A stretch of 64,000 bases of DNA from Synechococcus sp. JA-2-3B'a(2-13) (GTDB lineage Bacteria; Cyanobacteriota; Cyanobacteriia; Thermostichales; Thermostichaceae). The notes beneath the pieces are model-generated. The model worked only from the letters and a program-made list of their open reading frames with translations, was not told where the DNA came from and did no database searches. The stretch is from contig NC_007776.1 of assembly GCF_000013225.1 (NCBI RefSeq), positions 2,486,501 through 2,550,500 on the forward strand, written 5' to 3'. Every line of letters begins with the position of its first letter. The first letter of the stretch is position 1. A program made the translations under genes and the position numbers. Positions 1 to 64,000 of the stretch are shown one piece after another.

Positions 1-1264
1 CCTGGGTAGCCCAGACCACCGGCACCTGGGCTGCCTCGCAGATCCACAGCAGTTCCTCCTGGATCTCGCCCAAGCGCAGCCAACCGATCTCCACGGCCAG
101 ATCGCCGCGGGCAATCATCACCCCCAGGGGCCGGCAGCCGGCAACGGTCGCGATCAAGGCCGGCAGATTTTTTACCGCCCGCTGCGTTTCCATCTTGAGG
201 ATCAAGCCCAAATCGGGGCGAGCCTGCCGCCGCTCCAGCTCAGAAACCAGCAACTGCAAGTCCGCGGGCTGCTGGACAAAGGAATAGCCCACTAAGTCGG
301 CATGCCGCACCACAAAGTCCAGGTCTTGGCAGTCTTTGTCGGTAAGGGAACGGATCTGGAGCTGACTGTCAGGAAAATTGAGGCCTTTTTCTGCTCGCAA
401 CTTCTTGCCCTGAGGGGCAACTTTGTCCACCTCCAGCACCACGCCTGCCGGCTCGATCCTTACCACGCGGGCGCCGATTTTGCCGTCGTCGATCCAAACG
501 GTTGCCCCCACTTGCAGGTGCGCCAAAACCTCCGGCAGGCTGCAGGTCACCTGGCAGGAGATATCGGCGCTGGCCTCAGGAACCTTCGCGGTGAGCAGGA
601 TGCGATCCCCGCGGTACACCTTGGTTTTGCCGGGGGGCATGGCCACTGGGCCGGTGCGGATCTTGGGGCCGGCCAGGTCCAGCAAAATCTTGCAACGCCG
701 TTGGGTCTGGGCTTCGGCCTGGCGCAAGTGGGCCACCATTTTCTCCCACACCGAGGGCTCGTCGTGGGCGCAGTTGATGCGGGCCACGTTCATGCCCCGC
801 TCCAACAACTGCAGCAACAGCTCCGGCTGCTCGGCGGCTTCGCTGGGCAGGGTCACCATGATGCGCGCGCGGCGATGGGGAGAAGGGGGGCCAAACAGCG
901 CCTCGGCGTGCTGCTCTAGTGCCGTATCCCCGGCGTAAAACTCTTCATAGCTGGGTGCCGTATGGGTCAAACCCTGGGTGGCTGCCAAAATAGCAATCAC
1001 CGCATCCAGGCTCTCCAGAACCCGCGACTCACAGCGCCCCAGCGAGGACAGCCCCGCAGCCGCCAGCTCCAGTTGCAAGCTGCGCAGATCCTGTTGGCGC
1101 AGCGCCAGGTAGCGCGCCAGGTTGTGGATGGCCGCAGGAGGGCTCGTAAGGCAGCCCCAAGCGGCCAAGTATTTCTGGGATCCCTCTACAACCTGCTGCC
1201 GCAGCTCCAGGAGCCGCTCCAGCAAACTCCTAAGATTGCAGGAGGGGGAAGAGGAGGAAACCAT
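1..1264 (-). CDS. Pyruvate kinase-family protein, C-terminus outside window
   Basis: Expected to convert phosphoenolpyruvate and ADP to pyruvate and ATP in the cytosol. It reads on the minus strand from ATG at 1264 and stays open for 421 codons to the window edge, so the C-terminus is missing. After a helical N-terminal extension of about 130 residues come pyruvate kinase landmarks: GMNVARINCAHDE, LLDLAGPKIRTG, LTDKDCQDLDF, LILKMETQRAV (the substrate-lysine segment), MIARGDLAVEIG and VVWATQ. Standard pyruvate kinases begin almost directly with the barrel, so the extension and the weak first motif (ARIMVTLPSE) mark a divergent subfamily. Family assignment is firm. That the enzyme acts as the housekeeping pyruvate kinase is inference. 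Confidence 0.85.
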   Translation of the reverse strand, partial: MVSSSSPSCNLRSLLERLLELRQQVVEGSQKYLAAWGCLTSPPAAIHNLARYLALRQQDLRSLQLELAAAGLSSLGRCESRVLESLDAVIAILAATQGLTHTAPSYEEFYAGDTALEQHAEALFGPPSPHRRARIMVTLPSEAAEQPELLLQLLERGMNVARINCAHDEPSVWEKMVAHLRQAEAQTQRRCKILLDLAGPKIRTGPVAMPPGKTKVYRGDRILLTAKVPEASADISCQVTCSLPEVLAHLQVGATVWIDDGKIGARVVRIEPAGVVLEVDKVAPQGKKLRAEKGLNFPDSQLQIRSLTDKDCQDLDFVVRHADLVGYSFVQQPADLQLLVSELERRQARPDLGLILKMETQRAVKNLPALIATVAGCRPLGVMIARGDLAVEIGWLRLGEIQEELLWICEAAQVPVVWATQ

Positions 1265-1518
1265 GTCGAAAGTCTTCCCAAGACAAACCCGGCCCAATTC
1301 TATGCCTGAGCTTACTTGGGGTCGATCATAGGCGGGTTAGGTTGAGAAAGGAAGGCGATAGCCTTTCATTGCCCAGTGTTCCGGTCTAGAGTCGTTAACA
1401 GCCTTCGGCTGTCCTGCCTACTACTTCCTTGGGTTGCGTGAAACTTCATTCTCTCCCTCCTGCCCGTTCCCGCGAGCGGCCTGACCACAGGCTCTCCCTC
1501 GTTTGCGCGGTGGGCCTG

Positions 1519-2640
1519 ATGGATCGCTATGTCCTCTCGGAGATGCTGCTGCCGTTTCTCTTTGGGGTGGGAGCTTTCACAACCTTGGTGATGGCGGTGG
1601 GATCCCTGTTTGAGCTGGTGCGCCTGGTGGTGGAAGCGGGTCTGTCGCTTTCGGCGGCGTTACAGGTGTTTGTGTTGCGGGCGCCGGGGATCATCGTTTT
1701 GACGTTCCCGATGTCCATGTTGCTGGCGACGTTGCTGGCCTATGGGCGCTTGTCTGCCGACAACGAGATCACGGCCTTGCGCGGATGCGGGGTGAGCCTT
1801 TACCGCCTCATGGTGCCTGCCCTCGTCCTCAGCTTGCTGGTGACGACGTTAACGTTTCTGTTCAATGAGCTGGTGGTGCCGGTGAGCAATCGCCAAGCGG
1901 CCACGACTTTGAATCGAGCTTTAAATCGGGATCCGGACTTCCGGCGGGAGAATATCCTCTACCAAGAATTTGGCGAGATCCTCATGCCTGAGCCGGACGG
2001 CACCTTTTCCCGGCGACAAGGGCTAACCCGTCAGTTCTACGCCCGCAGCTTCGATGGAAAGCAAATGCGCGGCATTATCGTCCTGGATTTTTCCAACGAG
2101 GCGCTCAACCAAATTCTGCTGGCCCAGCGGGGGCGCTGGGATCCCCAAGAGAATCTTTGGGTGTTTGAGGATGGCACCAACTACATCGTTTCTCCGGATG
2201 GCACCTACAGCAACATTGCCACCTTCAGCCGGCAGGAGTTGCGTCTGCCTCGCGCGCCGCTGGAGCTGGCTCAGGAGATTCGCAGCCCTGAGGAAATGAA
2301 CATTCGGGAGCTGAAGCATTACATCGAGGTGATCGCCAGTTCTGGAGATCTGCAACGGGTGCGCCGTCTGCAGGTCAGCCTCAACCAAAAGTATGCCATT
2401 CCTTTCGCGTGTCTGGCGTTTACCCTGATTGGGGTGCCTTTGGGGCTGCGCCCGCAGCGCACCGGTTCCTCTTTGGGGTTGGGCATCAGTGTGCTGATTA
2501 TCTTTGCCTTCTATGTGCTGCTGTTCATCACCCAGGCGCTGGGACAAATTGGGACGCTGGGGCCGGCAACGGCGGCTTGGTTGCCCAACTTCATCTGTGC
2601 CGTCGTAGGACTGGGGTTGCTTCACCGAGCCAATCAATAG
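1519..2640 (+). CDS. LptF/LptG (YjgP/YjgQ) family permease
   Basis: Inner-membrane permease of the family that, in Gram-negative bacteria, works with LptB to pull lipopolysaccharide out of the inner membrane. The 373-residue protein has the family pattern: an N-terminal membrane block (YVLSEMLLPFLFGVGAFTTL and the next two hydrophobic segments), a soluble periplasmic domain from about residue 130 to 265, and C-terminal membrane helices after QKYAIPFACLAFTLIG. I start at ATG 1519 (MDRYVLSE), where relatives start; the frame is open upstream to a TTG at 1429 but that stretch lacks membrane-protein character. Cyanobacteria usually carry one such gene, so whether it acts as LptF, LptG or both cannot be told here. 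It stands alone on the plus strand. Confidence 0.85.
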   Translation: MDRYVLSEMLLPFLFGVGAFTTLVMAVGSLFELVRLVVEAGLSLSAALQVFVLRAPGIIVLTFPMSMLLATLLAYGRLSADNEITALRGCGVSLYRLMVPALVLSLLVTTLTFLFNELVVPVSNRQAATTLNRALNRDPDFRRENILYQEFGEILMPEPDGTFSRRQGLTRQFYARSFDGKQMRGIIVLDFSNEALNQILLAQRGRWDPQENLWVFEDGTNYIVSPDGTYSNIATFSRQELRLPRAPLELAQEIRSPEEMNIRELKHYIEVIASSGDLQRVRRLQVSLNQKYAIPFACLAFTLIGVPLGLRPQRTGSSLGLGISVLIIFAFYVLLFITQALGQIGTLGPATAAWLPNFICAVVGLGLLHRANQ

Positions 2641-2703
2641 CTGCTGGGCACCGTTTTTCCAGATGTAGGATCAGGGTTGCCTATGCATTCTGGAGAGCCC
2701 CCC

Positions 2704-2850
2704 ATGGAAATCCAAGCCTGGATGAATTGGATGTTCGGAGGATTGGCCCTGCTGATTTTGGGGGGAGGCATGCTGATGATGTTCACCACGGTGTTCACCA
2801 CCAAAGGGCCCCAGCCCGAAGATTCTCAGTCGGATCCCAAAAAGGGGTGA
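2704..2850 (+). CDS. Small single-span membrane protein (48 aa)
   Basis: A 48-residue reading frame directly after the permease. Residues 9-30 form one hydrophobic segment (MFGGLALLILGGGMLMMF) followed by a polar tail ending DPKKG, as in small membrane proteins. GGAGAG at 2692-2697 sits 6 bases before the ATG at 2704 and supports this start; an in-frame ATG at 2683 would add seven residues. I do not recognise the family. Support is the ribosome site, hydrophobicity and position; there is no domain evidence. Confidence 0.5.
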   Translation: MEIQAWMNWMFGGLALLILGGGMLMMFTTVFTTKGPQPEDSQSDPKKG

Positions 2851-2932
2851 GCCTAGCCCAAGGCCCGGTGACCAGTGGGATCCCTGGCAGCCGGCCCCAT
2901 GCCTTAAGAAATAGTTAAAACTAGAGGGGGCT

Positions 2933-3640
2933 CTAGTCCCGCTCCCGTTGACGTAGCCGCTGCAGAGTCGAGAGAGGTTTTGTCTCCTCTGGCGGTTTTT
3001 GCTCAGCTGCGGTGGGCAGGGCGGCTGTTTCTGTTTTCTGAGGTTCGAGCAAAAGCTTGGCGGCTTCTGACTCAACGGCTGGAGGGCGAGCCGGGTTCTC
3101 CCCTTGTTGGCCGGGCAAGGGAACAGACTCCAGAGTGGCCAGCAGAGCTTGAATATGGCTGTGGGTTTCGGGATGGTTGCTGGCGGCATGGGCCAAGAGG
3201 GTGAGCTGCTCTTTGGCAGCGACCAGGTTCCCCAGCTTGAGATCCACCAAGGCCAGTTGATAGCGAGCCTTAAAGCCACTGGGATCCACCTCCACCGAGC
3301 GCTGAAAGGCGGCGCGGGCCTCCGCCAGCTTGCCTTGACGGGCATAGATCAAGTCGAGGTTGAAAGGCACGTCGGGATCCCGTTCGCTGGGCAGCACCAA
3401 GGTTTTTTCTTCCAGTTCAATTGCGCTCCGGTAGGCGTTGATGGCCAAGGTATGGAAGCCCATCTGCAGATAGCGAGCTCCGTCTTCCTTCAGTTGGGCG
3501 ACCGTCGGCTCCCCTGTCAGTAGGGTCATGGGCGGTTGCGCGTGGGCAGGCATGGCCACCGCCAAGCTCAGCAGGCACCCCACCGTTTTCAGGCCTAAGG
3601 GTACAGCCTGACGACCAATCTGCTGCCTATTCATCACCAT
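2933..3640 (-). CDS. Exported TPR-repeat protein
   Basis: A 235-residue protein with a probable cleavable signal peptide (hydrophobic GCLLSLAVAMPAHAQ, cleavage likely after AHA near residue 34), so it should act in the periplasm or thylakoid lumen. Residues 48-150 contain two to three tetratricopeptide units (ARYLQMGFHTLAINAYRSAI, NLDLIYARQGKLAEARAAFQ, RYQLALVDLKLGNLVAAKEQ), which normally bind partner proteins. The C-terminal third is low-complexity and Pro/Glu/Lys-rich. The start at 3640 has GGAGG 9 bases upstream and overlaps the end of the HAD-fold gene by 14 bp, so the two are probably co-transcribed and translationally coupled. No specific function can be assigned. Confidence 0.75.
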   Translation of the reverse strand: MVMNRQQIGRQAVPLGLKTVGCLLSLAVAMPAHAQPPMTLLTGEPTVAQLKEDGARYLQMGFHTLAINAYRSAIELEEKTLVLPSERDPDVPFNLDLIYARQGKLAEARAAFQRSVEVDPSGFKARYQLALVDLKLGNLVAAKEQLTLLAHAASNHPETHSHIQALLATLESVPLPGQQGENPARPPAVESEAAKLLLEPQKTETAALPTAAEQKPPEETKPLSTLQRLRQRERD

Positions 3641-4511
3641 GATCTGTTTCCTCCAACCACATCAACACCACTTCATTCCACCCCTCTGGGCCGGGGAGCT
3701 GAGCCAATTGCCATTGAGGCAGGGCCTCACTCCAGAGACTATCCGCAATGGGGCTGGGAAGCACCACTTTTTGTTCCGACCATCGCAAAAAGGCCACATC
3801 TGGCGGGGAACACCCAATGCCCAAAGCTTTGATAGGGCCCAGATGCCGTTGGTAGCAATCCAGCAGCCGCTGCACCGCCTGTTCCCCCGGTAACCAATTG
3901 GGTTCTGCGGCCATCGTTGGCTGCATCCATCCGGTCAGATACCATTGCGGCAGGCTAGAGAAGTGAAGCTGACGCACCCGCAGCAGATGTTGGGTGAGGT
4001 TGGCTTCTTGCTGGGCAAAAGCTTCCCGCAGGGTTTCGGGATCCCCGGAATAGCTGAAAATCTCACTGTACTCTCGCTGCTGCGCCCGCTCTGCCTCTTC
4101 CAAAGGGATCCCAGTGGCAGCGGCCAGCTCAGAGGCAGTCCAATCCCCAAACCCGATCAAATCCAAGTGGGACTCTTGACGCACCTGTTGCAGGATGCTG
4201 CGCAGGCGAGAATAGGGCAGACCCAAAGCATACACGTAGTAGGGCGGTCGGTGTTGCCACTGCTCGTCTAGGATGCCCGCCGGGAAGTAATGCTCGGGAA
4301 CGTAAACGGCAGAGCCATCCTCACAGATGAACGGATGCTCCAGGCGCAACTGCCGCCGCACATGTTCCAGTTGAGCGCGGGTGCGCAGGCTGTAGAGCAC
4401 CAAGGGAATGGAGCGGCGCTCTAGGGCAGCCAAGGCTTGTCGGGCAGCACCATAGCTGTTGAACTCTAGATCCAGCAAGCTGCCATCCAAACTGGTAAGG
4501 ACAAGTCGCAT
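3627..4511 (-). CDS. HAD-fold protein related to mannosyl-3-phosphoglycerate phosphatase, catalytic motifs degenerate
   Basis: The 294-residue sequence follows the HAD-IIB / mannosyl-3-phosphoglycerate phosphatase layout: N-terminal LVLTSLDGSLLD, LVLYSLRTRAQ for motif II, the family-typical CEDGSAVYVP, and a C-terminal LGIGCSPPDVAFL for motif IV. HAD phosphatases need the first Asp of DxDGT as nucleophile; here it is Ser7 (SLDGS). In motif IV the usual GDSxND reads GCSPPD, losing the first Asp (Cys234), and the motif III lysine region reads LPGEQAVQRL with no Lys. By family knowledge such a protein should not be an active phosphatase. It may have a regulatory or binding role, or be decaying, though the frame is intact. 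It overlaps the TPR gene downstream. Confidence 0.75.
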   Translation of the reverse strand: MRLVLTSLDGSLLDLEFNSYGAARQALAALERRSIPLVLYSLRTRAQLEHVRRQLRLEHPFICEDGSAVYVPEHYFPAGILDEQWQHRPPYYVYALGLPYSRLRSILQQVRQESHLDLIGFGDWTASELAAATGIPLEEAERAQQREYSEIFSYSGDPETLREAFAQQEANLTQHLLRVRQLHFSSLPQWYLTGWMQPTMAAEPNWLPGEQAVQRLLDCYQRHLGPIKALGIGCSPPDVAFLRWSEQKVVLPSPIADSLWSEALPQWQLAQLPGPEGWNEVVLMWLEETDHGDE

Positions 4512-4781
4512 AGGCGCAGGAAAGGGAAAGGCGCTGGCCCCGTCAAAATTTCAAGCAGCACGACCGGCTGAAGCGTCCTACAGTACCTATGATCCAATAG
4601 CTTGACCAACCTGAGGGGGGTTAGCCCCAAATGCTCTCCCTCAAAGCATCTGGGTGAATGGGCAATCCGTGCGCCAGAAGTGGTAAAAGCTCGATTGAGC
4701 ACTACAGAATGCGTGTGTCGCCGAAGATCTTGGCTCAAAAACCAGCAGCAGAGAAGACAGACAGATTGAGTGGGTCAGTGG

Positions 4782-5471
4782 CTAGTTTTCTGTGCCAAAG
4801 GCACGATCCCCTGCATCCCCCAGCCCGGGCAAGATAAATCCTCGATCGTTCAGCCGCTCGTCAATCATGGCGCAGAAGATTTGCACCATCGGGTAGTGGG
4901 ATCCCAACCGCTGTAACCCTGGGGGCGCTGCCAATGCGCTGACAATTCTAACCAAGCTGGGATCCGCCCCCCGTTTTTTTAGCTCATCCAAAACCCAGAG
5001 CAGCGTGCCCCCGGTGGCCAACATCGGCTCGGGAATGAGAATGCGCATCTGTTCAGGGATCCGCTCTGGAAGGCGATTGAGGTAGCAACTGGCCTGCAGC
5101 GTTTCCTCATCCCGCACCATGCCAATGTGAAAGATCCGCGCCTGGGGCAAAAGGGCCTGACAGCCTTCCAGCATCGCCAAGCCAGCCCGCAATACAGGCA
5201 CAATGCCCAGCAGGGTATCCGGCGCGATGACCTCTGCGGCAACGGGTTCCAAAGGGGTTTGCACCTGAACGGTTTGGGTGGGGATCCACTCCCGCATCGC
5301 CTCATAGGTTAGCCAGCGGCCCAGCTCCGACATGGCCGTGCGAAACAGGGGCATGGGCGTCTCCGCATCCCGAGCCACGGTTAGCCAGTGCTTAATGAGC
5401 GGGTGAGGGGGGACATAGACACGAAGCTGCTGACTTGCCACGGGAGAATGCCTCAATCTGGGCGGTAGCAT
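4782..5471 (-). CDS. upp: Uracil phosphoribosyltransferase
   Basis: Salvage enzyme making UMP from uracil and PRPP. The 229-residue product has the phosphoribosyltransferase core: LFRTAMSELGRWLTYEA near the N-terminus, VPVLRAGLAMLEG, the PRPP loop region ILIPEPMLATGGTLLWVLDE, and the C-terminal uracil-binding GFILPGLGDAGDRAFGT. I chose ATG at 5471 (MLPPRLRHSP), about 15 residues before the conserved LRVYVPPHPLIKHWL; the frame stays open to 5603 but that extension is Leu/Arg-rich and unlike the family. It is divergent from the gene at 6043. pyrR elsewhere in the window (43185-43733) is another uracil-pathway gene. Confidence 0.93.
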   Translation of the reverse strand: MLPPRLRHSPVASQQLRVYVPPHPLIKHWLTVARDAETPMPLFRTAMSELGRWLTYEAMREWIPTQTVQVQTPLEPVAAEVIAPDTLLGIVPVLRAGLAMLEGCQALLPQARIFHIGMVRDEETLQASCYLNRLPERIPEQMRILIPEPMLATGGTLLWVLDELKKRGADPSLVRIVSALAAPPGLQRLGSHYPMVQIFCAMIDERLNDRGFILPGLGDAGDRAFGTEN

Positions 5472-6042
5472 AGCGGGTTGCCTTAGCAGAAAGCAAGCTC
5501 TAGAAAGCAAGCTCTCCAATTGGCCGCAACTCCATCCCGACCGGGGATAAATTGCCAACAGCTCCGGCAAATGCTCAAGGGGTGGGGCTCTTTGACCCAG
5601 CAAGATTGCGGCAGAATGAGATCTGCAGGCTACTTCGAGCGCCGGTCATGTTCGGTGGCTACAGGTTTGGGATAGACCAGGGCAAGGCTGGTTTCGGGTT
5701 TTGTTCCTCTTGCCATTTGCGAACTGAGGTGCTGGCCCCAGGGCAGCTTGGCCTCCCGCCGATGGAACCCAATGCCGGCGGATCTCGTCTGCAAGTACCG
5801 GTAGCCGGAGATACCGCTCTGTCCAAGGGTTTCTGGCTTAATGGGGTGTCGCAAGTTACAGCCTGTTCACAAATTAAGGGATACAAAACTTAAGGGATAC
5901 AAAACATCGTGTTTCTGAGGCTTGACTCCGATGAGGTTTAGAACAAGTAGGTTTACAACCGTATCCGTAGCCCCTCAATAGGCTGTACCTGCATCTTTGG
6001 CCCCCTCACACCTTGCAAGGATTAGCTTAGGGAGAATGGATT
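5472..6042. other. Intergenic region between upp and the binding-protein gene
   Basis: 571 bases separating divergent genes. No reading frame here looks coding. It contains the 16-bp tandem duplication at 5875-5906 and is more AT-rich just before 6043. I looked for a TPP riboswitch (CTGAGA and the ACCTGATC region) because the downstream gene is NMT1-like, and did not find one. Confidence 0.5.
5875..5906 (+). repeat. Perfect 16-bp tandem duplication
   Basis: TTAAGGGATACAAAAC occurs twice head to tail (5875-5890 and 5891-5906), 137 bp before the start of the substrate-binding protein gene. It could be a paired protein-binding site or a simple slippage duplication. Confidence 0.8.
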
Positions 6043-7119
6043 ATGGCTTCGTCTCAACCCTCTGACTCGAACACCAAGGCTCTGAGCCGCCGTCAGCTTC
6101 TCAAAGTGGGGGCCGCAGCCCTTGGGGGCGGTCTGTTGGCGGCAGGGGGTGCCCAAGCTCAGCGCAAACCCTCTCCCACCCTGATCGTGGCTCAGGGATC
6201 CGGCCTGGATCGCGTTTCCTATGCTACCAACTGGTATGCTCAGGCGGAACATGGGGGCTTCTATCAGGCGGTGGCGACCGGCATCTACCGCGAGCATGGC
6301 CTGGATGTGACCATCAAGATGGGTGGCCCTGGCATCAACATCACCCAAGTTTTGGCCGGTGGAGCTGCCGAGTTTGCCATGGGGGGAAGCACAGGGGTGA
6401 TCAATGCTGTGCGAGAAGGGATCCCCTTGGTGTGCGTGGCGGCCATTTTTCAAAAAGACCCGCAGATCATCATGACCCACCCCGGCACCCAGCGCTTTGA
6501 AGAGCTCAAGGGCCGGCCCATTTTCGTCTCGAAAGGGGGGCTTGCCACCTACTGGCCCTACCTAAAGGCCCGCTTTGGCTTCACCGACGATCAGGTTCGT
6601 CCCTACAACTTCAACCCCGGCCCCTTTTTGGCGGATCCCAGCTCAGCTCAGCAAGGCTATCTGACATCCGAGCCTTTTGCCATCCAACGGGAAGGGGGAT
6701 TTGAGCCGGTGGTCTTCCTCCTGGCGGATTTGGGCTACAAACCCTATGCCACCACCATCGAAACCCGTCGCCAACTGGTGGAAACCAAGCCCGACTTGGT
6801 GGAGCGATTCGTGGATGCCTCTATCAAAGGCTGGTACAGCTTCTTGGAGGATCCCCGTCCGGCCTATCGCTTGATCAAGCAGGACAACCCGGAGATGACC
6901 GATGCCCAGTTGGCCTACAGCTTCGAGAAATTGCAGGAGTACGGCATCATCTTGTCCGGCGATGCGTTGGAAAAAGGCATTGGCGCCATGACCGACAAAC
7001 GCTGGCAAGACTTCTTCGACAGCATGACGGTGGCCGGCGTATTTGAGCCAACCATCAACTACCGGGCTGCCTATACGCTGGACTTCGTCAATAAAGGCAC
7101 TGCCTACTACACTGCCTGA
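6043..7119 (+). CDS. Tat-exported NMT1/ThiY/SsuA-type ABC substrate-binding protein
   Basis: Periplasmic binding protein of the NMT1/THI5-like group, which captures thiamine precursors, sulfonates, nitrate-like anions or other small molecules for an ABC importer. The N-terminus is a twin-arginine signal: LSRRQLLKVGAAALGGGLLA, with cleavage probably after GGAQA near residue 39. The mature part begins with VSYATNWYAQAEHGGFYQA, a hallmark of this family, followed by AVATGIYREHGLDVTIKMG and AAEFAMGG. Length (358 aa) is normal. No permease lies nearby; the only matching ATPase in the window is the truncated gene at 60345-60806. The substrate cannot be told from sequence. thiOSG lies 400 bp downstream but not demonstrably in the same transcript. 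Confidence 0.88.
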   Translation: MASSQPSDSNTKALSRRQLLKVGAAALGGGLLAAGGAQAQRKPSPTLIVAQGSGLDRVSYATNWYAQAEHGGFYQAVATGIYREHGLDVTIKMGGPGINITQVLAGGAAEFAMGGSTGVINAVREGIPLVCVAAIFQKDPQIIMTHPGTQRFEELKGRPIFVSKGGLATYWPYLKARFGFTDDQVRPYNFNPGPFLADPSSAQQGYLTSEPFAIQREGGFEPVVFLLADLGYKPYATTIETRRQLVETKPDLVERFVDASIKGWYSFLEDPRPAYRLIKQDNPEMTDAQLAYSFEKLQEYGIILSGDALEKGIGAMTDKRWQDFFDSMTVAGVFEPTINYRAAYTLDFVNKGTAYYTA

Positions 7120-7159
7120 CGGACTTCCACCCTTGGCGCTTCTCAGCCCAAGGGATCCC

Positions 7160-7200
7160 CCCTCGCCCCCAGCCCCTCTTCCACCAAGGGAGAGGGGAAC
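7160..7200 (+). repeat. REP-like GC-rich hairpin unit
   Basis: CCCTC-rich arm followed by CCCCTCTTCCACCAAGGGAG and GGGG, able to fold as a hairpin (CCCCTCT against AGAGGGG). Related units occur at 7253-7298 and 44426-44462. Confidence 0.6.
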
Positions 7201-7252
7201 TATAGTCATTTCAAACTAGATTGAGACACCCCCTAAACGCTCCGCGCCACTG

Positions 7253-7298
7253 CCCTCACCCCCATTCCTTCTCTCAGGGGGAGAAGGGGGCTAGAGGG
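7253..7298 (+). repeat. REP-like GC-rich hairpin unit
   Basis: CCCTCACCCCC then TTCTCTCAGGGGGAGAA, a second copy of the 7160 unit with similar CT-rich and AG-rich arms around a short loop. Only 52 bp separate the two copies. Confidence 0.6.
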
Positions 7299-7523
7299 AA
7301 ATGTTTCATTCCGGTTTAATTGAGAATGCCAGAACACTGCGTGATCACCTCCCCCAACATCGCCAGCAACACCGGCACCCCCAGACGGATCCCGGAGACC
7401 AACAGCGAGATCAAACAAAAAGCTCCAAGTGAAAAGGCGTTCCAGCGAAGCTTGGCCCAGCACTCCATCAACAAATGCAGGCACAGGTGGGAGCAGATTC
7501 ATCGCCGAGCTGGAAAGCCTATC

Positions 7524-8804
7524 ATGGGATCCAGTATGGAATCCATCGTGCCAGTGGTGCGGGGCACTTTAACCCTTCCACCCTCCTCTTCTCTGACAAA
7601 TCCGGCAGCCAGCCTGACGGGCCCATCCGCTGCTGCGTCAGCAGTAGGGATCACTTTGCCTTGGGCAGCGCAGCGGGATCCCATCCTTGTCCTCGGGGCT
7701 GGGCTGATGGGGCGTTTGTTGGCCGCCAGCCTTGTCGAGGTTGGGCATCCCGTCCGCATTGTGGAGGCGGCTCCTGCTGCTGCTGTTGAGAGCAGCGCTG
7801 CCCATTTTGCCGCTGCTATGCTAGCTCCTTTGGCCGAGTCCGCCGTCGCCGAAGCCAGTGTGGTGGCCCAGGGGTACTATGCCCTCTCCCGCTGGCCCGC
7901 CCTTCTGGCCAGCCTGCCAGAGCCGGTTTTCTTTCAGCAGGAGGGCACTTTGATCCTCTGGCACCGCCAAGATGCCGGGGAAGCCAGACGTTTCTCGTCC
8001 CTGCTGGCCGCTGTGGTGGAGCGCCTTCCCGCTCTCCCTAAGCCCCAGCCTCTGGATGCTCAGGCTCTGGCCGAGCTGGAGCCATCGGTAGCCGGGCGAT
8101 TTGCGCAGGGCCTGTATCTTCCCCAGGAGGGCCAACTGGACAACCGCCAACTGCTGGCTGCTTTGCTGGCCAAATTGCGCCAGCACGGGGTGGAGGTGGA
8201 GTGGGGCCGCCCCTGGGATCTGGAGCAGGCGCGAGCTTGGCAGGAGCAAACCGGCGGGTGGGTTTTGGACTGCCGCGGCCTGGGATCCCGAAAAGAATGG
8301 GGCGGACAGGCACCGCTGCGGGGAGTTAGGGGCGAAGTGGTACGTCTGTATGCCCCGGAAGTATCTTTGCGGCGCCCGACCCGGCTGTTGCACCCCCGCT
8401 ACCCGATCTACATCGCTCCCAAGCCGGGGCACCTGTTTGTGGTGGGAGCTACCGAAATCGAATCTGAAGATCGCTCGCCGGTGAGTGTCCGCTCGGCTCT
8501 GGAGCTGCTCAGCGCCGCCTACGCCGTGCATCCTGCCTTTGCCGAAGCGCGTATCCTGGAGTTAGGCAGCCAATGTCGCCCCACCTTGGCAGATCATCTC
8601 CCCGCAGTGGTGGAGCGCTCCCCGCGGCTGTTGCAGATCAACGGCCTCTACCGCCATGGTTTCCTCATCTCCCCCGCCATTCACGATGCCGTTTTGGAGT
8701 ACCTCCACCACGGCAGTTGCCGCTTGGCGCAGCAGCTTGGGATCCCCTTTCAGGTGCAGGCTGCCCCTCTTGCCGGTGAGTCCCTGTCGCCATGCGTGTC
8801 TTGA
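7524..8804 (+). CDS. thiO: Glycine oxidase ThiO (FAD-dependent)
   Basis: Flavoenzyme that oxidises glycine to the imine used with ThiS thiocarboxylate and ThiG to make the thiamine thiazole ring. The FAD-binding Rossmann motif is PILVLGAGLMGRLLA near residue 55, followed by the DAO fold with QEGTLILW, YLPQEGQLDNRQLLAAL and the C-terminal GLYRHGFLISPAIHDAVLEY. I place the start at ATG 7524 (MGSSMES), with GGAAAG 7 bases upstream; ATG 7536 is an alternative. About 50 residues before the Rossmann motif are low-complexity Ser/Ala/Thr and unlike the family, so the true start could be later. The 3' end overlaps thiS by 13 bp, showing an operon. Confidence 0.88.
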   Translation: MGSSMESIVPVVRGTLTLPPSSSLTNPAASLTGPSAAASAVGITLPWAAQRDPILVLGAGLMGRLLAASLVEVGHPVRIVEAAPAAAVESSAAHFAAAMLAPLAESAVAEASVVAQGYYALSRWPALLASLPEPVFFQQEGTLILWHRQDAGEARRFSSLLAAVVERLPALPKPQPLDAQALAELEPSVAGRFAQGLYLPQEGQLDNRQLLAALLAKLRQHGVEVEWGRPWDLEQARAWQEQTGGWVLDCRGLGSRKEWGGQAPLRGVRGEVVRLYAPEVSLRRPTRLLHPRYPIYIAPKPGHLFVVGATEIESEDRSPVSVRSALELLSAAYAVHPAFAEARILELGSQCRPTLADHLPAVVERSPRLLQINGLYRHGFLISPAIHDAVLEYLHHGSCRLAQQLGIPFQVQAAPLAGESLSPCVS

Positions 8805-8989
8805 TCAACCAAAAGCCTTACGATTTGCCGGAAGGCACCACTTTGGCCGAGGCAGTGGCTCAGGTGGGGGCCAGCGGCCCTTTTGCGGTAGCGGTTAATC
8901 TGAAGTTTGTGCCGCGTGCCCAATACGAGCAAACCCGTCTGCAAGAAGGCGACCAGGTGGAGATCGTCACTCCGGTTGCCGGCGGCTAG
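8792..8989 (+). CDS. thiS: Sulfur carrier protein ThiS
   Basis: 65-residue ubiquitin-like sulfur carrier. Its C-terminal Gly-Gly (TPVAGG) is adenylated and converted to a thiocarboxylate that donates sulfur to the thiazole ring. The beta-grasp pattern is visible: MRVLINQKPYDLPEGTTLAE, AVAVNLKFVPR, LQEGDQVEIVTPVAGG. It starts inside the last codons of thiO and ends 32 bp before thiG, so the three genes form one transcription unit with probable translational coupling. Confidence 0.95.
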   Translation: MRVLINQKPYDLPEGTTLAEAVAQVGASGPFAVAVNLKFVPRAQYEQTRLQEGDQVEIVTPVAGG

Positions 8990-9021
8990 CGCTCAAGTCC
9001 GCTTTTCTATCTGCCTCAGCC

Positions 9022-9849
9022 ATGTCCACCCTTCTCCATTGCTCTCCCTCAACTCTGGCCGATGAGGATCCTTTGGTTCTCTACGGCCAACCGTTACCCA
9101 GCCGTCTGATGTTGGGTACGGCTCGCTACCCTTCGCCGGCCATTTTGGAGCAGGCGGTGGCGCGCGCGCAGCCCTGTTTGTTGACGGTTTCTCTGCGGCG
9201 GCAAGGGGCACTGGGGCCAGAAACTTCCCAGAGGTTCTGGGCTCTGTTGCAGAAGATGGGGATCCCAGTTCTGCCCAACACCGCCGGCTGCCACAGCGTG
9301 CAGGAGGTGATCACAACGGCGGAGATGGCGCGGGAGGTGTTCGGCACCGACTGGATCAAGCTGGAGTTGATTGGGGATGACTACACGCTGCAGCCGGATC
9401 CCGTGCAACTGCCCACTGCTGCTGCTGAGCTGGTCCGGCGCGGCTTTAAGGTGCTGCCCTATAGCACCGACGACCTGGTGCTCTGCCAGCGGCTTTTGGA
9501 TGCTGGCTGTGAGGTGGTGATGCCCTGGGCGGCCCCCATCGGCACCGGCAAAGGCCCTCTCAACCCCTACAACTTGCGCCTGCTGCGGGAGCGGATCGAG
9601 GCGCCGCTGATCGTGGATGCCGGCTTGGGCCTGCCCTCCCATGCCTGCCAGGTGATGGAGTGGGGCTTCGACGGGGTGCTGCTAAACACGGCGGTGGCCT
9701 TGGCCCGGGATCCGGTGGCCATGGCCGAGGCCTTTGCAGAAGCGGTGCGCTCAGGCCGCCGAGCCTACCTGGCCGGGGCCATGATCCCTCAGGAAACAGC
9801 TCAGCCCAGTACGCCTGTCCTCGGCACTCCCTTTTGGCACCAGGGCTGA
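9022..9849 (+). CDS. thiG: Thiazole synthase ThiG
   Basis: Forms the thiazole phosphate of thiamine from deoxyxylulose phosphate, ThiS thiocarboxylate and the ThiO product. The 275-residue TIM-barrel protein has [20 protein letters not shown] at the N-terminus, [19 protein letters not shown], the Schiff-base lysine in [11 protein letters not shown] (Lys113), [11 protein letters not shown] and [20 protein letters not shown] for phosphate binding. Last gene of thiO-thiS-thiG. Some cyanobacteria carry thiO and thiG fused; here they are separate with thiS between. tenA at 55902-56561 is another thiamine gene. Confidence 0.96.
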
Positions 9850-9871
9850 CTGCCGCTCTCAGGGGTGCAGC

Positions 9872-10504
9872 TCAGGCGGCAGGCTTTCGCGCCTGGATAA
9901 CCTGCAGAGCTCCCCCAGCGTGGAGGGTCTGCCGGATGGATTGCCACCCCTGCTGCTGCAAATGCTCGGGCAAGTCCAGCTTGAGTAGCTCCCAGGCGGT
10001 CTCGGTTTCAAACAGGGCCAAAAAGAGGGCCAGCCCAGGCCAGATCAAGGGTTGTCGAGGCGCGTGCAGATCCAGAATCAAGAGTCCTCCCCCCGGCTTG
10101 AGCACCCGCCACACTTCCCGCAGCACCTGCTCCAAATCTGCGAAGGACAATTCGTGCAGGGCTAAGCTGGTATGCACCCAATCAAAGCTGGCATTGGGAA
10201 AGGGCATATCCTGGGCAAAGGCTTCCACAAATTCCACCTTGGGGAGGCGTTTGCGGGCCGCTGCCAGGGCTCTTGGTGAAGCATCCAACCCAATAACCTG
10301 CTGGCTCAGCTCCGCCAACAGTGGGGTCACTTCAGCCGGGCCACAGCAGAGATCCAACACCCGCTCCTGGGGATGAATCTGGATCCCTTGCATGGGCAAT
10401 CTCCGCAACCGCTCGTATCCCCCCACCGCCAGAGCAGCCCCGCGGCTGATGCTGCGGTAAAGCCAGGGAAAGCGGTAGCTCCAGTCGCGCAGGAAGGTGG
10501 CCAC
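9872..10504 (-). CDS. Class I SAM-dependent methyltransferase (UbiE-like)
   Basis: 210-residue methyltransferase with the SAM-binding motif I VLDLCCGPAEVTPLLA near residue 50, motif II VIGLDASPRALAAARKRL, an acidic AFAQDMPFPNASFDWVHTSL and motif III VWRVLKPGGGLLILDL. Overall resemblance is to quinone or small-molecule methyltransferases of the UbiE/COQ5 type. The substrate is not identifiable. It converges on thiG with 22 bp between stop codons and stands alone on the minus strand. Confidence 0.8.
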   Translation of the reverse strand: MATFLRDWSYRFPWLYRSISRGAALAVGGYERLRRLPMQGIQIHPQERVLDLCCGPAEVTPLLAELSQQVIGLDASPRALAAARKRLPKVEFVEAFAQDMPFPNASFDWVHTSLALHELSFADLEQVLREVWRVLKPGGGLLILDLHAPRQPLIWPGLALFLALFETETAWELLKLDLPEHLQQQGWQSIRQTLHAGGALQVIQARKPAA

Positions 10505-10680
10505 AGACAGGGATCCCTCAGAGTCTTTTTCAGCCTACCTGACCTACATCCATTGCAAACTGGTTTGAGACATATGTTTTTCTGGATTTTCTCGGGGTTG
10601 GCTTGGAACTCTCCTCTGCCGGCAGTCGTCTAAGAAGACGAGGCGTTTTAGGCTTTTTTCTGTCTACCCACTGCTGCTCT

Positions 10681-11412
10681 ATGACTCAGTTTGAGCTGCC
10701 TCCCTCCCCTTCCGAGAAACCTGGCCGGCACAGCTTGGTTTGGTTGGTGGCTGCTGCAGGTCTGACGGTCTTGCTCTGGCAGCTCCCCTGGGGCAACTAT
10801 ATCCTCTACCCCTTTACGATTCTGGCCACCTGGTTTCATGAGATGGGCCACGGCTTGACGGCAGTGCTGTTGGGTGGGGAGTTTCATCGTCTGGAGATCT
10901 ATCCCGACGGCTCGGGGCTGGCCATTCACAGTGGCGAGCTGTTTTTGGGACGGGTGGGGCAAGCTTTGGTGGCCGCTGCTGGGCCGATGGGGCCGCCGCT
11001 GGCTGGGGCCCTGTTCATCCTTGCCTCCCGCCGCCACAGCACAACTCGGTTGGGGCTGGTACTTCTGGGATCCCTGCTGTTGCTATCGACGCTGCTCTGG
11101 GTTCGCTCTCCCTTTGGCCTCCTGTTCCTCTTGGGTATGGGTTTGGGGATCCTGGCGGTAGCTCGCTGGGCCTCCCCCTGGCTGCGGGGCTTCGCTGCAC
11201 AATTTTTGGGGGTGCAGGCCTGTGTGAGCACCTACCACCAGCTTGACTACTTATTTACGGCCTCTGCCGTGATCAATGGTCAGGTGATCCACTCCGATTC
11301 CAGCCAGATTGCCCAAAACTTGTTCTTGCCCTACTGGTTTTGGGGAGGGGTGATGGCGGTCTCTTCTTTGGTGCTGCTGATAACCAGCTTGCAGCTGACG
11401 TTCCGGGACTAG
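10681..11412 (+). CDS. M50B-like membrane metalloprotease
   Basis: 243-residue polytopic membrane protein carrying the zinc-protease motif HEMGH in ATWFHEMGHGLTAVLLGGEF near residue 60, inside a hydrophobic segment as in M50 site-2 proteases. A second conserved block GQALVAAAGPMGPPLAGALF supplies a membrane helix. At least six hydrophobic segments are visible. Relatives in cyanobacteria are annotated as M50 family peptidases of unknown substrate. I start at ATG 10681 (MTQFELPPSP) because the upstream in-frame extension is basic and low quality. Active-site His, Glu and His are present, so proteolysis within or near the membrane is plausible but unproved. Confidence 0.75.
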   Translation: MTQFELPPSPSEKPGRHSLVWLVAAAGLTVLLWQLPWGNYILYPFTILATWFHEMGHGLTAVLLGGEFHRLEIYPDGSGLAIHSGELFLGRVGQALVAAAGPMGPPLAGALFILASRRHSTTRLGLVLLGSLLLLSTLLWVRSPFGLLFLLGMGLGILAVARWASPWLRGFAAQFLGVQACVSTYHQLDYLFTASAVINGQVIHSDSSQIAQNLFLPYWFWGGVMAVSSLVLLITSLQLTFRD

Positions 11413-11543
11413 CCGGCAGGGGGCAAAGCCGCAATTTTGGCAGTGGTTCGTGTTATGTAAAAATCCGTCCTCTATCCCTGCCAAGTCGAGAAAACCGCCG
11501 CTACAGTAATGGGCAAGAGGAGTGAGGAGTTGAGGAGTGGAGC

Positions 11544-11684
11544 ATGTGGCGGGATGTTATTGGGCTGGCCCTGGCGGCGACCCTACTGTTGATCAGCAAA
11601 ACCGCCGCAGATACGCTTGGCCAAAGCCAGGTGCAGACTTTCACCGAACCTGAGCCAACGCCCCATTCTTTTCCGGTGGAGTGA
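11544..11684 (+). CDS. Small exported or membrane-anchored peptide (46 aa)
   Basis: 46-residue frame with a GAGTGGAG ribosome-site region just before ATG 11544. Residues 4-20 are hydrophobic (DVIGLALAATLLLISKTAA), like a signal sequence or anchor, followed by a short polar tail ending SFPVE. Not recognised. It lies alone between the M50 gene and sqdX, so support is modest. Confidence 0.4.
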   Translation: MWRDVIGLALAATLLLISKTAADTLGQSQVQTFTEPEPTPHSFPVE

Positions 11685-11783
11685 GGTACTCAAGTCTGCT
11701 GACGGAAGTCGTAGCGGCGTTGTCGTTTTGTGCAACACTCATTCTAGAGTCTTTAAGGGCTCCGTCCGAGTAGCGCGGTCGCA

Positions 11784-11804
11784 GCAGCGTTGCGGAGCAA
11801 TAAC
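11784..11804 (+). repeat. Short dispersed repeat, family A
   Basis: GCAGCGTTGCGGAGCAATAA, a copy of the CGCGTNAGCGNTGCGNAGC family, 20 bp before the start codon of sqdX. Confidence 0.7.
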
Positions 11805-11823
11805 AGTAGGCTTGGGATCCCTG

Positions 11824-12939
11824 ATGCGCATAGCCCTGTTTACGGAGACGTTTCTGCCCAAGGTGGATGGCATCGTTACCCGCCTCTGCCACACGGTGCG
11901 TCACCTAACCGCTCGAGGCAACTCGGTGCTCATCGTCGCGCCCCGGGGAGCCCCCCGGCGGTTTGCACGGGCACGGGTCTACGGGATCCCGGGGATGCCG
12001 CTGCCTCTGTATCCAGAGTTGAAGCTGGCTGCCCCCGGCCCGGCCATCGGCAAGTTGCTCAGCCGTTTCCGACCGGATGTGATCCACGTGGTGAACCCGG
12101 CAGTTTTGGGATTGGGGGGCCTCTACTACAGCCAGACGATGGGGATCCCGCTGGTGGCCTCCTACCATACCCATCTGCCGAAGTATCTGCAGCATTATGG
12201 GCTGGGCTTTCTGGAGGGGGTTTTGTGGAATCTCCTGAAGCTGGGGCACAATTTGGCGCGGGTCAATCTTTGCACCTCGACGGCCATGATGCAGGAGCTG
12301 AGCGCCCACGGCATTGAGCGGGTGCAGCTGTGGCAGCGAGGAGTGGATACGGAGTTGTTTCATCCCCAGGCGGCCAGTTCAGAAATGCGGGCTCGGCTCA
12401 CCGCAGGGCAACCGGAACGGCCTCTTTTGCTCTATGTGGGGCGGCTTTCGGCTGAGAAGGAAGTAGGGCGGATCCGGGTGTTGCTAGAGCGGATCCCACA
12501 GGCGCGCCTAGCTATTGTGGGGGATGGGCCAGAGCGGGGATCCCTGGAGCAACATTTTGCCGGCCACGATGTGGTGTTTACGGGCTACCTACAGGGAGAG
12601 TCTCTGGCAGCGGCCTTTGCTTCGGCGGATTTGTTCGTGTTCCCCTCCCGCACCGAGACCTTGGGGCTGGTTCTGTTGGAAGCCATGGCTGCCGGTTGTC
12701 CGGTGATCGCCCCCCGCTGCGGCGGCATTACCGATGTGGTGGACAGTGGGCGCAATGGCTTTCTGTTCGATCCCAATTCGGATAGCGACTTTGTCCAGGT
12801 TACCCAGCAACTCCTGAGCAGCGTCGGGCAGCGACAGCTCTTCCGACAGCAAGCCCGCCAAGAGGCAGAACGCTGGAGCTGGTCGGCAGCCACCCAACAG
12901 TTGGAAGGCTACTACCGGGCTGTTATTGCCGCCGATTAG
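11824..12939 (+). CDS. sqdX: Sulfoquinovosyltransferase SqdX (GT4)
   Basis: Transfers sulfoquinovose from UDP-sulfoquinovose to diacylglycerol, the last step of sulfolipid synthesis for thylakoid membranes. The 371-residue GT4/GT-B protein has RIALFTETFLPKVDGIVTRL at the N-terminus, DVIHVVNPAVLGLGGL, ASYHTHLPKYLQHYGL, LWQRGVDTELFHP, LLYVGRLSAEKEVGRI and the nucleotide-sugar motif PSRTETLGLVLLEAMAAGCP. All are typical of cyanobacterial and plant SQD2/SqdX. I use ATG 11824 because the open frame upstream to 11617 crosses a dispersed repeat and does not look coding. No sqdB is in the window. Confidence 0.92.
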   Translation: MRIALFTETFLPKVDGIVTRLCHTVRHLTARGNSVLIVAPRGAPRRFARARVYGIPGMPLPLYPELKLAAPGPAIGKLLSRFRPDVIHVVNPAVLGLGGLYYSQTMGIPLVASYHTHLPKYLQHYGLGFLEGVLWNLLKLGHNLARVNLCTSTAMMQELSAHGIERVQLWQRGVDTELFHPQAASSEMRARLTAGQPERPLLLYVGRLSAEKEVGRIRVLLERIPQARLAIVGDGPERGSLEQHFAGHDVVFTGYLQGESLAAAFASADLFVFPSRTETLGLVLLEAMAAGCPVIAPRCGGITDVVDSGRNGFLFDPNSDSDFVQVTQQLLSSVGQRQLFRQQARQEAERWSWSAATQQLEGYYRAVIAAD

Positions 12940-12954
12940 CGGTGCGGAGCACAG
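12936..12954 (+). repeat. Short dispersed repeat, family A
   Basis: TTAGCGGTGCGGAGCACAG overlaps the TAG stop of sqdX at 12937-12939, so this copy may itself supply the stop codon. Confidence 0.65.
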
Positions 12955-13034
12955 AGTCCCCTACTGGGAAATACTCAGGGCAGAACTCCGTCCTGCTCTC
13001 GGGGTTCTCCATAGCACCAGTGCGAACGGCCAGC

Positions 13035-14018
13035 CTAGGCAGAGACCGGATGATCCCCTTCAATGGCCCGCACTTGCTCCACAAAGAATTCTTCTAGGGA
13101 TTGCCGTTGCCAATGCAAGTCGGTGACCAGTGCCCCCGCTTGGTTCAAAAGGGCCAGCAACTCCGGTAGGGATCCACTCCATTCCCCCGACCAATGGGAT
13201 CCCTGAATCGAGAAGTGCTCTAGGCGGTCGCGGAACTGTTCGACGGCGCCACCGTGCCCCTGTACCCGATAGCTTTTGCTCTCTCCCAGCAAGTCATCCA
13301 AAGTTCCCTGATGCACCAATTTGCCGCCGATGATCAGGCCGACTCGGTTGCAGATAACTTCCACATCCGCCAGGATATGGCTGTTGAAAAACACCGTTTT
13401 GCCCTGCTGCTTGAGGGACAGAATGATCTCGCGCATTTGATAGCGGCCCATGGGATCCAGTCCCGACATCGGCTCATCCAGAAAAACCAGCTCTGGGTCG
13501 TTGATCAGCGCTTGGGCCATGCCAGTGCGCTGCAGCATGCCCTTGGAGTAGGTGCGCAGTTGTTTTTTGCGGGCCGTATCTATAGAAAGCCCCACCAGCT
13601 CCAGCAGTTGCGGGATCCGCTCCTTCAACAGGCTATTGGGCAGACCAAACACCTTGCCGGCAAACTGGAGAAACTCCCATGCCGTCAAGTAATCGTAAAA
13701 ATAGGGGTTCTCCGGCAAATATCCCACCTGTTGCTTGATGGAGCGATCCCCCAGGGGTTTGCCCAGCAAAGTGCCGCTGCCGCGGGTGGGCTCCACAATG
13801 CCCAGTAGGCATTTGATGGTGGTGGTTTTCCCGGCCCCGTTGGGCCCCAGCAGCCCAAAGGTTTCTCCGCGGGCCACAGTCAGAGAAAAATCTTTGAGGG
13901 GGCTGACCACCTTGTTCAGCCAAAATCCTGTGCGATAGGTTTTGGTCAGGCCGGTGATGGCAATGACCGGCTCTGGTGCCGCGAACGCTTCTGCTGGGGA
14001 AGTGGGGGTCTCGCTCAT
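13035..14018 (-). CDS. ABC transporter ATP-binding protein
   Basis: ATPase subunit of an exporter-type ABC transporter (CcmA/NatA-like). Motifs in order: Walker A LLGPNGAGKTTTIKCL near residue 56, Q-loop VGYLPENPYFYDYLTAWE, signature YSKGMLQRTGMAQAL, Walker B PELVFLDEPMSGLDPMGR, and the switch His in FFNSHILADVE. The C-terminal 100 residues after HQGTLDDLLGE form the accessory domain seen in this subfamily. No membrane subunit is adjacent, so the partner is elsewhere. The substrate is unknown. Length 327 aa is normal. Confidence 0.88.
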   Translation of the reverse strand: MSETPTSPAEAFAAPEPVIAITGLTKTYRTGFWLNKVVSPLKDFSLTVARGETFGLLGPNGAGKTTTIKCLLGIVEPTRGSGTLLGKPLGDRSIKQQVGYLPENPYFYDYLTAWEFLQFAGKVFGLPNSLLKERIPQLLELVGLSIDTARKKQLRTYSKGMLQRTGMAQALINDPELVFLDEPMSGLDPMGRYQMREIILSLKQQGKTVFFNSHILADVEVICNRVGLIIGGKLVHQGTLDDLLGESKSYRVQGHGGAVEQFRDRLEHFSIQGSHWSGEWSGSLPELLALLNQAGALVTDLHWQRQSLEEFFVEQVRAIEGDHPVSA

Positions 14019-14330
14019 GGACTCGCTCGTAGGTATGTTGGAGTTGAGGGAGAAAAAGGTGCCGCGAACACCGAGTTAAGGAGCACACAGTCCGCCAGGC
14101 GATAGGCTACCCAGCCTAACCTTTAGTTTACCCACAGGCTTTGTCCCAGCCTAGGCTTGCCGCAGCACTTCCGGTAGAGGAAAGGGGCCAGAGCAAACAT
14201 ACTCCGCGTAGGTATCCGCTTCATTCGCAACAGCGGTGCGGTTCCTTTGCCGTAGGCACAGCACTTTGCTCTGACCTCCCTTCAGTAGCATTCTCATCAT
14301 CTGGGATGATTCTGGGATGATGATTTCCAT

Positions 14331-14354
14331 CGCGTTGGCGGTGCGGAGCAAGAA
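14331..14354 (+). repeat. Short dispersed repeat, family A
   Basis: CGCGTTGGCGGTGCGGAGCA followed by AGAA, matching the family core in the same orientation as the copies at 14415 and 11784. Confidence 0.7.
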
Positions 14355-14414
14355 AATTGAATCCAGAGGTTTTGTGCCTCTGGCCTCTGGGATCCCAGCC
14401 GGTGGTGATCATCG

Positions 14415-14437
14415 GCAACAGCGTTGCAGAGCAATAA
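14415..14437 (+). repeat. Short dispersed repeat, family A
   Basis: GCAACAGCGTTGCAGAGCAA followed by TAA, ending 14 bp before the proposed TTG start of the CDP-alcohol transferase. Confidence 0.7.
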
Positions 14438-14451
14438 GAAAGGAGTGTTTC

Positions 14452-15111
14452 TTGCTGGATAAGGTGCTTAGGCAGTGGAAGGAGCGGCTGTTGGCTCCAG
14501 TGCTGCAAACCCCTCTCCAACAGGTGCATCCCCTAGCCATTACCCTGTCAGGGTTTGCCATGGGCCTGGCCTCTGGGACAGCGGCAGCTTACGGGGCCTA
14601 CGGGTGGGGGCTGGGCCTGTGGTTGCTGAACCGGTTTATGGACGGGCTGGACGGCACGTTGGCTCGTCTGCAGGGACGGCAAAGCGATCTGGGGGGCTAC
14701 CTGGATATGCTGCTGGACGTGGTGGTCTACGCAGTCGTTCCCCTGGGGCTGGCCTTTCACCAGGGATCCCTGCTGGGCTATGCTTCTCTGGCTCTGATGC
14801 TGGCCAGCTTTTACATCAACCTTTGCTCCTGGATGTATTTGGCAGGGCTGTTGGAAAAACGGCGTTCGCGACAGCGTTGCGGGTCAATGAGGACAGATGG
14901 TTCCGGCGGGGCGGGATCCCTGGATGAACTGACCAGCTTAAGTATGCCGTCGGGGCTTATCGAGGGCAGCGAAACCATCTTTTTCTACGGCTTGTTTTTC
15001 CTTTTCCCGGAGTACATGGTGGGCTTGTTTGGGCTGATGGCGATTCTGGTGCTCTTGAGTGCTGTGCAGCGGTTGGTTTGGGCGCTGGGATCGCTTTCTG
15101 CTCCAAGGTGA
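14452..15111 (+). CDS. CDP-alcohol phosphatidyltransferase family protein
   Basis: Membrane enzyme of the family that transfers a phosphatidyl group from CDP-diacylglycerol to an alcohol. The diagnostic DxxDGxxAR...GxxxDxxxD motif is intact: MDGLDGTLARLQGRQSDLGG followed by YLDMLLD. Several membrane helices follow. I place the start at TTG 14452 (LLDKVLRQWK), preceded by AGGAG at 14441-14445 with 6-base spacing; the frame is open to 14317 but that part crosses two dispersed repeats. A third repeat copy at 14863-14891 lies inside the gene and encodes the basic segment RRSRQRCGSM, in the loop after GLLEK, without breaking the frame. The acceptor alcohol is unknown. Confidence 0.82.
   Translation: MLDKVLRQWKERLLAPVLQTPLQQVHPLAITLSGFAMGLASGTAAAYGAYGWGLGLWLLNRFMDGLDGTLARLQGRQSDLGGYLDMLLDVVVYAVVPLGLAFHQGSLLGYASLALMLASFYINLCSWMYLAGLLEKRRSRQRCGSMRTDGSGGAGSLDELTSLSMPSGLIEGSETIFFYGLFFLFPEYMVGLFGLMAILVLLSAVQRLVWALGSLSAPR
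14863..14891 (+). repeat. Short dispersed repeat, family A, inside the CDP-alcohol transferase gene
   Basis: GTTCGCGACAGCGTTGCGGG and flanking bases; keeps the frame and encodes Arg/Ser/Gln/Cys-rich residues in a loop between membrane segments. Confidence 0.65.
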
Positions 15112-15135
15112 GTTCGGAAGGAGTCTGTCCCTATG

Positions 15136-15158
15136 GCTCCGTCCAGCTGACGCGAATC
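15136..15158 (-). repeat. Short dispersed repeat, family A
   Basis: GCTCCGTCCAGCTGACGCGA, a copy in reverse orientation between the CDP-alcohol transferase and the tocopherol-type methyltransferase. Confidence 0.6.
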
Positions 15159-15237
15159 GGGTTTCAAGACCTCCCCATCAAGCCCCACCGGGCAAGAGGA
15201 TCCAAAATGAGAAAGCCATAGACCGAGATCTGCCGCC

Positions 15238-16095
15238 GTGACCTCCACCCTCAACCAACGCATTCGCCACTTCTACGATGCCTCCTCCGGCCTCTGGGAG
15301 CGGGTGTGGGGGGAGCACATGCACCATGGCTATTACGAGCCGGGCCAAACCGGTAAGGATCGCCGCCAAGCTCAGATTGACTTGATTGATAGGGTTATCC
15401 AGTGGGGCCAGATCGGGGATCCCTGCCCTCCCCAGCACATTCTTGATCTTGGCTGTGGCATTGGGGGGAGCAGTTTGGAATTAGCCCAGCGCTTCGGGGC
15501 ACAGGTTACGGGCATTACCCTCAGCCCCGTCCAAGCCAAGCGGGCCGGGGAGCGCGCCCAAGAGGCCGGCCTGAGCAGCATGGTGCAATTTCAGGTGGCC
15601 GATGCTCTGGAGATGCCCTTTGCAGCCGACACCTTCGATTTGGTGTGGTCTTTGGAAAGCGGCGAGCACATGCCGGATAAGCAGCGGTTTCTGGCCGAAT
15701 GCTGGCGGGTCTTGCAACCGGGCGGGCAGTTGATGGTGGTGACCTGGTGCCACCGCGAGGGATCCCTGAGTCGGCAGGATCAACAGCTTTTGCAGAAAAT
15801 CTACGAGGTGTACTGCCTACCCTATGTGATCAGCCTCTCCGGCTACGAGGTTCTGGCCCAACAGGTGGGCTTTGAGCAGGTGCGCAGCGCCGACTGGTCG
15901 GAGCGAGTGGCCCCTTTCTGGGATGAGGTGATCGCTTCTGCCCGCGACTGGCGCTGGATCTGGGCTTTGCTGCGCAGCGGCTGGGTTACCGTTCGCGGGG
16001 CGCTGGGGCTGGGCCTGATGCGTCAGGCTTATGCCACCGGCTTGCTCCGCTTTGGCCTCTTGACTGGGTTCAAACCTGGGGATCAGCCAAGGTAG
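15238..16095 (+). CDS. Gamma-tocopherol methyltransferase-like protein
   Basis: 285-residue SAM-dependent methyltransferase resembling gamma-tocopherol C-methyltransferase (VTE4 type), which makes alpha-tocopherol. The N-terminal FYDASSGLWERVWGEHMHHG and YYEPG are characteristic of that group, followed by motif I ILDLGCGIGGSSLELA, GITLSPVQAKRAGER, AFDLVW-type SFDLVWSLESGEHM region (here TFDLVWSLESGEHMPDK) and WRVLQPGGQLMVVTWCHRE. The start is GTG 15238, since no ATG precedes the conserved start region. Related enzymes methylate other plastid quinols, so the exact substrate is likely but not certain. Confidence 0.83.
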   Translation: MTSTLNQRIRHFYDASSGLWERVWGEHMHHGYYEPGQTGKDRRQAQIDLIDRVIQWGQIGDPCPPQHILDLGCGIGGSSLELAQRFGAQVTGITLSPVQAKRAGERAQEAGLSSMVQFQVADALEMPFAADTFDLVWSLESGEHMPDKQRFLAECWRVLQPGGQLMVVTWCHREGSLSRQDQQLLQKIYEVYCLPYVISLSGYEVLAQQVGFEQVRSADWSERVAPFWDEVIASARDWRWIWALLRSGWVTVRGALGLGLMRQAYATGLLRFGLLTGFKPGDQPR

Positions 16096-16142
16096 GGATC
16101 CCTTGCTCCCCTTTGGGAGAAGGGGCGCTTGGGAAAATGGGC

Positions 16143-16883
16143 TCAAAAGTCCGGCTGAGGTGGCGTTGTGCCGTTGAGTTCCAGATACTTTTGCTTCACC
16201 GCCTGGATGTCCTGCCACATCAACCACTTGGGGCTGCCGGGGGTGCGGTCTGGGTTGCGCAGCAGATAAGCCGGGTGAAAGATGGGCATACACCAGCGCC
16301 CCTGCCACTGGATCCATTCCCCGCGGATCTTGGTGATCCCTCGCTTCTCGCCCAAAAGGGAGCGCACCGAGGTGGCCCCCGTGAGCAGAATAATCCAGGG
16401 ATCCACCAGGCGAATCTGCTCCAACAGATAGGGACGGCAGGCGTCCATCTCCTCCTGGGTGGGCACGCGGTTGTTAGGGGGGCGGCACTTGACCACATTA
16501 CAGATGTAGGTGTCCTGCTCGGGATCCAGCCCCACCGAAGCCAGGATTTTATCCAGCAATTGTCCCGACTTGCCCACAAAAGGCAGCCCCTGCAGGTCTT
16601 CGCTTTCCCCTGGCCCCTCTCCGATGATTAAAATCCTTGCCTTGGGGTTGCCCCGATGCACCACCACATGGGTACGGCTGGCTGCCAAGTCGCAGCGCTG
16701 GCATACCAAACAATGCTGCTTCAGTTGCTCCAAATCCCTGTAAGTGCCGGGGGGGATGGACACCTGGGCCGACAGGGGGATCTGATCCCACTGGGGGAGT
16801 GTCTCCTCCGCCGGGGCTGGCGGCTCGATGGGATCGTCAAACAGGCTGGGCTGAAGCTCCGGCGGTTTTTTCTTGGCAGCCAT
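16143..16883 (-). CDS. Uracil-DNA glycosylase, family 4 (iron-sulfur)
   Basis: Removes uracil from DNA in base-excision repair. The 246-residue protein has the family 4 pattern: CLVCQRCDL and VVKCRPPNNRVPTQEEMDAC supplying the four cysteines of a 4Fe-4S cluster, motif 1 IIGEGPGESEDLQGLPFVGK, and the C-terminal PIFHPAYLLRN. The first 60 residues are Pro-rich and variable. Family 4 enzymes are common in thermophiles, fitting the suspected habitat. A second, family 5 enzyme is at 55183-55905, so two different uracil repair enzymes occur within 40 kb. Confidence 0.9.
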   Translation of the reverse strand: MAAKKKPPELQPSLFDDPIEPPAPAEETLPQWDQIPLSAQVSIPPGTYRDLEQLKQHCLVCQRCDLAASRTHVVVHRGNPKARILIIGEGPGESEDLQGLPFVGKSGQLLDKILASVGLDPEQDTYICNVVKCRPPNNRVPTQEEMDACRPYLLEQIRLVDPWIILLTGATSVRSLLGEKRGITKIRGEWIQWQGRWCMPIFHPAYLLRNPDRTPGSPKWLMWQDIQAVKQKYLELNGTTPPQPDF

Positions 16884-17043
16884 TGCAAGTCGAGGTTTCC
16901 TTGTGCAGCGATCTTCGATTGCTCCCCCGCCCTTGTCAAGCTCAAGGCCAACCTGCCGGCAGGGGAGAACCTTTACTCCTTGTTAAACTGAGAAAACGAA
17001 AACTTGCGCCGGCCTTAGCTCGTCTCTACTCCCTGAGCCTGCC

Positions 17044-18504
17044 ATGCTGCTTTTGTCCAAAGAACTGCCCAACCTGAACTACCGTCATACTCTACAGCGC
17101 TTCGACGAGGATTGGCGGGATCCCCTCTCTGCCCTGTTGGGTTGGGGTCGGGCTGCCGGTGCCGATTTGGTGGAGATTTTTCTAGAACGGGGCAATTCCA
17201 TCAGTTGCCTGGCCGAAGATGACGCCATCACCAGCATCACCCCACGGCTCTCCACCGGGGCCGGCGTGCGGGTGTTTCGCGGCTTGGCCGACTGCTACGT
17301 CAGCACCAACGATCTGTCCTTTGCCGGTCTCAAGGCTGCTCTGGAGAAGGGCCTTTCGCTGATGGGCCTCACCCCTCCCGGCCCCACAGCGCTGGTTTCT
17401 GCCATCAACCTGGAGATGCTGCAGGACTACGGCGAGCGTCGCCGCAAAGATGGCTGGTTGAAGGAATGTAGCCCCATTGCGGAGATGGGGGAGATCCTGC
17501 TCAAAGCCAACGAGCAACTGGGTCGCCAAGCCCGCCATGTGCAGTCCCGCCGCACCACCTATTTCCGCGATTGGCAAGAGATTCTGGTGGCCTGCAGCGA
17601 TGGCACCTTTGTGCGGGATGTGCGCCTCACCCAATCCGTGAGCTCTACGCTGCTCTGTGCCGATGGATCCCATCGCGCCTCTGTCAGTCAACGCTCCGGC
17701 GGTACGGGGGATCCCAACTTTTTGCGCCGTTGGGATCTGGAGGCCCACAGCCGGGAGCTGGCAGAAGCTGCCGGCCAGATGCTCTATGCCGACTATGTGG
17801 AATCCGGCACCTACCCGATTGTGATGTCCAACGCCTTTGGCGGCGTCATTTTCCACGAAGCCTGCGGGCATCTGTTGGAAACCACCCAGATTGAGCGCAA
17901 AACCACTCCCTTTGCCGACAAAAAAGGCCAGAAAATTGCCCACAAAAACCTCACCGCCTGGGATGAAGGTCTCTCTGAAGGGGCCTTTGGCAGCCTGGAT
18001 GTGGATGACGAGGGGATGCCCGTCCAGCGCACTCTGCTGATCGAGAAGGGCATTTTGAAAAACTTCTTGGCGGATCGGGCTGGCTCAATGCGCACCGGCC
18101 ACCCTCGCACCGGCAGCGGTCGCCGACAGAACTACACCTTTGCCCCCGCCAGCCGTATGCGCAATACCTACATTGCCCCCGGAGATGCAGAACTGGACGA
18201 TCTTTTTGCTTCTATCGACAAAGGCATTTACTGCAAGCGTATGGGGGGAGGGAGCGTCGGCCCCACTGGGCAATTTAACTTCGCCGTCGAAGAAGCCTAT
18301 CTCATCGAAAACGGCAAGATTACCAAACCCCTCAAGGGAGCCACCCTGATCGGAGAAGCCAAAGACATCTTGACCAAAATCTCCATGTGTTCCAAAGACC
18401 TCAGCTTGGCAGCTGGGTTCTGTGGCTCCGTCAGCGGCAGCATTTATGTGACGGTGGGGCAGCCTCACATCAAGGTAGATTCCATTACCGTGGGCGGTCG
18501 CTAA
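17044..18504 (+). CDS. tldD: TldD family metallopeptidase subunit
   Basis: 486-residue TldD subunit of the TldD/TldE (PmbA) zinc protease, which in E. coli degrades or matures small peptides such as microcin B17 precursor. The zinc-binding segment is [20 protein letters not shown] near residue 265. Other family blocks are [20 protein letters not shown] at the N-terminus, [20 protein letters not shown] and [20 protein letters not shown]. The partner gene tldE follows at 21613-22953, but a mobile block of about 3 kb lies between them. Both genes keep full-length frames and point the same way, which suggests an operon disrupted by insertions. Confidence 0.9.
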
Positions 18505-18659
18505 TTCCAGGGATCCACCTCGACATGGCCTATGACAACGTCTGCAAATATCTGGCCGAGCGTTTCCCAGAGCAGTTTGCCCGCTGGCTCATGGGAGAAG
18601 TGGCTCGGCTCCGACTCTATCGGAGGTATCCTCACCTATCGGTGCAGCAGGTGGTCAAG

Positions 18660-18681
18660 GTGCTCCGCACCGCTAACGCGA
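18660..18681 (-). repeat. Short dispersed repeat, family A, inside the Rpn gene
   Basis: GTGCTCCGCACCGCTAACGC plus GA, read in frame as VLRTANA. The copy in rpoB at 49158 reads VLRTADAN. Confidence 0.8.
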
Positions 18682-18945
18682 TTGACTTGCGCAAAACGGG
18701 GTCGGAGGGAGTTTTCCAGACCTCTTTTCGTCTAGAGAGGCTGAGCCATGAGTTCGATGTTGTCCGCCTGTGGGAATGCGATTTGAGGGCCGGAGCGGAT
18801 CGGCAAGCCCTGCTACCGTTTCGGGTTCTAAGCCAGGTGGAAGATCCAGCAGAAACCTTGCGAGAGGTGGTCAGTGAGCTAGAGAGCTTGGCAGACCCCA
18901 GTGAGAGAAGGGAATTGGCAGCCGCAACAGCCGTCTTGGCGGGAC

Positions 18946-18947
18946 TA
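18946..18947. other. Target-site duplication TA, left
   Basis: TA directly before the left IS end; the same dinucleotide follows the right end at 19759-19760. A 2-bp TA duplication suits IS5 elements of the IS427 group. Confidence 0.6.
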
Positions 18948-19758
18948 GGTCGTGTTGATCTTATGTTAGGATAGAGGGAATAATTTATAGAGGAAAGAGG
19001 ATGAAGTTGGTTTTTTTAGATGAAAACAAATGGCAGAAGATATTGGCTTTTTTACAGACAGAAGAGAGAGTTAACATTGGGAAAGAAGCAAACTGCAAAC
19101 AGTTTATTGAAGCAGTTCTTTGGATAGCCCGTTCCGGTGCTCCTTGGCGCTACCTCCCAGAAGGATATGGCAAATGGTACACCATCTATCAAAGATTCCA
19201 CCGGTGGAGTCGTTTTGGAGTGTGGGAACGGATGTTCAAGTATTTTATTGACGACCCTGATTTAGAGCATCTCATTATTGATTCAACCATGGTTCGAGCG
19301 CACTCCTGTGCTGCCGGAAAAAAGGGGAGCAAGCTTTGGGGAGAAGCCGAGGCGGATACAGCACCAAGATTCATGTGAGTGTAGATGGGTTGGGAAATCC
19401 GCTGGAATTGAGAATAACTGGCGGGGAAAAGAGCGATATTACTCAAGGGGAAGAATTGATAGAGGGCTGGCAGAGAAAGGATACCAAAGTAATTGGGGAT
19501 AAAGGATATGATGCGGATAAGTTGATTGAGAAGATAGGGGAAGCTCAAGCGGTTATTCCGCCTAAAAGGAATAGAAAGACGCAGCGGCATTATGACAAGC
19601 ATCTGTATAAAGAGAGGCATTTAATCGAATGCTTTTTTCATAAGTTAAAGCAGTACCGGCATCTATTTTCTCGTTTTGACAAATTGGCCAGGAACTTCTT
19701 GAGTTTTCTCTATCTCGTCAGTGCTCTCTTTTGGCTCAAATGAAAGATCAACACAACC
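18948..19758 (+). mobile_element. IS5-family (IS427-group-like) insertion sequence, 811 bp
   Basis: Complete-looking insertion sequence. Terminal inverted repeats: left GGTCGTGTTGATCTT (18948-18962), right end the complement of GGTTGTGTTGATCTT (19744-19758), 14 of 15 identical. It is flanked by TA on both sides and carries a two-phase transposase gene at 19001-19743. It sits in an Rpn/DUF4351 gene. Removing it with one TA restores the host frame exactly, through GGACTAGCATTGG, coding GLAL. AT content is clearly higher than in the neighbouring chromosome, consistent with transfer. Confidence 0.9.
19001..19743 (+). CDS. IS5-family transposase made by -1 frameshifting
   Basis: DDE transposase split over two phases, as in IS427-group elements. 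Phase one, 19001-19378, encodes the N-terminal DUF4096-like domain (FIEAVLWIARSGAPWRYLPE, YQRFHRWSRFGVWERMF) and the first catalytic Asp in LIIDSTMVRAHS. Phase two, open from 19336 or earlier to 19743, holds STKIHVSVDGLGNPLELRIT, the second Asp in VIGDKGYDADK and the Glu in ERHLIECFFHKLKQYRHLF. The phases are joined by a canonical slippery heptamer A AAA AAG at 19318-19324, in register for a -1 shift. All catalytic residues are intact, so the element may be active. The stop TGA overlaps an ATG (19740) that opens the 3' half of the interrupted host gene. Confidence 0.85.
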
Positions 19759-20204
19759 TAGCATTGGATCGGGGTTTGATTCGACAAATCATGAGGTCTT
19801 TGGATATGAGGGAATCGGTGATCTACCAAGAGTGGCGGGCAGAAGCTCTGCGAGAGGGGCTGGAAGAAGGGCGCAAAGAAGGACGCAGAGAAGGACTACA
19901 ACTGGGCCTGCAACAAGGGCTACAACAAGGATTGCAACAAGGATTACAACAGGGATTGCAACACGGGGAAGCAACGCTGGTTTTGCGGCTGCTCAGGCGG
20001 AAGTTGGGATCCCTTGACCCGGCCCTTGAGAATAAGATTTGGGCTTTGTCAACGTCACAACTGGAGGCGCTGGGGGAAGCTCTGTTGGACTTCAACAGCT
20101 TGGAGGATTTAACTGCCTGGCTAGCCCGTCAGCTAGAAACCGCAGGAGCCCCGCTCTCTGCCCACAGGGCAAGGGTCGGGAGGAATGTGAGTAAAATGCA
20201 ATAA
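19740..20204 (+). pseudogene. 3' part of the interrupted Rpn/DUF4351 gene
   Basis: C-terminal half of the Rpn-type protein. After the IS end it reads LALDRGLIRQIMR, MRESVIYQEWRAEALREG, a tandem LQQG array of five units (12-bp DNA repeats at about 19900-19965), then the DUF4351 segment ALVLRLL-type TLVLRLLRRKLGSLDPALEN, ALSTSQLEALGEALLDF and LEDLTAWLARQLE. The ATG at 19740 overlaps the transposase stop (ATGA), so this half could be translated by coupling. The last 19 or so residues (GAPLSAHRARVGRN...) resemble nothing in the family and probably come from the left end of the next element, so the original 3' end is also altered. Confidence 0.75.
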
Positions 20205-20289
20205 GGCTATGACCCAAGTCCTGACCGTTTCTTGCAAGCTCAAGGTGTCCCAGTCGCAAGCCGCCAAATTGGACGAGACATTGGATGCT

Positions 20290-20316
20290 TTGTCGCTACG
20301 CGACGCTAACGCGAAC
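20290..20316 (-). repeat. Short dispersed repeat, family A, 27 bp
   Basis: TTGTCGCTACGCGACGCTAA then CGCGAAC; read in frame as LSLRDANAN. Identical to the copy at 20530-20556. Confidence 0.85.
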
Positions 20317-20442
20317 GGCCAAGCCTTGAACTGGGTCAACCAAAACACACCCGAGAAAGTCGTCAACCCACTGAAACTCCAATCCCTGTGCTACTACGAA
20401 ATCCGTGCCCGTTTCGGCTTGTCCAGTAATTTGGCAAGGACT

Positions 20443-20461
20443 ACGTCCCGCTTACGCGACC
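20443..20461 (-). repeat. Short dispersed repeat, family A, degenerate
   Basis: ACGTCCCGCTTACGCGACC inside tnpB, read as TSRLRD. Confidence 0.6.
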
Positions 20462-20529
20462 AACAGATATGCAGACGGGTAGCGTCTGCTCGCAAGGTGG
20501 CACAACAGAAAAACCGCCCGGTCAAAGCG

Positions 20530-20556
20530 TTGTCGCTACGCGACGCTAACGCGAAC
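20530..20556 (-). repeat. Short dispersed repeat, family A, 27 bp
   Basis: Second identical 27-bp copy inside tnpB, again read as LSLRDANAN, 240 bp downstream of the first and in the same reading phase. Confidence 0.85.
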
Positions 20557-20715
20557 AAGGGTGGCTTCGCTACCTACGACGCTCGTATCTTTTCGTTTCG
20601 CGAGAAAGACTGGACGGTGTCGCTCACCACGGTGGAGGGTCGAGAACGCTTTGAGCTGGCGATTGGTCATTACCAGAGAGAACAGTTGGCAGGCTCCAAT
20701 CCCAAAAAGACCTCC

Positions 20716-20733
20716 GGTCCGCTGACGCGAACG
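20716..20733 (-). repeat. Short dispersed repeat, family A, degenerate
   Basis: GGTCCGCTGACGCGAACG inside tnpB, read as GPLTRT. Confidence 0.6.
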
Positions 20734-21026
20734 GCCACTCTGGTCAAGCGCAAAGACGGTTCCTACTCCATCCAGATTTGCGTGGAAGCAAAGTTACCGG
20801 AACAGCAGAACACCGCTCAGGTGGTAGGCGTGGACTTGGGAAGGACAGATATTGCCCATACGTCAGAGGGGGACAACTGGAATGGACAGCAGTTGAACAG
20901 AGTCCGAGACCACTACTCCCGGTTGAGGGCGGTACTCCAACGCAAAGCCAGTAAGGGCACACGCAGTTCGCGGCGCAGATGCAGAGAACTGTTGCAACGG
21001 CTGTCTGGTAAGGAGAGACGCTTTCA

Positions 21027-21051
21027 GTCGCGTCAGCGTTGCGTAGCAAAA
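21027..21051 (+). repeat. Short dispersed repeat, family A
   Basis: GTCGCGTCAGCGTTGCGTAG then CAAAA, in the opposite orientation to the previous copies. Phase here reads SRQRCVAK, so no stop arises. Confidence 0.85.
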
Positions 21052-21337
21052 ACGTGGGTCAATCATCGCATCTCTAAAGCTATTGTTTCTAGGGCAAAGG
21101 CCACAAATAGCGCTATTGCTTTAGAGGACTTGACAGGGATACGGGAGCGTATCAACCAACAACCCCGCAGCAAAGCCGAGCGGCGCAGGGCCAACAGTTG
21201 GGCGTTCTACCAACTGAGGCAGTTTCTGGAATACAAGGCGAGAGTTGCAGGGGTTTCTCTAATCCTTGTTCCGCCTGCTTATACCTCGCAGACCTGTCAC
21301 AAGTGTTTGCACATCCATCCCGACCCTGCGCAATCCT

Positions 21338-21363
21338 GTCGCGTCAGCGTTGCGTAGCAAAAT
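21338..21363 (+). repeat. Short dispersed repeat, family A, carrying the tnpB stop codon
   Basis: Same 25 bases as at 21027-21051 but inserted in a different phase, so GCGTAGCAA is read GCG TAG CAA and stops tnpB between CHKC and CGHC. Confidence 0.85.
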
Positions 21364-21527
21364 CGCAGTGGGAAGCAGTTTAAGTGTGGGCACTGTGGAT
21401 GGGAAGGGGATGCGGACTGGAATGGGGCCAACATGATTGCCAAACTTGGGGCTGCTGTAAACCAGCCTAGAGGTCCGTGGTTGGCTTGCCAACTACAGGG
21501 CTACCGAAAGCCTGCACTCTTTCGCTT

Positions 21528-21556
21528 TAGCGGTGCGGAGCGCTCTGCGTCAGCAT
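21528..21556 (+). repeat. Short dispersed repeat, family A, at the right end of the IS605-type element
   Basis: TAGCGGTGCGGAGCGCTCTG followed by CGTCAGCAT. The shorter right end at 56707-56809 lacks this segment, so it looks like an addition to this copy. Confidence 0.6.
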
Positions 21557-21612
21557 GAGTGCGGGTAGTTTACTAGAGGCGCTGGATGGCAACAGGAACT
21601 TGGGGAGTGGCA

Positions 21613-22953
21613 ATGGTGCAAGTCGAGGTGTTGGCAGAACAGACACAAAGCTGTGCCCGGCGGCTGGGGATCCCTCAGTTTGATCTCTACGGGGCTCAAG
21701 TGGATGAAACCAGCGTGCAGGTAGATCATGGGGAACCTCGCCAGGTCAAGGCTTCCCACCGCTGCAGCGTGACGGTGCGGGCCTGGAACGACCAAGGGCA
21801 GGTGGGAGTAACTTCCACCACCGATGTGGATGAGGCGGGGCTGGAACTGGCCCTGCAAACGGCCTTTGAAGCCAGCCATTTTGGCGTGCGGGAACATGCC
21901 CCTCAATTCAGCCCGGAAGCCACTCTGCCCATTGCCCAGCCTTGTAACGACAAAGGGCCGTTGGCTTTGGCTGGCGACTTGTTGGAACAGTTGGTGGCTG
22001 CTGAAAAGGCACTCCTGGGATCCCATCCCGCCATTCAGGGGGTGCCCTACAACGGCCTAGCGCAGCGGCAAATCAACCGCTTCTACCTCAACAGCCACCA
22101 AGCCCTGCGACAAGAGGAGCATACCCTCGCTTCGGTTTTTCTCTACAGCAAGGCAGAGCAAGAAGGTCGCAAACCCCGCAGCGCCGGAGCCATGCGAGTG
22201 GCTCGCAGCCTGGATGAGTTGGATATCCAGGGTTGTGTGCAGGAAGCTGCTGAGAAACTGATTAGCCATCTGGAGTACGAGCGGATCCCTTCTGGAAAAT
22301 ACACAGTGGTCTTTTCAGGAGAAGCCTTTTTGAGTTTGTTGGGCGCCTTCTCCAATGTGTTCAATGCCCAAAACATTTTGGACAACCAAAGCCTGTCCAC
22401 CCCAGAATCCCTGGGCAAGACCATTGCCTCACCTCTTCTGTCGGTGTGTGACGATGCCCTGCACCCGACCAATGTGGGAGCGATCAGCTTTGATGGAGAA
22501 GGCACCCCCACCCGCCGTGTCCCTCTCATCACCAATGGGGTCTTGACCCACTTTTTGCACAGCGCCGGTACGGCTAAGCGCCTAGGAGCCAAGCCCACTG
22601 GCCATGCCAACATCGGCGCCAAGGTCACAGTTGCCGCCCACTACTACCATGTATTTGCCGGGGCACCGCCGGAGAGCACCTATGACTTGGCTACGGCTGA
22701 AAATGTAGTTTGGATCGATGAGCTGCAAGCGCTTCATGCCGGCGTTAAGCCCCTACAGGGATCCTTCTCGCTGCCGTTTCAGGGGTGGTGGGTACGCCAA
22801 GGAGAACGCATCAGCATCGAAGCGGCCACGGTGGCCGGAGACTTCCTGGAGCTGTTGAAGTCGATTTTCTACGTCGAGCCCGAGCCGCAAGTCACACCGG
22901 GTGGGCTGTGTCCCCGCATCTGGGTTGCCGATCTCTCCATTACCGGGCAATAA
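21613..22953 (+). CDS. TldE/PmbA family metallopeptidase subunit
   Basis: Partner subunit of the TldD/TldE protease; the family name PmbA is also used. The 446-residue protein has DLYGAQVDETSVQVDHGEPR near the N-terminus, GVTSTTDVDEAGLELALQTA, the central YTVVFSGEAFLSLLGAFSNV, PLLSVCDDALHPTNVGAISF, GEGTPTRRVPLITNGVLTHF and FSLPFQGWWVRQGERISIEA. TldE subunits lack the zinc HExxxH, as here. GGGGAG at 21602-21607 precedes ATG 21613 by 5 bases, fixing the start. It follows the IS605-type right end by about 40 bp, so its original promoter or coupling to tldD has been separated. The frame is intact, suggesting it is still expressed. Confidence 0.87.
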   Translation: MVQVEVLAEQTQSCARRLGIPQFDLYGAQVDETSVQVDHGEPRQVKASHRCSVTVRAWNDQGQVGVTSTTDVDEAGLELALQTAFEASHFGVREHAPQFSPEATLPIAQPCNDKGPLALAGDLLEQLVAAEKALLGSHPAIQGVPYNGLAQRQINRFYLNSHQALRQEEHTLASVFLYSKAEQEGRKPRSAGAMRVARSLDELDIQGCVQEAAEKLISHLEYERIPSGKYTVVFSGEAFLSLLGAFSNVFNAQNILDNQSLSTPESLGKTIASPLLSVCDDALHPTNVGAISFDGEGTPTRRVPLITNGVLTHFLHSAGTAKRLGAKPTGHANIGAKVTVAAHYYHVFAGAPPESTYDLATAENVVWIDELQALHAGVKPLQGSFSLPFQGWWVRQGERISIEAATVAGDFLELLKSIFYVEPEPQVTPGGLCPRIWVADLSITGQ

Positions 22954-22968
22954 CCTCACTTCAAACTC

Positions 22969-23766
22969 ATGCAACTGACCCGCATCGACCTCAACAGTTG
23001 GCTCATCCACACCCGGGAGCAAACCTTCCTATTGGATCCGTGGCTGGTGGATCCCCTGGTGTTTCTGGGGATCCCCTGGTTCATCCGCCTGGAGCACCGC
23101 CAGCCGCTCCCTTTTACGCCGGAGACCTTGCCCAAAATCGACGGGATCCTCCTCAGCCAAGCCCAGCCGGATCACTGCCACCCACCAACGTTGCAGCGCC
23201 TGGATAAGCGGATCCCCGTTTTGGCCTCGCCGGCTGCAGCCAGAGTCGTGAAGAGTCTAGGATTTGCAACGGTTCAGGCTCTGGATCCCTGGCAGTCTGT
23301 TCGCTGGGGGGATCTGCGGGTCACGGCCATTCCCGGTGCGCCCCTAGGGCCTGTCCGTGAGCTGGGCTATCTGCTGGAAGAGGTGCCCTCTCAGACACGG
23401 CTTTACTACGAGCCTCATCTTTCCCAACCGGATGTCCGCCCGCGGCTGCAGCAGGAGTTTGGCTCCATCCATACCCTACTGATTCCGGTGGTGGGGCAGA
23501 TCTTTCCCCTCTTGGGAGAGGTGATCATGGGGCCAGAGCGGGCCCTGGAGGTGGTGGCAGCCCTACGCCCCCAGCAGGTGATCCCTACGGCGATGGGAGA
23601 GGTGGACTACCACGGGTGGTTTGCCGCCCAGATCCGCCCCTTGGGCAGCCTGCAGGAGTTTCGAGAAAAGCTGGCAGCCTTGAATGCCGCCACGTCCCAA
23701 TCCATCCAGTTGTGTTGCCCCGCCCCTGGGGAAACGGTGTCTCTTTCTGTCGTGGCCAAGACATGA
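22969..23766 (+). CDS. MBL-fold protein with altered metal motif
   Basis: 265-residue metallo-beta-lactamase-fold protein. N-terminal NSWLIHTREQTFLLDPWLVD, the position of the usual HxHxDH occupied by LLSQAQPDHCHPPTL, a later VIPTAMGEVDYHGWFA and a final GETVSL strand follow the layout of cyanobacterial and plant relatives. Two of the metal-binding His are Gln here (QAQPDH). Related proteins, as I recall, also have Gln at the first position, so this may be a family trait, not damage. It follows tldE by 15 bp and overlaps the next gene as ATGA, so the three are likely co-transcribed. Function unknown. Confidence 0.75.
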   Translation: MQLTRIDLNSWLIHTREQTFLLDPWLVDPLVFLGIPWFIRLEHRQPLPFTPETLPKIDGILLSQAQPDHCHPPTLQRLDKRIPVLASPAAARVVKSLGFATVQALDPWQSVRWGDLRVTAIPGAPLGPVRELGYLLEEVPSQTRLYYEPHLSQPDVRPRLQQEFGSIHTLLIPVVGQIFPLLGEVIMGPERALEVVAALRPQQVIPTAMGEVDYHGWFAAQIRPLGSLQEFREKLAALNAATSQSIQLCCPAPGETVSLSVVAKT

Positions 23767-24191
23767 GCCTTCCTTCCCAAGCCCCGCCTAGCGCCGATCT
23801 GGTGGCCATCTTGCGGGCAGATTACGCTCGCTTTCCCCGGGATCAGACCTATGCGATCTACGACCCGCAGGTTTACTTCCGGGATCCCCTCAACGAGTTT
23901 CGCGGCTTGGATCGCTATCGCCGCATGATCGAGGGGATAGGGCGTTGGCTACAGGATATCCGTCTCGATCTGCAGGATATTCGGCAAACCGGCAACCAGA
24001 TCCGCACCGAGTGGATCCTGAGCGGTGCTTTGGCTTTGCCTTGGCGTCCCCGCCTGTGCATCCCCGGCTGGACAGAGATGCAGATCAATGAGACGGGGTT
24101 GATCGGATCCCATGTTGATTACTGGCGGTGCTCTCGCCGGCAAGTGTTGCTGCAAATGTTTCGGCCTGGGGATCCCAAAGGATCCCGTTAA
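23763..24191 (+). CDS. DUF2358 family protein
   Basis: 142-residue protein with the NTF2/SnoaL-like pattern of DUF2358: VAILRADYARFPRDQTYAIY, VYFRDPLNEFRGLDRYRRMI, IRQTGNQIRTEWILSGALAL and GLIGSHVDYWRCSRRQVLLQ. Plants and cyanobacteria share this family; its function is not established. The start ATG at 23763 overlaps the stop of the MBL-fold gene by four bases (ATGA), so the two are translationally coupled. The 3' end is followed by tRNA-Ser. Confidence 0.8.
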   Translation: MSLPSQAPPSADLVAILRADYARFPRDQTYAIYDPQVYFRDPLNEFRGLDRYRRMIEGIGRWLQDIRLDLQDIRQTGNQIRTEWILSGALALPWRPRLCIPGWTEMQINETGLIGSHVDYWRCSRRQVLLQMFRPGDPKGSR

Positions 24192-24265
24192 TAGCTTCCA
24201 TCCTTTGCTAGGATCACAAAGCTGACTTTTTAGCCCTCCTGGAAAGTCGCCCCTGTTCTCAATCT

Positions 24266-24350
24266 GGAGAGATGGCCGAGTGGTCGAAGGCGCAGCACTG
24301 GAAATGCTGTGTGGGGCAACTCACCGTGGGTTCGAATCCCACTCTCTCCG
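24266..24350 (+). tRNA. tRNA-Ser (anticodon GGA)
   Basis: Acceptor stem GGAGAGA (24266-24272) pairs with TCTCTCC (24343-24349), with G at 24350. The D-arm contains GGCCGAGTGGTCGAAGGC, the anticodon arm CAGCACTGGAAATGCTG carries GGA in its seven-base loop, there is a long variable arm as in class II tRNAs, and the T-arm is GTGGGTTCGAATCCCAC. No CCA is encoded. Decodes UCC and UCU. Confidence 0.97.
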
Positions 24351-24369
24351 CTGGAACTTGTTTGTCAGA

Positions 24370-24429
24370 GCAACTCACCGTGGGTAAGGCCATCCGGCCC
24401 GCTGGCGCGACCGAATCCTACTCTCTCCG
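24370..24429 (+). repeat. Partial duplication of the tRNA-Ser 3' half (attachment-site scar)
   Basis: GCAACTCACCGTGGGT at 24370-24385 matches tRNA positions 24316-24331 exactly, and CGAATCCTACTCTCTCCG at 24412-24429 matches 24333-24350 with one change. The two parts are split by 26 bp (24386-24411). Integrases leave such 3' tRNA copies when an element inserts. Confidence 0.8.
24386..24411 (+). repeat. Short dispersed repeat, family B
   Basis: AAGGCCATCCGGCCCGCTGG then CGCGAC interrupts the duplicated tRNA end. The reverse complement of 41354-41382 is nearly the same, defining a second small repeat family. Confidence 0.7.
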
Positions 24430-24467
24430 TAATCCGATAACGTCCACTGAAGTCCAGAAAGCTCTTA

Positions 24468-24490
24468 CCCAGCAAGGCTTCTGGGCTTTT
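24468..24490 (+). terminator. Rho-independent terminator
   Basis: CCCAG (24468-24472), loop CAAGGCTT, CTGGG (24481-24485), followed by CTTTTT. It could terminate transcription from tRNA-Ser. Confidence 0.6.
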
Positions 24491-24574
24491 TAGTGTCCAC
24501 GATAGACCGGGGAAACCCACTGTAATCCAGGCTAAAGTGGGACACAATAGGGGATATAACAGACGGGGTGGGAC

Positions 24575-24649
24575 ATGGCCCTGTCAGAGATGGCCATTCG
24601 GAATGCCAAACTCAAGGACAAGCCGTACCAGTTGCCGAATAGAGAAGCA
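24575..24649 (+). pseudogene. N-terminal fragment of a P4-type tyrosine integrase
   Basis: The first 22 codons read ALSEMAIRNAKLKDKPYQLP, the start of the arm-binding domain (DUF4102) of P4-like integrases, which typically reads ALTDxAIRNAKPxDKPYKL. Similarity ends there and no catalytic core follows; the frame runs on to 24799 with unrelated sequence. Lying 225 bp after tRNA-Ser and its duplicated 3' end, it is most simply the remains of an integrated element. Confidence 0.7.
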
Positions 24650-24696
24650 AGGCCATCCTGCCTGCCGAAGTTTTTGCCGAACCAGCTGACTATAGA

Positions 24697-25077
24697 CTAT
24701 AGACTAACGGCCAACCGTAGGACGATGCCGACAAGAGCTACGGTGGCAGCTCCAATCAAGGCAAAAGCCAGGTTAACCACTTGGGCGCTAGCCTTTTGAT
24801 AGGTGTCAATTCGTTCTAGGATCACCCGGTTTTCTATCCCCTGCTCGGCCCAACGTCTCTCCTGCTCGGCCCAACGTCTCTCCTGCTCAGCCCAACGTCT
24901 TTCCTGCTCGGCCCAGCGCTTTGCTTGATCGGCTGCCAGGGCTTCTAGCCGCTCGTTGGTTCTGGAGACATCCTGCCGTAGTCCTTCCACATCCTGTCGG
25001 ATCTCTTCCACATCTTGCCGGATCTCTTCAATAACACTCAACACATCCCTGAGGGTGGGTTCACCGGCGGGCATCAT
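24697..25077 (-). CDS. Coiled-coil protein with RRWAEQE repeats and C-terminal membrane anchor
   Basis: 126-residue protein. Residues 10-50 are a heptad-like coiled coil with IRQDVE repeated three times; residues 54-80 contain four tandem heptads of the type RRWAEQE, encoded by 21-bp DNA repeats. The C-terminus is one membrane segment (QVVNLAFALIGAATVALVGI, then VLRLAVSL). Such small anchored coiled coils are frequent in cyanobacteria and have no established role. It ends close to the integrase fragment and starts 41 bp past the end of the helicase gene. Confidence 0.65.
   Translation of the reverse strand: MMPAGEPTLRDVLSVIEEIRQDVEEIRQDVEGLRQDVSRTNERLEALAADQAKRWAEQERRWAEQERRWAEQERRWAEQGIENRVILERIDTYQKASAQVVNLAFALIGAATVALVGIVLRLAVSL
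24843..24914. repeat. 21-bp tandem repeats inside the coiled-coil gene
   Basis: CGGCCCAACGTCTCTCCTGCT and slightly varied copies, about three and a half units. They encode heptads and are prone to slippage length change. Confidence 0.8.
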
Positions 25078-25117
25078 AGAGCTGCAACCTCACTGAACAG
25101 CAAACGGTCTGAGCTCG

Positions 25118-27535
25118 CTAGATCAACTCGCTCACCGGGAAGCGATCCAGCATTTTTTGGGCTTGACGGGCATTTTCCCGTAACTCCGCCGGCAGATGGG
25201 GAACATAAGGGATCTGAGAAAGCAAATCCAGCGTGCGGCGGATCAGGCGCACCAAGTCTCCGGCATCTAGGTTGGTGCTGGCTTCTAGGGTTTCCCAAGG
25301 GATCCCTTGCGCCCAATGTTCGACGATCCCAGCCAAGCTGGGCTCAAACCCAATCGGCACATGAAACACCTGGTGTTGCCGTTGGCTGCGGAACAGCTGC
25401 CGCCGTAAACCCCGCAATCCGTGCAGCACATCCTCCACCAGCCCCGAGGTGCGCAGCCGGCTGTAGGTACCTGAACGGGGAGCCTCTGAGACCAAGGCAG
25501 CCACAACTCCGGCCAAATGATGGGGAGCACAGCCCTGACACTCACCCGAGAGCAGAGCCAGCGCCAGCCAGAGCTCGTTATCCCCCCGCAGCGCGGCCAC
25601 CACCTCTCCGCTATCGGTAGGTTGATACTCTTGCAGACAGTTGAAATCCTGCAACACCCCCACCAAGGCCATAAATTGCTGCCAGCGCAACTCCTGCACG
25701 GAATCGCTTTGCCGCTCCAGGTGCTCGAGGCGCTTGAGCAAGCGCTGGCGTTTTTCTCGCAAACCCAGCAATTTTTTCCCCACTTGGTGAGCGGGGTTCT
25801 CTCGGATTTGAGCTTCTAGGGCACGGATTTTTTCCTCTTGGGCATGAATGTGGGGAAAGGCCAACAGCCGCAAGGTGGGATCCGGCTCAGCTTCCCGTTG
25901 TTTGAGCAAGTAGCGCAAAATGCGTCGTTCTTCCCGCCGTTGCGCCTGCATCTTCTCATAGCGGGCGATATCTTCGTCGGCAATGCCTCCCAAGAGACGG
26001 TCGATCTCCTCCAGCTCGGCGCGCGTGTGCAGGATCTCCTGTTGTTCGGGCAACTTTTGCAACGAGAGCAAATACTGGCCGAAGCTGCGGTTGATCAGAT
26101 CCCGTGCTGCTTCCAAAGAGTGCTTTTGCAGCAGGTTCAGCACCATGCCATAGGTGGGGGTAAACTGGCTCACCAAGGGATCCGCTCCAGAGGTGGCCAG
26201 CCGCGCAGCTTCTTGGGCCCCCTCAAACGGGGATTGCACCGTCACCACATGGCCGATGATGTCCTTGCCCCGCCGTCCGGCTCGGCCCGACATTTGCATG
26301 AACTCGGAAGCGGTCAAGAGGCGGTGGCCGTTGTCGGTGCGCTTGGAAAGGGAAGAGATCACCGTGGTTCGCGCAGGCATGTTGATCCCGGCGGCCAAAG
26401 TCTCAGTGGCGAAGACCAGCTTCACTAGCCCCTGCTGAAACAGATGCTCCACCAGTCCCTTCCAGGCAGGCAACATGCCGGCATGGTGAGCGGCAATACC
26501 CCGGTAAAGGGCATCCAACTGATCTCGTCGGACAGCTTCGGGCGTTTCTCGACAAAAGCGGTCGATCTGCTCGGCCAACTGCTGCCGTTCTTCCTCGCTG
26601 GCTACCAAGTCCAGATCCCTTACGCTGGCCACGGCCATATCACAGCCTTTGCGACTGAAGATGAAATAGATGGCCGGCAGCATGTCCCGCTGGCGCAAGT
26701 TTTCCAACACCTGCGCTATGTCCGGCACTCCTGCCCAGGAGGGCTCGTGGGAGTTGGGCCGTTTGCTTTTCAAGCGGCGGTTGCGAACCCACTGCCCCGA
26801 CTCGGTTTGCTCCAGCAGGGGGAACAGCCCTTTGCGATTGGCAAAGTGAAATTGCAGCGGCACCGGGCGGTGGTTGGAGTCGATCAGATGGGTGGGGCCA
26901 TGCACCTGGTTCATCCAATCGGTGAGCTGGTCGCTGTTGGCCAGGGTGGCAGAAAGGGCAATGAGCTGGATCGTGGGGGGGCAGTAGATGATTGCTTCTT
27001 CCCAGACGGTGCCCCGCTGCTGGTCGTTCATGTAATGGCATTCGTCCAAGATCACCGCCTGCACATCCCGCAAGGGATCCACCTCGCCCTCTGAGAATTC
27101 TGTGCCGTCATCGCGTTCGCCGTAGGCATACCTTTGCACTGCCAAGGATATCGGTGTGCCGTAGAGCATGTTGCGGAAGATCTCGGTGGTCATCACCAAG
27201 ACCGGTGCATCCCGGTTGATGGAAATGTCGCCGGTGAGCAGGCCAACCCGTTCCGGGCCAAATTGCTGGCCAAAATCCCGGAACTTTTGGTTGGAGAGGG
27301 CCTTCAGGGGCGTTGTATAGAAAACCCGCTTGCCCTGGGATAAGGCTCGATAGATCGCATATTCTCCAATCAGGGTCTTGCCGGATCCCGTGGGAGCACA
27401 AACCACCACCGATTCCCCAGCAGCCAGAACCTGAATGGCTCGGATCTGAAAGTCGTCCAGCTCGAAGGGGAAAAGCTGCCGCAACTCGTCCAGCAAATCG
27501 GTTGCCGGGGGGAGAAGCGCACTCATGGGATCCAA
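25118..27535 (-). CDS. Ski2/Mtr4-like DExH RNA helicase with DSHCT domain
   Basis: 805-residue superfamily 2 helicase. Motifs in order: Walker A CAPTGSGKTLIGEYA near residue 47, motif Ib-type VGLLTGDISIN, DExH motif AVILDECHYMNDQQRG near 158, motif III LIALSATLANSDQL, GIAAHHAGMLPAWKGLVEHL, ATETLAAGINMPARTTVI and motif VI MQMSGRAGRRGKD. The C-terminal 150 residues (IVEHWAQGIPWETLEASTNL, then DAGDLVRLIRRTLDLLSQIP) form the DSHCT domain typical of Ski2/Mtr4 relatives that feed RNA to exonucleases. Cyanobacteria and plastids carry such homologues (ISE2-like). Its RNA targets cannot be told from sequence. Confidence 0.9.
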   Translation of the reverse strand: MDPMSALLPPATDLLDELRQLFPFELDDFQIRAIQVLAAGESVVVCAPTGSGKTLIGEYAIYRALSQGKRVFYTTPLKALSNQKFRDFGQQFGPERVGLLTGDISINRDAPVLVMTTEIFRNMLYGTPISLAVQRYAYGERDDGTEFSEGEVDPLRDVQAVILDECHYMNDQQRGTVWEEAIIYCPPTIQLIALSATLANSDQLTDWMNQVHGPTHLIDSNHRPVPLQFHFANRKGLFPLLEQTESGQWVRNRRLKSKRPNSHEPSWAGVPDIAQVLENLRQRDMLPAIYFIFSRKGCDMAVASVRDLDLVASEEERQQLAEQIDRFCRETPEAVRRDQLDALYRGIAAHHAGMLPAWKGLVEHLFQQGLVKLVFATETLAAGINMPARTTVISSLSKRTDNGHRLLTASEFMQMSGRAGRRGKDIIGHVVTVQSPFEGAQEAARLATSGADPLVSQFTPTYGMVLNLLQKHSLEAARDLINRSFGQYLLSLQKLPEQQEILHTRAELEEIDRLLGGIADEDIARYEKMQAQRREERRILRYLLKQREAEPDPTLRLLAFPHIHAQEEKIRALEAQIRENPAHQVGKKLLGLREKRQRLLKRLEHLERQSDSVQELRWQQFMALVGVLQDFNCLQEYQPTDSGEVVAALRGDNELWLALALLSGECQGCAPHHLAGVVAALVSEAPRSGTYSRLRTSGLVEDVLHGLRGLRRQLFRSQRQHQVFHVPIGFEPSLAGIVEHWAQGIPWETLEASTNLDAGDLVRLIRRTLDLLSQIPYVPHLPAELRENARQAQKMLDRFPVSELI

Positions 27536-27700
27536 ATCAACATTGGGAAACCTGGAAACCCGCCCAATTCACTGCTTCCTGTGGGTTGTACCTTCTAGGA
27601 TACAAGCTTTCTTGGGGCGTCGACTGCTCCCCTGCAAAAAGCGCCAGTTACTCTGCTTCTTTGGATCAAGAACAGCAGCTCAAGCAAGTGCTAAAATGGG

Positions 27701-28375
27701 GTGCCGTTGCCGGATGCTATCGTGCTGGTCGTCATCGACAACTACGACAGCTTTACCTACAACTTGGTGCAGTACCTGGGGGAGTTGGGAGCTCAGCTTC
27801 AGGTTTTTCGCAATGACCAGCTCTCCGTTGACGACCTGCGCCGAATGCAGCCGCAAGCTGTAGTTATCTCTCCTGGGCCAGGGCGGCCAGAAGATGCTGG
27901 GATCTCGCTGGAGTTGATTCGGGAGCTGGGGCCAGAGCTGCCGATTTTGGGGGTTTGTCTGGGGCACCAGTGCATTGGCCAGGTCTATGGTGGTCAGATC
28001 GTGCGCGCACCTGAGCTGATGCATGGCAAAACCTCGCTCATTTACCATCGAGGGGTGGGGGTGTTTGAGGGGTTGAGCCAGCCTTTCACGGCCACCCGCT
28101 ACCACAGCTTGGTGATCGAGCCTTCTACGTGTCCTGACGAGCTGGAGGTGACGGCTCAAACAGGCGATGGGATCATCATGGGGGTACGCCACCGCCGCTA
28201 TCCCCACGTTCAGGGCGTGCAGTTCCACCCGGAGAGCATCTTGACTGCAGAGGGCAAGCGCTTGTTGAGCAACTTCCTGCGCAGCGCCAAAGCCTCAACT
28301 GCTGCTCAGCCCAATGTTTCGCAGAAACCTCAGGAAACCGTTGCCGTTGTTACATCAGGGATCCCCACTCCATGA
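27701..28375 (+). CDS. trpG: Anthranilate/aminodeoxychorismate synthase, glutamine amidotransferase subunit
   Basis: Class I glutamine amidotransferase that supplies ammonia for anthranilate (tryptophan) and perhaps 4-aminobenzoate (folate) synthesis. VVIDNYDSFTYNLVQYLGEL at the N-terminus, oxyanion motif VVISPGPGRPEDAG, catalytic Cys near residue 86 in ILGVCLGHQCIGQ, and the His/Glu pair in VQGVQFHPESILT are all present. The start is GTG 27701; another in-frame GTG at 27722 sits closer to the conserved start. The last 30 residues are a low-complexity extension. The stop overlaps the next gene's ATG (ATGA). Confidence 0.9.
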   Translation: MPLPDAIVLVVIDNYDSFTYNLVQYLGELGAQLQVFRNDQLSVDDLRRMQPQAVVISPGPGRPEDAGISLELIRELGPELPILGVCLGHQCIGQVYGGQIVRAPELMHGKTSLIYHRGVGVFEGLSQPFTATRYHSLVIEPSTCPDELEVTAQTGDGIIMGVRHRRYPHVQGVQFHPESILTAEGKRLLSNFLRSAKASTAAQPNVSQKPQETVAVVTSGIPTP

Positions 28376-29190
28376 AGCGTCGCCAGCTTCTGCAAGCCAG
28401 CGCTGGGCTACTGGGATCGATGGCCGTGAACCTGGCCAGAGGGCGCAAAGCGGGCGCTCAGACAGCGCCGGCACAAGGTTCGGAAACGCCAACAACCCCA
28501 GGGTCTATAGAGTTCACTCCCGGCTCCAGCTCGCAGGGGCTGCAACTGACTTGGCTGCACCACAGTTGTGTTTTGTTCGAGGGGGAGGGCCAACGGTTTC
28601 TGGTCAACCCGTTTCGGCCGGCGGGCTGTACGGCTGGCTATCCTGCCCCACGAGTTGCTGCCGATCTGGTGTTGCTCAGCAGCCGCTTGTTGGATGAGGG
28701 TGCTTTGGATGTGGTGCCCGGCAACCCCAAGGTGCTGTTTCAGCCGGGAGACTATCTGATTGACGGGATCCGGGTGCAAGGAGTACGCATGCCCCGTGGC
28801 CCTCGCTTTGGCGTAAACGTGGGTTGGCGCTGGCGCATGGCTGGGATCGACATTGTCCATTTGGGAGGGGCGCTGCAGCCAATTACGCGGGAGCAGTCCA
28901 TCCTGCTTGCTCGTCCCGACCTGTTGCTGGTGCCAGTGGGGGGTGGGCCGAAAAATTACGATCCTGCCGGGGCCAAGGCGGCCATTGAGGCGCTGCAGCC
29001 CAAGCTGGTCATCCCCACCATGTATCGCACGGCCGCCGCCGAGGAATCCCAATGCGAGCTGCTGCCGCTGCAGGAGTTTTTGCGTCTCTTCCCCGCTGCT
29101 GCCCCGCAACCTGCCCTCAGCAACCCGTTGCTGCTCTCGGCCCAGGCTCTGCCCAGGCAGGGGCTCGCCATCCTTTTCTTTGAGGAATAG
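28372..29190 (+). CDS. Tat-exported MBL-fold-like protein
   Basis: 272-residue protein with a twin-arginine signal (MKRRQLLQASAGLLGSMAVN) and probable cleavage near AGAQT (residue 31). The body follows the UlaG-like MBL fold: LTWLHHSCVLFEGEGQRFLV, VLLSSRLLDEG, a strand around GIDIVHLGGAL, LLLVPVGGGPKNYDPAGAKA and PKLVIPTMYRT. The usual HxHxDH motif should fall at VLLSSRLLDEG, where the His residues are Ser and Arg; only the Asp is kept. It is therefore unlikely to bind metal in the standard way. Translation is coupled to trpG by an ATGA overlap. Function unknown. Confidence 0.7.
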   Translation: MKRRQLLQASAGLLGSMAVNLARGRKAGAQTAPAQGSETPTTPGSIEFTPGSSSQGLQLTWLHHSCVLFEGEGQRFLVNPFRPAGCTAGYPAPRVAADLVLLSSRLLDEGALDVVPGNPKVLFQPGDYLIDGIRVQGVRMPRGPRFGVNVGWRWRMAGIDIVHLGGALQPITREQSILLARPDLLLVPVGGGPKNYDPAGAKAAIEALQPKLVIPTMYRTAAAEESQCELLPLQEFLRLFPAAAPQPALSNPLLLSAQALPRQGLAILFFEE

Positions 29191-29194
29191 GGCT

Positions 29195-29761
29195 ATGCGA
29201 GGTCAGGTCCTAAAAATCGCTGTCGGACTGGGATCCCTGCTAGTGGGGGGTCTGGGATTCTATGGATACTCCCTACCAGAAGATCCACAAGCCTTGGCCC
29301 AAGCCAACCCGCTGCGGCTGCAACTGGCTCTCTGGCTGGGGAAAGACGCCAACGCTGTCGATGAGCGGGGCAAGACAGCCCTGTTTTTCGTGGAGAGCGG
29401 CCTCAACGCTCGTCTTTTGCTGGCAGCGGGGGCGGATCCCAATCAACTAGACCATGGGGGAGCTAGCCCACTGCACCAAGCGGCTCGCCTGGGCAACCCT
29501 GAGGTTACGAAAGCCCTGCTCCAGGGAGGGGCCGAGGTGAACGCTCGTTTTGGCGCCGGTGGCCTTCCCCTGCATTTTGCCGCTTGGTCCGGCAACCCCG
29601 AGGTCGTTCGGCTGCTGCTGGAACATGGCTCCGAGATCGACGAGCCGGACGGCTACGGCCTCACGCCCCTGCGCATTGCCCAGGATCTGCGCCGCTGGGA
29701 AGCTGCAACCCTGTTGTCCCGCTGGCCCCGCTCCGCCTCAACCGACGGGCATACAGATTGA
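29195..29761 (+). CDS. Membrane-anchored or exported ankyrin-repeat protein
   Basis: 188-residue protein starting with a hydrophobic segment (VLKIAVGLGSLLVGGLGFYG) that serves as signal or anchor. Residues 50-165 carry three to four ankyrin units: KDANAVDERGKTALFFVESG, ADPNQLDHGGASPLHQAARL, AEVNARFGAGGLPLHFAAWS and SEIDEPDGYGLTPLRIAQDL. Such repeats bind partner proteins. ATG 29195 lies 4 bp after the preceding stop with GAGGA upstream, so it is probably the last gene of trpG, MBL, ankyrin. A second ankyrin protein occurs at 39599-40354. Confidence 0.8.
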   Translation: MRGQVLKIAVGLGSLLVGGLGFYGYSLPEDPQALAQANPLRLQLALWLGKDANAVDERGKTALFFVESGLNARLLLAAGADPNQLDHGGASPLHQAARLGNPEVTKALLQGGAEVNARFGAGGLPLHFAAWSGNPEVVRLLLEHGSEIDEPDGYGLTPLRIAQDLRRWEAATLLSRWPRSASTDGHTD

Positions 29762-29771
29762 TTCCCCTTCT

Positions 29772-30782
29772 CTACCACCCCAGCACCGAGGCGAAGATCA
29801 AAGGCGCCACGATGGTGGCATCCGACTCGATGACAAATTTGGGGGTGTCGATCCCCAATTTGCCCCAGGTGATCTTCTCATTGGGCACTGCCCCCGAGTA
29901 GGAACCGTAGCTGGTGGTGGAGTCGCTGATCTGGCAGAAATAGCCCCACAGGGGTACGCCCTGGCGACCCAGATCTTGATGGAGCATGGGCACCACACAA
30001 ATGGGGAAATCCCCAGCAATGCCGCCGCCAATTTGAAAGAAGCCAATGGAGCACTCCGCCGAGGTGTGCGTGTACCAGTCCGCCAGGTGGATCATGTACT
30101 CGATCCCTGTGCGGACGGTGTGTACATTGCGGATCTCACCCGTGATGCAGTGGGCGGCATACATGTTGCCGGTGGTGGAGTCTTCCCATCCCGGCACATA
30201 GATGGGCAAGTTGGCCTCCATAGCCGCGTAAACCCAAGAGTCCCGCGGATTGATCTGGTAGTAGGGCTCCAGCCGGCCACTGCGCAGAATCCGGTAGAGA
30301 AACTCATGGGGAAAATAGCGCTCGCCCGCCTGATCGGTGCTGATCCACTCTTCCAAGAGGGCTTTTTCTAGGCGCCGCATCGCCTCCTCTTCGGGAATGC
30401 AGGTATCGGTTACCCGGTTCAGGTGCCGCTCCAGCAGCTCCTGCTCCTGCTGCGGGCTAAGATCGCGGTAGTGGGGCACCCGCTCGTAGAACTCATGGGC
30501 GATGAGGTTAAAGATGTCCTCTTCTAGGTTGGCGCCGGTGCAGGAGATGGCGTGAACCTTACCCTGCCGGATCATCTCAGCTAGGGAAAGGCCCAGCTCT
30601 GCTGTGCTCATGGCACCGGCCAAGGTCACCATCATCTTGCCGCCCTTTTCCAGGTGAGCACAGTAGCCCTTGGCCGCATCCACCAGCGCGGCGGCGTTGA
30701 AGTGGCGAAAATGATGTTGGATAAATTGGCTGACGGGGCTGTTGGTCACGATTTTTCCGGTCACTCTGACCTGGTGAAGCAC
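29772..30782 (-). CDS. Deoxyhypusine synthase-like protein
   Basis: 336-residue protein of the deoxyhypusine synthase superfamily. Recognisable blocks are MMVTLAGAMSTAELGLSLAE, VHAISCTGANLEEDIFNLIA, LPIYVPGWEDSTTGNMYAAH, GIEYMIHLADWYTHTS and FFQIGGGIAGDFPICVVP. True deoxyhypusine synthase modifies eIF5A, which bacteria lack; bacterial relatives are thought to act on polyamines. In eukaryotic enzymes the catalytic Lys follows a Gly-rich GGG..KH stretch; here the matching stretch (residues 252-258, GGGIAGD) has no Lys. The reaction is thus unclear. The NAD-binding blocks are kept. It converges on the ankyrin gene with 10 bp between stops. Confidence 0.8.
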   Translation of the reverse strand: MLHQVRVTGKIVTNSPVSQFIQHHFRHFNAAALVDAAKGYCAHLEKGGKMMVTLAGAMSTAELGLSLAEMIRQGKVHAISCTGANLEEDIFNLIAHEFYERVPHYRDLSPQQEQELLERHLNRVTDTCIPEEEAMRRLEKALLEEWISTDQAGERYFPHEFLYRILRSGRLEPYYQINPRDSWVYAAMEANLPIYVPGWEDSTTGNMYAAHCITGEIRNVHTVRTGIEYMIHLADWYTHTSAECSIGFFQIGGGIAGDFPICVVPMLHQDLGRQGVPLWGYFCQISDSTTSYGSYSGAVPNEKITWGKLGIDTPKFVIESDATIVAPLIFASVLGW

Positions 30783-31016
30783 GGTTTTCTAGTCTATCAA
30801 CTTTAGGGGCGCTGACAAGCTTTGCTTGGGGATACCTTTATCGGTATTGGCAACCATTCCCCTGCAGGTCGGCTGGAGCAGGTTGCGTTGCGAAGCCGGG
30901 ATCCCATACCGGTTCTCACCCGGCCTTGGCTGAGACAAAGGGATCGCCTGCCCATGTCAGAATGGTGGCGAATCACCGCCCTATATCCGTTCACGCTATC
31001 TGTTCACGTTGGGTTC

Positions 31017-33119
31017 ATGCCTCCTGTCAGCACTGTCGAGCCAGCCGAGCCCATTGCCGAAGTCCAATCTCCTGAGCTGGCTTCTTCTCCTGCCGAGCCA
31101 TTGCCTGGCGCTGTGGACATGTCAGTGCCAACAACGACCGGGATCTCTATGGGATCCCTGCGGCGCTGGTGGGCGCGCTGGAAACAAAAGCTGCGCCTGG
31201 AGACCCAGCTGCTCTTTGTGGCCACGCTGGTGGTCTCCTTGGTGGTGAGCAGTTTCACCTTCTGGGCCGTCAGCACCGTGCAGCAGGATGCTCGCTTCAA
31301 CGAAGCCCGCTTTGGCCGAGATCTGGGGCTGCTCTTGGCCGCCAATGTCGCCCCCCTGATTGCGGAAGATCGCATTGGCGAAGTAGCGCAACTGTCCCGC
31401 CAGTACTTTGAGAGCACCAGCAGCATCCGCTATTTGCTCTACGCCGATCCCGAAGGAAACATCTACTACGGGATCCCGTTCTCCAATCAGGAGGTGAAAA
31501 CCTCCCTCAGCCTTACCCGTCGCATGCAACTGCCGGACAATCGCCCCCCTGCTGAGGGCCAACCGCTGGTGCGCACCCACCTCACTCCTGCCGGGCGGGT
31601 GACGGATATTTTCGTCGGCATCTACCATCAGGGCCGCTTTTTGGGCACCCTCGGCTTGGGCATCAATCCCAATCCCGCCCTGGTGCGCTCCACCCAGCTG
31701 GCGCGGGAGGTCTCGATTGGGGTGTTTTTGGCGGTGTGGGTCTTGGCCATCCTGGGAGCGGTGGTCAATGCCCTCACCATCACCTATCCCATCAAAGAGC
31801 TGGTCAAAGGTGTCCAGGAGATCACCAAAGGTAACTTCAAGCAGCGCATCGACCTGCCCTTCGGGGGAGAGCTGGCCCAGCTCATCGACAGCTTTAACGA
31901 GATGGCGGAGCGGCTGCAAAGCTACGAAGAGCAAAACATCGAGGAACTGGCTGCAGCCAAAGCCAAGTTGGAGACCTTGGTCTTCTCCATCGTCGATGCT
32001 GCCATTTTGCTGGATGCCGAGTTGCGGGTGCTGCTGCTCAACCCTGCCGCCTCCCGCATGTTTGGCTGGGAAGGGGATCCCGTTTTGGGCAAACCCCTGC
32101 CGGAGCTGTTGCCGGAGGATCTGCAGCAGCAACTGGCCCGCCCCCTGATGCAAATTGCCCGCGGGGATCAAGAGGCAGAGGAAGTTCGCGTCAACCTCAC
32201 CGGCCCTACCAAGCGCGTCATTCGCATTCTGCTTTCACCGGTGTCGGATCCGCGGCGGCAAAATCTCAAGGGGATCGTGATGACGGTGCAGGACATCACC
32301 CGCGAGGTGGAGCTCAACGAAGCCAAGGCTCAATTCATCAGCAACATCAGCCACGAGCTGCGCACCCCCCTCTTCAGCATCAAGTCTTTTATCGAGACCC
32401 TCTACGAGTACGGCGAGCAGATGTCCTCGGCGGAGCGGCTGGACTACCTGGAAATTGCCAACCGCGAAACCGATCGCCTCACCCGCCTGGTCAACGATGT
32501 TTTGGATTTGTCTCGTCTGGAATCGGGCAAGCAGTACCACTTTGAAGGTGTCGACATCGCGGCAGTGATCGAGCAGACTTTGCGCACCCACCAACTGCAG
32601 GCCCGCGACAAAGGGATCCAGCTGCGCAAATTCGTTGATCCCGATCTGCCTTTGGTGTGGGGCAACTACGATCTGCTCTTGCAGGTGATGACCAATCTCC
32701 TGGGCAATGCCCTCAAGTTCACTCCCTCAGGGGGCCTGGTGACGGTACATGCCCACCTGGTGGTTCAGGCGGATGGATCCCCGCAGGCAGTGCGGGTGGC
32801 GGTGGCCGATACAGGCATTGGCATTGCCCCAGAAGATCAGGAGCGGATTTTCGACCGCTTTTTCCGTGTCGAGAACCGGGTCCACACCCTAGAGGGCACC
32901 GGCCTGGGGTTGGCCATCGTGCGCAACATCCTGGAGAAACATCGAACCCGCATCTGCCTGGAGAGCAAGCTAGAACAGGGATCCACCTTCTGGTTCGACC
33001 TGCACCTGTACACTGAAGAGGGACCGCTGGAGTTCGAGGTTCAGCCAGCCGAGACGGATCCCCCCAGTTGCTGCTGGCGGGAGCATGCCTCTAACCCCCA
33101 AAACCCTGAACTTTGCTGA
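31017..33119 (+). CDS. nblS: NblS/Hik33-type sensor histidine kinase
   Basis: Membrane sensor kinase matching NblS (DspA, Hik33), the conserved cyanobacterial regulator of high-light, cold and nutrient stress responses. Layout: membrane segment near residue 65-85 (LFVATLVVSLVVSSFTFWAV), periplasmic loop, second membrane segment (VSIGVFLAVWVLAILGAVVN), HAMP linker, PAS domain (ETLVFSIVDAAILLDAELRV), H-box FISNISHELRTPLFSIKSFI with the phospho-His near residue 446, N-box MTNLLGNALKFTPSGG, G1 VADTGIGIAPEDQERIFDRF and G2 GTGLGLAIVRNILEKH. Candidate starts are 30954, 31017 and 31119; 31017 is a compromise at 700 residues. Known NblS proteins have about 660. Confidence 0.9.
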   Translation: MPPVSTVEPAEPIAEVQSPELASSPAEPLPGAVDMSVPTTTGISMGSLRRWWARWKQKLRLETQLLFVATLVVSLVVSSFTFWAVSTVQQDARFNEARFGRDLGLLLAANVAPLIAEDRIGEVAQLSRQYFESTSSIRYLLYADPEGNIYYGIPFSNQEVKTSLSLTRRMQLPDNRPPAEGQPLVRTHLTPAGRVTDIFVGIYHQGRFLGTLGLGINPNPALVRSTQLAREVSIGVFLAVWVLAILGAVVNALTITYPIKELVKGVQEITKGNFKQRIDLPFGGELAQLIDSFNEMAERLQSYEEQNIEELAAAKAKLETLVFSIVDAAILLDAELRVLLLNPAASRMFGWEGDPVLGKPLPELLPEDLQQQLARPLMQIARGDQEAEEVRVNLTGPTKRVIRILLSPVSDPRRQNLKGIVMTVQDITREVELNEAKAQFISNISHELRTPLFSIKSFIETLYEYGEQMSSAERLDYLEIANRETDRLTRLVNDVLDLSRLESGKQYHFEGVDIAAVIEQTLRTHQLQARDKGIQLRKFVDPDLPLVWGNYDLLLQVMTNLLGNALKFTPSGGLVTVHAHLVVQADGSPQAVRVAVADTGIGIAPEDQERIFDRFFRVENRVHTLEGTGLGLAIVRNILEKHRTRICLESKLEQGSTFWFDLHLYTEEGPLEFEVQPAETDPPSCCWREHASNPQNPELC

Positions 33120-33461
33120 ATTTACTGAGCTTTAGGCGGTTTGGCAAAAGTCATTGAGAGGGATATAGTAGACCAAGTTTCCCCCTGATCCTTGAGTCCA
33201 CCGCAACGGTTGCCGGGAAGTGAAGGGGGAAAGCGCTCGGGGGGTATTCCTCAGGGCTTTGCGGGATACCGCCTTCCTGCTTGGACTCCGTCCCGCTGAC
33301 GCGAACAGAGATAGGCAGGATGCGATCGCTTCTTTCCTGAACCATGTTCAGGAGAGTTCAGCGTGAATGTATCAGCACTCCCATCAACGCTGAGGATATG
33401 AAGGGCATACCGGCCATTTTTTGGGGGTTGGGCCTCAGTTTCGCATTTTTGTGCCACACTG
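33120..33461. other. Intergenic region after nblS
   Basis: 342 bases with no supported gene. It contains a dispersed repeat copy (33286-33308) and a single HIP1-type GCGATCGC within GATGCGATCGCTTC near 33320, rare in this window where GGGATCCC dominates. Confidence 0.5.
33286..33308 (-). repeat. Short dispersed repeat, family A
   Basis: CTCCGTCCCGCTGACGCGAA and flank, reverse orientation, intergenic. Confidence 0.7.
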
Positions 33462-33704
33462 GTGACCTCTACCACCACCACAGGGGGGCTGGGCAACCCG
33501 CTGTTGGCCACCGGCGAAAACGTCACTTCTCTGCTGCTGGCGGTGGTGGCGGTGCTGGCCCCTTGGCTGGCAGTGCTGCTGATGGGTTTGCTGGTGTACT
33601 GGCTGGGCAAACGGGCGTTGAAACTGGGGTTCCGCAGCAGAAATGTCGATCCCAAGTCTCAGGGATCCCCGCCGACGGCTGTTCTACACTGGAGAAGGTT
33701 TTAA
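33462..33704 (+). CDS. Small membrane protein (80 aa)
   Basis: 80-residue frame from GTG 33462. One long hydrophobic segment (VTSLLLAVVAVLAPWLAVLL, then MGLLVYWLG) is followed by a basic stretch KRALKLGFRSR, as expected for a membrane protein with a positively charged cytoplasmic side. The last 15 residues after DPKSQG look atypical. I do not recognise the family. It is 15 bp before the 2TM-type gene in the same direction, suggesting a pair. Confidence 0.5.
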   Translation: MTSTTTTGGLGNPLLATGENVTSLLLAVVAVLAPWLAVLLMGLLVYWLGKRALKLGFRSRNVDPKSQGSPPTAVLHWRRF

Positions 33705-33719
33705 CTGGATGGTTTTGCC

Positions 33720-34037
33720 ATGCCGCCTCGCTGGCCCCGGAAGCCCTCCCGTCGGGATCCCGAATTTCGCAAGCTGGATGATCGCTATACCTATGCCGCC
33801 CACCTGTCTGTTTTCCTCTGTAGCGGGTCTGGGCTGGTGTTTTTTCAGCAACTGTACCGCGCGGATTGGCCGTGGCTGGTGCCCCTGTTGGGCTGGTGGG
33901 CTTTGGGGCTAGGGATCCACAGCTTCTGGATCTTTTTTGTGGCCCGCTATCCCGTCGAGGCCGGCTTTGGGGAGCTCACTCCCGGCGCGCACGAAAACCC
34001 AACAGCCGCGGAGACGGATCCCTCCAGAGCCAGCTAG
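33720..34037 (+). CDS. 2TM-domain protein
   Basis: 105-residue protein matching the 2TM domain pattern: a charged N-terminus, YTYAAHLSVFLCSGSGLVFF as helix one, then WPWLVPLLGWWALGLGIHSF as helix two, with His and Trp positions typical of the family. In other bacteria this domain occurs in small membrane proteins and in some sensors; no function is known. The polar tail ends EDPSRAS-like TDPSRAS. It converges on the CNNM/CorC gene. Confidence 0.65.
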   Translation: MPPRWPRKPSRRDPEFRKLDDRYTYAAHLSVFLCSGSGLVFFQQLYRADWPWLVPLLGWWALGLGIHSFWIFFVARYPVEAGFGELTPGAHENPTAAETDPSRAS

Positions 34038-34072
34038 GACTTAGAGAGGGGATGATCCCCTTGCTCCTGTTC

Positions 34073-35110
34073 TCAGCCAGGGGAGGTAGAAGCTCCACCT
34101 GGTCGTCGTTGTCGCTGCAGCAGCAGGGGGGAGAGGTCGCTCTCGTCGTAAATATCCCCCACCAGCTCCTCCAAAATGTCCTCCAGCGTGATCAGGCCGG
34201 TGGTGCCGCCGAACTCATCCACCACAATCCCTAGGTGTTGGCGAGAGCGCAGCATTTCCTTGAGCAACAAGCTGACCCGCTTGGTGTCCGGCACAAAAAA
34301 AGGCGGTGCCATCGCCTGGGTCACTTCGGCATTGCCTTTTTGATCGAGATAGCGCAAGGCTTGCTTGAGGTGGATAATGCCGACGATCTCGTCCTTGGAT
34401 TCTCCCTGCACGGGGATGCGCGAGTAGCCCGTTTCCAAACAGAGCTTCACCACATCCTGCAGTGTTTTGTCGTGGGAGATGGTCTCCATTTTAACTCTGG
34501 GCTTGGCCACGTCCCGCGCCTGCAGCAAGTCCAAAGCCAAGGCCCCACGGAACAGCCGCCGTTTTTGCCAATCCAGCAGCCCCCGTTGCCCCAACACATC
34601 GATCAACAGCTCCAAATCCTTGAGAGAAGCGGTGGCCGTCAGGGGGGAGAACTCCAATAGGTTGAAGAGCCTGCTGACAACCCACTCAAAAGCGTCGCTA
34701 AAAGGGCGCAACAGCAGCGATAGGATGTGGACGGGCCGCACCACCCAGCGGAATACCCCCAGTGGATGGCTCACCGCCAAGGACTTTGGGGCTACTTCTC
34801 CAAAGAGGAGCACCACAATTGTGGTGGGCACGGTGGCGGCCAAAGCTCCAATCTGGGTTCCCAACAGTTCAATAGAGAGGGTTGTGGCCAAAGCGGCAAT
34901 GCCGATGTTGACAAAGTTGTTCACCAGCAACAGGGTGGTGATCAGCCGCGAGCGCTGTTGTTGGGCCAGTCGATACAAGCCCTGCGGATCCCCTTGTTCT
35001 TCGATCAGAGATTCCAGGCGCAGGTTGTCCATGGCCGTGATGGCGGTTTCGGCCCCAGAGCAAGCTCCTGAGAGGAGCAGCAGAAAGGCTAAGAGAAAGA
35101 CATTAACCAT
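34073..35110 (-). CDS. CNNM/CorC-type transporter (DUF21 plus CBS pair)
   Basis: 345-residue membrane protein of the CNNM/CorC (hemolysin-like) family, linked to magnesium or other cation efflux. The DUF21 membrane domain covers residues 1-150 (LLSGACSGAETAITAMDNLR, NNFVNIGIAALATTLSI, LLFGEVAPKSLAVSHP) and two CBS motifs follow at 200-320 (CLETGYSRIPVQGESKDEIV, HLGIVVDEFGGTTGLITLED). The C-terminal CorC-HlyC domain found in longer members is absent; the protein ends soon after the second CBS. Start ATG 35110. A dispersed repeat lies at 35111-35137, immediately before the start codon. Confidence 0.88.
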   Translation of the reverse strand: MVNVFLLAFLLLLSGACSGAETAITAMDNLRLESLIEEQGDPQGLYRLAQQQRSRLITTLLLVNNFVNIGIAALATTLSIELLGTQIGALAATVPTTIVVLLFGEVAPKSLAVSHPLGVFRWVVRPVHILSLLLRPFSDAFEWVVSRLFNLLEFSPLTATASLKDLELLIDVLGQRGLLDWQKRRLFRGALALDLLQARDVAKPRVKMETISHDKTLQDVVKLCLETGYSRIPVQGESKDEIVGIIHLKQALRYLDQKGNAEVTQAMAPPFFVPDTKRVSLLLKEMLRSRQHLGIVVDEFGGTTGLITLEDILEELVGDIYDESDLSPLLLQRQRRPGGASTSPG

Positions 35111-35309
35111 AGCGCTCCGTTCGCGACGGCGGAACGGGATACAGGTAGCATTGGCTCATCGAGAGAAAAGCGGGTCGGCCTATTTCCATCATCAACGGGA
35201 TCCCCTCCGGCACCTCAACACCTCGGTGGTTTTGCCAAAGTTCATCACTCAACCCATAGCTCGGCATCCGTGCCCCCTCATCAACTGCATCTTCAACGAA
35301 AATCTTCAA
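35103..35309 (-). CDS. Possible small protein upstream of the CNNM/CorC gene
   Basis: 68-residue frame from TTG 35309 ending at TAA 35103-35105, overlapping the CNNM/CorC start. The N-terminal part (KIFVEDAVDEGARMPSYGLS) has protein-like composition, but the last 12 residues (PPSRTERYG) derive from a dispersed repeat. I recognise no family. It could be a real small gene extended by the repeat, or chance. Confidence 0.3.
   Translation of the reverse strand: MKIFVEDAVDEGARMPSYGLSDELWQNHRGVEVPEGIPLMMEIGRPAFLSMSQCYLYPVPPSRTERYG
35111..35137. repeat. Short dispersed repeat, family A-like
   Basis: AGCGCTCCGTTCGCGACGGC then GGAACGG, a variant with a palindromic centre, touching the start codon of the CNNM/CorC gene. 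Confidence 0.55.
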
Positions 35310-35411
35310 TGAGAAATGAGAGAGGGATCAAGCTGTTCAAACCGGCCAGCTCCCTGAAAATCATGCGGAAATCTGACTTGTCCCGTTGATTTAGTCTTGA
35401 TTGAGTCAAAG

Positions 35412-37046
35412 CTACTGATCTAAACGGGCCGGGCCAGATCGCTCCAAAAGTTGCCGGTACAACATGACAATCTTGTCTTGCACCTCGGATTGGCTCAGGT
35501 GATCTGTGTCGATCAAGATGGCATCGGGGGCAGGCCGCAAGGGAGAGATGAGCCGTTCGCTGTCGCGGCGATCCCGCTGCTCGATTTGCGCTTTCAATTC
35601 TTCGAGAGGCACCATTTGCCCTTGGGCTTGGAGTTGGTGTTGCCGACGCTGCGCCCGCTCCCCAACAGAAGCGGTCAAGAAAACCTTCAGCTCTGCATCA
35701 GGAAAGACGTGGGTGCCGATATCCCGCCCCTCCAAGACAGCACCGCCATCCCGGCCAATGCTGCGTTGCCGCTTCACCAGCTCCTGGCGTACTCCCGGCA
35801 CTGCCGCCACGTGAGAGACCCAGCGGGTCACTTCCGGAGAGCGAATGGCCTGGGTAATTTCTTCGCCATCGGCCCAGATGCGGGTCGGCTCTGTCGAAGA
35901 GGTGCCACTTTGCAGGGTGAGCTGGGTTTGGGCGGCCAGTTGGGTGAGTTGCTCGGCATCGTCCAAAGGGATCCCCCGTTGCAGTGCCAGCCAGGTGATG
36001 GCTCGATACATGGCCCCCGTGTCCAAGTACAAAAGCTGCAGCTGGGCGGCTACTGCCCGCGCCACGGTGGATTTTCCGGCTCCAGCCGGGCCGTCAATGG
36101 CAATCAGCGGGCGACGCGGGGGAGAAGTCGTGCCGGAAGAAGGGGGTGCCGCATGCTGGACTCTCTCCGGCAAGGGATCCCCTTGCTCTGGGGAAAGGAG
36201 CAGGTTGTCGATCAGGCGAGTCTGCCCCACATAGGCAGCAATGGCCAGCAGGCCCTTGTCTTCCACCCGCGGCAGCGGCTGTAGCGTTTGGGGATCCACC
36301 AATTCCAGGTATTGCAGTTGCAGCTCTGGGGTATGCTCCAGCTCAGCACGGGCGGCGGCAAGGATCCCTTCTGCTGAGGGATCCCCGGCCTGCCAATGGT
36401 CATATCCCCGACGCAAGGCCCGGTACAGCCCGGCAGCCACCTGTCGTTCAGCAGCAGAAAGGTAGCGGTTGCGGGAGCTACAGGCGAGGCCATCGGCTTC
36501 TCGCACCGTGGAGCAGGGAACAATCGTGGTGGGTATTTGCAGATCCCGAACCAAACGCTGAATGATCGCCAGTTGCTGGGCGTCTTTTTGGCCGAAGTAG
36601 GCCCGCTGCGGCTGCACCAGGTTCAGCAGTTGCAGCACAATGGTGGCTACACCGCGAAAGTGGCCAGGTCGGTGGGGGGCGCAGAGGGTCTGCAGAAGGG
36701 ATTCGGGGGGCATGACCCAGGTGCGGTCGCTTCCGGTTGCGGGGTCGGCTCCCATCTCTTGCGGGTCAGGGGCAAAGACCACATCCACACCTGCTGCCTC
36801 GCACAAAGCTCGGTCCCCCTCCTCGTCGCGGGGATAGCGATCCCAGTCTTCGTTGGGGCCAAATTGCAGCGGATTGACGAAAATGCTGACCACCGTGTGG
36901 TCACACTCTTGCCGGCAGCGGCGGATTAGGCTGAGATGGCCCTCATGCAGGGATCCCATCGTGGGCACCAAGCCAACTGTGGATCCCCGCCAATCGGCTA
37001 CCTGCTCCCGCAAAGCAGCAACTGTGCGCAGCCAGTGCATCGCCAT
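35412..37046 (-). CDS. panC-cmk: Bifunctional pantothenate synthetase / cytidylate kinase
   Basis: Fusion typical of cyanobacteria. Residues 1-280 are pantothenate synthetase (pantoate + beta-alanine + ATP), with GLVPTMGSLHEGHLSLIRRC, VFVNPLQFGPNEDWDRYP-like FVNPLQFGPNEDWDRYPRDE, YFGQKDAQQLAIIQRLVRDL and GLACSSRNRYLSAAER. Residues 310-544 are CMP kinase, with P-loop IDGPAGAGKSTVARAVAAQL near residue 315, LYLDTGAMYRAITWLAL, VLEGRDIGTHVFPDAELKVF and RDRRDSERLISPL. The linker has poly-Ser/Thr/Pro. Either ATG at 37046 or 37040 could be used; GAGG lies 5 bases before the first. panE (42162-43133) is another pantothenate gene. Confidence 0.95.
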   Translation of the reverse strand: MAMHWLRTVAALREQVADWRGSTVGLVPTMGSLHEGHLSLIRRCRQECDHTVVSIFVNPLQFGPNEDWDRYPRDEEGDRALCEAAGVDVVFAPDPQEMGADPATGSDRTWVMPPESLLQTLCAPHRPGHFRGVATIVLQLLNLVQPQRAYFGQKDAQQLAIIQRLVRDLQIPTTIVPCSTVREADGLACSSRNRYLSAAERQVAAGLYRALRRGYDHWQAGDPSAEGILAAARAELEHTPELQLQYLELVDPQTLQPLPRVEDKGLLAIAAYVGQTRLIDNLLLSPEQGDPLPERVQHAAPPSSGTTSPPRRPLIAIDGPAGAGKSTVARAVAAQLQLLYLDTGAMYRAITWLALQRGIPLDDAEQLTQLAAQTQLTLQSGTSSTEPTRIWADGEEITQAIRSPEVTRWVSHVAAVPGVRQELVKRQRSIGRDGGAVLEGRDIGTHVFPDAELKVFLTASVGERAQRRQHQLQAQGQMVPLEELKAQIEQRDRRDSERLISPLRPAPDAILIDTDHLSQSEVQDKIVMLYRQLLERSGPARLDQ

Positions 37047-37103
37047 GCCACCTCAATCTCTCTCTCCCCTATGGGTTTTCTCCAACCCCCCCAAAGGCTG
37101 CTC

Positions 37104-37217
37104 CTACAGGCCGATCTTGTTGCTGCGTTGATATTGCCTGTAGGCTGCCACGAATAAGCCCGCCAAGGTGACCACCACCATGCCCAAGACGATCCCCAAC
37201 AAAATCGGCTCGATCAC
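37104..37217 (-). CDS. petG: Cytochrome b6f complex subunit PetG
   Basis: 37-residue single-span subunit needed for assembly and stability of the cytochrome b6f complex in the thylakoid membrane. The sequence [36 protein letters not shown] matches PetG along its whole length (family length 37). It starts at GTG 37217, with GGGAGG about 10 bases upstream, and stops at TAG 37104-37106. It lies 58 bp before panC-cmk on the same strand. It is easy to miss because of its size and GTG start. Confidence 0.95.
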
Positions 37218-37363
37218 AACACAGACCTCCCAGTTCAAACCTAGATCATGATAAGCCAAGCCCAAACCTATCCTCACCGTTCCTTGCCAAGGAAATCGAG
37301 GGGGGATCCCCTAATAAAATGCAGGGGATCCGCGAAGCCGTTGAGATGGCATACCCATAGCCC

Positions 37364-38767
37364 ATGAGGTCAATTGTCTTGTCCGGGGATGGCGGAGACT
37401 TGAAGGAGTGCCTGTCCAAACTGGAAGAGCAACTGCGCCCTTTGGCAGACAAGGCCGTTCCCCTGCTGGTGGCGGACTCGCATCCAGTGCAGGTGTGGGC
37501 GGCAGTTTTGACCTGCCAACGCTTGGGGATCCCGCTGTTCCTGGGTAATCCCCACTGGGGAGAACGGGAATGGGGACAGGCTTTGGCGGATATGGGATCC
37601 GGCTGGTGCTGGCGCCAGGGCCGACTGGAAGGGGATCCCGCCCCCTTGAATCCGCGCCTGCGAGAGTTGCGGGAAGTTTTGCCCAGCTCCCATTGGCCGT
37701 TGATCGGCATCCCCACCGGTGGCTCCGGCGGCCAGATAAAATGGGCCATGCACTCTTGGCTGACCCTCAGTGCCTCGGCCAAAGCCCACCAACAGCACTT
37801 TGCCGTCGGGCCTGTACACAGCTATTGCCTTCTGCCCTTGTACCACGTCAGCGGCTTGATGCAGGCAGTCCGCTCCTGGCTGAGCGGTGGGCAGTGGGTT
37901 GTCTGGGATTGGAAACGGCAACAGCAGGCCAAGGCTTGGGATCCCCCTTTGCCGGGGAGCTTTCTATCGCTGGTGCCCACTCAGTTGCAACGGCTGTTGC
38001 TCAGCGCCCATCCGGGAGTTTTGGAGAGCCTGCGCCAATTTCGGGCCATTTTGGTCGGCGGTGGCCCCACCTGGCCCAGCTTGCGGCAACAGGCCCGGCA
38101 ACTTCACCTTCCCCTTGCCCTCACCTACGGTATGACCGAGACCGCCTCCCAGGTGTGTACGTTGCTGCCAGAAGCCTTTTGGCAAGGGAGCGACAGTCTG
38201 GGTCGGCCTCTGCCCCACGCCACGCTCCAGATCCGCAGCGAAAAAGGGGATCCCCTGCCCAGCCATGCTGTGGGCTACATTCACATTCAGGCAGAGTCGC
38301 TGGCACTGGGCTACTACCCGCACCTAAGTGCTACGCACCGCTTACGCGAAGGGCAACAGCAAGGCTTTACCCCCGGCGATTTGGGCTATCTAGACCGACA
38401 GGGATCCCTCTATTGGTTAGGTCGAGCCGATGACCTAATCCTAACCGGCGGGGAAAAGGTGATGGCTGCAGAAGTGGAAGGGGAGATCCGAGCCAGCGGC
38501 TGGGTGGAAGATGTGTGCGTGTTGGGCCTACCGGATGCCGAATGGGGGCAGCGGGTTGTGGCGGTGGTCGTCCCCAAAACGGGGATCCCCAAAGAGCTGG
38601 AAATGCACCTGAAGCAACACCTAAGCCGCCAACTGAGTCCCTTCAAGCACCCCAAGCACTGGCTGTGGTGTACGGGGATCCCGCGCAACCCTCAGGGCAA
38701 AGTCAACCGCCAACAACTCCGGCAGTGGGCAGCTCAGACGTTGGGGATCCCAACGCAGGCAAGTTAG
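37364..38767 (+). CDS. menE: o-Succinylbenzoate-CoA ligase (MenE-type AMP-forming ligase)
   Basis: 467-residue adenylate-forming enzyme; in cyanobacteria it activates o-succinylbenzoate for phylloquinone, the quinone of photosystem I. Core motifs: P-loop [14 protein letters not shown] (A3), [30 protein letters not shown] (A5), [14 protein letters not shown] (A7 Asp), [18 protein letters not shown] (A8) and [11 protein letters not shown] with the A10 Lys. The N-terminal domain is shortened, normal for MenE. A dispersed repeat (38329-38353) inside the gene codes THRLREG in the surface loop before GFTPGD. Start ATG 37364; no strong ribosome site is visible. Assignment to MenE over another acyl ligase rests on length and context-free resemblance. 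Confidence 0.8.
38329..38353 (-). repeat. Short dispersed repeat, family A, inside menE
   Basis: TGCTACGCACCGCTTACGCG then AAGGG, read in frame as ATHRLREG between HLS and QQQGFTPGD. Confidence 0.75.
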
Positions 38768-39357
38768 CGGGATCCCTCCCGAATGCCCAGACGGGCTAAA
38801 TCTCGCTTGATTTCAAAGGCCAATTCTCGGTTGTGCGGCTCCGTGGCCAAAGCTTTTCTCAAGTAGGCTTCCGCCTGCTGATAGCGCCCCTCGTAGATCA
38901 AATGGTTGCCGAAGCGCTGGTAGGCCAACGCCAAGATGTGGATGGCCTCGCTGGAGTTGGGAAACCGTTTCAGCAGCGCCTCCGCCTGGGCCACCGCCGT
39001 GGGCAACTTCCGCTCCCGCCAGGCTGCCTTGACGCGGGCAATCCCCTCCTTGAGCCCTTCCGGATTGGGCTGCTCTGCCGATGAGGGGCCTATGCTGCGA
39101 ATGACCACCCGCCTTTCGCCGGCAGCAGGAGAGCTGGGTGGAGATTGACGTTGTGCAGATTGACGTTGTGCATCGTAGCGCCGCCGCTGCTCAGGGTCGC
39201 TCAGCACTTGGTAGGCTTGGTGGATTTGTTGGAAACGCTCTCGGGATCCCTCCCCTGCCACATCAGGGTGAAACTGCCGCGCCAACCGTCGAAACGCCTG
39301 TTTAATCTCTTCAATGTCCGCTGCAGGAGATAGGTTCAGGATCGCGTAGTAATCCAT
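38764..39357 (-). CDS. DnaJ-domain protein with C-terminal TPR
   Basis: 197-residue protein with an N-terminal J domain ([32 protein letters not shown] with the essential [19 protein letters not shown]) and a C-terminal tetratricopeptide segment from about residue 110 ([60 protein letters not shown]). The J domain should stimulate an Hsp70; the TPR part would choose the partner. I start at ATG 39357 because the J domain begins directly there; an upstream in-frame ATG at 39399 would add 14 residues. Its end overlaps the end of menE by four bases. Confidence 0.85.
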
Positions 39358-39598
39358 AAACGGTGGCGCAACTAAGGGATCGGGAAAAGACCTGGCCAAA
39401 AACCAGCTCTAGTCTATCGCTGCGGCCCCGGCTTGACCAAGGGATCCCACCAAGCGCTTGGTTCTCCCGCTTCCCTCAGCAGCAGGGATCCAGTGTTAGA
39501 CTTTGCCCAAGTTGTTTGGAGCCTCCATTCCGGCCTATCGAGGATCCCTTCCTGTTGCCCAACTTCATTGCAACTTGGCTTTTTTATTTCTATCTGTT

Positions 39599-40354
39599 AT
39601 GAGTGAAGCGCTTCATCAAGCTCTTGCCAATCGAGATCTAAAACAATTATTGGCCCATTTGCAGCGGGGGGAAGATGTGAATGCTGTCGATGCTCAGGGA
39701 ATGACTTTGCTTCATAAAGCGACACTCCTTGGCGATTTGGAACTGTTGGATTTGCTCTTGGCCCATGGCGCTTCTCCCAATGCCTTGGATCCCACAGGTG
39801 CCACCCCTCTCCATTTGGCTGCTGCCGTCGGCCAGGTCAAGCTGGTGGAGCGTCTTTTGAGGGCAGGCAGCGATATCGATCTCCCAGATAACCATGGCTA
39901 TACCCCTCTCCAGCGGGCTGCTTTAACCGATCAGGCGGAGGTAATCGGTCTGCTCATCCAGAAGGGAGCCAACACCGGTCGTGTTCTCCACTGGGCCACA
40001 GCCACCGGTCGAAAAAGCATTCTGGCCCGCCTACTATCCAAGGGAGCGCCGGTGGATGCCACTGACGAAACAGGCCGAACCCCTCTGCATGAAGCCGCCA
40101 CCCGAGGGGATTTGGGCATCGCTCGCTTTCTGCTCTTGTACGGGGCCAATGCCAATGCGCGCAACCGATTCGGGGCGACACCGATGCACTGGGCTGCTTG
40201 GGAAGGACACATCGAAATCCTGGAGCTTTTGCTGGAAAATGGAGCCGAACTAAACCCTCGCAATGAAGATGGGCATACCCCCTTAGCCTATGCACAAAAA
40301 CGCCAACACAGGCTGGCTGCTCAATGGTTACAAGATCGAGGAGCAACTCTTTAG
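39599..40354 (+). CDS. Ankyrin-repeat protein
   Basis: 251-residue protein made almost entirely of ankyrin repeats, about seven units. Examples: GEDVNAVDAQGMTLLHKATL, ASPNALDPTGATPLHLAAAV, SDIDLPDNHGYTPLQRAALT, APVDATDETGRTPLHEAATR, ANANARNRFGATPMHWAAWE and AELNPRNEDGHTPLAYAQKR. There is no signal peptide if it starts at ATG 39599 (SEALHQALAN), so it is likely cytosolic and acts by binding other proteins. The upstream open frame to 39503 looks non-coding. No partner can be inferred; the downstream kilobase has no supported gene. Confidence 0.85.
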   Translation: MSEALHQALANRDLKQLLAHLQRGEDVNAVDAQGMTLLHKATLLGDLELLDLLLAHGASPNALDPTGATPLHLAAAVGQVKLVERLLRAGSDIDLPDNHGYTPLQRAALTDQAEVIGLLIQKGANTGRVLHWATATGRKSILARLLSKGAPVDATDETGRTPLHEAATRGDLGIARFLLLYGANANARNRFGATPMHWAAWEGHIEILELLLENGAELNPRNEDGHTPLAYAQKRQHRLAAQWLQDRGATL

Positions 40355-41353
40355 CTTAGTATCAAGTTTGGCATAGAGAGTAAAACAAAAGTTAATGAAA
40401 ATGCTGCTATTTCAAGTCATAGGGTATTTGGTCTTCCTCCCTTCTCATGAGATGGGGTTTGAGAGTGAGGGTAACCCCTACAGAAAAAAGGAGAGAGGCT
40501 GTTAGGCTTTCCTCCCTCCAGTCTCTTCGTCGCGGTTAGCGTTAACGCCAGCTAGATTCTAACTGATTCTTCCACCTGATTCAACTTTTTTCTAGAGTTT
40601 CTCTTGAGCCCAACATAAATTTTTGAACGACAAAACAAGACATAGGACAGACAGTTTGTCCCAAAAGGTTGGTCTTTTTCCTTAGCTTCTGACAAGTTTG
40701 CAAAGGAAACTAGAGCAGCAATCTTTGTATTCGGTCTTGTCTTCCGGTTCCCGAAGCCAGATTGCCCCCTTCCAAAGCCATAACCCTCAGCCGCTGTTGC
40801 TCCTTTACACTGCCACCTCCACAGATTGACATGAGCAAGCAAAAAATCTCTCTATCAACTGATTCTGACTCTCATTAGCACAGAACCTTGCTTAGCCTTG
40901 GAGAGGAGAAAAAGGGATCCCTGCTGACGCAGATGGCCAGCTCTGCCAGCACAGGATCCCTGCCACATCCAAGACAAGAGAGGAAGACTGATGGATATGA
41001 CTCCACCACTCAACTGAGTAACAGCATAGCTTTATTGAGATTGAATTGCAATACCTAGCCAACGTAAGAGGAAATGTTCTTGACAAAACTGCTTCAAGTA
41101 GTCTTTTCAAGTTAGGGTGAGACGCTTGGGCTACTGAGGAGAGCCTTCTGATTCCCTGTATTCAAGGCTTTAGGTATGGGTGCAGTGTCCCAGTTTGAAT
41201 CGAAATGGCCACAAGCAGAGTACCTGGGCTAAAGGGTAATTGGCCAAGATTCGCAGTTTCAGCCCTCTCGAGAGGATAGGTCGCGGAGTTGTGGGCACAG
41301 CACAGGTTCAAGGGGGGGTGAGGGGCTGATAGCAGTCGTGGTTCTTATTCAAC

Positions 41354-41382
41354 TGCTCGCGTAGCGGGCCGGAGGCCTTAGC
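41354..41382 (-). repeat. Short dispersed repeat, family B
   Basis: GCTCGCGTAGCGGGCCGGAG followed by GCCTTAGCA; its reverse complement matches the 26-bp insert in the tRNA-Ser duplication at 24386-24411. Confidence 0.7.
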
Positions 41383-41426
41383 AGGAAGCAACCGGTCGTT
41401 TGTTTCACCTTGACGGTGAGATAAAT

Positions 41427-41449
41427 GACTACGCGTTGCGGAACAGTAG
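41427..41449 (+). repeat. Short dispersed repeat, family A, partial
   Basis: ACTACGCGTTGCGGAACAGT and flank, intergenic. Confidence 0.5.
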
Positions 41450-41512
41450 GTAACCTCACTGCCATTCAAATGCCGTGGCGGGCGAAAAATCAAACCTTGG
41501 CCCAATGGATCC

Positions 41513-42061
41513 CTAGCGACGATAGCTGAGTCGCCTGGCAGGAGATCGAGCCTGACGGCGTTTGCGCCAGCGTTTCCAGCGGGAGATCGTCCAGTCGCTC
41601 AGGCTGTGGTTCACCGATCCCAGTTCCAACCCCATCCCAATCCAAAAGAGCATCTCGGCGTGAACTTGCAGCAATTGCCAGAGATCGCTGCCCCACACCC
41701 AGGGTTGCCACATCCACCAGCCCAACTGGGATCCCAGCCAAGCCCCCAGCAGGCCAACTCCTCCTGCCCATAGGCTCAAGTACAGCACCCGCACGGCAGT
41801 GCCCACGATGGGCCCATGAGACCAAAAGGAGCGATGCCGCATCCACTTGCGGTAGGGCAGCCAAATCCAGCACAAGAACAGCCAGCGTTGATACTGTCGG
41901 GAACAGGTGTCCAGATCTCCAGAAAACATCAGGCCGCTGAATAGATAGGCCGATCCCACGGCCAGAGCAACCGTGGTGCTGTTCCCCAGCAAACCGGCGG
42001 CTAAGGTGATGCCGGGGGCTGTCCAGAGGGTGATGCGATCGTGGGTGGATCCCAGGGGCAT
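41513..42061 (-). CDS. DUF2227 (metal-binding, membrane) protein
   Basis: 182-residue protein of the cyanobacterial DUF2227 family. The N-terminal PLGSTHDRITLWTAPG has the family's conserved HD pair, followed by hydrophobic segments (TLAAGLLGNSTTVALAVGSA, GTAVRVLYLSLWAGGVGLLG), a central RSFWSHGP and a second HAEMLFWIGMGLELGSVNHS. The positions of His and Asp recall the phosphatase/LexA-unrelated YdjM-type membrane hydrolases, so metal binding is likely, but function is unknown. The C-terminus is strongly basic (RKRRQARSPARRLSYRR). An overlapping longer frame (41490-42104) in another phase is a shadow. Confidence 0.75.
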   Translation of the reverse strand: MPLGSTHDRITLWTAPGITLAAGLLGNSTTVALAVGSAYLFSGLMFSGDLDTCSRQYQRWLFLCWIWLPYRKWMRHRSFWSHGPIVGTAVRVLYLSLWAGGVGLLGAWLGSQLGWWMWQPWVWGSDLWQLLQVHAEMLFWIGMGLELGSVNHSLSDWTISRWKRWRKRRQARSPARRLSYRR

Positions 42062-42161
42062 AAAGCCGGAGCAACGGTACAGGACTGCGGCTCAGTTTAC
42101 CCACAAGCCAAGAAGAAAGCCTGGTCCAGCCCTGGGATCGCTCCGCCGGATCTTGAAAAAC

Positions 42162-43133
42162 CTAAGCCTGCTGCTCCCCAGGGATCCCTCGATTCAGGCG
42201 ATCCAACACCTGCAACTGCCGATAGAGCATTTCAACCCGTGGTAGATGGATCCCAGCTTGTCGAGCGTACTGCAGTGGGTTGCCGAAGATCACCTGCAGT
42301 TCCAGAGGACGTTTGCGCTCATAGTCGATTTTCATGCTGGTGCGGTAGGGGGCCATTTTCTCGGTATTGATGAGCATTTCTTGGATCAGGGAGTCGGGAA
42401 GCAGGCGATCACAAGCTGCAGCTCCCTGTATCACCTCCTGCATCAGCGTTTCCGCCAAAGCACGGGCCTCAGGGTCTCGAATCATTTGCTGAGTATCGGC
42501 ATTGAACACCACCGAGAGGCCGTTGAAGGGAATATTCCAGACCAGTTTCTGCCAGCGGGCCAACATCAAATCTGGTGAGAGCGAAGTCGGGATCCCTGCC
42601 CGTTGAAAATCGGCTTGAACTTGTTGAAGGCGGGGCGTGATCCCTTGGGGGGCATAGCCAGGGCCGTACTCTGCCAGCAGCACCGAACCGTAATCCAGAT
42701 GGTGAATGTGGCCGGGGCCAACCTTATTGGAGCTGATGAAGCAGAGGCCCCCCATGACCCGCTCTGGGCCAACGCAATCGGCAATCTCGGGTTCCACCCC
42801 CAGCCCGTTTTGCAACAAGATCACCACGCCATTCTCGGCCAACACAGGCGGGATCAAGTGCGGCAGAAGCGCATTTTGGGTGGCTTTCAAAGCCACGATC
42901 ACCCCTTCGCAAGCGGGCATGTCCTCCACGGCTGCGTAGGCATTCACCTGGGGCAAATGAAAATCCCCCCAGCAGGACTGCACCCAGAGGCCGCTTTGGC
43001 GAACATGGTCATAGTCGCTGTGCAGCAGAAAATGCACCGAAAAGCCCGCCTGTTGCAATTTCGCCCCATAAAATCCTCCCAAAGCGCCCGTGCCCAAAAC
43101 AGCGTAGCGGCGGGTTTCCGGCAACCGAGGCAT
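42162..43133 (-). CDS. panE: 2-Dehydropantoate 2-reductase family protein
   Basis: 323-residue reductase making pantoate from ketopantoate with NADPH. The Rossmann motif YAVLGTGALGGFYGAKLQQA opens the protein, then VIVALKATQNALLPHLIPPV, NGVVILLQNGLGVEPEIADC (family Asn/Gly pattern), and the C-terminal helical domain with LARWQKLVWNIPFNGLSVVF, containing the catalytic Lys, and KMAPYRTSMKIDYERKRPLE. I start at ATG 43133 (MPRLPETRR), 13 codons downstream of another ATG at 43172. It is near pyrR on the same strand. panC-cmk at 35412-37046 carries out the next step, so PanE function is plausible, though family members with other substrates exist. Confidence 0.85.
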   Translation of the reverse strand: MPRLPETRRYAVLGTGALGGFYGAKLQQAGFSVHFLLHSDYDHVRQSGLWVQSCWGDFHLPQVNAYAAVEDMPACEGVIVALKATQNALLPHLIPPVLAENGVVILLQNGLGVEPEIADCVGPERVMGGLCFISSNKVGPGHIHHLDYGSVLLAEYGPGYAPQGITPRLQQVQADFQRAGIPTSLSPDLMLARWQKLVWNIPFNGLSVVFNADTQQMIRDPEARALAETLMQEVIQGAAACDRLLPDSLIQEMLINTEKMAPYRTSMKIDYERKRPLELQVIFGNPLQYARQAGIHLPRVEMLYRQLQVLDRLNRGIPGEQQA

Positions 43134-43184
43134 GGCGGCAAGTTTTAGCAGGTCATCCCCAAAATACCGCACCCCAGCGCCGGC

Positions 43185-43733
43185 TCAGGACTTGATCTTT
43201 GCCGTTTTGTCTATCAACAGCACCCGCTCTTCTGCATCGGTTTCCCGCAGATGGACTCTCACCGTTTGCTCCGGTTCTGTGGAAAGCTGACAACCGCAGT
43301 AATCGGGCTGGATGGGGAACTGCCGGTGACCCCGGTCGATCAACACCGCCAATCGCACCCGTTCCGGTCGCCCAAAGTGGTTTAGAGCCTCCAAAGCTGC
43401 TCGCACGGTGCGACCGCGAAAGATCACATCATCTACCAGCACCACTTCTTGGCCGGTCAGGTCACGCGGCATTTCGCTGCGATCGGGGGTGCGCAACCCG
43501 CCGGCGCTCAAATCGTCGCGGAAAAAAGTGATGTCCAGCTCCCCCACTTGGGGCGGGATCCCCAGCAGAGTGGCAATCCGATCCCGCAGGCGGTAGGCCA
43601 GGGGAACTCCCCGGGTGCGAATGCCGATCAACGTCAACTTTTGGAGGTGGGGATGATCCCTGCCGATCGCCTCTGCCAGACCCTCGATCAGCCCGGCCAA
43701 CTGCTCCGCATCGAAGACCTCGATCTCGGACAT
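43185..43733 (-). CDS. pyrR: PyrR bifunctional regulator / uracil phosphoribosyltransferase
   Basis: 182-residue PyrR-type protein. [20 protein letters not shown] starts the fold, [33 protein letters not shown] and the PRPP loop [20 protein letters not shown] are diagnostic, and the tail has [17 protein letters not shown]. In Gram-positive bacteria PyrR controls pyrimidine genes by attenuation; in cyanobacteria a regulatory role is not established and the protein may mainly act as an enzyme. I start at ATG 43733 (AGGGA four to eight bases upstream); the open frame to 43892 is not conserved. It is not an isoform of the upp product at 4782. Confidence 0.9.
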
Positions 43734-43893
43734 GGATCCCTGTCGCCCCCTCGCCAATCGCGGATCTGGTCTGTAGAAGACTTTAGTAGAAGACTTTAAG
43801 ATAGCCCAACCTGCCGGCGGGATCCCTATCCGGTAAGATAAAACCAGAAGCAATTCCCAAGCCATGGAGGTTTCCTTGAGGGAGGGATCCACG

Positions 43894-44424
43894 ATGTCTG
43901 TTGCTTGGCTGGCTTCGGTTCTGGCGAGGCGGTCTTGGCTGAGCCGTTTCCTGCGGGGGATGGTGCTTTGCGGGCTGATACTCTGCCTGGGGGTTACTCC
44001 GCTGGGATCCCCGGCCCACGCCGAAGACTACACCAAACGAGATCTACAGGGGGTGAGCTTTGCAGGGCAAGACCTGAGCGGCTGGAAGTTTCTCAAGGCC
44101 AACCTGCGCCAAAGCGATCTCAGCCATGTGAAGGCGGCAGGGGCGAACCTGTTCGGGGCCAATCTCAGCAAAGCCAACTTGCGCGGAGCCGACTTGCGCG
44201 GGGCCACTTTGGACATGGCCAACCTACAGGGTGCGGATCTGCGAGAAGCGCAACTGCAGGACAGCATGATGTGGCTGGCCCGAGTCGAAGGGATCCAAAT
44301 TGATGGGGCGGATTTCACCAATGCGTTGATACGGCAAGACGCCCTCTCCATCCTTTGCGAACGGGCCACCGGCGTTAACCCTGTAACCGGTCGGGCCACC
44401 CGCGACACTCTTGAATGTGACTGA
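43894..44424 (+). CDS. Exported pentapeptide-repeat protein (probable lumenal)
   Basis: 176-residue protein with an N-terminal signal peptide ([20 protein letters not shown], cleavage likely after AHA near residue 43) and then about eleven pentapeptide units of type A(D/N)LXX, for instance [20 protein letters not shown] and [20 protein letters not shown]. It ends with a Cys-containing segment ([17 protein letters not shown]), typical of thylakoid-lumen pentapeptide proteins. GGAGGGATCC precedes ATG 43894. It is divergent from pyrR. Function unknown; the fold is a right-handed beta helix. Confidence 0.82.
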
Positions 44425-44425
44425 T

Positions 44426-44462
44426 CCTCACCCCCGGCTCTTCTCCCAGAGGGAGAGGGGAG
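44426..44462 (+). repeat. REP-like GC-rich hairpin unit
   Basis: CCTCACCCCCGGCTCTTCTC then CCAGAGGGAGAGGGGAG; CT-rich arm pairs with AG-rich arm. Related to the two units near 7.2 kb. It lies between two convergent genes. Confidence 0.6.
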
Positions 44463-44508
44463 ATAGGCAGCAGAACCCATCGCCTCACTGCCCTCTGGAA
44501 TCCGGATT

Positions 44509-45282
44509 TTAGGAGCTGGGAGCGGCTGCCTCAGAACGGGTGGGCTTGCGTTGAAACTGGCTGAGCAGCGAATTCCAGGCCAAGCGGGCCATCGACAACA
44601 GCCAATTCCCCTCCAACTCCCTAAACAAGTCCATGTTCAGCTTGAAGGCATAATTGGCCTCTGCCACAATGCGGTCGATGGTGGCTTGATCCAGCCCCAA
44701 TGCATCCATCTGGGCACGGTAGCGCTGCTTGAACTTGCCCTCGTGGGGGATCTGCTCGAAATCGTAAAAAGCTGTTCCTTCCCCTGGCGGCAAGCCCATG
44801 GCCCGGCGGGCGATGTTTTTGAGGATTTGGCCACCCGACAAGTCACCGATGTAGCGGGTGTAGGCGTGAGCGATCAGCAGAAGCGGATCTTTTTCCACCA
44901 CTTCCCGAATGCGGTTGACATAGACCTGGCAGGCAGGGGAGGGCTTGACCAAAGAGCGCCAGTTGGGGCCAACAAAATAATTTAAATCCTTCTCCAGGCT
45001 GGCCTTGCGCCACAGCTCTGGGTAGTAGAGCCGGCCCACCAGGGGGTGCTCTCGCAGTTGGGCAAAGCCCTCTTCCAGAGCACTGTAGACAAAGTAGAAA
45101 TTGCCCAGGTAGCGGCTGTAGGCCCGTTTATCCACCACTCCCTTCAGGAAACACTTGATAAAGGCCATGTTCTCGGCCATGGTGTGGGACTGCTTGGTGC
45201 TCTCTCGCAACTGGGCCGACAAGCTGTGGTCCCGGTTATACAGATCACTTTTTTTATTCTGATTGTTCTGACTTTGACTCAC
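44509..45282 (-). CDS. ho1: Heme oxygenase
   Basis: Opens heme to biliverdin, CO and iron with reduced ferredoxin; biliverdin is the precursor of the phycobilins and bilin chromophores of phycobilisomes and phytochromes. The 257-residue protein has the proximal His33 in STKQSHTMAEN, then FIKCFLKGVVDKRAYSRYLG, YYPELWRKASLEKDLNYF, AHAYTRYIGDLSGGQILKNI (heme-distal glycine helix) and YRAQMDALGLDQATIDRIV. N-terminal 20 residues are polar and variable. It converges on the pentapeptide gene. Start ATG 45282. Confidence 0.95.
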   Translation of the reverse strand: MSQSQNNQNKKSDLYNRDHSLSAQLRESTKQSHTMAENMAFIKCFLKGVVDKRAYSRYLGNFYFVYSALEEGFAQLREHPLVGRLYYPELWRKASLEKDLNYFVGPNWRSLVKPSPACQVYVNRIREVVEKDPLLLIAHAYTRYIGDLSGGQILKNIARRAMGLPPGEGTAFYDFEQIPHEGKFKQRYRAQMDALGLDQATIDRIVAEANYAFKLNMDLFRELEGNWLLSMARLAWNSLLSQFQRKPTRSEAAAPSS

Positions 45283-45815
45283 AAAACCCTCCTCGCCAAC
45301 AAACTGTGCTTCATTAGATCACCCGCAGATCACCCGCAAGCCATCCCGAGGTTCCCCCAGCCTGAGAAGCTTTGTAAACCCATTCCCGATCCTTTCTCAT
45401 GATTGATGGCTCCGCGTCTTGCCCCCTAGCCTGCATCAACAGCGTGCATCTCAAAAGCGACAAAGACCGGCGCCGCGTCCACCCTGGCGACCGGCTGAGC
45501 CTGTCAGAGCCACCCCTCCGATCCCCACGGTCGACCGGAAATCCGAGCTGGAGCAGCGGATGATCCGTAAAAACGGTCAAAGATTAGAATAATCTGCCTG
45601 AGTGTGAATGGATGTGAACAATCCTTAAGGCACGGTGGGAATCGTCCCTGCTCCGGCAGCCAAAAGGGGATCCCCAGCGGTTTTGCCGAGATTTTCCAAG
45701 TGAGCCCTCAAGGGATCCGGACAGCCCCTCGACCTTTGTAACGTTCGTTGACGATCGTTGGCGGGGTTTCTATAATGGAAGGCCTGACTGCAGCGCGACC
45801 CCTCCCGAGCAACGC
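45283..45815. other. Region between heme oxygenase and rpoB
   Basis: 533 bases between divergently transcribed genes. Apart from the rpoB promoter I see no gene; a minus-strand frame at 45314-45580 lacks coding character. Confidence 0.6.
45748..45776 (+). promoter_or_regulatory. Sigma-70-type promoter of rpoB-rpoC1-rpoC2
   Basis: TTGACG at 45748-45753 and TATAAT at 45771-45776 with a 17-base spacer, almost the textbook consensus. The start site would fall near 45783, leaving a leader of about 30 nt before ATG 45816. Confidence 0.85.
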
Positions 45816-48800
45816 ATGACACAATTAGCAGTGCCATCCCCTGTCGCTCCTACCTTTCCTGACCTGGTGGAGATTCAGCGGGAGAGTTTCTTGTGGTTTT
45901 TGCGAGAAGGGTTTGAAGAGGAGCTTCTCAGCTTTTCCCCCATCATCGATTACACTGGTAAGCTAGAGCTGCACTTCCTGCCTGAATATCGCCCTGGGGA
46001 TCCCTCCAAAGGGTACAAGATCAACCGCCCCCGCTACGACCCTGAGGAGGCCAAGCGGCGGGATGCCACCTATCAAGCGCAGATCCGGGTGCCCACTCGC
46101 CTGATCAACAAAGAGACCGGCGAGATTAAAGACATGGACGTCTTCATCGGCGAACTACCCTTGATGACGGATCGGGGCACCTTCATCATCAACGGCGCCG
46201 AGCGGGTGATCGTCAACCAAATTGTGCGCAGCCCCGGCGTCTATTACAAATCGGAGCTGGACAAAAACGGGCGTCGCACCTACAGCGCCAGCCTCATCCC
46301 CAACCGCGGCGCCTGGCTGAAGTTCGAGACCGACAAAAACGGCCTGGTGTGGGTGCGCATCGACAAAACCCGCAAGCTCTCGGCGGCAGTTCTGCTGAAA
46401 GCCTTGGGCCTGAGCGACTCCGAGATTTACGACAACCTGCGCCACCCCGAATTCTTCCAGAAAACCATGGAGAAAGAGGGGCCCTACACCGAAGAAGAAG
46501 CCCTAATGGAGCTGTACCGCAAGTTGCGGCCCGGGGAACCCCCCACTGTATCGGGTGGCCAGCAGTTGCTGGAATCCCGCTTCTTCGACCCCAAACGCTA
46601 CGATTTGGGCCGGGTAGGGCGCTACAAGCTGAACAAAAAGTTAAATTTGAACGTAGCCGAAAGTGTGCGGGTGCTTACCGTCACCGACATTTTGGCCGTC
46701 ATCGACTACCTGATCAATTTGGAGTACGACATCGGCCATGTGGACGACATCGACCACCTGGGCAACCGCCGCGTGCGCTCCGTGGGCGAGCTGCTGCAAA
46801 ACCAGGTGCGGGTGGGCCTGAATCGCCTGGAGCGGATCATCCGAGAACGGATGACAGTCTCCGAGTCGGAAAACCTCACCCCGGCCTCTTTGGTCAACCC
46901 CAAACCCTTGGTGGCGGCCATTAAGGAGTTCTTCGGCTCCAGCCAGCTCTCCCAGTTCATGGATCAGACCAATCCCCTGGCGGAGCTGACCCACAAGCGC
47001 CGGTTATCTGCCCTGGGCCCCGGCGGCCTAAGTCGGGAACGGGCCGGCTTTGCGGTGCGGGATATCCACCCCAGCCACTACGGCCGCATCTGCCCCATCG
47101 AAACTCCAGAAGGCCCCAACGCCGGGTTGATTGGATCCCTGGCCACCCACGCCCGCGTCAACCAGTACGGCTTTATCGAAAGCCCCTATTACCGGGTCGA
47201 GAACGGCGTGGTGCGCAAAGATCTGGGCATGGTCTACCTCACCGCTGACGAAGAGGACGAGTACCGCGTGGCCCCGGGGGATGTGCCGGTGGATGCCGAG
47301 GGCCGCATCACTGCCGACTTGGTGCCGGTGCGCTACCGCCAAGAGTTCACCACCGCCCACCCCACAGAAGTGCACTACGTCCAAGTGGCGCCGGTGCAGG
47401 TCATCTCGGTGGCCACCTCCTTGATCCCCTTCCTGGAGCACGATGACGCCAACCGTGCCTTGATGGGAGCAAACATGCAGCGGCAGGCGGTACCCCTGCT
47501 TAAGCCGGATCGGCCCTATGTGGGCACTGGCCTGGAAGCCCAGGCGGCACGCGACTCCGGCATGGTGGTGGTGTCGCGCACCAATGGCGTGGTGACCTAT
47601 GTCTCTGCCGACGAAATCGTGGTGCGGCCAGACGACGGCGGGGATCCAATTGTCTATCGCCTGCAGAAATACCAGCGCTCCAACCAAGACACCTGCCTCA
47701 ACCAGCGTCCCCTTGTCTATACGGGGGATCGGGTGGTGGCTGGCCAGGTGCTGGCGGATGGCCCGGCGACCGAAGGGGGCGAGTTGGCTTTGGGCCAAAA
47801 CGTGTTGGTGGCCTACATGCCCTGGGAGGGCTACAACTACGAAGATGCCATCTTGATCAGCGAGCGGCTGGTCTACGACGATGTCTTTACCTCGGTACAC
47901 ATCGAGAAGCACGAGATCGAGGCCCGGCAAACCAAGCTAGGCCCGGAAGAGATCACCCGCGAGATCCCCAACGTGGGGGAAGATGCCCTGCGGGACCTGG
48001 ATGAGAACGGCATTGTGCGCATTGGGGCTTGGGTGGAGGCCGGCGACATTTTGGTGGGCAAAGTCACCCCCAAAGGGGAGTCGGATCAGCCCCCAGAAGA
48101 GCGGCTATTGCGGGCCATTTTCGGGGAAAAGGCTCGGGATGTGCGGGACAACTCGCTGCGGGTGCCCAACGGCGAGCGCGGTCGGGTGGTGGATGTACGC
48201 ATCTTTACCCGCGAACAGGGGGATGAGCTGCCTCCCGGCGCCAACATGGTGGTGCGGGTCTACATTGCCCTCAAGCGCAAAATCCAGGTGGGGGACAAGA
48301 TCGCGGGCCGTCACGGCAACAAGGGTATCATCTCCCGCATCTTGCCGATTGAGGACATGCCCTACCTGGCGGACGGCACACCGGTGGATGTGGTGCTCAA
48401 CCCCTTGGGGGTGCCCTCTCGCATGAACGTGGGCCAAGTGTACGAGTGCCTGCTGGGCTGGGCAGCAGAACATCTGGGGGTGCGCTTCAAGCTGATGCCC
48501 TTCGACGAGATGCACGGTTTGGAAGCCTCCCGTCTGACGGTGGAGGCCAAGCTGAGGGAAGCCCGAGAGAAGACCGGCAAGGACTGGATTTTTAACCCGG
48601 AAGGCAAGTACTGCGGCAAAATCCAGGTGTTTGACGGTCGCACCGGAGAACCCTTTGACCAGCCTGTTACGGTGGGCCGCGCCTACATGTTGAAGCTGGT
48701 GCACTTGGTGGATGACAAGATCCATGCCCGCTCCACCGGCCCCTATTCTTTGGTGACCCAGCAACCGCTGGGGGGCAAGGCGCAGCAGGGCGGCCAGCGC

Positions 48801-49235
48801 TTTGGGGAGATGGAGGTGTGGGCTTTGGAGGCGTTTGGGGCAGCCTACATCCTGCAGGAGTTGCTCACCGTCAAGTCCGACGACATGGTGGGGCGCAACG
48901 AGGCTCTCAACGCCATCGTCAAGGGCAAGCCCATCCCTCGACCCGGCACGCCGGAGTCCTTCAAGGTGCTGGTGCGGGAGCTGCAGTCCCTCTGCCTGGA
49001 TGTGTCGGTACACAAGGTGGAGGTGGACAGCGAAGGGCAAACCCACGATGTGGAAGTGGATCTGATGGCCGATACCTCCAACCGTCATACTCCCTCTCGA
49101 CCCACTTATGAATCGGTTACGTCTGAGGATCTCTCGCCATCACCAGCCTTTACCAGAGTGCTCCGCACCGCTGACGCGAATGCCAGCCGCAGCCTTGAGG
49201 AAGATGAGGACGAGGAGGAGGAAGAGGACTTTTGA
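45816..49235 (+). CDS. rpoB: RNA polymerase beta subunit
   Basis: 1139-residue catalytic beta subunit. Landmarks in order: [20 protein letters not shown], the rifampicin region with [20 protein letters not shown] and [20 protein letters not shown] near residue 395, [60 protein letters not shown] and the C-terminal [20 protein letters not shown]. Cyanobacterial beta is of this length. Anomaly: within the variable acid tail, codons at 49158-49184 come from a dispersed repeat and encode VLRTADANA, just before [14 protein letters not shown]. Operon with rpoC1 (115 bp downstream) and rpoC2. Confidence 0.98.
49158..49184 (-). repeat. Short dispersed repeat, family A, inside the 3' end of rpoB
   Basis: GTGCTCCGCACCGCTGACGC then GAATGCC, read as VLRTADANA. 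It keeps the frame in the poorly conserved C-terminal tail. Confidence 0.85.
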
Positions 49236-49244
49236 GGGTTGAGA

Positions 49245-49270
49245 GCGCTCCCCACCCCTGACGCGAACGT
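49245..49270 (-). repeat. Short dispersed repeat, family A, rpoB-rpoC1 spacer
   Basis: GCGCTCCCCACCCCTGACGC then GAACGTG, a diverged copy in the same orientation 60 bp after the copy inside rpoB. Confidence 0.6.
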
Positions 49271-49350
49271 GACGGGGATCCCATTCAACCCACGAAGGAG
49301 GGTGGGGCTTCCCTCTCCTTTGGGTTCAGCAAGCCAGGAGGAAAACGGCG

Positions 49351-51234
49351 ATGGCCAAAACAGAGCAACGCTTTGACTATGTCAAAATCGGCTTGGCTTC
49401 TCCAGAACGGATCATGGAGTGGGGCCAGCGCACCCTGCCGAATGGTCAAGTGGTGGGGGAAGTCACCAAGCCCGAGACCATCAATTACCGCACCCTCAAG
49501 CCGGAGATGGATGGTCTTTTCTGTGAGCGCATCTTTGGGCCGGCCAAAGACTGGGAATGCCACTGCGGTAAGTACAAGCGAGTACGGCATCGGGGGATCG
49601 TCTGCGAGCGCTGTGGGGTGGAGGTGACCGAGTCGCGGGTGCGCCGCCACCGCATGGGCTACATCAAGTTGGCCGCTCCGGTCACCCACGTTTGGTATTT
49701 GAAAGGGATCCCCAGCCACATCGCCACCCTGTTGGACATGCCGCTGCGGGATGTGGAGCAAGTGGTGTACTTCAACGCCTACGTAGTGGTGGATCCGGGC
49801 AATGCCCAGAATCTCTCCTACAAACAACTGTTGACGGAGGATCAATTCCTCGAGATCGAAGATCAGATGTACGAGGAGGGATCCGAACTGCAACTGCCGG
49901 AGAACTGGGCGATGATCGGGGCGGAGGCCATCGAGCGCCTGCTCAAGGATATCGACCTGGAAAAAGAGGCGGAGCAACTGCGGGAGGAGATCACCAGTGC
50001 TCGCGGCCAAAAGCGGGCGCGCCTGATCAAGCGGCTGCGGGTAATCGACAACTTCATCGCCACCGGATCCCGTCCGGAGTGGATGGTGTTGCGGGTGCTG
50101 CCGGTGATCCCGCCGGATCTGCGCCCCATGGTGCAGTTGGATGGGGGCCGCTTTGCCACCAGCGACCTCAACGATCTCTACCGTCGTGTGATCAACCGCA
50201 ACAACCGCCTGGCCCGGCTGCAGGAGATCATGGCGCCGGAGATCATTGTGCGCAACGAAAAGCGCATGCTCCAGGAGGCGGTGGACGCGCTGATCGACAA
50301 CGGTCGGCGGGGGCGCGTGGTGGCGGGGGCCAACAACCGTCCCCTCAAGTCCCTCTCCGACATCATCGAAGGCAAACAGGGGCGCTTCCGGCAAAACCTG
50401 TTGGGCAAACGGGTGGACTACTCCGGACGTTCGGTGATCGTGGTGGGGCCCAACCTGCGCATGCACCAGTGTGGCCTGCCCAAAGAGATGGCCATCGAGC
50501 TGTTCCAGCCCTTTGTCATCCACAAATTGATCAAGCGGGGCATTGTCAACAACATCAAGGCTGCCAAAAAGATGATCCAGAGCAATGACCCACAGATTTG
50601 GGATGTGCTGGAAGAGGTGATCGACGGCCACCCCGTCTTGCTCAACCGTGCCCCCACCCTGCACCGCCTGGGGATCCAAGCTTTTGAGCCAATCCTGGTG
50701 GAGGGAAGGGCGATTCAACTTCACCCTCTGGTTTGCCCCGCCTTCAATGCTGACTTCGACGGCGACCAGATGGCGGTGCATGTGCCCCTTTCTCTGGAAG
50801 CTCAGGCGGAAGCTCGCCTGCTGATGCTGGCCACCAACAACATCCTCTCCCCTGCCACTGGCGCCCCTATCATCACCCCCAGCCAAGATATGGTGTTGGG
50901 GTGCTACTACCTGACGGCGGACAACCCCCACGCGCCAGATATTGGCGATCGCTTCTTCGCCAGCTTGGAAGATGCTCTCATCGCCTACGACCGCGGCGCC
51001 ATCGGCCTGCACAGCAAGGTCTGGGTGCGCTACCACGGCCCGATGGAGTTGGGCAAGGGCGAAAAAGAGTCCGAGCCGCAAATTATCGAAGAAGCGGGCG
51101 GCATCCGCCTCAAGATCACCAACTACCGCCGTATCCGCGAAGATCAAAACGGCAACGTGATCAGCCAGTACATTCGCACCACGCCGGGCCGGATCATTTT
51201 TAACAAGACCGTGCAGGATATTTTGTCTGCGTAG
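49351..51234 (+). CDS. rpoC1: RNA polymerase gamma subunit (N-terminal beta' part)
   Basis: 627-residue subunit equal to the N-terminal part of bacterial beta'; the split is a cyanobacterial and plastid hallmark. The zinc ribbon has Cys70, Cys72, Cys85 and Cys88 in [20 protein letters not shown]. The catalytic magnesium motif [12 protein letters not shown] is at about residues 464-476. Also visible: [36 protein letters not shown] and [20 protein letters not shown]. Start ATG 49351 with AGGAGGA about 9 bases upstream. It lies between rpoB and rpoC2 in one operon. Confidence 0.98.
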
Positions 51235-51287
51235 TTACCCTCTGCCGTAGGACGGCTCTTCTCTCCCCTTCTCTCTAGCGAGGCATC

Positions 51288-54200
51288 ATGAGCGAAAAAG
51301 GACGATTTTCCGCTGGCCTGTCGCGGCAGGCTGCCGACGGCAACAAAGCCGACGCCCCTTTGCCCCCTGTGCCCTTTCGCAACTATCAAATTGGCAAAAA
51401 AGAGCTGCGCAACCTAATTGCTTGGTCTTTTGCCCGCTACGGCACAGCCCGCACCGCTCAGATGGCGGATGCTCTGAAGACCCTGGGCTTCAAATACGCC
51501 ACCCAGGCAGCCGTCTCCATCAGCGTCGAAGATCTGCGCGTTCCCCCCAGCAAGCGGCAGTTGTTGGCACAAGCGGAAGCCGAGATCGAGGCGGCCACCG
51601 AGCGCTATACCCGTGGAGAAATCACAGAGGTGGAGCGCTACCAAAAGGTGATCGACACCTGGAACCAGATCAACGACCAGATCAAAGAGGAGATGCTCAA
51701 CAACTTCCGGCAGAACGATCCCCTCAACTCCGTTTACATGATGGCCAACTCGGGGGCAAGGGGGAACGTCTCCCAGGTGCGCCAGTTGGTGGGCATGCGC
51801 GGCCTGATGGCCAACCCCCAGGGGAGGATCATCGATTTGCCCATCAAAACCAATTTCCGCGAGGGCCTGACCGTTACCGAATACATCATCTCTTCCTATG
51901 GGGCCCGCAAGGGTTTAGTGGATACGGCCCTGCGCACCGCCGACTCCGGCTACCTCACCCGCCGCTTGGTGGACGTGTCTCAGGATGTGATCGTGCGGGA
52001 ATCCGACTGCGGCACTGAGCAGGGCATCCTTCTGGAATACCTGATGGACGGGGACAAGGTGGTGGTGTCTCTGGAGGAGCGCTTGGTGGGCCGAGTGTTG
52101 GCGCGCGACGTGGTGCATCCACAAACCCAGGAGATCCTCGCCCGCCGCAACCAAGAAGTGGATCACGACTTGGCTAGAACCATTGCAGAGGCTGGCATCC
52201 GCCAGGTGATGGTGCGTTCTCCCCTCACCTGTGAAGCCAACCGCTCCGTGTGCCGGATGTGCTACGGCTGGAGCTTGGCCCATTCCCGCTTGGTGGATCT
52301 GGGGGAAGCGGTCGGGATCATCGCCGCCCAATCGATTGGGGAGCCGGGCACCCAGTTGACGATGCGCACCTTCCACACGGGAGGCGTGTTTACAGGGGAG
52401 GTGGCCCGCCAAATTCGCGCCCCCTTTGCGGGTGTGGTGCGGTTCCCGAAAAATCTGCGCACCCGCCCCTTCCGTACCCGCCACGGCGACGATGCTCTAC
52501 AAGTGGAGGTAAACAACCAAATCATCTTGGAAGGCCCAGACGGTCAACGGGAGTCCTTCGACATGACTCAGGGATCCACCCTGCTGGTGCGGGACGGAGC
52601 CCAGGTGCAGCGGGATCAGTTGATTGCAGAGGTGTCCCTGGCCAAGGCCAGCCGTAAGAGCACCGAGAAAGCCCAGAAAGAGGTGGTGGCCGACCTGGCT
52701 GGAGAAATTCGCTTTGCCGATCTGCCCATCGAGGAGAAGACTGACCGCCAGGGTAACACCACCTACACTGCCCAGCGGCAGGGATTGATCTGGGTGATGT
52801 CTGGACAGGTGTACAACCTGCCTCCGGGGGCCGAGCCGGTGGTGAAAAACGGGGATCGGGTGCAGGCGGGGGATGTGATCGCCGAAACCTCGCTGGTGAC
52901 GGAGCATGGCGGCATTGTGCGGCTACCGGAGCGCAGCGACACCAGAAGTGGGCGCGAGGTGGAGATCATCAACGCTTCGGTGGTGTTGCGGGAAGCACGG
53001 GTACGGGTGGAATCCCACCAGGGGCGGGAGCAGTTTTTGCTGGACACTTCTAGTGGGCAGACCTTCGTCCTCAAGGCCACTCCGGGCACCAAAGTAGGCA
53101 ACGACGAGGTGGTGGCGGAGCTGATCGACAACCACTTCCGCAGTCAGACGGGAGGCTTGGTGAAGTTCGCCGGCATTGAGGTGGCACGGCGCGGCAAGGC
53201 CAAGCAAGGTTACGAAGTCATCCAGGGCGGCACCCTGCTGTGGATCCCAGAAGAGACCCACGAGGTGAACAAGGACATCTCCCTGCTGAACGTGGACGAT
53301 GGCCAGTATGTGGAAGCAGGCACTGAGGTGGTGAAAGACATCTTTTGCCAGAATGCCGGTGTTGTCGAAGTCATCCAGAAGAACGACATTCTGCGGGAGA
53401 TTGTCATCAAGCCGGGATCCCTGCATCTGGTGGACAACCCCGCCGACTTGGAAGTGAAAAGTGGCACCCTAATCCAGCCAGGGCAACCGGTGCTCAGCAG
53501 CATCGTTCCCGACCGACTGGTCTACCTGGAACACGTGGAAACTCCCGAAGGCCCAGGCTTGCTGCTGCGTCCGGTGCAGGAGTACGAGATCCCCGACCGG
53601 CCCTTGGTGCCCACTCAAGAGTCCACCAGCGAGTCCGGTCGCTCCATTCGTCTGCGGGCGGTGCAGCGGGTTCCCTTCAAAGATGGGGAGCGGGTGAAGT
53701 CGGTAGGCCCTGTAGAGCTCCTGCGCACCCAACTGGTGCTGGAAATCGATACCGACGCCCCACAACTGAAGGCCGATATCGAGCTGATCCAAGATGAGAA
53801 GGATCCAGATATTCGCCGCCTGCAACTGGTGATTCTGGAAACCCTGTTGCTGCGCCGCGACGTGGAAGCGGATCTGACGCAGGGGAGTACCCACACGCGG
53901 CTGTTGGTGAAGGAAGGAGACTCCATCGCCAGCGGAGATGTTATCGCCCGCACCGAAATCCAAGCCAAAAAGGCCGGGATCGTCCAAGGGATCCGCGAGG
54001 GAGCGGAGGTGGTACGGCGGGTGCTGGTGATTACCGACGACGATCTGGTGCAGGTGCCCCTGACGGGCCCAGCCAATGTGGAAGTGGGGGCGCTGGTGCG
54101 GGTTGGGGACGAGCTTGCTCCCGGGATCCCTTCTCCACAGTCAGGACAGGTGATGCAGATAACGGACGGCCAAGTCCTGTTGCGGATGGCGCGGCCCTAC

Positions 54201-55202
54201 TTGGTTTCTGCGGGTGCCATCCTGCAGGTACGGAATGGCGATCTGGTGCAGCGGGGGGATTCTCTGGCCCTCCTGGTGTTCGAGCGGGCCAAGACAGGGG
54301 ACATCATCCAGGGTCTGCCGCGGATTGAGGAGCTGCTGGAGGCCCGCAAGCCCAAGGAAATGTGTGTTCTGGCCAAGCGGCCCGGCACCGTTCAACTGAG
54401 CTGGCGGGGAGAAGAGCCAGATCTCAAGGTCATCGAAGCCGATGGCACGGTTAGAGACTATTCTGTGCTGCCGGGGCAGAGCTTGATCGTGGTAGATGGA
54501 CAGCCGGTGGGGGTGGGGGATCCCCTAACCGATGGCCCTGCCAACCCCCACGACCTCTTGGAGATCTACTACGAGTACCATCGCCAAACCTTGGGAGATG
54601 ACCAAGCCGCACGGTTGGCTCTGCGGGAGGTGCAGCGCTTCTTTGTCAACGAAGTGCAGAACGTCTACCGCTCCCAGGGGGTGGAGATCTCCGACAAACA
54701 CATCGAGATCGTGGTGCGCCAGATGACCTCCAAGGTGCGGGTGGATGATGGCGGCGACACCATCCTGCTGCCGGGCGAGCTGGTGGAGTTGCGGGAAATC
54801 CAGCAGATCAATGCCACCATGGCCATTACTGGAGGAGCGCCGGCCAAATACACGCCCGTCCTGCTGGGGATCACCAAGGCCAGCTTGAATACCGACAGCT
54901 TCATCTCAGCGGCCAGCTTCCAGGAAACCACCCGCGTGCTTACAGAGGCGGCCATCGAGGGCAAATCCGACTGGCTGCGCGGCTTGAAGGAAAACGTAAT
55001 CATCGGGCGCTTGATCCCGGCAGGCACGGGCTTCACCACCTACGAGGAGATTGCCGCCGAGCCGGAGCCTGACGAAGAGGAGGAAGAGCCTGCGGTGTTG
55101 CCGGAGCTGCCGCCTCGTTTGATCTTGGAAGATGATCAATTGATCGACGATTCCACCCCTGCCTTCGACGAGCTAGAGGAGGATGACGACGAGGAGGAGT
55201 GA
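51288..55202 (+). CDS. rpoC2: RNA polymerase beta' subunit (C-terminal part)
   Basis: 1304-residue subunit equal to the C-terminal part of bacterial beta'. [20 protein letters not shown], the trigger-loop region [20 protein letters not shown] with [20 protein letters not shown], the second zinc site [39 protein letters not shown] and [15 protein letters not shown]-type [19 protein letters not shown] are present. A long insertion of sandwich-barrel hybrid motifs fills residues 380-1000, as usual in cyanobacteria. The conserved end has [20 protein letters not shown] and [16 protein letters not shown]. The tail is acidic ([11 protein letters not shown]). The last bases overlap the start of the family 5 uracil-DNA glycosylase by 20 bp. 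Confidence 0.98.
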
Positions 55203-55905
55203 GGCGCTGGGTCTCCAGGATTGGGCCACTTTGCAAACTGAAATCGTCAGTTGCTGCCGCTGCCCCCGCTTGGTGGCCTGGCGAGAGTCAGTCGCCCTTC
55301 AGAAGGTGGCCCGTTTTCGCGACCAGCTCTACTGGGGCCGACCGGTGCCAGGGTTCGGGGATCCGCAGGCGCGGCTGTGGGTGATCGGGTTGGCGCCGGC
55401 AGCCCATGGGGGCAACCGCACCGGGCGCGTGTTTACCGGGGATCCCAGCGGGGACTGGCTGTTTCGCGCCCTGTACCGAGCCGGGTTTGCCAATCAGCCC
55501 ACCTCTACCCACCGAGAGGATGGCCTGCAATTGCAGGATTGCTACATCTCGGCAGTGGTGCGCTGTGTGCCCCCGGAGAACCGCCCCACCGCCATAGAAG
55601 CCAAGACCTGCCTGGGCTACCTGAAGCAAGAGCTGGAGCTGCTAACCCAGGTGCGAGTGATCCTGACGTTGGGGCATTTTGCCTTCCAACACGCTCTGAC
55701 GCTCTTGCCACCTCTCAGGCCCCGTCCCCGCTTTGGCCACAATTGCGTTATTCCTTTGGCAGAGGGTCGCTATTTGCTGGCGTCTTACCATCCCAGCCGG
55801 CGCAACACCGCCACACGGCTGCTGACGGAGCCGATGTTGGATGCCGTTTTCGCGCAAGCCCAGCAGTTGCTGTCTGGTAAGCCAGCCCGACCGGGTGAGC
55901 ATTAG
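55183..55905 (+). CDS. Uracil-DNA glycosylase, family 5 (UDGb)
   Basis: 240-residue repair enzyme. The family 5 motif [20 protein letters not shown] with [20 protein letters not shown] distinguishes it from family 4; Cys pairs for an iron-sulfur cluster are in [14 protein letters not shown] and [20 protein letters not shown]. Catalysis in family 5 uses other residues than the Asp of family 1 motif A. The C-terminal [14 protein letters not shown] matches the family loop. Start ATG 55183 lies inside the last codons of rpoC2, so it is probably read from the rpo transcript. Its stop overlaps tenA's stop by three to four bases on the other strand. Confidence 0.9.
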
Positions 55906-56561
55906 GCGGGTTGCCAAGATTCGAGGCGATAGGCACTGTCCCAAAACAGCCATTCCAACCGGGAGGCAGTGACAAAAGCTGCCCTCATCTTTTCCCGCAG
56001 CGGCTCTGTAGCCTGCTGAGCGACGGAGTCGGTGATGTCCAAAGCCTGCTGCACCACTTGGGCAAATTCTTCCCCGGCGTAGGTGTCGATCCACTGTTGG
56101 TAGGGATTGTCGGGCTGTGCGGTGCGATAGATGGCGGATCCCACCTCTCGGTAGATCCAAAAGCAGGGCAGCACAGCGGCAATGGCCACCTCATAGGGAT
56201 CCACAGCCGCCGCAGCCAACAAAAAACGGGTATAGGCGAAGCAGGCAGGGGCATAGGCTGTTTCGGGTTGAATGTCGTAGAGGCGAAAATAGCTTTCGTG
56301 CAGGCTGCGTTCGGCCACAATGGCTCCCAGGGCAAAGTTCAAGAAACTCACCACCTGCTCAGCCCCTTCGGAACGAGCTCCAATCAAGGCCAGGGCGCGG
56401 GCAAAATCCGTGAGATAAAGAGCATCTTGCTGCAAATAAAACTGGAACCGCTGCCGCGATAGGCTGCCCGCTGCCAACTCTCGGTTGAAGGGGTGATCGA
56501 GGATTTGCTTGTAGATGGGCTGAATGGCTTGCCAAAGGTGGGCAGTAAAGGACTGGGGCAT
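55902..56561 (-). CDS. tenA: TenA/thiaminase II family protein
   Basis: 219-residue all-helical enzyme that, in bacteria, hydrolyses aminopyrimidine breakdown products of thiamine for salvage. FTAHLWQAIQPIYKQILDHP opens the protein, then LSRQRFQFYLQQDALYLTDF, IAAVLPCFWIYREVGSAIYR with the Cys of the active site, YQQWIDTYAGEEFAQVVQQA and the C-terminal ASRLEWLFWDSAYRLESW with the catalytic Glu. All match TenA. Together with thiO-thiS-thiG this makes four thiamine genes in the window, but they are 46 kb apart. Confidence 0.92.
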   Translation of the reverse strand: MPQSFTAHLWQAIQPIYKQILDHPFNRELAAGSLSRQRFQFYLQQDALYLTDFARALALIGARSEGAEQVVSFLNFALGAIVAERSLHESYFRLYDIQPETAYAPACFAYTRFLLAAAAVDPYEVAIAAVLPCFWIYREVGSAIYRTAQPDNPYQQWIDTYAGEEFAQVVQQALDITDSVAQQATEPLREKMRAAFVTASRLEWLFWDSAYRLESWQPA

Positions 56562-56881
56562 GGCGACCGTCTCTCGGCGTTTGGTCTTCAGCTAGAAATT
56601 GCAGGAGCCCCGCACTGTACCTATAAAGTCAGTGTTGGGAGGAATGCTATAATAATACTGCGGGCACCAGAAACGGTCTTTTTAAGGCACTGGTAACGGT
56701 CGATTGGGGGTGCAGTAAACCACCCCAGAGGCTCGTGGTTGGCTTGCTAACTGCAGGGCTACTAAAAGCCCGCTCCGTACCGCCTAGCGGTTGGTGTCGG
56801 GTAGTTTACTCGATTGGTGATTGGCCTGACCAGGGCCAGCACCTCTGCTGGGGCTGAGGCTTTCTTCATTTTGAATCTCAA
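56562..56881. other. Intergenic region containing a solo IS605-type end
   Basis: 320 bases between tenA and aar, both on the minus strand. Apart from the solo right end (56707-56809) it shows a TATAATAATA stretch near 56648 with no gene downstream. Confidence 0.5.
56707..56809 (+). mobile_element. Solo right end of the IS200/IS605-type element
   Basis: About 100 bp resembling 21450-21573, the 3' end of tnpB plus right end. Shared stretches include GTAAACCA, GTGGTTGGCTTGC, CAGGGCTAC and the terminal GGGTAGTTTAC. A hairpin ACCGCCTAGCGGT (56779-56791) stands where the full element has its repeat-invaded end. No tnpB body or left end accompanies it. In related elements this part of the transcript forms the TnpB guide RNA scaffold. 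Confidence 0.7.
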
Positions 56882-57907
56882 TTAGGCTTCGGGCATGAGG
56901 GGGCGAAACCCATGCTTGCGGGAAAGCTGCCCGATCAGATCCAATTTCTCAAGGGTGATCAAATTACGGCCCCAACTGAAATTGGTGTACAGCCCCTCAA
57001 ACTCCAGCAGCATGGATTCAGCAAAGCAGGCAAAAAGCTGACGGGCCGGGTTGGCCACATTCAAAAACTGCATGATGTTCCATTCAATATCCAAAGAGTG
57101 CTCCACCATCCCCCCGTCAATGACGTAGAGTCCCTTTCGCTGCAAGCTGGAGGCGATGTTCTTTGGGTAGCCACCGTCGATGATGACACAGGGATCCGGC
57201 AAAACTTGGGGATCGAGGGCCATGCCCTGGCTCATGCTGGCCACCCAAACGATAAAGTCAGCGCGGGGCAGGGCCTCTTCCAGCGAAGAGATCTCCCCCT
57301 GCTTGAGCTTGGCCTGCAATTCCTCCAGACGCCGTCGCTCTCGGGCGATGAGCAACAATTTGCCCAAGTGAGTGTGGGCCACCAACCATTGACAAATGGC
57401 GCTGCCGATATCTCCGGTCGCCCCCACCACCGCAACCGTAGCGGCTGCCAAGTCCATGGCGTAGCGCTGGGCCGCCAACTGCAGTTGCTGACAGATGATG
57501 TAGGCCGTGTGGGTATTGCCGGTGGTAAAGCGTTGGATCTCCAAGTCGATGTTGCGGACTCGCCGGAGACTGTCGAGGCGAAAAGTCTCAAAAATGATGC
57601 TGCTAAATCCCCCCAAAGCCGTAATGTTCAAGCCGCGCCGCTGGGCTAGGGCCATGGCATTCAACACTTTCCGACAAGCTGCCTTCACCCGTCCCCCCGC
57701 CAACATCTCCGGCAAGAAACAGGATTCGACGTACTGCCCATAAATCTTTTGGCCGGTGATGCTGGTTACCGTGATCTCGTCCACCACCTGAGGGGGAGCC
57801 ATGCACCAGAACTCCAGGTCGCTCTCCGCATATTCGGAATAACCCAGCTTGTCTGCCACCCGCTTCGCATGGGCCAGGCTGGTCAAGTGCCCAATCAGGC
57901 CGAACAT
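56882..57907 (-). CDS. aar: Acyl-ACP reductase
   Basis: Reduces fatty acyl-ACP to fatty aldehyde, step one of cyanobacterial alkane synthesis. The 341-residue protein carries the NADPH-binding motif [20 protein letters not shown] near residue 158 and Cys294 in [20 protein letters not shown], the position of the acyl-thioester cysteine known from Synechococcus elongatus. The N-terminal [20 protein letters not shown] and [11 protein letters not shown] are also conserved. It follows ado by 110 bp on the same strand, the usual gene order, so both are probably one operon. Confidence 0.96.
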
Positions 57908-58017
57908 AAAGGTTTACCCGCTTGGATAACTGATGGATCCCATCAAAACATGTCCATACCCGCCTGTAGCCAGCCTAGAACTGCAGTCCGCCGGCAGAGG
58001 ATGAATGCTGAGGTGGG

Positions 58018-58755
58018 TCATGCTGCCCGCAAACCCTGGGCTGAGAGGCGCATCACCTCGCGGGTGCTGAAGCCGATGTTGGCCAGCGCCTCTCCATAGG
58101 CAATCATAAAATCCTCGACGATGGCCTCGCGATCCATATAGATGGCTTCTACATCCTGGTCCACCTGCTGCAGCATCTGCCAGACCAAGGGCAGGTTCTG
58201 GGCGTTGGCCGCTTCGATCTGCCCTTTGACCTCGCCAAAATGCTCCCCTAGCCAGCGCTCTCCAAAATTGAGGTGCAGATATTCATCCTTGACCACCCCC
58301 TCGGTGATCTTGCGGGCAAACTCATCGGCGACGGGGATGTAGATGTTGTAGGCGGCAATGGCAAAGCATTCGATGATCAGCGACTGAATGACCAAGCAGG
58401 TAACTAGGTCTCCGGCTGCTGCCGCTTTTTGGAAATTGTTGCGCAAAGGGGCGAAGAAAGTGCGGGCAAACTCCCTATCCGGCTCTACCTGCAGGTTTTT
58501 GCCGCAGGATTGAAAGCCTTTCATGTGCCGCAATTCCATCTTGGCCAGCTTGTGCAGCTCCTCTGCCCCTTCCGGCAACATCTCGGCCAGCTTGAGGTAG
58601 TTGTCGTGGGCTTCTTGTTCCCCTTCGATCACAATGCCGTTGATGCGAGAGTAGGCCTGCCGGTAAACCGCGCTGCCATAGTCCAAGGTGGTGCCACCCT
58701 CATCGGCTAAAGGCTGGGGGGTATTGGGCAGGACGTTCACTGGGGCCATACTCAT
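58018..58755 (-). CDS. ado: Aldehyde-deformylating oxygenase
   Basis: Non-heme diiron enzyme turning fatty aldehydes into alkanes and formate. All six iron ligands are present at constant offset (+14) from the S. elongatus protein: Glu46 (IVIEGEQ), Glu74 and His77 (KMELRH), Glu129 (SLIIEC), Glu158 and His161 (KDEYLH). Length 245 aa; the first 25 residues are variable. ATG at 58755 or 58749 could be used, with GAGGAGA upstream in favour of the first. It is the first gene of ado-aar. Confidence 0.97.
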
Positions 58756-58943
58756 GCATCTCCTCTCGGTGTTGTTTGGGTGTTGTTGATTGTCTATGCT
58801 GACTCGACAATCGCCTCGATTGCAGTTGAATCGCTCTCTTAATCAGAATAGCTGTAGCTGCCGCAGAATTGGCGGGATTCCTTTTGCGGAATGATAGGGG
58901 TCTGCTAGGGTGAGGGTTCGAGTGCCGTTGTGGAGCCTGCTGT

Positions 58944-59252
58944 ATGTCTGCTCTTGGGGATGGCCTGAACCAACTGCGCCAGTTGCTGGTGGAGCTGGAG
59001 GAACGATCCCTCGATCAGCCGGTTGGCAGTGCCGAAGAGGTGCTACAGGCGATCGAGCTAGCCACGGCTTTTGAGCTGTTTGAGGCGGAGAGCAGCGGTT
59101 TGCTGCTGCAGATTGTGGCCAATCTCTGGGATCGGGTACGGCAGCAGGATTTGTCTCCAGGGGAGATTCAGACGGTATCGGAGAAGTTGCGGGCGGTGGG
59201 CTATACCGATGCCGAAATTCAGGAGATCCTGGACTTGGAGCCGGAGGACTAG
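58944..59252 (+). CDS. Conserved-looking 102-aa protein of unknown function
   Basis: 102-residue acidic protein without membrane segments. It is predicted mainly helical (GLNQLRQLLVELEERSLDQP, LATAFELFEAESSGLLLQIV, LSPGEIQTVSEKLRAVGYTD). The end AEIQEILDLEPED resembles a short ubiquitin-associated-like helix but I would not name it. Codon usage is like that of its neighbours and the frame has clean boundaries, so it is likely real. It is divergent from ado. Confidence 0.6.
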   Translation: MSALGDGLNQLRQLLVELEERSLDQPVGSAEEVLQAIELATAFELFEAESSGLLLQIVANLWDRVRQQDLSPGEIQTVSEKLRAVGYTDAEIQEILDLEPED

Positions 59253-59266
59253 CCCCATTTCCCCCT

Positions 59267-59761
59267 CTAGGCTTGAACCATGCCCAGCTCCACCGGTGTA
59301 ACACCCGCTTCCATCTGAGTGGTGGCGTCGTAGCAAGCCCCTCGCAGGTTGGCCAGCTTGAGTTTGCACTGGGCAAGAAGGGCTCCTCTCAAGTTGGCCC
59401 CGGTGAGATTGGCCCCTGCCAGGTCCGCTTGGCTGAGATCGGCTTCGCTCAAGTCCGCTTCGGCCAGGTTGGCCCCACGCAAGTTGGCTCCTTGCAATCG
59501 GGATCCCTGCAGTTTAGCTTTTTCTAGGTTGGCCAGCCGCAGGTTGGATCCCTGCAGATCCGCTTGGCTGAGGTCGGCGCCGCTCAGGTAGGCCCGCTCC
59601 AGGTTGGCAGAGGCCAGCTTTGCCTGGCGGAGAATGGATCCCCCCAAGTCGATCCCGGCCAAGTCGGCCCCGGCCAGATCAGCTCCGGCCAGTTGGCTGT
59701 TGCTGAAGTCCCGCTCACCGCTGCCGTAGCGTTGCAATAGGTCTGCTCCAGTTTCCACCAT
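59267..59761 (-). CDS. Pentapeptide-repeat protein
   Basis: 164-residue cytosolic pentapeptide protein without signal peptide: about 23 consecutive A(D/N)LXX units from residue 22, such as LAGADLAGADLAGIDLGGSI, ANLERAYLSGADLSQADLQG and ADLSQADLAGANLTGANLRG, preceded by a short ETGADLLQRYGSGERDFSNS cap. This builds a long beta helix. Start ATG 59761 puts the cap directly at the N-terminus; an upstream ATG at 59776 adds five residues. It is convergent with the 102-aa gene. Function unknown. Confidence 0.82.
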   Translation of the reverse strand: MVETGADLLQRYGSGERDFSNSQLAGADLAGADLAGIDLGGSILRQAKLASANLERAYLSGADLSQADLQGSNLRLANLEKAKLQGSRLQGANLRGANLAEADLSEADLSQADLAGANLTGANLRGALLAQCKLKLANLRGACYDATTQMEAGVTPVELGMVQA

Positions 59762-59861
59762 CGCTGTTTTCCACACCGGACGAATGGATCCTACCTAGGA
59801 ATAGAAGGGCCGCCAAGAGCACGCTAGGATAGGCGCAAGCCGTTTTCCGGGATCCCCCCTT

Positions 59862-60170
59862 ATGAGCTTGCCCCGTGTGCCCCGAACTCGACCTCGCCCC
59901 AAGCTGCGCTCGATCCCTCGCCGCCAAACCGAATCCGCCCTCTATGCCGAAATGCAGCAGCTCACTGTCGAAAAGCAGCGGCTCAACCAAGAGCTAGAGT
60001 TTATTCGAGAGCGGCAAGGGCAAATCCACGCGCGACTCCAGGAAATCGAGCAGGCCATGCAGCACCTTCAGCAGGAGGCAAAAGCCTTCCGGGATCCCGC
60101 TCCTGCCTCTGAACCCGCCCAGCTCAGATCCCGCCCTTCCCGCTTCCCGCCCATGACCTTCGAGTATTGA
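59862..60170 (+). CDS. Small coiled-coil protein resembling gas-vesicle GvpV
   Basis: 102-residue protein: basic Pro/Arg-rich start (RVPRTRPRPKLRSIPRRQTE), then a helix from about residue 24 to 75 (LYAEMQQLTVEKQRLNQELE, FIRERQGQIHARLQEIEQAM) and a polar tail. The pattern of RPKLRSIPRRQTES followed by a YxxxxxLTxEKQRLNQELEF helix resembles cyanobacterial GvpV. No other gas-vesicle gene is visible, so a gas-vesicle role is not supported by context. Treat it as a coiled-coil protein of unknown role. Confidence 0.5.
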   Translation: MSLPRVPRTRPRPKLRSIPRRQTESALYAEMQQLTVEKQRLNQELEFIRERQGQIHARLQEIEQAMQHLQQEAKAFRDPAPASEPAQLRSRPSRFPPMTFEY

Positions 60171-60344
60171 GGGATCCTATAAATCTCAAAGAAGACCCAA
60201 GATTCAAAGCAGACCTAAGCAACAAGTCAGGGGATTCTGTAGCCAACTTAACTATTTGCTGCTTACCTCAACCCGACTCCAGAATCTGGGCCAGCGAACA
60301 GCTGTTCTCAAGCTGGCTGCACAGTTACCTGAACTTCAGGGCTT

Positions 60345-60806
60345 ATGACTTCTTCTCCCCAGATATCGTCAGATATCGTCGGTCTAGAGCGTTTTGCTAA
60401 GGCCCTGCCCAGGCAACTTTCGGGCGGTATGCAGCAGCGGGTGGCCATTGCCCGAGCTCTGGCGGCCCAGCCGAAGATTTTGCTCATGGATGAGCCTTTT
60501 GGCGCTTTGGACGTGCAAACCAAGGAGACGATGCAGGAGTTTTTGCTGGATCTCTGGCAGCGCACGCGCACCTCAATTTTGATGATTACCCACGATGTGG
60601 AAGAGGCCGTCTTTCTGGCCCAGCGCATCTATGTACTCACGTCCCATCCTGGGCGGGTGAAACGGGAGCTCCGGGTTGATTTCCCCAGTCGGCGCGACTA
60701 CAGTCTCAAGCGCACTTCTTCCTTCCAAGAGGTGAAGGACGAGATCTTGGCTCTCCTGCGAGAACAGAAAGGGATCCCGTTGAGCGACGCTGCGCCCGCG
60801 GGCTGA
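60345..60806 (+). pseudogene. C-terminal remnant of an NMT1-type ABC transporter ATPase
   Basis: 153 residues equal to the C-terminal half of a nitrate/sulfonate/taurine-type ABC ATPase. The signature [20 protein letters not shown], Walker [21 protein letters not shown] and switch His in [18 protein letters not shown] are present, but Walker A and the Q-loop are gone: the frame starts at ATG 60345 only 15 residues before the signature region. It therefore cannot bind ATP normally. A 10-bp tandem duplication AGATATCGTC lies at 60360-60379 around the breakpoint. The binding protein at 6043-7119 belongs to the matching transporter class. Confidence 0.8.
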
Positions 60807-61655
60807 TCAGGCAAACACCACTGTTTTGTTGTGGTACACCAGCACCCGATTCTCCAGGTGATACCGCACTGCCCGTGCCAGGACTAGGCGTTCCATGTCG
60901 CGGCCTTTGCGGACGATGTCGGCAACGGTATCGCGGTGACTGACCCGCACCACGTCTTGCTCGATGATCGGCCCTTCGTCCAGATCTTCGGTGGCATAGT
61001 GGGCAGTCGCGCCGATGATCTTCACCCCCCGTTGATGGGCGCGGTGGTAGGGGTTGGCTCCGGCAAAGGCGGGCAGGGTGGAATGGTGAATGTTGATGAC
61101 CGGCGGGGCTTGGCGGAGCAGCGACCCACTCAAGACCTGCATGTACTTGGCCAACACCACCAGGTCAATTCGATATTCCTGCAGGAGAGCGAGCTGACGG
61201 GCTTCGGCTGCGGCTTTGCCCTCTGGAGAAACGGGGATGTGGTAGTAATCGATACCGAAGGAGCGGGCCACCGATTCCAGGTCGGGGTGATTGCTGATGA
61301 TCAAGGGGATCTCGGCGGGCAGTTCTCCCGCCCTTTGCCGCCAGATCAGATCCAAAAGGCAGTGGCTTTGCTTGCTGGCCCACAACGCAATGCGACGGCG
61401 AGTGTCGGAGAAATGCAGTTCCCAGTTGGCTTGGATCCCACGGGCAATACCCGAAAAGGCGGGGACAATTTCCCCTCGCTCCAGTTGGAAGCCCTCCAAG
61501 TCCCACTCGATGCGGCTCAAGAACAGTCCTGCCTCGGGATCCGTATGGTGATCGGCGTGAATGATGTTGCCGCCGTAGCTGTAGATGAAGCTGGAGAGCT
61601 TGGCTACCAGCCCTTTTTGATCGGGGCAAGATACCAACAGGGTGGCACTGGGCAT
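60807..61655 (-). CDS. purU: Formyltetrahydrofolate deformylase
   Basis: Hydrolyses 10-formyltetrahydrofolate to formate and tetrahydrofolate. The N-terminal ACT domain (ATLLVSCPDQKGLVAKLSSF) and the C-terminal formyltransferase-like domain (IPLIISNHPDLESVARSFGI, VLAKYMQVLSGSLLRQAPPV, INIHHSTLPAFAGANPYHRA with the catalytic His, HYATEDLDEGPIIEQDVVRV) are intact. I use ATG 61655 (PSATLLVSCPDQ) because the ACT domain starts there; 19 upstream codons to 61712 are not conserved. It may be the last gene of a minus-strand group tatA, 86-aa gene, purU. Confidence 0.93.
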   Translation of the reverse strand: MPSATLLVSCPDQKGLVAKLSSFIYSYGGNIIHADHHTDPEAGLFLSRIEWDLEGFQLERGEIVPAFSGIARGIQANWELHFSDTRRRIALWASKQSHCLLDLIWRQRAGELPAEIPLIISNHPDLESVARSFGIDYYHIPVSPEGKAAAEARQLALLQEYRIDLVVLAKYMQVLSGSLLRQAPPVINIHHSTLPAFAGANPYHRAHQRGVKIIGATAHYATEDLDEGPIIEQDVVRVSHRDTVADIVRKGRDMERLVLARAVRYHLENRVLVYHNKTVVFA

Positions 61656-61719
61656 AGGTGGACAAAAAGCCTCAACCTTCTTACCGTAGGGCTGGGTTTT
61701 ACTGCGGAGCAAGCCGTTT

Positions 61720-61980
61720 TCAATCTACCCGGTTGATCTCTTCCAATAGCCAGGGATCCACCGGCTGGCCATCCCAACGCTTTAGGTCGATGCGAATCCC
61801 CATCGCCGCAGAAGAGCCGGCAGGGGGCAGTTCCTGGTGAAACGAGATCTCATAGTCAGACGGGTTTTGGCCATGCTGCCGCAGCCAGGTCTCCACCTTA
61901 GCAGGAGCAAAGTAGGACTGCCCTTGCTCGAACAGGCGCGTGATTTCCAGGCCGAAGCAAAGGGGGTTGAAGCGGGCCAT
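61720..61980 (-). CDS. Small hypothetical protein (86 aa)
   Basis: 86-residue soluble protein. RFNPLCFGLEITRLFEQGQS, FAPAKVETWLRQHGQNPSDY and LKRWDGQPVDPWLLEEINRV look like a compact alpha/beta domain with a clean frame. It starts three bases after tatA ends and is likely co-transcribed with it. I do not recognise the family. Confidence 0.65.
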   Translation of the reverse strand: MARFNPLCFGLEITRLFEQGQSYFAPAKVETWLRQHGQNPSDYEISFHQELPPAGSSAAMGIRIDLKRWDGQPVDPWLLEEINRVD

Positions 61981-61983
61981 AGG

Positions 61984-62328
61984 TTAGGCAGCGTCTGCTG
62001 TTTGAGCGTCGTCGGCTGCGGATGGGGGGGGAGCCATCTCTGAGGTGGGTGTATCGGCTGTGGCGACCGACTCGGCTTTGGGCTCAGCCGCGGCTGCTGT
62101 TCGGGAAGCCTTGGGAGTGGCAGCAGCCGTTGTCCCGCGGGTGGCTTTCTCCAGCTCTTGGGCCTCTTTGTTCAGTTGCGCCTCGAACTCTCTGGAAGCA
62201 TCCTGCAGGCTGCGCAGGGTTTTGGCCAGCGTGCGACCAATCTCCGGCAGTTTGCGGGGCCCAAAAACCAAGAGAGCCACCGCAAAGATGACCAACATTT
62301 CCGGCAGTCCAACACCCAAAAAATTCAT
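61984..62328 (-). CDS. tatA: Twin-arginine translocase TatA/E-type subunit
   Basis: 114-residue Tat pore subunit. One N-terminal membrane helix (LPEMLVIFAVALLVFGPRKL) with the characteristic FGPRKLPE hinge, then an amphipathic helix (IGRTLAKTLRSLQDASREFE) and a long Ala/Thr/Pro-rich tail. The Glu at position 10 and Phe-Gly-Pro motif are TatA/TatB-type; which of the two cannot be settled from this alone. The substrate-binding protein at 6043 and the MBL-like protein at 28372 carry twin-arginine signals and would need this system. Confidence 0.92.
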   Translation of the reverse strand: MNFLGVGLPEMLVIFAVALLVFGPRKLPEIGRTLAKTLRSLQDASREFEAQLNKEAQELEKATRGTTAAATPKASRTAAAAEPKAESVATADTPTSEMAPPPSAADDAQTADAA

Positions 62329-62544
62329 GAGCCTCGGCAGAGTACGGTTTGGTCGGGATCCCTTCCCTAGACTGACATTTTCTCGCCGCGGACTGCAAGT
62401 AACTGCCGGCTCTCCTCATCTATCCGATGGCTCTGGTGTTTTGCTCTCAGCTCATCCAGGCCAACCTCTCCCTGGCCGGCCAAGTCAAAATGGTAGAATT
62501 GCATCGTTAATCAATCAATGTCCTTCATTGGCCTAGGCTTGCCC

Positions 62545-64000
62545 ATGCTCCAAACCCTACAAAAGCTCCTCGGGGATCCTAACGATCGGAAGATCCGGCA
62601 GTACCGTCCTGTCGTCAAGTTGATCAACTCGCTGGAGATCGAGATCGCCTCTCTTTCGGATGCGGAGCTCAAGGCCAAGACCACAGAGTTTCGCCAGCGC
62701 TTGGACAGAGGAGAATCTCTGGACGATCTCTTGCCGGAGGCGTTTGCCGTGGTGCGGGAGGCCGCCAAGCGAGTTTTGAACTTGCGCCATTACGACGTAC
62801 AGCTCATCGGCGGCATGGTGCTGCACGAAGGCCAGATTGCCGAAATGAAAACCGGCGAGGGGAAAACCCTGGTCGCCACCCTGCCTGCCTACTTGAACGG
62901 CCTGACTGGGAAGGGGGTTCACATCGTTACCGTCAACGGCTACTTGGCCCGTCGGGACTCGGAGTGGATGGGGCAGGTGCACCGTTTCTTGGGCCTGACG
63001 GTCGGTCTAGTGCAAGAGGGCATGTCACCCGAAGAAAAGCGCCGCAGCTACAACTGCGACATTACCTACTGCACCAACAGCGAGCTGGGCTTCGACTACC
63101 TGCGGGACAACATGGCCACCGATATCAAGGAGGTGATGCAACGGCCCTTTAACTACTGCATCATCGACGAGGTGGACTCAATCCTTATCGACGAGGCCCG
63201 CACTCCCCTGATCATCTCCGGTCAGGTGGCTCGCCCCTCCGAAAAATACCTGCGGGCAGCCCAGGTGGCGCGGGAGCTGATCCGAGATGAACACTATGAG
63301 GTGGATGAAAAAGCCCGCAACGTCATCCTTACCGACGAGGGGTTTGAAGCCGCCGAGCGGTTGCTGGGGGTCTCTGACCTGTTTGATCCCAAGGATCCCT
63401 GGGCGCACTTTGTCTTCAACGCCGTGAAGGCCAAAGAGCTCTTCATCAAGGATGTCCACTACATCGTCCGCAATCAAGAGGTGGTGATCGTGGACGAGTT
63501 CACCGGGCGGGTGCTCCCCGGCCGCCGCTGGTCTGATGGGCTGCACCAGGCGGTGGAGGCCAAAGAGGGGGTGCCGATTCAAAGCGAGAGCCAAACCCTG
63601 GCCACCATCACCTACCAAAACCTTTTTCTGCTCTATCCCAAGCTTTCCGGCATGACGGGCACGGCTCGCACTGAGGAGGCCGAGTTCGGCAAAACCTACA
63701 ACCTGGAAGTTACGGTGATCCCCACCAACCGACCCATCCGCCGCAAAGATGCCCCCGACTTGGTGTACAAGACCGAAAGGGGCAAGTGGCAGGCGGTTGC
63801 CGAGGAAATTGCCCACATGCACGCCCAGGGGCGCCCCGTCCTTGTGGGCACCACCAGCGTGGAAAAATCCGAACGCCTCTCGGCCATGCTCAAGGAAATG
63901 GGGATCCCCCACAACCTCCTCAACGCCAAGCCAGAAAACGTGGAGCGGGAGGCGGAGATCATTGCCCAGGCGGGGCGAAAAGGCGCTGTAACCATTGCTA
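62545..64000 (+). CDS. secA: Preprotein translocase ATPase SecA (5' part)
   Basis: Motor of the Sec export pathway, cut by the window end after 485 codons. [20 protein letters not shown] opens the protein; Walker [21 protein letters not shown] lies near residue 100, [24 protein letters not shown]-type [20 protein letters not shown] near 208, and [20 protein letters not shown]-like [20 protein letters not shown] and [20 protein letters not shown] follow. I start at ATG 62545 ([11 protein letters not shown]) as in relatives; an in-frame ATG at 62518 would add nine residues. It is divergent from tatA, so two export genes share a 190-bp intergenic region. Confidence 0.97.

Follow-up and report, generated by a model that had tools for sequence, protein, structure and literature searches.

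The protein of 294 amino acids encoded on the minus strand of a 64,000-nucleotide stretch of DNA from the hot-spring cyanobacterium Synechococcus sp. JA-2-3B'a(2-13) (the whole of which is hereafter called the window) is probably an orphaned glucosyl-3-phosphoglycerate phosphatase (GpgP; MPGP family) that has been turned into a conserved pseudoenzyme and now acts by binding or scaffolding. The synthase gene gpgS is missing from its lineage and the catalytic, phosphate-binding, and most of the conserved pocket residues are replaced, while the full HAD core and cap are still held by purifying selection. The features concerned are collected in Table 1.

Table 1. Features of the window in and around the pseudo-phosphatase gene; residue numbers refer to its 294-residue product.
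Feature	Position	Strand	Description
Predicted pseudo-phosphatase	3627..4511	-	MPGP/GpgP (HAD-IIB) family, 294 aa; from homology, motifs, AF2, and Foldseek
Motif I	4479..4493	-	SLDGS at residues 7-11; Ser in place of the nucleophile Asp, D9 (second Asp) retained
Motif II region	4377..4391	-	SLRTR, residues 41-45; SKT of intact enzymes replaced by LRT, Lys43 by Arg
C2B-type cap region	4041..4271	-	Residues 81-157 (limits approximate); conserved GFGDWT and REYSEIF
Former motif III	3876..3890	-	Residues 208-212; Lys of the K-G-x-A-V motif missing
Motif IV	3798..3815	-	GCSPPD, residues 233-238, replacing G(D/N)SPND; final Asp retained
GGAGG (Shine-Dalgarno-like)	3650..3654	-	Lies within the phosphatase frame, 9 nt upstream of the TPR ATG
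TPR-repeat protein	2933..3640	-	235 aa; N-terminal Sec-type signal peptide (by inspection)
Uracil phosphoribosyltransferase (upp)	4782..5603	-	

Fold and catalytic residues

An earlier note on this DNA, made from the letters alone, had described the frame as intact and its layout as that of mannosyl-3-phosphoglycerate phosphatase, and both descriptions were borne out. The frame opens with ATG and contains no internal stop. General MPGP-family models of NCBIfam matched the product with E-values of 1e-28 to 1e-41, mainly across residues 1-170; TIGR01486 (HAD-IIB) gave E 5.8e-41 and 140.5 bits, under its curated 164.75, and NF009342 (PRK12702.1) gave 663.6 bits, above its cut-off of 596. Thermus MpgP (PDB 3ztw) was matched by phmmer at E 2.4e-18, the nearest solved structures being Thermus MpgP, Pyrococcus MpgP, and E. 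coli YedP. When the AlphaFold2 model (mean pLDDT 92.2, pTM 0.90) was used in Foldseek, the best matches were again Thermus and Pyrococcus MpgP (E 1.8e-21, TM 0.72/0.83), and the fold is, as modelled, an MPGP-type HAD core with a cap. The window protein is about 22-26% identical, across the entire fold, to the solved enzymes (Thermus thermophilus HB27, PDB 3ZTW/3ZUP; Pyrococcus horikoshii, 2ZOS/1WZC), with which it shares this core and cap as well as the cap motifs G-(F/Y)-G-D and R-E-Y. Those enzymes have DxDGT and a complete active site, whereas in the window protein the nucleophile, the motif II Lys, the motif III Lys, and motif IV have all been replaced.

The search of Pfam returned sub-threshold HAD matches only (Hydrolase_3 and S6PP). 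Such matches are in keeping with a protein that serves some other sugar-phosphate pathway as an inactive subunit, the part proposed for the SPP-like domain of sucrose-phosphate synthase in relation to SPP. A precedent is found in that C-terminal domain, a phosphatase-like domain proposed as a docking site that binds the true phosphatase (PMC4493782); it is likewise a phosphatase-like HAD, but is fused and belongs to the sucrose pathway, whereas the window protein stands alone. A strong sucrose-phosphatase match was present in only two of the eight genomes sampled from the window's taxonomic family, as against a pseudoenzyme in all eight, so that sucrose synthesis is not an obligate partner. 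A partner from the sucrose pathway is hence disfavoured, and an inactive subunit of this kind is considered unlikely.

Across 31 intact cyanobacterial relatives, the nucleophile Asp, the second Asp, the motif I Thr, the motif II SKT, Glu47, the EN of the ENG motif, Arg189, the motif III Lys, and the motif IV ND are invariant. The window protein departs from residues identical in all 31 aligned relatives at D7, Y18, S42, K43, E47, N65, R189, K199, and N237, and the alteration of nine invariant positions while the fold and the reading frame are preserved goes beyond chance. In the eight genomes of the family, Lys43 has become Arg, Trp, or Ser, Asn65 has become Asp, Ala, or Gly, and Asn237 has become Pro, Ala, or Gln; Lys199 is gone from all eight and Arg189 from seven, according to the alignment used. 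Retained throughout are D9 (as Asp or Glu), E64, G66, R146, D238, G277, and W278. The substitutions reported in the earlier note, namely SLDGS for DxDGT, GCSPPD for GDSxND, and the missing motif III Lys, were all recovered, the last of these with residues 207-212 reading LPGEQA. Its broader claim that both the nucleophile and the metal ligands are gone stands for the nucleophile and only in part for the ligands, of which D9 and D238 remain.

Many otherwise intact cyanobacterial GpgPs (L063, L064, L067-L069, L087-L090, and L098-L100) carry GNSPND rather than GDSPND at motif IV. The first Asp of this motif seems dispensable in that subfamily; its loss alone is therefore not diagnostic, and its value as proof of inactivity is weakened.

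HAD chemistry runs through an aspartyl-phosphate intermediate. From this established chemistry and the loss of the catalytic set, we infer that the window protein would be devoid of phosphatase activity, the retention of D9 and D238 leaving a small probability of a residual or different reaction. It could be asked whether the protein is still an enzyme, its pocket remodelled for another substrate or reaction by way of Ser7 or the D9/D238 pair. The HAD fold is known in general for varied chemistry, the fold here is intact, and the D9 and D238 positions are kept in all eight family members, but no alternative set of residues has become fixed. The position of the nucleophile, which is Asp in all 31 intact relatives, is occupied by Ser in seven of the family genomes and by Arg in the eighth, and the motif II Lys has been replaced in the three different ways given above. 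Such variety argues against a switched nucleophile, Ser7 is an unlikely substitute in view of the Arg found in one genome, and a remodelled enzyme is accordingly regarded as quite improbable.

Membership of the MPGP/GpgP family is a matter of how it is defined. The window protein belongs there by the homology of its sequence and fold to MpgP. It does not belong there by the DxDGT nucleophile, lost from the window protein and in all eight family genomes, nor by S-K-T, the motif III Lys, and G(D/N)SxND, for which it has LRT, no Lys, and GCSPPD. Nor does it belong by genomic company, as neither gpgS (sought with two queries of different subtype), nor MPG synthase (PF09488), nor an intact GpgP was found in any of the eight. 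Given that the homology is that of MPGP/GpgP and yet the catalytic features fail the family definition, the name "phosphatase" should go.

Selection on the gene and its neighbours

A single nucleophile-less copy is present in each of the eight sampled genomes of the family. The comparison of orthologues which the earlier note had proposed as its check thus came out on the side of a conserved pseudoenzyme, with the degenerate motifs common to all eight genomes and under strong purifying selection. The opposite outcome, intact orthologues beside a relaxed copy, did not occur, for the intact relatives lie outside the family and the copy is not relaxed. Pairwise dN/dS ranged from 0.055 to 0.113 inside the genus and from 0.09 to 0.26 between genera, with dS partly saturated. 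The catalytic residues are gone from the orthologues of all eight genomes, an intermediate condition being met with in the order outgroup G392, and the same changes recur in independent genomes, which excludes sequencing error.

The earlier note had claimed that a TPR gene overlaps the phosphatase frame, and the overlap amounts to 14 nt in the window (3627-3640); in all eight family genomes the stop of the phosphatase gene overlaps the start of the TPR gene, by 8-17 nt according to which start codon is taken. Together with the GGAGG placed shortly before the TPR start, this arrangement suggests that the two genes are translationally coupled, and co-translation with the TPR protein would form part of the proposed mechanism. 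Another reading takes the gene for a slowly decaying relic of the vanished pathway, maintained solely for the start and the ribosome-binding site of the TPR gene that lie in its 3' end. Such a reading would agree with this overlap, with the GGAGG inside the frame, and with the absence of gpgS from the same genomes, but is the least probable of the readings weighed, as all eight frames are free of internal stops, dN is low against dS inside the genus (0.02-0.11 versus 0.5-1.2) alike in the N-terminal core, the cap, and the C-terminal core, and a cis-regulatory need would constrain the last codons only.

The TPR proteins of all eight family genomes start with a Sec-type signal peptide, as judged by inspection, and are probably exported. 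The two products would then probably reside in different compartments and contact between them is not required, so that a direct complex of the pseudo-phosphatase with the mature TPR protein is uncertain. Within the order, the TPR protein of the window was found nowhere outside the window's family, and in every case its gene overlaps that of the pseudo-phosphatase. No homologue of this protein was found in G392; either the pairing dates from the loss of the nucleophile or later, or G392 has lost it. On the other side, upp lies upstream on the same strand in seven of the eight genomes, with a gap of about 120-405 nt, and this variable gap makes co-transcription with the pseudo-phosphatase uncertain. 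A search of window positions 1-12000 against Rfam returned no RNA element and a scan of positions 2600-5000 for sigma-70 promoters found none. The function of the protein is revealed by neither of its neighbours.

Ancestry and a second inactive clade

A class-wide profile search of 390 genomes returned one further close relative, L083 (genome G403), which is fully intact and lies directly downstream of gpgS. At 45% identity, L083 is the nearest intact relative of the window protein and sister to the whole pseudoenzyme clade. A ninth member of that clade, L041 of G392 (51% identical), retains DLDGS, but its motif II Lys is gone and little is left of motif IV (GSYPHD); the same genome encodes a second, intact GpgP (L042), which adjoins a GpgS. 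Both L083 and L042 possess the intact DLDGT, SKT, Lys, and GDSPND beside a gpgS, whereas the window genome is without gpgS and without an intact GpgP. In the tree, L083 is sister to L041 plus the family (support 100/97) and L041 is sister to the family (100/99), with L042 on another branch. Decay of the active site thus reads as stepwise, from the intact L083 through L041, with its DxD and degraded motifs II and IV, to the family without a nucleophile. As the nearest intact relative adjoins gpgS, the ancestor is read as a glucosylglycerate-pathway phosphatase that was paired with gpgS, and loss of the partner enzyme is the probable trigger of the catalytic decay.

The gpgS of G392 (L101, which accompanies L042) is of another subtype, sharing about 38% identity with the one in G403, and suggests that one gpgS-gpgP cassette was replaced by another. 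Two gpgS-like matches per genome were recorded in both G463 and G403; the matches at G463:C22:372286-373491 and G403:C1:23834-24991 hold one in-frame stop each (TGA or TAA), possibly through decay or assembly error.

Six genomes of the genus g163, which belongs to another family, carry a GpgP relative (L102-L107) of similar fate. In these proteins the nucleophile is replaced or its DxDGT context broken, SKT is replaced, EN has become ES or EG, the motif III Lys is gone, and motif IV is erased, with the cap nearly unchanged. Identity within the clade amounts to 75% in the cap and to 52% and 33% in the two halves of the core, and the protein is modelled with a confident fold (pLDDT 93.7). The g163 clade groups in the tree with intact sequences from its own family and a single origin of both inactive groups was rejected (AU p 6.7e-6); the catalytic core, on this phylogenetic evidence, is taken to have been lost independently in g163 and in the window's family. 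No gpgS was found in the six g163 genomes, while the gene is present in all 26 genomes checked that hold an intact GpgP, G392 included. The 14 genomes amount to two evolutionary events rather than to as many independent points, and both events run in the same direction.

The two clades are alike in their ancestor family, the loss of the core, and the lack of gpgS in the genome. They differ in their origin, in the conservation of the cap far above the core in g163, and in their neighbours, the g163 gene standing in a conserved context between phosphoesterase-like and nadA-like genes (both named by eye) and that of the window between upp and the TPR gene. Conservation specific to the cap holds in the g163 clade and fails as a general explanation, for the cap is not above the core in the window's lineage, where identity to L083 is 54% in the N-terminal core, 43% in the cap, and 46% in the C-terminal core.

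Proposed function and annotation

The orphaned phosphatase, presumably unable to hydrolyse phosphomonoesters, would work by binding, most likely as a cytoplasmic regulatory or scaffolding protein, with a putative partner or ligand docking on the retained faces of the cap and core. A binding or scaffolding function is held with moderate confidence, and the earlier suggestion of a binding or regulatory protein is plausible. With most of the old ligand pocket gone, it is doubtful that the protein still binds its former substrate. The same pattern in a second, independent lineage suggests reuse for a non-catalytic job. More tentatively, cyanobacterial GpgP may have a second non-catalytic role, such as the binding of a partner or metabolite, independent of glucosylglycerate synthesis; it would have kept the gene after the loss of gpgS in two lineages, where the catalytic site decayed and what survived was the fold or, in one of them, chiefly the cap.

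Pseudoenzymes are well described in eukaryotes, and to our knowledge there are few stand-alone bacterial ones with a traceable history. In the present case the history can be followed from the intact ancestor type through an intermediate to the final state, with an independent replicate beside it, and the loss of gpgS offers a probable trigger. Such a record opens to test the question of whether osmolyte phosphatases moonlight. Neither an inactive MPGP that stands alone nor the window pseudoenzyme was the subject of any paper found among the open-access papers searched; pseudophosphatases of other folds include PHLPP2 (PMC12002173) and PTPRU (PMC7320164).

The NCBIfam model NF009342, named "mannosyl-3-phosphoglycerate phosphatase", describes exactly the window's group, and its name claims an activity for which the sequences offer no support. 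By naming a nucleophile-less group as an active phosphatase at equivalog level, this model is a probable source of misannotation. One study counted a strain as glucosylglycerate-capable once BLAST had detected one or more genes of the pathway (PMC11505929), a rule which could count these pseudoenzymes as evidence of the pathway in early-branching cyanobacteria.
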